IMG/VR virus record: IMGVR_UViG_3300012008_000230
Location: 5,150 to 25,563 of that record
Origin: a virus
Direction: 5' to 3' (one strand)
DNA: 20,414 nt
Of this stretch, positions 1 through 20,414 are shown one piece after another. Positions within the stretch are counted from its first letter, which is position 1, and each line of letters starts with the position of its first letter. The position numbers were made by a program, and so were the translations under genes. Under the pieces are notes generated by a model. That model searched no databases. It saw only the letters and a list, made by a program, of their open reading frames with translations, and had not been told where the DNA came from.

Positions 1-2
1 AG

Positions 3-638
3 GTCCAGCAGGGCCTGCGCGCTGACCGCTACGTGCCGAGCCGCAGACCAGCTCCTCCCGGCTGGGTTGCGGACGAGGGACACCCGTACCTGAAGAATCC
101 CGAGCTCGTGAAATCGAAGCCACCGAAGGATCGTCGACGGACACATCGAGTGCCGAAGCGGAAACCAACTGTCGCCACGATGACAACCACACGGCAACCA
201 GTTGGCAACCAACTGGCGCCAGAGTTTCGGCCAAATCCGACCATCCCGGTGTCTGAACCACGCACAAATGAGCAGCAGGACGACACGGCCACAGGAGACC
301 GGAAACCGGACGGAGGAACGCCCAAAGAGGCATCGGCAACCACTTGGCAACCAACTGCGGCGGGTTCTGGTGAGCGGTTACCGCCCTCCGCCATATCCGT
401 CCTATCTGGTCCTTCGTCTCTGGTCTTATCTAATCCGTCCTCTCTGGTCGCTGAGCGAGACGCCGCGCAGGAGGACGACGGATCGCTAAAGCGATCTGAG
501 GGACGCGAGGACGCCGAGGATGACCCGTTCCCTGACGCACCGCAGGGCGCAGATCAGGCGCGACGCGAGGGCGTGCGCCACGTGAGCGGTGCTGCCACGG
601 CACTGGTCGCTGCAGCACGTGCGCGGAGCACGGCATGA
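3..638 (+). CDS. C-terminal part of a probable replication/DNA-binding protein (5' truncated by window)
   Basis: The frame is open from the first bases, so the gene probably starts upstream; a GTG at 33 is the first possible internal start. The visible protein is hydrophilic and low in complexity: a Pro/Arg/Lys-rich stretch, then Ser/Thr/Gln-rich sequence, a short repeat (GPSSLV, NPSSLV) and an acidic/basic tail. There is no enzymatic motif. Position ahead of the small early genes and the in-gene iteron-like repeats (182-353) are reminiscent of phage replication initiator genes, in which the origin lies inside the coding sequence, as in lambda O; that role is inferred only. It ends with TGA inside the ATGA overlap with the next gene. 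The missing N-terminal half would show whether a winged-helix or DnaD-like domain is present. Confidence 0.5.
   Translation, partial: VQQGLRADRYVPSRRPAPPGWVADEGHPYLKNPELVKSKPPKDRRRTHRVPKRKPTVATMTTTRQPVGNQLAPEFRPNPTIPVSEPRTNEQQDDTATGDRKPDGGTPKEASATTWQPTAAGSGERLPPSAISVLSGPSSLVLSNPSSLVAERDAAQEDDGSLKRSEGREDAEDDPFPDAPQGADQARREGVRHVSGAATALVAAARARSTA
182..353 (+). repeat. 11-bp phased iteron-like repeats (GGCAACCA core)
   Basis: GACAACCA at 182 and GGCAACCA at 193 and 204 are spaced exactly 11 bp apart. A second pair, GGCAACCA at 335 and 346, has the same 11-bp phase. The first cluster contains a perfect inverted repeat, CCAGTTGG (198-205) and CCAACTGG (209-216), around CAA. The two clusters lie in different reading frames of the host gene (offset 142 bp), so they are conserved as DNA rather than as peptide. 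One helical turn of spacing suggests a protein-binding array such as origin iterons or an operator. Confidence 0.5.
395..449 (+). repeat. Short direct repeats (ATCCGTCCTNTCTGGTC)
   Basis: ATCCGTCCTATCTGGTC (395-411) and ATCCGTCCTCTCTGGTC (433-449) differ at one base, and a third TCTGGTC lies at 419-425. They sit just after the iteron-like clusters. The 38-bp offset of the two long copies is out of frame, but the peptide also repeats (GPSSLV/NPSSLV, 24 bp apart), so slippage in low-complexity coding DNA explains them as well as a regulatory role does. Confidence 0.45.
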
Positions 639-982
639 GCAACGTCTTCGAGGGCCCGGGCGCGACCAACGTGAGCGTCACCGAGGACAGCCAGCGGTGG
701 CCATGCCAGGTCGTCGGCATGCGCTGGGTCGATGGCACCGGCTTCGTGTTCGACTACTGCCCCGAGGCCCAGCGGTTCCTCGCGTCGTGGCAGATGCGTG
801 GGCGCTGGCGAAGCGCGCAGCACCTGCGGATCTGCGATGCCCATGCGCGTGAGCTCCTCGCGCGCCATGCGGTCACCCCGCCGCCCGCGGTCGTGCCCGT
901 GGTCGCGCCAGCGCCGGCCGTCGACGACGACCCGTTCGGTGACGTCGACGCGCCGTACGCACGCACGCGAGGCCGGTCGTGA
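635..982 (+). CDS. Small hypothetical protein with possible zinc-binding Cys/His residues
   Basis: 115 residues starting at an ATG that overlaps the preceding stop (ATGA). The N-terminal two thirds look folded, with several Trp residues and C24, C42, C67 and H70 (the last two in CDAH), a spacing that could bind one zinc ion. A Pro/Ala/Val-rich linker follows, then an acidic patch near DDDPFGDVD and an Arg-rich end. I recognise no family. Tight coupling on both sides places it in the early small-gene operon. Confidence 0.65.
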   Translation: MSNVFEGPGATNVSVTEDSQRWPCQVVGMRWVDGTGFVFDYCPEAQRFLASWQMRGRWRSAQHLRICDAHARELLARHAVTPPPAVVPVVAPAPAVDDDPFGDVDAPYARTRGRS

Positions 983-1170
983 CCGCGTCCGTGCTGCACG
1001 GGCCGCGCGTCGGGCAGCGGGGGCAGGGGGGGGTCGAAACCTTCCGGCGGTCGCGGTCGGTCGGAGAGGCCACCTCGTCGCGAGAAAAAGTGGAAACGGG
1101 CGCAATCCGCGAGGCCCGCGCCGCGTCCGCGCGCGCTGTCCGCATGCCCGTCGGCGAGGCGTCGCGATGA
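979..1170 (+). CDS. Small basic hypothetical protein
   Basis: 63 residues from a GTG overlapping the upstream stop by four bases; its own stop overlaps the next start as ATGA. Arg/Ser/Gly-rich with no recognisable motif. The gene contains a run of eight G (1026-1033), a place where length errors or phase variation are possible, so the frame is less certain than in its neighbours. The stop/start coupling at both ends is the main support. Confidence 0.45.
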   Translation: MTASVLHGPRVGQRGQGGVETFRRSRSVGEATSSREKVETGAIREARAASARAVRMPVGEASR

Positions 1171-1379
1171 CCCACGCGCCCGGCACCCTCACGGAGCGCG
1201 AGCTCACAATCGTGACGCGGCTCACCGACGGCGCGAACACGAAGCAGATCGCCGCGGAGCTCGGCGTCAGGTCCTCGGCGGTCTGCAACACGCTCTTCCG
1301 CATCCGCGCGCGCTTCGATCTGGCCGCGAACAACGAACAGCTCGTCGCGATCCTGTTCCGCCGCGGGGTGCTGTCGTGA
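1167..1379 (+). CDS. Stand-alone LuxR/GerE-type helix-turn-helix protein (copy 1)
   Basis: 70 residues, start chosen at the ATG in the ATGA overlap. The sequence follows the GerE pattern throughout: LTERELTIVTRL, a turn, KQIAAELGV, SSAVCNTLFRIRARF, then a final helix ending RRGVL. Almost the whole protein is the DNA-binding domain, with no receiver or ligand-binding part, so any control would come from its level or a partner. Two shorter relatives occur at 5412 and 8509. It is likely a phage regulator or small DNA-binding factor; the target is unknown. Confidence 0.8.
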   Translation: MTHAPGTLTERELTIVTRLTDGANTKQIAAELGVRSSAVCNTLFRIRARFDLAANNEQLVAILFRRGVLS

Positions 1380-1582
1380 CCTACGCCGTGGCGCTCATGG
1401 CCCTCGCGGTCGGCCTGGTCCTCGGCTCGCTCCTGGGCACCCGCCACGCGCGCGAGCTGCACGCGGAGAACGAGGCCCTCCGCCGCGCGCTCCGCCACGT
1501 CCGCGGGATCGCGTTCAACGCGCAGCTCCTCGGGGTCGCCCGCTACATCGATGCCATGCTCGCGGATGAGGCAGGCGCGTGA
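1376..1582 (+). CDS. Small single-pass membrane protein with coiled coil
   Basis: 68 residues, GTG start in a GTGA overlap. Residues about 4-20 form one hydrophobic, Ala/Leu/Val/Gly-rich membrane segment, followed by a short basic turn and a charged amphipathic helix (ELHAENEALRRALRHVRG) that could form a coiled coil. The layout resembles small phage membrane-anchored proteins, including spanin-like or superinfection-related ones, but there is no specific signature and the function is unknown. Confidence 0.65.
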   Translation: MTYAVALMALAVGLVLGSLLGTRHARELHAENEALRRALRHVRGIAFNAQLLGVARYIDAMLADEAGA

Positions 1583-1821
1583 GCTGCTTCGTCCACACCT
1601 TCGTCCGGCAGCGCTGCGATGACTGCAGCGCGACGGTCATGCTCGAGCACCTCCTCTGGGGCGAGTCGTTCTACCTCCGGCTCCCGAGCCTCGGCCGGCT
1701 GATCTTCCTCCGCCACGAGCAGGTCCGGCCAGAGATCCTCGGCGCGCAGGTCCGCTCGCTCGATGACCCGGTGATCCAGTTCTCGAGTGCGTTCTACCGA
1801 CCGACGCGGATCCGCTCATGA
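1579..1821 (+). CDS. Hypothetical protein with N-terminal CxxH/CxxC knuckle
   Basis: 80 residues from a GTG coupled to the upstream stop (GTGA); the stop overlaps the next ATG. C3, H6, C13 and C16 (CFVH then CDDC) could hold a small zinc site. The rest is mixed hydrophobic and charged sequence without a recognised fold. It belongs to the row of tiny coupled early genes. Confidence 0.6.
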   Translation: MSCFVHTFVRQRCDDCSATVMLEHLLWGESFYLRLPSLGRLIFLRHEQVRPEILGAQVRSLDDPVIQFSSAFYRPTRIRS

Positions 1822-2228
1822 CCGAGCTCATCCTCGCCTTCCTCGCCGTCTACGTCCTCACGATCGCGGCCGCTCTCGGGATCCGCATCCTCGCGCAACG
1901 TCTCGCGCCCAGCGTCGAGCCCAGGACCGTCAGCAGCATGGCCGTCCTGGGTTCGGCGGTGGTCGCGCTGTTCGCGCCGCGCGGTGTAGCGGGTACACAC
2001 CGGCCCGGAGAGCCGGAGACCGCGGGTTCGAATCCCGCCGTGGCACTCGCGACCACCGCCCACGCGACCGAGGACCCGGCGGAGAGAAGTCATCCGTCGG
2101 CGCCGGCGAGCGAGGAGTCGGGTCCAGGTCTCACTGGGGGACAGCCCGGCCATCGGCGTCCACGATCGGACGCGCCTCGCCATGACCCGGCAAGCCTCGG
2201 TCGCGCTGTGGAGCGGTGGCTGTCGTGA
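1818..2228 (+). CDS. Hypothetical protein with N-terminal membrane helix; 3' part overlaps a tRNA-like sequence
   Basis: 136 residues from the ATG in an ATGA overlap. Residues about 3-27 are a clear hydrophobic segment, then about 25 residues that look coding. From about residue 53 to 76 the frame reads straight through the tRNA-like cloverleaf (1975-2046), giving the typical readthrough string AGSNPAV. After that the peptide is Pro/Ser/Gly/Arg-rich and unstructured. Its TGA overlaps the GTG of the nuclease-like gene, which favours translation to the end, but the downstream half may be spurious. Function unknown. Confidence 0.45.
   Translation: MTELILAFLAVYVLTIAAALGIRILAQRLAPSVEPRTVSSMAVLGSAVVALFAPRGVAGTHRPGEPETAGSNPAVALATTAHATEDPAERSHPSAPASEESGPGLTGGQPGHRRPRSDAPRHDPASLGRAVERWLS
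1975..2046 (+). tRNA. tRNA-like cloverleaf, non-canonical (possible decayed phage tRNA)
   Basis: A 72-nt cloverleaf can be drawn. Acceptor 1975-1981 pairs with 2039-2045 at six of seven positions (C1-A72 mismatch, one G-U). The D stem is GTGT/ACAC (1984-1987, 1995-1998), the anticodon stem CCGGC/GCCGG (2000-2004, 2012-2016), the variable loop five nt, and the T stem GCGGG/CCCGC closes a canonical TTCGAAT loop (2027-2033). Against function: U8 is C, U33 is C, and the anticodon position reads GGA without the long variable arm of tRNA-Ser. It may be a decaying or modified phage tRNA, or a tRNA-like RNA; the amino-acid identity cannot be assigned. Confidence 0.5.
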
Positions 2229-2755
2229 TCGAGGGCGAAGTGCTCGCGGCGCTGCGTGATCGGTTCACGGTCAGCGGGAACGGTGGCGCAGGGCGGTACG
2301 CGTTCCTCACGCACGTTCGCACGGGCGCGGCGTTCGACCAGCAGGAGATCGACGCCGTTGTGGTCTGCCTCTGGCCGTCGGATAGCCACGCGCTGCTCGG
2401 CTTCGAGGTCAAGTGCTCGCGCTCGGACTGGCTGCGCGAGATCCGCCCGAACACCAGCAAGAGCGAGAGAGCTCGGAGGCTCTGCGACTCGTGGACCGTC
2501 GTGGCGCCGGCGAACGCTGTGAAGATCGGGGAGTTGCCTGCCGGCTGGGGTCTGCTCCTCGCGTCGAGCGACGAGGGCGGCGCGGTGAAACTGCGTCAGC
2601 AAGTCGCGCCGGCGTTCGTGTATGCCGGCGCGGTCGGTGAGGAAAAGAAGATCACGCGCTCGTTCCTTGTGGCGATGCTTAGGGCCGCCGGGGCGGTGCC
2701 GGGGATGAGGTCCGGCCTCAAGCGGGCGCGCGTTCCGATGGAGTCCCCGACATGA
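2225..2755 (+). CDS. PD-(D/E)XK nuclease-like protein (MmcB-like)
   Basis: 176 residues. I prefer the GTG at 2225, which forms a GTGA overlap with the preceding stop; an in-frame GTG at 2216 would add three residues. The core reads EIDAV (D43), a beta strand, then GFEVKCSRSDWL with E61 and K63, the D...EXK arrangement of the restriction-like nuclease fold. The next part, with an invariant-looking Asp and RLCDSWTVVAP, resembles MmcB/VRR-type DNA-repair nucleases, in which CD.....V.P follows the catalytic strand. It probably acts on DNA ends or branches during phage replication or recombination. Family-level call from motif order only. Confidence 0.6.
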   Translation: MIEGEVLAALRDRFTVSGNGGAGRYAFLTHVRTGAAFDQQEIDAVVVCLWPSDSHALLGFEVKCSRSDWLREIRPNTSKSERARRLCDSWTVVAPANAVKIGELPAGWGLLLASSDEGGAVKLRQQVAPAFVYAGAVGEEKKITRSFLVAMLRAAGAVPGMRSGLKRARVPMESPT

Positions 2756-2961
2756 CCGACGACTGGATGAAGCCGAACACCAAGCCGCTCCCGGGCCCGG
2801 TCGCGAGCGAAGCGTTCGTGCTGACCCCGGAGGAACGCGCCCGAATCGCGGCGATCGCGGAGCCGATTACGCTGCCCGCGGCTAACGGAAGTCGGCTGGC
2901 CCCGGGAGGGGACACCGATCACGCACCTTCACAACTCCATACCGGACGATCCGATGCGTAG
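2752..2961 (+). CDS. Small hypothetical protein
   Basis: 69 residues, ATG in an ATGA overlap with the nuclease-like gene. The middle holds a short predicted helix (LTPEERARIAAIAEPI); the ends are polar and Pro/Gly-rich. The last eight bases overlap the integrase start. No family recognised. A GGGAGGGG stretch at about 2903-2910 is too far upstream of the integrase ATG to serve as its ribosome-binding site. Confidence 0.5.
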   Translation: MTDDWMKPNTKPLPGPVASEAFVLTPEERARIAAIAEPITLPAANGSRLAPGGDTDHAPSQLHTGRSDA

Positions 2962-3859
2962 CCCGAAGACGCCGCTGCGCTCAGCGATCGAGAGCTACGC
3001 CCGGCACCATGCCGCGCGGCACTCGAAACTCACCCAGCGCACCTACGGCGGGGCGTTCACGCGGTTCTGCGCCTTCGTCGGCGACGCCTCGATCGCAGAC
3101 CTCAACGCGACCCACGTCAACCGCTACGTCGCATCCTGCGGCACCCACCGCTTCATGGCCCGCGGCGATACTGCGGCGCTCAAGAGCTTGGCGAAGTGGA
3201 TGGTCAAGGCCGGGATCCTCCAGGCCGACCCGCTCGCCGCGGTCATCACTCCGAAGGTCCCGCGCTCTCGAGCCCGGCCGCTGGACGACCGGCTCATCCC
3301 GCAACTGCTCAAGGTCGCGAGCGAGACCACGATGGGCGCGCGAGACCGGGCCATCGTCGCGCTCGCGCTCTCCACCGGCGCACGGCCGAACGAACTGCGT
3401 CAGCTCCGCTACCCCGAGGACATCGACCTCGACTACGGCCTCATCCGCATCCGCGAGGAGACGAGCAAGACGCCGGCGGGCCACCGCGAGGTCCCGATCG
3501 ACCCGCAGGTCATCGCGCTCATCGACGACTACCTCAAGGATTACCGACCGCACCAGCCAGGTCCGCTGTTCCTCAACGCTCACGGCGATCCGCTCACGTA
3601 TTACGGCTTCGCCGCGATCTTCTACCGGCTCCGCGACACGCTCCGCGAGCTCGGCCTGCCCGGATTCACCGCGTACCGGATGCGCCACACCGGCATCACG
3701 AACATGGCCCGCACCCCCGGCTACACCGCGTTCGACATCCAGGTGCTCGCGGGCCACGAGAGCATGGAGACCACCCGCAAGTACGTCCAGCGGCGCTCGA
3801 TCGCCGAACTGCGCCGACTGCCCAGCCCGCTCACCACCGTCTACGGACGGATCTCCTAA
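2954..3859 (+). CDS. int: Tyrosine recombinase / phage integrase
   Basis: 301 residues. Residues about 8-95 form a SAM-like, core-binding N-domain (TYGGAFTRFCAFV, ... LKSLAKWMVKAGIL); about 105-285 form the catalytic domain. Visible active-site residues are R144 (TGARPNELR), K172 (SKTPAGHREVPI), R244 (YRMRHTG), H268 (LAGHES) and the nucleophile Y277 (TTRKYVQRRS). The first His of the HxxR box is Tyr here (Y241), a variation seen in some recombinases. It would catalyse site-specific integration and excision; the truncated tRNA about 115 bp downstream is the likely core of its attachment site. The small size and the lack of an obvious arm-binding N-terminal extension are notable. It starts at an ATG overlapping the previous gene by eight bases. 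Confidence 0.92.
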   Translation: MRSPKTPLRSAIESYARHHAARHSKLTQRTYGGAFTRFCAFVGDASIADLNATHVNRYVASCGTHRFMARGDTAALKSLAKWMVKAGILQADPLAAVITPKVPRSRARPLDDRLIPQLLKVASETTMGARDRAIVALALSTGARPNELRQLRYPEDIDLDYGLIRIREETSKTPAGHREVPIDPQVIALIDDYLKDYRPHQPGPLFLNAHGDPLTYYGFAAIFYRLRDTLRELGLPGFTAYRMRHTGITNMARTPGYTAFDIQVLAGHESMETTRKYVQRRSIAELRRLPSPLTTVYGRIS

Positions 3860-3871
3860 CCGATGCGAGGC

Positions 3872-4105
3872 CGAGTCTGCCGAGACCCAATCTGCTGCGC
3901 TCCGGGCTGCGTCAGTCATGCACCCGCTCGGCTTAGCATCAACGAATTGCCCGCGAACATTGGCACTGCTGCACGGGCCCGTAGCTCAGGGGCAGAGCGG
4001 CGGACTCATAATCTGCTGGTCCCGCCAGGGACCGCTCACGCGTCACACGACGACGAAATAGGGCCAGCCGACCCCGTTAGCCACGTCGAGTCTGCTGGCC
4101 CCTAT
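3872..4105 (+). other. Probable phage attachment region (attP) beside int
   Basis: This stretch lies directly downstream of int and holds no convincing gene. It contains the 5' part of a tRNA (3975-4023) and a motif RRTCTGCYG repeated four times (about 3873, 3889, 4010 and 4088) on both sides of that part. It also has a perfect hairpin GGTCCC-GCCA-GGGACC (4018-4033) at the point where tRNA identity ends, and an imperfect inverted repeat ATAGGGCCAGC (4058-4068) with GCTGGCCCCTAT (4094-4105). A tRNA-derived core flanked by short arm-like repeats next to int is the usual attP layout; the exact crossover cannot be placed without the host site. Confidence 0.55.
3975..4023 (+). tRNA. 5' part of a CAU-anticodon tRNA (Met- or Ile2-type), 3' half missing
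   Basis: GGGCCCG acceptor strand, TA at positions 8-9, a GCTC/GAGC D arm, an anticodon stem (4000-4004 with 4012-4016, one G-U) around the loop CTCATAA with anticodon CAU, and a TGGTC variable region are all canonical. No T arm and no CGGGCCC acceptor partner follow; the sequence turns into a GGTCCC hairpin instead. As it stands it cannot fold as a complete tRNA. It is best read as the tRNA-derived attachment core, whose 3' half would come from the host gene after integration. A tRNA split by an intron is a less likely reading. Confidence 0.7.
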
Positions 4106-4152
4106 GGCGCGCTCCGGCGGGCGCTGGATCGCTACCTCGCGGGGCTGCTGTC

Positions 4153-4317
4153 GTGAGCGTCCAGAAGCTGAGCGTGTGGCTCCCGGTCACCCAGGATGAC
4201 CTCGACGACGCCGCGGCGTTCCCGAAGCCCTACCTGACGGCGTCCGGCGCGATCATCTGGACCTCGGAGCCGCTCGACCCGCTCGTCCACGGCCTGCGCT
4301 GGATCTACGAGCGATGA
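4153..4317 (+). CDS. Small hypothetical protein upstream of ruvC-like gene
   Basis: 54 residues from GTG 4153 to TGA 4317, with a GGGG stretch about eight bases upstream as a weak ribosome-binding site. The stop overlaps the RuvC-like ATG as ATGA, implying coupled translation. The peptide looks coding: a beta strand (VQKLSVWLPV), an acidic helix start (TQDDLDDAAAF) and the end HGLRWIYER. No family recognised. It may assist or regulate the resolvase-like gene, judged only from the coupling. Confidence 0.6.
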   Translation: MSVQKLSVWLPVTQDDLDDAAAFPKPYLTASGAIIWTSEPLDPLVHGLRWIYER

Positions 4318-4835
4318 GGCTCCTCGCGATCGACGAGGGCAGCAAGGCCACCGGCCTCGCGTTCTTCGACGGCTCCGACCGCCCCGCATGGACCCGCGCG
4401 CTCACGCCCGCGGCCGCGTGGCCGTGGCGCCGGCGGATGCGCTGGATCTGCGACGCGCTCCGCGGCGTGCTCGAGACGAACGGGCTGCTCGCGGATCCCC
4501 CGGACGTGATCGCGATCGAGGACGCGGTCGTGAGCGAGAAGAACCCCCGGATGGGCGTCGCGGTCTCGAAGTGCCGCGGATACCTGATCGCCCACCTCGA
4601 CTCGATCTATGGCCTCGAACTGCCGATCATCGACGTGTCGCCCGGGAAGGTGCGGGCCGCGGTCGGGATCTCCGCGTTCAGCGGCCGGGTCCACAGCAAA
4701 GACAGATACAAAGTCGTCGCCCAGTACCTCGGTCTTCCTGCCACGATTTCCGAGGACGAGGCGGATGCGGCGTGCGTGGGTTTGGCGGCGCTCGCTCAAC
4801 TCCGAGAGGAGAACTGGCATGCAATCGCCCGCTGA
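4314..4835 (+). CDS. RuvC-like Holliday junction resolvase
   Basis: 173 residues with the RNase H-fold RuvC pattern: D7 in LLAIDEGSKATGLA, E69 in DVIAIEDA, and D148 and D151 in SEDEADAACVGLA, matching the four-acid Mg2+ site of RuvC (D7, E66, D138, D141 in E. coli). It would cut four-way or branched junctions so that replicated phage DNA can be packaged. The 3' end, from about 4695, is poorer in G/C-ending codons than the start, and its last residues (LAALAQLREENW) closely match the end of the adjacent HNH protein (LAALAQLREEGW). This suggests the 3' end was replaced when the HNH gene inserted. Start chosen at the ATGA overlap. Confidence 0.8.
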   Translation: MRLLAIDEGSKATGLAFFDGSDRPAWTRALTPAAAWPWRRRMRWICDALRGVLETNGLLADPPDVIAIEDAVVSEKNPRMGVAVSKCRGYLIAHLDSIYGLELPIIDVSPGKVRAAVGISAFSGRVHSKDRYKVVAQYLGLPATISEDEADAACVGLAALAQLREENWHAIAR

Positions 4836-5403
4836 ACGCCGCGAGCTCCAGCGGATCCGTCAGCGTGACTACTACCGGAAGAACCACGATGCCGTTCGGC
4901 AGCGAGCGAAGGCCGGATACGAGAGGAACCGAGACGAGGTCAAGGCTCAGGCGCGTGCGTACTACGCGAAGCACGCCGCCGAGCGACGCGCCTATGCGCT
5001 CGCATATAGGCGGGCGCATCCCGAGCTCAAAGCCGCGAGCGATCGGCGCTACGTCGATGGGCATCGGGAGAAGGCGAGGCACAACAATCTCATGCATCGC
5101 TCGCGCCGAGCTGGGAATGGTGGCTCGCACACGGTCCAGGAATGGCTCGACAAGGTCGCGCTGCTCGGCAACTGCTGCATCTATTGCGGCCGCGACGATC
5201 TGCCGCTCAGTCGGGACCACAACATCCCGGTCGTCCGGGGCGGGTCAAGCGATATCAGCAACATCCTTCCAGCATGCAGGCGGTGCAACAGCGCGAAGAA
5301 GGACCGGACCGCAGTCGAGTACCTGGCGGCGCTGGCGCAGCTGCGCGAAGAGGGCTGGCGGGCCCTCGGCGAATCAGGGAAGCGGGCGGCGGCCGTGAAG
5401 TAA
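4819..5403 (+). CDS. HNH endonuclease, probable free-standing homing endonuclease
   Basis: 194 residues. The start is the ATG at 4819, with GAGAGGAG about eight bases upstream; it lies inside the ruvC-like 3' end in another frame (17-bp overlap). Residues 1-90 are a highly charged helical region rich in Arg, Lys, Tyr and Ala (RDYYRKNHD, RRAHPEL), typical DNA-contacting sequence in such enzymes. The HNH domain has C120/C123 (CIYC), D133-H134, N148 and C153/C156 (CRRCNSAKKDR). Codon use is less GC-rich than its neighbours until the tail, which returns to G/C-ending codons and repeats the ruvC-like C-terminus. This is the signature of an inserted mobile gene. Its target would be the ruvC-like allele without the insertion (inferred). 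Confidence 0.85.
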   Translation: MQSPAERRELQRIRQRDYYRKNHDAVRQRAKAGYERNRDEVKAQARAYYAKHAAERRAYALAYRRAHPELKAASDRRYVDGHREKARHNNLMHRSRRAGNGGSHTVQEWLDKVALLGNCCIYCGRDDLPLSRDHNIPVVRGGSSDISNILPACRRCNSAKKDRTAVEYLAALAQLREEGWRALGESGKRAAAVK

Positions 5404-5411
5404 AGGCCGCG

Positions 5412-5573
5412 CTGACCGACCGCGAGCGCGAGGTCGTGCGGTTGCTCCGGGCGGGAGCGCCGTACAAGGCCATCGCGCACCAACTCGGCATCGCCGAAAG
5501 CACCGCCCGGGTGCTCGGCTCTCGGGCGTTTCGTAAACTTGGCGGGAGGCGGCTTCGGCTGCCGGAGGTGTAA
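5412..5573 (+). CDS. Mini LuxR-type helix-turn-helix protein (copy 2), non-canonical start
   Basis: The frame LTDREREVVRLL...KAIAHQLGIAESTARVL...FRKLGG is an unmistakable GerE-type DNA-binding domain of about 53 residues, and is close to copy 3 at 8509 (KAIAHELGMSESTAR). No ATG, GTG or TTG precedes the domain in frame. A CTG at 5412 with AAAGG five bases upstream is the best candidate start. Alternatively the GTG at 5395 is used with a frameshift, or the sequence carries an indel. It lies directly behind the HNH stop and ahead of the 5580 gene, whose ribosome-binding site (GGAGGTG) is within its last codons. Confidence 0.65.
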   Translation: MTDREREVVRLLRAGAPYKAIAHQLGIAESTARVLGSRAFRKLGGRRLRLPEV

Positions 5574-5579
5574 GGCGAT

Positions 5580-5861
5580 ATGAAACTGATCTGCCTCGAC
5601 GGCCCGCTCGCGGGGCAAGAGTTCGAGACTGACGCCCAGCAGCTCCGCATCGCGCAGCCAGGCGGCGTCTACGCGATCTACAACGTGCGGAAGGCGCTGA
5701 TGCCGGAGTCTTCGGCCAACTTCTTCCTCGGCAAGGCGCTCACGTACGCCGGCGACGAAGTACCACCGACGATGCGTGATGAAACCCTCGAGAACCCACA
5801 CCTGCACACTTCAGGCGGCGATCCCGACTGCGATATCTGCGTCGCATTGGTCGACCTGTAA
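5580..5861 (+). CDS. Small hypothetical phage protein (LICLDGPLAG N-terminus)
   Basis: 93 residues with a strong ribosome-binding site (GGAGGTG, nine bases upstream). It begins MKLICLDGPLAGQEFE, a pattern I associate with small uncharacterised phage proteins, followed by a YAIYNV strand and a helical part. It ends with a Cys cluster (DPDCDICVALVDL) whose CxxC could bind metal. Stop and next start overlap as TAATG. Function unknown. Confidence 0.7.
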   Translation: MKLICLDGPLAGQEFETDAQQLRIAQPGGVYAIYNVRKALMPESSANFFLGKALTYAGDEVPPTMRDETLENPHLHTSGGDPDCDICVALVDL

Positions 5862-6040
5862 TGCAGGCTGGGTCGAAGTGCGGCTATCACTGGCGTGCTC
5901 CGTGGATTCCGCCGCCGACGCTCGATCGGATCGACCGGGATTATGCGATGAAGCACCGCCCCGACGAGATCTGCGTCTTGGGCGCCGGTCACAGTGGCGA
6001 CCATCGATCCATCGCGAAGGTCACGGCGACGCAGAGATGA
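5861..6040 (+). CDS. Small hypothetical protein
   Basis: 59 residues from the ATG in a TAATG junction to a TGA in an ATGA junction. The peptide is Trp/His/Pro-rich near its start (KCGYHWRAPWIPPP) and then charged (LDRIDRDYAMKHRPDE). No family is recognised. Coupling on both sides and the lack of any better frame across the same bases are the evidence. Confidence 0.6.
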   Translation: MQAGSKCGYHWRAPWIPPPTLDRIDRDYAMKHRPDEICVLGAGHSGDHRSIAKVTATQR

Positions 6041-6198
6041 GGCGCGTGGCTGATCTCGGCGACATCCTCGTCGGCGACCGTCTTGGCGAGCTCCTCGACG
6101 CGACGTGCTTTGGCGAGCGGTCATGGATCCAGGAGCTGCGCGCCCGGATCGCGGCTGAGATTGTGACCGAAGCGGATCTGCCGGCCTTCCTGCGATGA
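6037..6198 (+). CDS. Small hypothetical protein
   Basis: 53 residues, coupled at both ends by ATGA overlaps (start 6037, stop overlapping 6195). It reads as two or three amphipathic helices (VADLGDILVGDRLGELL, WIQELRARIAAEIV). No motif; unknown. Confidence 0.6.
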   Translation: MRRVADLGDILVGDRLGELLDATCFGERSWIQELRARIAAEIVTEADLPAFLR

Positions 6199-6476
6199 AG
6201 GTAGCCCTGCTCGAGCGATGCGACCGCCCCGGTCATCCGCTACATGCCAACGACGAGCGGTGGGACATCGTGCGCACCCTCGAGGTGAGCGATCCACCAC
6301 CACCCGACATCAAGGTCCCGCAGATGCTCGGGCCGATGCCACTCGCTGGCGACCAAAAGTCCGAGCACGAGTTCCAGTTCTTGCGGTACCGCAAGCGCGT
6401 CCACGCGCCGACGCATGTCGCGATTGGCACCGACGACGCAACCTTCGAGATGTTCCTCGCGTACGAACGGACGTAA
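6195..6476 (+). CDS. Small hypothetical protein
   Basis: 93 residues from an ATG in an ATGA overlap. Mixed alpha/beta composition with a Pro-rich stretch (SDPPPPDIKVP) and a basic segment (FLRYRKRVHAPTH). No recognised family. It is the last gene of the coupled run 4153-6476; a small inverted repeat spans its stop codon. Confidence 0.65.
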   Translation: MKVALLERCDRPGHPLHANDERWDIVRTLEVSDPPPPDIKVPQMLGPMPLAGDQKSEHEFQFLRYRKRVHAPTHVAIGTDDATFEMFLAYERT

Positions 6477-6492
6477 ACAAACGCGTACGTCC
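6469..6492 (+). terminator. Weak hairpin across the stop of the 6195 gene
   Basis: GGACGTA (6469-6475) pairs perfectly with TACGTCC (6486-6492) around a 10-nt loop. There is no T-run after it, so intrinsic termination is doubtful. It lies at the start of one of the few real gaps (6477-6545), which otherwise shows nothing clear. Confidence 0.25.
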
Positions 6493-6545
6493 TAACCCCG
6501 CTGTAGCCACCTAAGACACCGCTCCTCGGCGCATGCTGCACGCGG

Positions 6546-6761
6546 ATGAGCAGGGCAGTCTCGCTCCACGGACGAACGGCTGAACTGTGCGAGCAGGTCG
6601 ACGAGCGGCTTCAGCTCGAGGGCTGGCCCGCGACCCCCGCGCGACGGGCGCGCGCGATCCTCGAGCTCGAATACGCCCGCGAACGCGTCGGGCTGGCGGC
6701 GGACGACCGCGCGACGGTCCAGGCGGCCATCTGGGCCCTCGTCCCGATCAGCGACCGGTGA
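6546..6761 (+). CDS. Small helical hypothetical protein upstream of HNH/terminase
   Basis: 71 residues, ATG 6546, mostly Arg/Ala/Glu-rich helices (TAELCEQVDERLQLEGW, RARAILELEYARERVGL). Its TGA overlaps a GTGATG at 6758, the pattern that begins most genes here. A small protein just ahead of HNH and TerL could be a small terminase subunit, but it is shorter than usual and has no visible helix-turn-helix, so that is only a possibility. Confidence 0.6.
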   Translation: MSRAVSLHGRTAELCEQVDERLQLEGWPATPARRARAILELEYARERVGLAADDRATVQAAIWALVPISDR

Positions 6762-6780
6762 TGTTCCACGTGACCTCCCG

Positions 6781-7038
6781 CTGAGTGCCCCCTACGGCAC
6801 CGAGCACCGCCGCCTCCGCGAAGAAGTCCTCGCGAGCCCCGACGCGAAGTGCTGCATCGGCTACCCGGTCGGGATCCACGGCGCCGCGTGCGTCCCGCCC
6901 GACACGCTCGACCACAAAATCCCGCGCATCCGCGGCGGCGCGACGACCCGCGCCAACTCCCGGCCGCTCTGTGGCTCCGGTTCGTGCAACTCGCGCAAAG
7001 GGCGCGACGAGCGGCGACGCACGTGGCGCGACCGCTAA
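6781..7038 (+). CDS. HNH endonuclease of the packaging module, start irregular
   Basis: The frame from 6781 reads SAPYGTEHRRLREEVLASP, then C24/C25 and C37, LDHKIPRIRGG (D44-H45), N59, and C64/C69 in PLCGSGSCNSRKGRD: a small phage HNH protein of about 85 residues. Such proteins next to terL are needed with TerL for genome-end cutting in several phages. No ATG, GTG or TTG lies in this frame. A CTG at 6781 is possible, or translation begins at GTG 6758 / ATG 6761 (MFHVTS) and enters this frame by a -1 shift near TCCCG; one more C there would join them exactly. It overlaps the long TerL frame completely. Confidence 0.75.
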   Translation: MSAPYGTEHRRLREEVLASPDAKCCIGYPVGIHGAACVPPDTLDHKIPRIRGGATTRANSRPLCGSGSCNSRKGRDERRRTWRDR

Positions 7039-8524
7039 CGGCTGCATCTGCGCTGGCTGCAAGGCCGGCCTCGCGCCGTTCACGCTCAAGCACTTCGTCG
7101 CGTGGTCCTCCGACCTCATCCTCGACAACGACGAACGCTGGACGCTCGAGCCGTTCCAGCTCGAGTTCATCGACGATCTCTTCGCGGGCCGTCCAGAAAA
7201 CTGGCTCATCTTGCCCGAAGGTCAGGGCAAAACGACCCTCATCGCGGGCGTGGTGCTCCATCACCTCGAGCACCGGATCATGGGCAAGGTTCCGGTCGCA
7301 GCGAGTTCGCGCGATCAGGCCGAGATCCTCTATGGCCAGATGAAGAGCTTCGTCCGACGTACCCCGCGGCTGCATCGCCTGTTCAACGGCAAGCCGGTGA
7401 TCCGCTGCTTCGACGGGTACCGCGAGGTCGAGCATTTCGTGACCGAGTCGACGAGCAAGGTCTACGCGGCCGACGACAAGACGGCCGACGGCGTGATCTT
7501 CACCCTGGCGATCATCGAAGAGCTCCACCGGCATAAGGACCTGCGGCTCTACCGGACCTGGACCGGCAAGGCCCGCAAGCGCAAGGGCGCCCAGGTCGTC
7601 ACGATCTCGACCGCCGGCGAGCCCTATTCCGACTTCGAGGACACCCGGGAGCGGATCCGCCAGCTGCCGGGTGCCAAGCGTCGGGGCAGTTTCGTGCGGG
7701 CATGCTCCGCGCAGATCGTGATCCACGACTGGTCCGTCCCGCCGAAGGCCGACATCACAGACATGCGAGTCGTGAAGCAGGCGAACCCGTTCAGCGGCAT
7801 CACGACGGAATCACTTCAGCAGGACTTCGACTCGCCGACGATGACGCTGGCGCATTTCTCGCGCTTCAAGGGCAACCTCGCAACGCGCGCGATCAGTTCG
7901 GCGATCAACGACAGCGAGTGGTCGCGCGCTCTCTCGAAAGAGAAGATCCCCGAGGGTGAGCCGATCTGGATCGGCATCGACATCGGCCGCGTCTGGGACA
8001 CCACGGCGATCGTCCCGCTCTGGCCGAGGGATGCCGGCTTCCGGCTCATTGGGCCGGCGAAGATCCTCACGCCGCCGCGGATCAGCGGAGAGCGCCTGAG
8101 CTCCGACGAGATCCACCGCGCGATCCTCGAACTGCACGAGCGCAACCCGATCCACACCGCGGTGATTGACCCGTTCGACGCGAGCGACACGATCGAGTGG
8201 CTGACCGACACCATCGGGTGCGAGGTCATCGAATGGACGAACCGTGACGAGAGCCAGACGGACGACTACGAGCAGTGGATGACCGGGCTCCGAGTCGGCT
8301 GGCTGAAGCACAGCGGCGATCGCGGGCTCACCCGCCACGTCTTCAACGCGGTCGCGCGGATGCTGCCGAATGGGAAGACCCGCTTCGACCGGGCGAAGTC
8401 CAGCCGCCAGGGCGGAGATAACGACGCGCGCGTGATCGACGCGCTCGTCGCCGCCGCGATGGTGAACGCGAAGGTGGCCGAGGAGTTCGGAGAGGACGGC
8501 GGCGACGCATGGGTTGCCAGCTGA
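6785..8524 (+). CDS. terL: Terminase large subunit (start uncertain; homology begins about 7041)
   Basis: Packaging ATPase-nuclease. Numbering from GTG 6785: Walker A LPEGQGKTT (143-151), Walker B with E245/E246 in LAIIEELH, a coupling-type ISTAGEP, and nuclease acids D399 (IGIDIG), D462 (VIDPFD) and D547/D552 (DARVIDAL). The ATP-driven motor would dock on the portal, and the nuclease end cuts the concatemer. The first 85 codons from GTG 6785 are the shadow of the HNH gene and look non-coding; family-like sequence begins near NGCICAGCKAG, at 7041. No start codon lies in frame between the HNH stop and that point. A true start may be GTG 7023 with a one-base frame change, or an HNH-TerL fusion. 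The 3' end overlaps the next gene by 16 bp. Confidence 0.85.
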   Translation: MPPTAPSTAASAKKSSRAPTRSAASATRSGSTAPRASRPTRSTTKSRASAAARRPAPTPGRSVAPVRATRAKGATSGDARGATANGCICAGCKAGLAPFTLKHFVAWSSDLILDNDERWTLEPFQLEFIDDLFAGRPENWLILPEGQGKTTLIAGVVLHHLEHRIMGKVPVAASSRDQAEILYGQMKSFVRRTPRLHRLFNGKPVIRCFDGYREVEHFVTESTSKVYAADDKTADGVIFTLAIIEELHRHKDLRLYRTWTGKARKRKGAQVVTISTAGEPYSDFEDTRERIRQLPGAKRRGSFVRACSAQIVIHDWSVPPKADITDMRVVKQANPFSGITTESLQQDFDSPTMTLAHFSRFKGNLATRAISSAINDSEWSRALSKEKIPEGEPIWIGIDIGRVWDTTAIVPLWPRDAGFRLIGPAKILTPPRISGERLSSDEIHRAILELHERNPIHTAVIDPFDASDTIEWLTDTIGCEVIEWTNRDESQTDDYEQWMTGLRVGWLKHSGDRGLTRHVFNAVARMLPNGKTRFDRAKSSRQGGDNDARVIDALVAAAMVNAKVAEEFGEDGGDAWVAS

Positions 8525-8706
8525 AGAAGCCGGCGCGGGTCATCACCGAGCGCGAGGCCGATGTGGTCCGGCTGCTCAAGCTCGGGCACCGCTTCAAGGC
8601 GATCGCGCACGAGCTCGGGATGAGCGAGTCGACGGCGCGCACGCATGCCCAGATCGCCCGTCGGAAGCTCGAAGCGGTCGGTCTCGCAGAGATCGTCGGT
8701 ATCTAG
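8509..8706 (+). CDS. Mini LuxR-type helix-turn-helix protein (copy 3)
   Basis: 65 residues from the ATG inside the terL 3' end. ITEREADVVRLL, KAIAHELGMSESTARTHAQIARRKLEAVGL is a GerE-type DNA-binding domain covering the whole protein. It is strikingly similar to copy 2 at 5412 and more distant from copy 1 at 1167. Its TAG stop lies within a perfect palindrome (8703-8719), possibly a site bound by one of these proteins (inferred). Confidence 0.8.
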   Translation: MGCQLKKPARVITEREADVVRLLKLGHRFKAIAHELGMSESTARTHAQIARRKLEAVGLAEIVGI

Positions 8707-8719
8707 ACGAAACGTCTAG
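8703..8719 (+). promoter_or_regulatory. Perfect palindrome CTAGACG-AAA-CGTCTAG
   Basis: Seven-base arms around AAA, spanning the stop of the third LuxR-type gene. Its right half AAACGTCTAGG (8710-8720) recurs on the opposite strand at 12420-12430 in another intergenic gap. CTAG is rare in this DNA. It could be an operator (stoperator-like) or a short terminator hairpin; no T-run follows. Confidence 0.4.
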
Positions 8720-8766
8720 GGTTCCCGGCCGCTCGACGCGCACTCGCATACGTCCGAGACGGCATC

Positions 8767-8898
8767 CTGACGCCTGATGAGCGGCATCGGTACGCCGTCC
8801 TGATCGTCATGTTCGCCATCGTGGCGGTCAGCGTGCTGGCGTTCGCGGCCACGGCGGGACTCGCCTGGCGGATCTTCCACGCGGCAGCGGGCATCTGA
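8767..8898 (+). CDS. Small single-pass membrane protein, start uncertain
   Basis: The frame ending at TGA 8898 encodes a clear membrane helix (VLIVMFAIVAVSVLAF...) followed by AWRIFHAAAG. The only ATG is 8809, inside the helix (29 residues). A CTG at 8767 would give TPDERHRYAVLIV and 43 residues, a more natural protein. The frame is open back to the TAG of the preceding gene, so readthrough or a missed start is also possible. It sits between terL and portal; function unknown. Confidence 0.4.
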   Translation: MTPDERHRYAVLIVMFAIVAVSVLAFAATAGLAWRIFHAAAGI

Positions 8899-8912
8899 GC
8901 GCGGGAGGCTGA

Positions 8913-10451
8913 TTGAGCGTTTTCGGCGAAGCCCTCTCCGGTCTCCGGTCCGCGATCGCACTGCCCCAGGCCACGCCCCGGCGGTTCTTCCAGATCGGCC
9001 TTCCTGGCGAGCGCGACTACCAGCAGATGGTCAAGGAGGGTGCGGGGAACTCGATCGTCGGGGCCTGCATGAACTTCATCGTCCGGACCTTCCCCGAGGC
9101 GCCGCTTCAGATCCGCGACATGACACAGGGCGAGCCCGGCCGCGCACTCGCGCGCCATGACCTGCTCTCGCTGGTCCGCCGCCCGACCCGCGACGCCTCG
9201 GCCCCCGTCGCCGGCCACTATCCCGGGATCATCCTCTGGATGGCGACGCTCGTGTCGTTCGTCATCGACGGCAACGCGTACTGGCTGAAGGTCCGCGACC
9301 AGACCGGGCGCGTCGTGCAGCTCTGGTACGTCCCGCACTGGATGATGGAGCCGCGCTGGCCGACCGCGCCGGGCAACACCGTGTTCATCGACCACTACGA
9401 CTACACGCCCTTCGGCCAGCCGATCCCGGTCGACCCGTCCGAGGTCGTGCATTTCCGGTTCGGCGTCGATCCCGAGAACACCCGCAAGGGCTACTCGCAG
9501 CTCAAGACCGTGATTCGCGAGGTCGCGACCGACGAGGAGGCGAGCGCGTTCTCGGCGTCGCTCCTGCACAACTACGGCGTGCCCGGCCTCGTGCTCTCGC
9601 CGGCCAAAGACAGCAAGCGCGTCATGGGCAAGGACGAGCGCGATTCGGCGAAGGCCGACCTCATCCAGAAGACGACCGGCGAGCACCGCGGCGAGCCGCT
9701 CGTCATGAGCCTGCCGACCGAGGTCACGTCGTTCGGGTTCTCGCCGCAGCAGATGGATCTCGGCGCGATCCGCCACCTTCCCGAGGAGCGGGTCACCTCC
9801 GCGCTCGGCCTACCCGCGGCCGTCATCGGGCTCGGCAGTGGGCTGCAGGGAGTCCGGATCGGGGCGACGTTGCGCGAGCTCCTCGGCCTCGCCTGGCGCG
9901 GCTGCCTCATGCCGACGACCGGGCTGCTCGGGGAGCAGCTCTGGACGCAGCTGCTGCCCGACTTCCTGACCGCCAACGTGGATCTCAACCCCGAGGCCGC
10001 GTCCGCCGAGCTCGAGGGCCTCGCGGTGCGGTTCGACTACCGCAAGGTCAGCGGCCTGGCCGGCGACTTCCAGGCCGAGGCCGACTACTGGGCGACGATG
10101 CTGCGCTCCGAGATCGCGATGCGCGCCGAAGCCCGCTCGGCGCTCGGGCTCCCGGTCGACGCGAAGCGCGACAACGTCTTCGTCGCATCCCCGGGCGTCG
10201 GCCAGAACGCGGCGGGCGGCAGCGCGAATGGCGCCGGATCGCCCGCGCTGCTCAAGTCCGAGACCCAGCTCGAGATCGAGGCTCGCCGACTCCGCGAAGG
10301 ACTCGCCGAGGCGGAGGACCGCGCCGAGCGGCGGGAGGAGCGCCACGACGCGACGCTCGAGGCACTCGCGCGCCCGCGCGCCACGCGGCGCGAATACTTC
10401 CGCGACCCGAAGACCCACCTCGTCACCAGCCACGTCGACGAGCCGGCGTAG
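8913..10451 (+). CDS. Portal protein, HK97-type
   Basis: 512 residues. The TTG start at 8913 is supported by GGGAGG four bases upstream. The sequence has typical HK97-family portal features: NSIVGACMNFIVRTFPEAPLQI near the N-terminus, GNAYWLKVRDQTGRVVQLWYVP, VVHFRFGVDPENTRKGYSQL and the stem region ALGLPAAVIGLGSG. The last 75 or so residues are a charged helix (IEARRLREGLAEAEDRAERREERHD), likely coiled coil, ending in a basic tail. Twelve copies would form the DNA channel at one capsid vertex and bind TerL. Followed by probable virion genes before the protease. Confidence 0.9.
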   Translation: MSVFGEALSGLRSAIALPQATPRRFFQIGLPGERDYQQMVKEGAGNSIVGACMNFIVRTFPEAPLQIRDMTQGEPGRALARHDLLSLVRRPTRDASAPVAGHYPGIILWMATLVSFVIDGNAYWLKVRDQTGRVVQLWYVPHWMMEPRWPTAPGNTVFIDHYDYTPFGQPIPVDPSEVVHFRFGVDPENTRKGYSQLKTVIREVATDEEASAFSASLLHNYGVPGLVLSPAKDSKRVMGKDERDSAKADLIQKTTGEHRGEPLVMSLPTEVTSFGFSPQQMDLGAIRHLPEERVTSALGLPAAVIGLGSGLQGVRIGATLRELLGLAWRGCLMPTTGLLGEQLWTQLLPDFLTANVDLNPEAASAELEGLAVRFDYRKVSGLAGDFQAEADYWATMLRSEIAMRAEARSALGLPVDAKRDNVFVASPGVGQNAAGGSANGAGSPALLKSETQLEIEARRLREGLAEAEDRAERREERHDATLEALARPRATRREYFRDPKTHLVTSHVDEPA

Positions 10452-10471
10452 GCCGGGGAAGGAGCCGCTAG

Positions 10472-10885
10472 ATGGCCGCCGCGACGAAGATCACTCAGGC
10501 AGTCGCCAGCCTCATGGCTGACGCCGGCATCGGCACGATCTCCAACTCCGGCTTCGTGAAGATCTACGACGCGACCGGCGGCGTCCCGGCCACGGCCGAC
10601 ACCGCGCTGACCACGCAGGTGCTTCTCGCCACGCTCACCCTGAATGCCGATGCGTTCCCCGCCGCGGTGAACGGCCTGCTCACCGCGAACGCGATCACGC
10701 AGGACTCGAGCGCCGATGCGACCGGGACTGCCGCGTTCTTCCGCGTCACCAAGAGCGACGGCACCGTGCTCTGGCAGGGCACCTGTGGCACCGCGGCCGC
10801 CGACATGATCCTCAACAGCGTGGCGATCTCGGCGGGTGCCGCGGTCCAGGTGTCGAGCCTGACCTATACGGTGCAGTTGGGATGA
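10472..10885 (+). CDS. Probable virion structural protein (beta-rich)
   Basis: 137 residues with a good ribosome-binding site (GGAAGGAG) before ATG 10472. After a short helix the protein is Ala/Thr/Val/Gly-rich and beta-like: GFVKIYDATGG, QVLLATLTLNADAF, LTANAITQDSSADATGTAAFFRVTKSDGT, and a C-terminal VQVSSLTYTVQLG. I recognise this as an uncharacterised protein type found among phage head genes. It is probably an accessory capsid or fibre-like protein; the role is inferred from position and composition. Confidence 0.7.
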   Translation: MAAATKITQAVASLMADAGIGTISNSGFVKIYDATGGVPATADTALTTQVLLATLTLNADAFPAAVNGLLTANAITQDSSADATGTAAFFRVTKSDGTVLWQGTCGTAAADMILNSVAISAGAAVQVSSLTYTVQLG

Positions 10886-10911
10886 GCCCGCAGGCGCTGG
10901 AGAACCGCTAG

Positions 10912-11661
10912 ATGGCTGATGCCATCGTCCAGGTCGCCCCCGATTCAACGGGCGCGAAGATCGACAACAGCTCGCTCGCCGTCGGCGCGAACACGGTCAT
11001 GCGCCAGCGGACGAACATCGCCGACCCGACCGACCCGCTCGCACTCGCGGCGGTCACCAATGCCGCTCCGGCATCGAGCGCCTATGGCCTGGTGACCCGC
11101 GAAGCACCGGCGGCGACCCTGTTCCGCGGCCGGGCCAACACGTTCAGGACTCCCGGCCGCGCGGGGACCGTGGGCCAGAAGATCTTCGCCCTGCATAACG
11201 CGACCGGCTCGACGGTGAAGATCCATATCAATCAGGTCACCATCGACCTCGTGCAGACAGTGGTCAAGGCCGTCACCGTGCTGCCGCCCGCTATCCGCAT
11301 CCACCGCTTCACGGCCGTCCCGACGAACGGCACGTCGCTCGCGAAGGTGACGAAAGACACCACCCTCACGCCGAGCGCCTCGGTGACGGCATGGGGCGAT
11401 GCGTCGGCGGACGGCACCGGCTCCGGCACGACGCTGACCGCCACCATCCCCGCGGGCAACATGCTGTCGCAGGAATTCGCGGCACGATTCATCACCGCAG
11501 CGGGCTACGAGATGTTCGACCGCGCCACGTTCCTCGATGGCGACGTGGACGTGGTCCTCGGGGCGCTCGAGGGCATCGTCGTGTTCCTCGATTACGTCCT
11601 TGCCACCCAGAACCCGATCACAGACATGTGGGTGGTCGGCTGTGATTGGGACGAGATCTAG
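10912..11661 (+). CDS. Probable virion structural protein
   Basis: 249 residues. The start at ATG 10912 is preceded by GGAGA, in a start region sharing CCGCTAGATGGC with the previous gene. The protein is beta-rich with an N-terminal extended part, then repeated Val/Thr strands (KIHINQVTIDLVQTVVK, SASVTAWGDASADGTGSGTTL) and an aromatic/acidic end (DMWVVGCDWDEI). No enzymatic motif. Lying between portal and protease, it is likely a minor or decoration protein of the virion. Function otherwise unknown. Confidence 0.7.
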   Translation: MADAIVQVAPDSTGAKIDNSSLAVGANTVMRQRTNIADPTDPLALAAVTNAAPASSAYGLVTREAPAATLFRGRANTFRTPGRAGTVGQKIFALHNATGSTVKIHINQVTIDLVQTVVKAVTVLPPAIRIHRFTAVPTNGTSLAKVTKDTTLTPSASVTAWGDASADGTGSGTTLTATIPAGNMLSQEFAARFITAAGYEMFDRATFLDGDVDVVLGALEGIVVFLDYVLATQNPITDMWVVGCDWDEI

Positions 11662-11664
11662 GTC

Positions 11665-12411
11665 GTGCTGATCGACCTCCGTTCGCTCGTTGAGAGCAGC
11701 GGAGCCCTGGCGATCACTGGGACGGTCGCGGACGCGCAGGCGACAGACACGAGCGCGGCCAGCGCCATCGAGGCGTTCGTCGGCGCGACCGCATCCGCGC
11801 AGACGCCGACCACGAGCTCCGCCGTAGCGATCGTGGACATCATCGGCACCGTGGCCTCGACACAGGCCGCGACCACCTCCGCCGCGACCGAGGTCGAGGA
11901 CTTCATCGCGGCGACGATCGACTCGCAGACCGCGCCGGCGTCGGCGGCCGCTGGCAGCGAGGTGTTCGTCGCTGCGGTCACCGGCCCGCAGACCGCCATG
12001 ACCAGCGCCGGGGCCGGCAGCGAGGCGTTCATCGGCGCGATCGCGAGCGCCGCTCCGGCCGGCGTGTCGGCGGCCGTGGCGCTGGTGCCGGACGCTCCCG
12101 CCGCGCCCGCGCCCATCCCGTTCGTCGTCACCGTCACTGGTGGTGGCGGCGGACCGCGCACGCATACGCGACCACCGCCGCACCGCCTGCTGCGCACGTA
12201 TCCGTACTTCCAGCGCGAGCCACCGATGGCGACAGCGGCCGTCACATCGGTCGGGCAGTCTCCGCGTTCATCGGCGCTCGCGATCGTGAGCATGGTCGCG
12301 GCCATCAGGTCGCAATCGCCGGAATCGCGCGCGCGAATCCTGGTCGAGCACGACAGCGACTGGCTCCGTCAGGCGCTCGCGGAGGATGAGGAACTGCTCG
12401 CACTGGCGTAG
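11665..12411 (+). CDS. Alanine-rich tandem-repeat protein, probable virion component
   Basis: 248 residues from GTG 11665, three bases after the preceding stop. Residues about 17-145 consist of six imperfect repeats of about 21 residues, consensus IGTVASxQAxTTSAAxxxExF, very rich in Ala, Thr and Ser; short amphipathic repeats of this kind suggest a fibrous beta structure. A Gly/Pro/His-rich hinge follows (TGGGGGPRTHTRPPPHRLL), then a different, helical tail with an acidic end (WLRQALAEDEELLALA). Similar low-complexity repeats occur in phage fibre-like or head-decoration proteins, but no specific family is assigned. A partial fusion of two proteins is possible. Confidence 0.65.
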   Translation: MLIDLRSLVESSGALAITGTVADAQATDTSAASAIEAFVGATASAQTPTTSSAVAIVDIIGTVASTQAATTSAATEVEDFIAATIDSQTAPASAAAGSEVFVAAVTGPQTAMTSAGAGSEAFIGAIASAAPAGVSAAVALVPDAPAAPAPIPFVVTVTGGGGGPRTHTRPPPHRLLRTYPYFQREPPMATAAVTSVGQSPRSSALAIVSMVAAIRSQSPESRARILVEHDSDWLRQALAEDEELLALA

Positions 12412-12419
12412 TCGATTTC

Positions 12420-12430
12420 CCTAGACGTTT
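12420..12430 (-). promoter_or_regulatory. Second CTAGACG site (CCTAGACGTTT)
   Basis: Reads AAACGTCTAGG on the minus strand, an exact 11-base match to 8710-8720. It lies in the 83-bp gap before the protease gene (12412-12494), where I see no gene. A repressor or regulator binding site is possible; no promoter is evident beside it. Confidence 0.3.
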
Positions 12431-12494
12431 TGATGAGGATTTCGGCCCTCGCGGCGCCCATGAGCGCCTGACGACTGGATAGGTTCCGGAGCGC

Positions 12495-13625
12495 GTGAAG
12501 GCTCAGGCCGTCGACCGGCTTCTCCGCGAGCAGGTGTGGGCGATCAACCCCGCCGCGCTCGAGCGCATGTTCGCGTGGGTCGCTGCGCATGGCGACGCCG
12601 AGATCACCACATCGATGCGCGCGGCCGCCGGGCCTGCGAAGCCGGCCCGCGGTGGGGTCGCGGTCATCCCGATGCAGGGCACCATCTCGAACCGCCCCGA
12701 CATCTGGTCGTTCCTGTTCGGCGGTGCCTCGTGCATGGAGCTCGCTGATCAGCTGCACTCGGCACTCGCCGATCCGTCCATCGCGCGGATCGTGCTCGAC
12801 ATCGATTCGCCCGGCGGCACCGTCGACGGGATCACCGAGCTCGCGGCCGAGATCCTCGCCGCGCGGGCCGAGAAGCCGATCATCGCCGTCGTCAACACGA
12901 TGGCCGCGAGCGCCGCGTACTGGCTCGCGTCGCAGGCGACCGAGGTGATCATGTCGCCGTCCGCGCAGGCCGGCTCGATCGGCGTGTTCAACGTCCACAT
13001 GGACAAGAGCAAGGCGCTCGCCGAGATGGGCGTGGTCCCGACGTTCATCAGCGCCGGCAAGTTCAAGACCGAGGGCAACCCGTTCGAGCCGCTCAGCGCC
13101 GACGCGAAGGCCGCGATCCAGGAGCGGGTCGACTCGTACTACGGCATGTTCACCCGCGACGTCGCGAAGGGCCGGGGCGTCCCGGTCGCGACGGTCCGCG
13201 ACAGCTACGGCCAGGGCCGCGTGCTCGGCGCGACCGACGCGGTCGCGGCCGGGATGGCCGATCGGGTCATGCCGTTCAGCGAAGCGGTCGGGCGCAACCC
13301 GCGCCGCGCGCAGGTCGCGGACCCGATGCCCCAGCCCGGCGCAACCACGGAGCCTGTGACCCTCGCCGAACGGTGCGAGCGCCTCGCGACGGATACGTCC
13401 GAGCTGCTCGCGCACGCGCACGCAGCGGTTTCGATGCGGGCGAAAGAGAGCCGCGGACTCGGCACCCAGCAGAACGAGCGGATCGACGCCGTCGCGACGC
13501 AGCTCCTGGAGGCGGCCGAGGTTCTTCGGACGCTCACCAAGCCAGCCGCGAAGGCCCCCGCGACCTCGAGCGCGGCGGAGCGATCGCGCTTCGTCCGGCT
13601 CACGTCCCCCGCGATGGCGCACTAA
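12495..13625 (+). CDS. Capsid maturation protease, S49 (SppA/ClpP-fold) family, with possible scaffold tail
   Basis: 376 residues, GTG start with GGAG just upstream. The ClpP-like fold is visible: GVAVIPMQGTIS, IVLDIDSPGGTVDG, then the catalytic Ser in NTMAASAAYWLAS (S139) and the catalytic Lys in ISAGKFKTEGNPFEPL (K191 likely). It would cut the head proteins during prohead maturation. Residues after about 275 are a hydrophilic, helical extension (LAERCERLATDTSELLAHAH... NERIDAVATQLLEAAEVL) that may act as scaffold. Position directly ahead of the major capsid gene is canonical for HK97-type modules. Confidence 0.88.
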   Translation: MKAQAVDRLLREQVWAINPAALERMFAWVAAHGDAEITTSMRAAAGPAKPARGGVAVIPMQGTISNRPDIWSFLFGGASCMELADQLHSALADPSIARIVLDIDSPGGTVDGITELAAEILAARAEKPIIAVVNTMAASAAYWLASQATEVIMSPSAQAGSIGVFNVHMDKSKALAEMGVVPTFISAGKFKTEGNPFEPLSADAKAAIQERVDSYYGMFTRDVAKGRGVPVATVRDSYGQGRVLGATDAVAAGMADRVMPFSEAVGRNPRRAQVADPMPQPGATTEPVTLAERCERLATDTSELLAHAHAAVSMRAKESRGLGTQQNERIDAVATQLLEAAEVLRTLTKPAAKAPATSSAAERSRFVRLTSPAMAH

Positions 13626-13645
13626 ACAGAGAGAAGGGCAGACAG

Positions 13646-14977
13646 ATGAAGCGCAGTCCAGTCATTGAAGCGAAGCGGCTCGAGATCAAGGGTCTCGCCG
13701 ACACGGTCAAGGCGGCCTTCGACGCCGAGGACGTCGCGAAGGGCAAGGACCCGGCCTTCGCGATGAGCGCGGCCGACCTCTCGGTCGTGACCGAGTCGAA
13801 CCGCAAGATCGAGGCGCTCGAGCACGACGTCGAGACGCTCGAGATCAGCGAGGGCCTCCGCAGCAAGAACACCGAGCGCCTCACGTCGCTCGCGCGCACC
13901 GGCGGCATCGCGCAGCCGGGCGCCGGCCCGCGTCCCGAGGACGTCCGCCGCGAGGCCCAGACGCTCGGCGCCGCGTTCGTCGAGTCCCAGGAGTTCAAGG
14001 CCTTCATGGCCACGGCGATGATCGACGGCCGGATCCCCGACAACCGGCGCGTCGGCGACTCCCCGCCGTTCGCGGTCAGCTCGCTGCTCAAGCGCGGCGG
14101 GATGCAGGCCGCGGCCATCGCACCCGTGACCGGGGCCAGCGCGACGTCGGCCGGCGCGTTCGTCATCCCGGACCGCCAGCCCGACTACGCGTTCCTGCCC
14201 TTCGCGCCGATCACGATCCTCGACCTCATCGGCCACCGCACCACCCAGTCCGACTCGGTCACCTGGGTGCGTGAGACGGCCCGCGCGAACAACGCTGCGC
14301 CGGTTGCCGAGGCGACCGCGACAGCCACGACCGGCGGCAAGCCGCAGTCCGGGTTCGACCTGGTGGTCGACACCGCGATCGTCCAGAGCCTCGCCCACTG
14401 GATCGCCGCGACGAAGCGCGGCCTCGCCGACGCGGGCCAGCTGCGCGGCATGATCGACGACGAGCTCCTCAAGGGGCTCCGCAACAAGCTCGCCGACGAG
14501 GTCGTGAACGGATCGGGCGTCGCCCCGGAGCTCAAGGGCATCCTCGCCCAGACCGGCCTCTCCACGCAGGCGTGGAACACCGACCTGCTCACGACCACGC
14601 GCAAGGCCCGCACCACCGCGAAGCTCATCGGCCGCGTCAACCCGACGGCCTTCGTCATGCACCCGCTCGACTGGGAGGCGATGGACCTCCTGGCCGACGA
14701 CGACAACCGCTACTACTTCGGCGGTCCGTCGGTCCTCGGCAACCCGCGCCTGTGGGGCCTCCCCGTGGCCGAGGAAGAGAAGCTCGCGCAGGGCACCGGG
14801 CTCACCGGCGACTTCACCCTCTGCGTCCTGTGGGACCGCGAGCAGGCGTCGATCGCGGTCAGCGACTCGCACGCCGACTTCTTCATCCGCAATCTCGTCG
14901 CGGTCCTCGCGGAGCAGCGGGCCGCGTTCGGCGTGATCCGCCCCGCCGGCATCGTCACGATCGCCACGGCCCCGTAA
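13646..14977 (+). CDS. Major capsid protein, HK97 fold
   Basis: 443 residues from ATG 13646 with an AGAGAAGGG ribosome-binding site. Residues about 1-85 form a coiled-coil delta-domain-like region (IEAKRLEIKGLADTVKAAFDAED, ESNRKIEALEHDVETLEI), which the upstream protease would remove. The remainder follows the HK97 pattern: a serine/glycine-rich arm, VIPDRQPDYAFLPFAPITILDLIGHRTTQSDSVTWVRE, ELLKGLRNKLADEVVNGSG, the A-domain segment PTAFVMHPLDWEAMDLL, and GNPRLWGLPVA. It forms the capsid shell. G/C-ending codons throughout, consistent with high expression. Confidence 0.93.
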   Translation: MKRSPVIEAKRLEIKGLADTVKAAFDAEDVAKGKDPAFAMSAADLSVVTESNRKIEALEHDVETLEISEGLRSKNTERLTSLARTGGIAQPGAGPRPEDVRREAQTLGAAFVESQEFKAFMATAMIDGRIPDNRRVGDSPPFAVSSLLKRGGMQAAAIAPVTGASATSAGAFVIPDRQPDYAFLPFAPITILDLIGHRTTQSDSVTWVRETARANNAAPVAEATATATTGGKPQSGFDLVVDTAIVQSLAHWIAATKRGLADAGQLRGMIDDELLKGLRNKLADEVVNGSGVAPELKGILAQTGLSTQAWNTDLLTTTRKARTTAKLIGRVNPTAFVMHPLDWEAMDLLADDDNRYYFGGPSVLGNPRLWGLPVAEEEKLAQGTGLTGDFTLCVLWDREQASIAVSDSHADFFIRNLVAVLAEQRAAFGVIRPAGIVTIATAP

Positions 14978-15008
14978 GAACCAGAAAGAAAGCTGAGGAA
15001 CAACGACG

Positions 15009-15377
15009 ATGGCGAACAACGAAACGCTCAACGGCCACGCACCGCTGGAGGTCGCGGTCCACACGGCGGACTACATCCTCACCGCGGACGACAGCGGCAC
15101 CGCGCATTCGAGCAAGGGCGCCGCCGGCGCCATCGCGGCGAAGCTGCCCGCGGCCACGCCCGGCCTCCGCTTCACGTTCTACGTGGGCGCGGCCCAGGAG
15201 CACCGCGTCACGCCGCTCATCGCCGAGCAGGTCTGTGCGACGGCGACCGATGTCGCGGGCACGGCCGGCAAGTACATCTCCGCCGACGCGATCGGCGAGA
15301 CGCTCCAGATCGCGTGCTTCGAGGCGGGCATCTGGACGAACCTCGCTTCGGGAGGCACCTGGACGGTCCAGGCCTAA
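15009..15377 (+). CDS. Probable capsid decoration or head-fibre-like protein
   Basis: 122 residues, ATG 15009 with GAGGA upstream, 31 bp after the capsid gene. The protein is beta-rich: DYILTADDSGTAHSSKGAAGAIAAKLPAATPGLRFTFYVG, then AGKYISADAIGETLQIACFEAGIWTNL and a final GGTWTVQA. This strand-and-turn pattern is shared by small structural proteins that follow capsid genes in many phages. It is likely displayed on the capsid surface; inferred from position and composition. Confidence 0.7.
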   Translation: MANNETLNGHAPLEVAVHTADYILTADDSGTAHSSKGAAGAIAAKLPAATPGLRFTFYVGAAQEHRVTPLIAEQVCATATDVAGTAGKYISADAIGETLQIACFEAGIWTNLASGGTWTVQA

Positions 15378-15411
15378 GCCGACACAGCACACAAGCAGCG
15401 ACCGGAGGGCG

Positions 15412-15437
15412 GGCGGTGGGCCGTGAGGTCCACCGCC
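15412..15437 (+). terminator. GC hairpin GGCGGTGG/CCACCGCC in the gap after 15009 gene
   Basis: Perfect eight-base stem (15412-15419 with 15430-15437) around a 10-nt loop, in the 88-bp gap 15378-15465. No T-run follows, so it may slow or partly terminate transcription after the capsid genes, or stabilise the upstream mRNA end. Confidence 0.4.
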
Positions 15438-15465
15438 GCGACCCTCGACGCGAAGGAGAAACGCG

Positions 15466-16038
15466 ATGACCCGCAAGGTTCCGATCCGGCGCGACATCTG
15501 GCTCAACGCCGGCGTCCCCTCGAACGGCGCAGCCGGCACGTTCGCCACGCAGGCGCTGCCCGGCGACACGCTCGTCGACACGACCAACTTCGTCCGGTAC
15601 ATGAACACCGGCACCCAGGCGTCGCCGACGTGGACGGCGATGACGGCGACCGCCGGCTCACTCGACGGCACCGTCGTGAAGGTCGGGGCTGACGACAACG
15701 TCATCGGCGCGATCCCCCTGCTGTTCCGCGTCGTGATCGCGGCCGGCGCGCTCGCGGCCAAGAACGTCCTCATGACCAACAAGGTCCGGGTCGTCGATGC
15801 CTGGCTGGTGCTCACCGGTGCCGGCGTCGCGACCACCACGCTCACGGTGGGCAATGGCGCCACGGCGATCACCGACGCGATGGCCGCGAGCGGTGCCGCG
15901 AAGGCGCTCGTTCGCGCGGCGACCATCGATAGCGCCGCCCACGAGATCGCGGCCGGAGGCTCTCTCCGGGTCACGTCGCTCACCGGCGCGACCCAGCCCG
16001 CCGCGATCGTGTACGTACTCGCGGAACGGGTGGCCTAA
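15466..16038 (+). CDS. Probable virion structural protein
   Basis: 190 residues with a strong AAGGAGA ribosome-binding site before ATG 15466. The N-terminal part (RRDIWLNAGVPSNGAAGTFATQALPGDTLVDTTNFVRYMNTG) resembles short tag-like or decoration domains. The remainder is Ala/Val/Thr-rich beta sequence (VVDAWLVLTGAGVATTTLTVGNG, SLRVTSLTGATQPAAIVYVLAERV). Placed in the head operon, probably capsid-associated. No specific family. Confidence 0.7.
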   Translation: MTRKVPIRRDIWLNAGVPSNGAAGTFATQALPGDTLVDTTNFVRYMNTGTQASPTWTAMTATAGSLDGTVVKVGADDNVIGAIPLLFRVVIAAGALAAKNVLMTNKVRVVDAWLVLTGAGVATTTLTVGNGATAITDAMAASGAAKALVRAATIDSAAHEIAAGGSLRVTSLTGATQPAAIVYVLAERVA

Positions 16039-16044
16039 GCCGCC

Positions 16045-16374
16045 GTGTACGGCCAGACGAAGCCCGCGGGCCTGCTGTCGCTCGACACCTACGTCGAGGT
16101 GTGCCACGTCGATATGCGCAACTGGCAGACCCTCGCGCTCACGCTGCTGGTTACGACCCACGACCTCAAGTGGACCGTCTACGGCGCGAACCTGGCCGAC
16201 TTCTCAGACGAGAGCGTCGTGCAGGCGGAGGCGACCGTAGCGATCGGCGGTGTCGGGACCTATGTCACGACCGCCCCGCCCTTCGGGTTCTACCGGCCGA
16301 AGATCAAGGCCAATGTTGGCGGCTCACAGGGCACCGGCACCATCATCGTCACCCAGAAGCGGTTCGGCGAATGA
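16045..16374 (+). CDS. Probable virion structural protein
   Basis: 109 residues from GTG 16045, six bases after the previous stop. Beta-rich: TYVEVCHVDMRNWQTLALTLLVTTHDLKWTVYGANLADF, VAIGGVGTYVTTAPPFGFYRPKIKANV and a C-terminal GTIIVTQKRFGE. The alternation of strands with a single surface-like loop fits a small beta-sandwich. Coupled to the next gene by ATGA. Function inferred from position only. Confidence 0.7.
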   Translation: MYGQTKPAGLLSLDTYVEVCHVDMRNWQTLALTLLVTTHDLKWTVYGANLADFSDESVVQAEATVAIGGVGTYVTTAPPFGFYRPKIKANVGGSQGTGTIIVTQKRFGE

Positions 16375-16733
16375 CGGTGGCCGCTTCCTCCGACCTGCTC
16401 ATCGTCGACGCGCCGCAGCCGCTCGATCCGCGCGGGTCGTGGGTCTGCGATCGCCAGGTATTCCTCAACGCGGCCGGTCAGGTCTGCGACGCGAAGGACC
16501 CCGATCGCAAGACGATCTACGCCCAGCCCCGCGACCTCATCCCGTGGGCGACGGCCGAGCGTCTCGGCCTCGCCTCCGCGCCTCCAGTTGCCGCCGCACC
16601 GCCCATTGTCGGGACGCCGCCGCGCCTGGCCCATCGCCCAGGGTCTCGCGCGGCGGCTCCGACCGCGGCGGCTGCGACCCCCGATCTGAAGCCCGTCACG
16701 GCCCCGAAGCAATCGCGCCGGTCCGGTCGGTAG
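16371..16733 (+). CDS. Hypothetical protein with disordered C-terminus, structural operon
   Basis: 120 residues, ATG in an ATGA overlap. The first 65 or so residues look folded (LLIVDAPQPLDPRGSWVCDRQVFLNAAGQVCDAKD, IPWATAERLGL). The rest is Ala/Pro/Arg-rich and probably disordered, ending in basic KQSRRSGR. Two Cys residues (C26, C39) are visible. A linker or assembly role is possible; no family recognised. Confidence 0.65.
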   Translation: MTVAASSDLLIVDAPQPLDPRGSWVCDRQVFLNAAGQVCDAKDPDRKTIYAQPRDLIPWATAERLGLASAPPVAAAPPIVGTPPRLAHRPGSRAAAPTAAAATPDLKPVTAPKQSRRSGR

Positions 16734-16736
16734 CGC

Positions 16737-17087
16737 GTGGCGACCGTACCGCTCACGCCCCAGCTGCTCGTCGAGGCCGGCGTCGTGCCGACCTATCACG
16801 TCCCGGCCGAGCTCACGACGACCGACACGTTCTCGGTCCTGAACGCCGGTCGGCTGTTCCTGTACGCGAAGAAGTCGGCCGCGGTCGACTGCGTCATCAC
16901 GTTCGTCACGCCGGTCCTGTTCCGCGGCAAGGCGGTCGCGGACCTCGCGGTCACCGTGCCGGCGAGCACCGGCGAGCTCCTCATCGGGCCGTTCGACCGC
17001 GCGCTCTACAACCTGAATGGCGACCTGACCTTCACGCTCTCGGACATCGACGGGCTCTCGATCGCCGTGCTGTACGAGCCGGCATGA
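16737..17087 (+). CDS. Probable virion structural protein
   Basis: 116 residues, GTG start three bases after the upstream stop. Begins ATVPLTPQLLVEAGVVPTYH, then beta-rich (ADTFSVLNAGRLFLYAKK-like alternation, VTVPASTGELLIGPFDRALYNLNGDLTFTLSDIDGLSIAVLY). I know this type from phage head modules without an assigned role. Its stop overlaps the endonuclease VII-like gene as ATGA, as if that gene had slipped into an existing junction. Confidence 0.7.
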   Translation: MATVPLTPQLLVEAGVVPTYHVPAELTTTDTFSVLNAGRLFLYAKKSAAVDCVITFVTPVLFRGKAVADLAVTVPASTGELLIGPFDRALYNLNGDLTFTLSDIDGLSIAVLYEPA

Positions 17088-17506
17088 GCGGGACTGCTGC
17101 AGCGCAGAGGCGATATCGCGAGTCGCACCGCGAAGAGATTCGCGCGCGCGGCCGGGTGCGGCAACGGGCGTTCTACCACGCGATGACCGATGCAGAGCGC
17201 GCGGTGTACCAGGCCAAGAATGATGCGTGGAAAGCGGCGCATCCAGAACTCGTCGCTGCGGCTGTGCGCCGGCGGCGCCTGCGCAAGTACGGACTGACCG
17301 AGGAAATGTTCTACGAATATCTCGACGCGCAGGAAGGGTGCTGCGGCTTTTGCGGGTCGCCGCTTCCTGAGGATGAGTCTCTAATCGCGATCGACCATGA
17401 CCACAGCACGGGCGCGTATCGAGCACTTCTTCACATGGTCTGCAACCGCGTCGCCGGATTCGCGGAGTTCGACGATCGGTTTGTCGGCTATCTGGCAGCG
17501 TCATAG
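17084..17506 (+). CDS. Endonuclease VII-like (HNH/His-Me finger) nuclease, probable mobile insertion
   Basis: 140 residues from the ATG in an ATGA overlap. Residues 1-70 are charged helices rich in Arg/Ala (RRYRESHREEIRARGRVR, KAAHPEL), similar in style to the N-terminus of the HNH at 4819. The catalytic part shows CGFC (C87, C90), DHDHSTG (104-110) and HMVCNR (H117, C120, N121), the T4 endonuclease VII pattern, except that the first Cys of the second zinc pair is His. The family cuts branched DNA, and relatives behave as homing endonucleases. Its mid-operon position among head genes and less GC-rich codons point to insertion. Confidence 0.8.
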   Translation: MSGTAAAQRRYRESHREEIRARGRVRQRAFYHAMTDAERAVYQAKNDAWKAAHPELVAAAVRRRRLRKYGLTEEMFYEYLDAQEGCCGFCGSPLPEDESLIAIDHDHSTGAYRALLHMVCNRVAGFAEFDDRFVGYLAAS

Positions 17507-18049
17507 ATGGCTGCGCTTATCACCGTGGCGGATTGGCGAACGCATGTGGAGAGTGACCTCTCGGACGCAGCCGTGCAGCGGCTGATCGACGACGCGGACG
17601 CGCTCATCGTGCGCGAGCACGGCCCACACGCGGAGTTGACGCTCACGGTCCCCGGACTGAACGAGCGGATGCTGTTCCTCGAGCGCCCGGTCAGCGACCC
17701 GGCCGATATCTCGTCGCTGGTCGAGAGCTGGTCGTTCCTCGCGGGCCCGCTCTACCGCACGCTCGATGAGACCGACTTCTTCGTCTGGTACGGCGGCCGC
17801 GGCCTCGAGCGGCTGCAGACCGGGACGCATCCGGCCTGGGGTTGGGCGGAGCGCGTCGCGATCACCTACATGCCGACCGTGGACGACGCGCGCCGGATCC
17901 GCGTGACCATCGACCTGGTGCGGATCGCCGCGCAGTACGAGGGGCTCAGCGCGCAGACGGTCGGCGATCACGCCGAGACGTTCACTTCGTACGCGACCGA
18001 GCGCGCCGAGCTCGTGGCGTCGCTCGGCCCTGCGATTGCGTTTTCCTGA
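17507..18049 (+). CDS. Head-tail connector protein (gp6-like)
   Basis: 180 residues, ATG directly after the preceding TAG. The N-terminal helices ITVADWRTHVESDLSDAAVQRLIDDADALIVREHG match the phage gp6-like connector type, followed by strands (ELTLTVPGLNERMLFLERPVSDP) and a C-terminal helical part (RIRVTIDLVRIAAQYEGL). A ring of such subunits would sit under the portal. The order connector, closure, gp10-like, DUF3168-like, tail tube in the next genes supports this. Confidence 0.75.
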   Translation: MAALITVADWRTHVESDLSDAAVQRLIDDADALIVREHGPHAELTLTVPGLNERMLFLERPVSDPADISSLVESWSFLAGPLYRTLDETDFFVWYGGRGLERLQTGTHPAWGWAERVAITYMPTVDDARRIRVTIDLVRIAAQYEGLSAQTVGDHAETFTSYATERAELVASLGPAIAFS

Positions 18050-18414
18050 TGGGCGCCCGCCAGGACATGACCGACCGGGCGCTCGTGGAGCGCAACGACC
18101 AGCCGTCCGAGGAGCTGTCGCCGTCGGGCATCGACTATGGCGAGGGCGCCGAGGACTGGCGCGCGCTCGCCGCCGCGCTGCCCTGTTGCGTGTACACGAA
18201 GGCCGCCAGCGAGCAGCTCGGCAGCACCGGAGCCATCTTCATCGAGGACGTGCGCATGCTCGTGCCGTCTGGGACAGACGTCACGGTGCTCGATCGGGTA
18301 GGGCCAATAACGGACCGACTCGGAGTGGTGAAGCGCGCCGGGCCTTATCGCATCACCGCCGTGGTGGCCCGGAAAGACCACCTGGAACTTGGCCTTCGAC
18401 TGGTGACTGAGTAA
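18049..18414 (+). CDS. Probable head-closure protein
   Basis: 121 residues, ATG in a TGATG junction. After a polar N-terminus the sequence has strands typical of closure/stopper proteins: AAALPCCVYTKAASEQLGSTG, RMLVPSGTDVTVLDRVGPITD and GPYRITAVVARKDHLELGLRLV. It would seal the connector ring after packaging. The assignment relies on strand pattern and neck-gene order, with only moderate certainty. Confidence 0.6.
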   Translation: MGARQDMTDRALVERNDQPSEELSPSGIDYGEGAEDWRALAAALPCCVYTKAASEQLGSTGAIFIEDVRMLVPSGTDVTVLDRVGPITDRLGVVKRAGPYRITAVVARKDHLELGLRLVTE

Positions 18415-18509
18415 TGACCGCGGGACAGCGGCCGTACACCGACCACATGCGCTCGGGCGCGAAGACGCCCGGCGACTCGGTCGACGTCGTGCGGCGGCTT
18501 CCGGTCTGA
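18414..18509 (+). CDS. Very small hypothetical ORF in the neck operon
   Basis: 31 residues from ATG 18414 in a TAATG overlap to TGA 18509. The peptide is polar and basic (RPYTDHMRSGAKTPGDSVDVVRRL). It fills the gap between closure and gp10-like genes and is coupled at its start, but it is too short for a confident call. Confidence 0.4.
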   Translation: MTAGQRPYTDHMRSGAKTPGDSVDVVRRLPV

Positions 18510-18519
18510 GGGCATCCTG

Positions 18520-18909
18520 ATGCTGCTGTCGATGCGCGTGGTCATGACTGGCGACTTCGACAAGAAGATCGCCGAGGCCCTCGGCCTGGTCGAGAGCAAC
18601 AAGCGCAGCTGCGTCATGCCGATGGCGGAGCTCATGCAGACCCGCTGGAAGCAGCGCGCGCCCTACGACAGCATCCACCACAAGCAGGGCGAGGAGCACT
18701 ACCGCGACTCGATCAAGGTCGAGGTCATGAGCGAGAACGCCTATGGCGTCGTGATCCAGGTCGCCAGCGACAAGTGGTACGCCGATCTCCTCGAGTACGG
18801 CGACTCGAAGATGGCCGCCGAGCCGTCGTTCCGGCCGGCGCTCGACCGGACCTCCCAGGACGGGCCCGCGCTCATCGGTGAGGCGCTGATGGCGGTGCTA
18901 CAGAAGTGA
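18520..18909 (+). CDS. HK97 gp10-like tail/neck protein
   Basis: 129 residues, ATG 18520 with GAGGG seven bases upstream. The hallmark segment WYADLLEYGDSKMAAEPSFRPALD is that of the HK97 gp10 family, preceded by a helical region and a strand (SIKVEVMSENAYGVVIQV). The family takes part in joining head to tail or completing the tail. Its TGA lies within the GTGA start of the next gene. Confidence 0.82.
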   Translation: MLLSMRVVMTGDFDKKIAEALGLVESNKRSCVMPMAELMQTRWKQRAPYDSIHHKQGEEHYRDSIKVEVMSENAYGVVIQVASDKWYADLLEYGDSKMAAEPSFRPALDRTSQDGPALIGEALMAVLQK

Positions 18910-19317
18910 CCGAGCTCTCGGTCGAGGCCGCGGTGGCCGCGCGGCTCAAGGCGACTGCGGGGACTCACGGCGCTCGTGGGTTCGCGGATCTTCCCGTCCG
19001 CGCTGCCGACCGACATCTCGGCGTTCCCGGCGCTCACCTACTCCCGGGTGCCGGGCTTCGCGCGCTACTCCGCGATGGGCGGCGACATGCCGTCGGTCTG
19101 CGCGCGGATCCAGGTCTCGATCTGGGGCAAGAAGTACGGCGACGCGAAGGACGCGCAGCGCGAGGCCCGCAAGGCCCTCCAGCGGTTCTCGGGCGTGAGC
19201 GCCGGCACGACGATCGAGGACATCTACATCGACAGCGAGGGCGATCTCCCACGCGAGCCGGAGACCGGGCTCTACCACTGCCCGCTTGACCTGCTCGTCT
19301 GGTACCGGGAGAGCTAG
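18906..19317 (+). CDS. DUF3168-like tail-completion protein, disrupted by a +1 frameshift
   Basis: The N-terminal part from GTG 18906 (TELSVEAAVAARLKATAG) and the rest in another frame (LTALVGSRIFPSALP... DIYIDSEGDLPREPETGLYHCPLDLLVWYRES) together give one protein of about 136 residues of the DUF3168 tail-terminator type. The two parts join exactly if one base is skipped at GCGGGGACTC (four G at 18959-18962, then A18963), giving ATAGLTALVG. A complete ORF of the second frame begins only at GTG 18976. Either one base is extra in the sequence, or a +1 shift is used, or the gene is broken. A required virion role makes an error or programmed shift more likely than decay. Confidence 0.75.
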
Positions 19318-19515
19318 ATGATGCGCGACTTCTTCACGACGCCGCTGCGCGCGCTGCGCGACCGACTGTCCGTGATCGTCGACGACCCGCTGATCGAGAT
19401 CACGGCCGCGGCGGACCAGGGTGTCTGCCTGCACCCGAAGGACGAGCTGCTCGACTACGCGCGCATGGGTCACCCGAACGCGAAGATGTGCCGCCGCTGC
19501 GGCGAGGAGGTTTAG
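19318..19515 (+). CDS. Small protein with CxH/CxxC zinc-binding-like motif
   Basis: 65 residues, ATG right after the previous TAG. An N-terminal amphipathic helix (RDFFTTPLRALRDRLSVIV) is followed by C37 and H39 and, near the end, C58 and C61 (CRRCGEEV), likely a zinc site. Short zinc-ribbon proteins occur among neck and tail genes, but I know of no assigned role. The next gene has a strong GAGGAGG ribosome-binding site inside its last codons. Confidence 0.65.
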   Translation: MMRDFFTTPLRALRDRLSVIVDDPLIEITAAADQGVCLHPKDELLDYARMGHPNAKMCRRCGEEV

Positions 19516-20414
19516 ATGCCGGTCGGATTCCTGCTCAAGAACGCCAAGCTGCTCGCGGACGGACTCGACCTGTCGGCCAACGCGAACGAGGTCAACATGC
19601 AGTACGGGTCCGATGCGCTCGAGGAGACGACCTTCGCCGACGTCGCCGACGGCGGCGGGACGCACATCTTCCAGGCCGGGCTGCTCAAGGGCACGGTCGA
19701 CTACAAGGGCTTCTGGAAGGCCGTGCCCGACACGCTCGCCCACGCGAAGGTCGGGGTCGTCGACGCGCCGCTCTCGATCGGGCCGACCGGCGCGGACGGC
19801 GATCCGATGTTCTTCCTCAAGGCCCTGCGCGGCACGCTCGCCCGCACCGCGAACATCGGGACACTCCTGGGCGTCACCGGACACTTCGATTCGCGCGGTG
19901 CGCCGATCCTGCTCGGCACCGTCATGGCCCGTGGGGTCATCGGCGCCGGCGTCGCGAACCAGTTCCTCGCCTCCACGAACATGAAGGCGACCGCGTACAC
20001 GATGACCAGCACGACCCTCCCGGCGGGCTACTCGGCCCGGCGGGTCACGATCACGCACACCGCGTCCGGCGCGCAGGACACCCTGGGCAGCGCGGCGCTC
20101 GTCGGGACCGACGAGAACGGGGCCGCCCAGACCGAGTCCCTCGCCCTCGTCTCGGGTGGGGTCGCGACCAGCCTCAAGGCATACAAGACCCTCACCGGCT
20201 GCACCACCGCGTCGTGGGTGATCAGCGGCGGCAACGACACGATCACGGTCGGGTTCGCCGACGTCGGCGTGCCGCGGAACCTCGGTGCGGTCTCGGCGAC
20301 CCAGAAGCTCTACGCGATCCTGCACGTGCTCGACATCCCGACCTTGTTCGCGACGCTCGCGTTTCTGCGCCGGCGGGCCGCTGGGTCGCCGCGCTCGTTG
20401 TCGCGCTCCTGGTC
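19516..20414 (+). CDS. Major tail (tube) protein, runs off the window
   Basis: Open from ATG 19516 (GAGGAGG seven bases upstream) to the window end. Begins PVGFLLKNAKLLADGLDLSANANEVNMQYGSDALEETTFAD, with further segments GLLKGTVDYKGFWKAVPDTLA, LSIGPTGADGDPMFFLKALRGTL and RNLGAVSATQKLYAILHVL, the pattern of siphovirus tail-tube proteins. Between about residues 160 and 255 there is an extra beta-rich segment (VTITHTASGAQDTLGSAALVG..., SWVISGGNDTITVGFADVGV), possibly an inserted domain on the tube surface. After ILHVL, the expected GTSPTL-type continuation is not seen in this frame; DIPTLFATLAFLRRRAAG follows instead, so an error near the sequence edge is possible. Confidence 0.8.
   Translation, partial: MPVGFLLKNAKLLADGLDLSANANEVNMQYGSDALEETTFADVADGGGTHIFQAGLLKGTVDYKGFWKAVPDTLAHAKVGVVDAPLSIGPTGADGDPMFFLKALRGTLARTANIGTLLGVTGHFDSRGAPILLGTVMARGVIGAGVANQFLASTNMKATAYTMTSTTLPAGYSARRVTITHTASGAQDTLGSAALVGTDENGAAQTESLALVSGGVATSLKAYKTLTGCTTASWVISGGNDTITVGFADVGVPRNLGAVSATQKLYAILHVLDIPTLFATLAFLRRRAAGSPRSLSRSW

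Follow-up and report, generated by a model that had tools for sequence, protein, structure and literature searches.

Genes at the ruvC 3′ end

The stretch of DNA analyzed here, referred to as the window, comprises 20,414 bases within a virus record of 25,563 bases, a genome fragment of a soil-type phage. The region of interest contains a ruvC-like gene, an HNH gene whose start overlaps the ruvC 3′ end by 17 nt, and an HTH gene. The features are as follows:

4314..4835, + strand: ruvC-like Holliday junction resolvase gene, 173 aa (phrog_159, PF02075, alignment with 7w8d)
4695..4835, + strand: ruvC 3′ block with lowered GC3, a candidate imported replacement end (change point, Fisher test)
4805..4811, + strand: Shine-Dalgarno-like AGAGGAG for the HNH start, read directly, 7 nt 5′ of the ATG at 4819
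4819..5403, + strand: HNH endonuclease gene, 194 aa, ATG at 4819 and stop at 5403 (PF01844, HNH_5, phrog_8660)
5409..5573, + strand: LuxR/GerE-type HTH gene, domain part (PF00196, E = 6e-10), the downstream anchor common to the window and the relative L104

The ruvC product matched phrog_159 in a profile search (E = 4.9e-16), and its match to PF02075 (21.1 bits, E = 3e-4) was just under the gathering cut-off of 22.2. Alignment with the solved RuvC 7w8d placed the acidic residues D7, E69, and D151 in register. Based on the profile match and these catalytic acids, the protein is predicted to be a RuvC family resolvase. The HNH protein matched PF01844 (E = 1.9e-11; 44.4 bits, curated cut-off 21.4), HNH_5 (E = 6e-11, well over the cut-off), and phrog_8660 (E = 8e-17). 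Residues C120, C123, H134, N148, C153, C156, and N157 were invariant across the alignment; with the Cys pairs and the H/N residues kept, the protein is a predicted HNH endonuclease of PF01844. Its N-terminal 100 residues are basic. The terminase match begins near position 7088, and the HNH gene does not adjoin terminase in the window.

The ribosome-site-like AGAGGAG is encoded by the RuvC codons CGA GAG GAG (R-E-E). HNH is probably expressed by coupling to the translation of ruvC, since the HNH start codon and its ribosome site lie inside the ruvC end, itself a candidate import. C-terminal R-E-E codons that double as a Shine-Dalgarno-like site for the next ATG occur both in the window (4804-4818) and in a relative, L089 (1540-1553), despite unrelated next genes. 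The 20-kb region also encodes three small LuxR/GerE-type HTH proteins (1167-1379, 5394-5573, and 8509-8706).

Relatives without the HNH gene

Two HNH-free relatives, neither very close, were found in IMG/VR: L104, using a DNA pattern for LAAxxQLREExW, and L089, using an alignment search. The RuvC of L089 is ~45-52% identical to that of the window. In both relatives, ruvC is followed directly by another gene. In L104, the order is ruvC, a QueC-like PP-loop gene, and then the LuxR-type HTH gene that the window also carries. In L089, the ATG of an unrelated gene occupies the position equivalent to the HNH start, and no HNH gene is at the site. Thus, the HNH gene is present at the ruvC site in the window and absent from it in related phages, the polymorphism used to recognize free-standing homing endonucleases. 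The L089 phage (record G001) does encode an HNH protein, 41% identical to that of the window, but elsewhere in its genome, not beside ruvC, and with a different tail. The second gene of L104 is:

L104 3588-4223: QueC-like PP-loop gene (PF06508, E = 4e-7; phrog_1550, E = 3e-16)

This gene ends in GEGWRALSESGERRAVVT (CGTCGPCTTLAAVRGEGWRALSESGERRAVVT), followed by its stop codon. QueC-like 7-cyano-7-deazaguanine synthases are known from phages (phrog_1550; Bacillus phage SP-15), and L104 carries one in the slot that HNH occupies in the window. In the small phage contig L104, it is a possible DNA-modification gene.

The initial annotation had proposed that an HNH gene entered the 3′ end of ruvC, brought a replacement end, and kept the original tail fused to itself, and it had predicted that the RuvC of HNH-free relatives would extend into LREEGWRALGESGKR. 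This prediction failed in both relatives: the RuvC of L104 ends in LAALAQLREERWAVMAR (LREERWAVMAR, then stop) and that of L089 in LAAFTQLREERWHAAS (LREERWHAAS, then stop).

Further relatives were sought by other routes. Scans of viral and genome contigs with single RuvC, HNH, or terminase proteins gave no matches, nor did tblastn or blastn searches of phages and plasmids with RuvC and the locus. Distant bacterial RuvCs were too remote for their ends to be compared, with none close among 201 genomes of the phylum of G002. A pattern match to ALAQLREESW in L002 was set aside as a chance match in an unrelated protein.

A ruvC-like and a queC-like segment in the HNH tail

The ruvC product of the window terminates in LAALAQLREENWHAIAR and the HNH product in EYLAALAQLREEGWRALGESGKRAAAVK. 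RuvC residues 157-171 align with HNH residues 169-183 (LAALAQLREENWHAI and LAALAQLREEGWRAL, respectively) with a pairwise BLASTP E value of 8e-5. The ungapped BLOSUM62 score of the two C-termini was 61, and the maximum of a null set of 71,162 C-terminal pairs was 46. The null set was built from the C-termini of unrelated ORFs in GC-rich viral loci, with homologous pairs excluded. Over LAALAQLR, the HNH tail and the window's own ruvC are identical at 18 of 24 nt and use mostly different synonymous codons. The similarity noted in the initial annotation, with its differing codons, is therefore real in that it exceeds chance.

Conservation of the HNH domain extends to E-Y, directly ahead of the shared segment. 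Sharing of the tail by unrelated HNH proteins, which the annotation had named as contrary to its reading, was not seen: the tail is absent from all 58 of the other HNH tails collected and from the closest HNH protein found (L090). The same comparisons argued against the tail being native HNH sequence, as had been suggested by alignments with 4h9d and the IscB HNH that reach residues 166-178. Conservation of the tail forced by the HTH gene in the other frame was also rejected, as the differences have no codon-position bias in either frame.

At the DNA level, the tail was divided into two segments, which overlap at the crossover:

5323..5351, + strand: ruvC-like segment of the HNH tail (LAALAQLREE), 26/29 nt identical to L104 ruvC 3538-3566
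5342..5403, + strand: apparently queC-derived segment of the HNH tail (EGWRALGESGKRAAAVK, to the stop), 52/62 nt identical to the L104 queC 3′ end, 4162-4223

Using blastn, the window and L104 aligned from ruvC to ruvC (4313-4810, 70%) and from the HNH tail and HTH gene to the queC tail and HTH gene (5342-5548 to 4162-4368, 75% of nt). The 26/29 match was not relied on alone, given an E value of only 5e-4 and another match, almost equal in score, that looks spurious. In-register comparisons separated the segments. LAALAQLR is identical to L104 ruvC at 22 of 24 nt and to L104 queC at 14 of 24, whereas RALGESG is identical to queC at 19 of 21 nt and to ruvC at 8 of 21. Similarly, informative sites within LAALAQLR matched ruvC only in nine cases and queC only in one; in the 13 codons that follow, 22 matched queC only and four ruvC only. 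Moreover, of the two ruvC genes, that of L104 is the nearer to the ruvC part of the tail (five sites versus one for the window's own). These counts are to be read with the shortness of the ruvC-like remnant, only 8-10 codons, and with a GC-rich codon bias that favors some matches. The switch point is a short TGCGCGnGGAnnnnTGG similarity common to the 3′ ends of L104 ruvC and queC.

On these nucleotide comparisons, the HNH tail reads as a mosaic of a short ruvC 3′-like piece and the 3′ end of a queC-like gene. The last 16-18 residues are almost certainly queC, and LAALAQLRE does look ruvC-derived. Judged from its DNA, GWRALGESGKRAAAVK is not an old ruvC end but the 3′ end of a queC-like gene. 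A C-x-T-[LM] motif follows the last Cys in three of four aligned phage QueCs and is missing from the HNH tail; its occurrence in other phage QueCs is consistent with the L104 QueC tail being native to QueC. Only the last 16-18 codons of queC remain in the window, inside another gene, and the 25.6-kb record contained no further queC match. Searches yielded no ruvC-queC-tail fusion allele, nor a donor with HNH and a complete displaced ruvC end.

Codon composition of ruvC and history of the locus

Toward its present 3′ end, ruvC shifts in codon composition at position 4695. GC3 was 0.96 in codons 1-127 (115/120) and 0.69 in codons 128-173 (31/45; Fisher p = 9e-6). The best change point, at codons 128-129 (~4695), scored higher than all of 200 permutations and coincides with the position at which the initial annotation had begun the insertion. 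The low GC3 runs on from 4695 through the HNH start. No comparable drop toward the ruvC 3′ end occurs in L104 (0.89 to 0.82) or L089 (0.89 to 0.88). The codon-usage argument of the annotation thus holds for the end of RuvC but not for the HNH tail, said to differ from the HNH body in its G/C-ending codons: the GC3 values of 0.88 and 0.78 did not differ significantly (p = 0.42), and that of the body's last 60 codons was 0.83. Third-position identity between the window ruvC and L104 was 0.65 before the 3′ block and 0.52 inside it, a small drop on too few sites to prove foreign origin.

We favor, with moderate confidence, a history in which a free-standing HNH gene of the homing type came in carrying a substitute for the ruvC 3′ end, the native end was displaced, and a deletion fused it to queC. 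Specifically, the nuclease would have recognized an HNH-free ruvC 3′ end. Repair off an HNH-bearing donor would then have copied in both the HNH body and the ruvC 3′ end of the donor (co-conversion), keeping RuvC functional and pushing the native ruvC end in frame onto the HNH C-terminus. Before or after the arrival of HNH, a deletion across the TGCGCGnGGAnnnnTGG similarity of the ruvC and queC 3′ ends would have removed queC, fusing the ruvC remnant to the last 16-18 queC codons, which run into the HTH gene. The tail shares more nucleotides with L104 ruvC (22/24) than with the ruvC of the window itself (18/24), as would be expected if the native end had been displaced and the present one imported. 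With a candidate displaced ruvC end in the tail and a sharp compositional shift in ruvC, import of HNH with a replacement ruvC 3′ end, plus the queC deletion, would be the simplest account. The original proposal survives in part: the first 8-10 tail residues are ruvC-like at the nucleotide level, but the remainder matches the queC 3′ end, and the imported end is favored by a GC3 shift absent from the relatives, while no donor was found and the drop in identity involves few sites. Homing activity of the HNH protein is a prediction, and the ruvC 3′ end is a candidate for its cutting site.

Three other explanations were considered. Local duplication of the ruvC 3′ end, by a tandem event or a template switch, would import nothing and leave the GC3 dip as a patch of mutation or selection. 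It requires no donor, and at the protein level the window and L104 RuvCs are no less alike in the 3′ block (74% identity) than before it (~67%, to residue 127). We nevertheless consider it unlikely: the two copies in the window differ at 6 of 24 nt, compared with 2 of 24 between the tail copy and L104 ruvC, and the dip begins sharply at 4695, extends through the HNH start, and is absent from both relatives. We find it similarly improbable, if anything marginally more so, that HNH replaced the body of queC by recombination through the ruvC end on the left and the queC end on the right, such that all of the tail comes from queC and resembles RuvC by coincidence, on top of an earlier chance resemblance between the ends of QueC and RuvC (L..A..R.E.W). 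The assignment of the last 16-18 residues to queC suits this explanation. Further, TTLAAVRGEGW in the L104 QueC shares L, A, R, E, and W in register with RuvC, possible purine-rich ribosome-site codons (GAG GAG or GAA GAG) at both ends would favor R-E-E, and the match in L002 illustrates that ALAQLREESW can arise by chance. Against it stand the nucleotide identities of LAALAQLR (22/24 versus 14/24) with its informative sites (nine versus one), the missing C-x-T-[LM], and the score of 61 relative to a null maximum of 46; in addition, the T-to-A, T-to-A, A-to-Q, V-to-L, and G-to-E changes are all toward RuvC. If the QueC of a close, queC-intact relative read AALAQLREEGWRALGESG, the tail would be all queC; a QueC tail of AALAQLREEGWRAL in queC-bearing relatives near the window would likewise be contrary to the mosaic.

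Finally, the HNH protein could be a fixed packaging or recombination nuclease in an ordinary gene cassette. HNH proteins of phages can serve as resident partners in packaging (PMC10448857), and the close HNH gene of G001 lies at another genome site, not beside ruvC. We regard this as very improbable given the presence/absence at the ruvC site among related phages, the overlap with the upstream gene, and the lack of terminase adjacency in the window.

The favored history, in which HNH arrived with a replacement ruvC end, resembles the mORF gene hybrids of Glomus sp. (atp6, atp9, cox2, nad3) and Allomyces macrogynus (atp6), in which an endonuclease ORF lies at the 3′ end of the host gene (PMC3630166). 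In those hybrids, the gene bears a replacement C-terminus, and its native one is found downstream, closer to relatives than is the replacement; in the Glomus atp6 hybrid, the native end is ~91% identical to a relative and the inserted copy ~64% (PMC3630166). The mORFs encode LAGLIDADG or GIY-YIG enzymes with long displaced ends in mitochondria (PMC3630166), whereas the window encodes an HNH enzyme in a dsDNA phage. Unlike in the mORFs, the putative displaced end in the window spans only 8-10 codons, is read in frame with the nuclease, and continues into the 3′ end of another gene.

Free-standing homing endonucleases of T4 usually overlap the upstream gene and drive co-conversion of flanks (PMC2988022). 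As in the T4 seg and mob genes described there, the nuclease in the window is intergenic and overlaps an upstream 3′ end, it is of the HNH type as in MobA and MobE, and flank co-conversion is expected. No displaced target-gene end fused to a nuclease was found in the passages on T4 examined, and homing in the window, by comparison, is a prediction. ICP1-type HEGs, of other nuclease families, likewise lie at the boundaries of genetic exchange, between conserved and exchanged genes (PMC10448857); in the window, the breakpoint is readable inside the nuclease ORF.

Our literature search found no phage example of a nuclease with a replacement target-gene 3′ end. We rate as evenly balanced the fuller proposal that a phage HNH homing endonuclease brought such an end in the manner of mORFs, making insertion into a needed resolvase gene harmless, with the displaced native end becoming the nuclease C-terminus. 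If true, the strategy of carrying a replacement gene end extends beyond fungal mitochondria to phages and HNH enzymes. Nuclease insertions would then rewrite gene ends and erase neighboring cargo such as queC, with breakpoints readable to ~10 bases, and the locus would be an unusually readable record of mobile nucleases reshaping phage genes.

The window contains further genes of related interest. An endonuclease VII-type nuclease gene at 17084-17506 (PF02945, E = 2.8e-12) has the lowest GC3, 0.70, among the whole genes measured. It starts within the stop of the upstream gene, and its C-terminus is not a copy of that gene's end. An integrase gene occupies 2954-3859; 3′ of it, 3974-4012 looks like the first (5′) half of a tRNA with a CAT anticodon (GGGCCCGTAGCTCAG...GACTCATAATC); this stretch, at which ARAGORN made no call, could plausibly be the core of an attachment site. 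ARAGORN identified one tRNA-Ser (GGA) gene, at 1974-2048, whose flanks (1834-1914 and 2050-2205) are among the stretches conserved with L104 at the DNA level.
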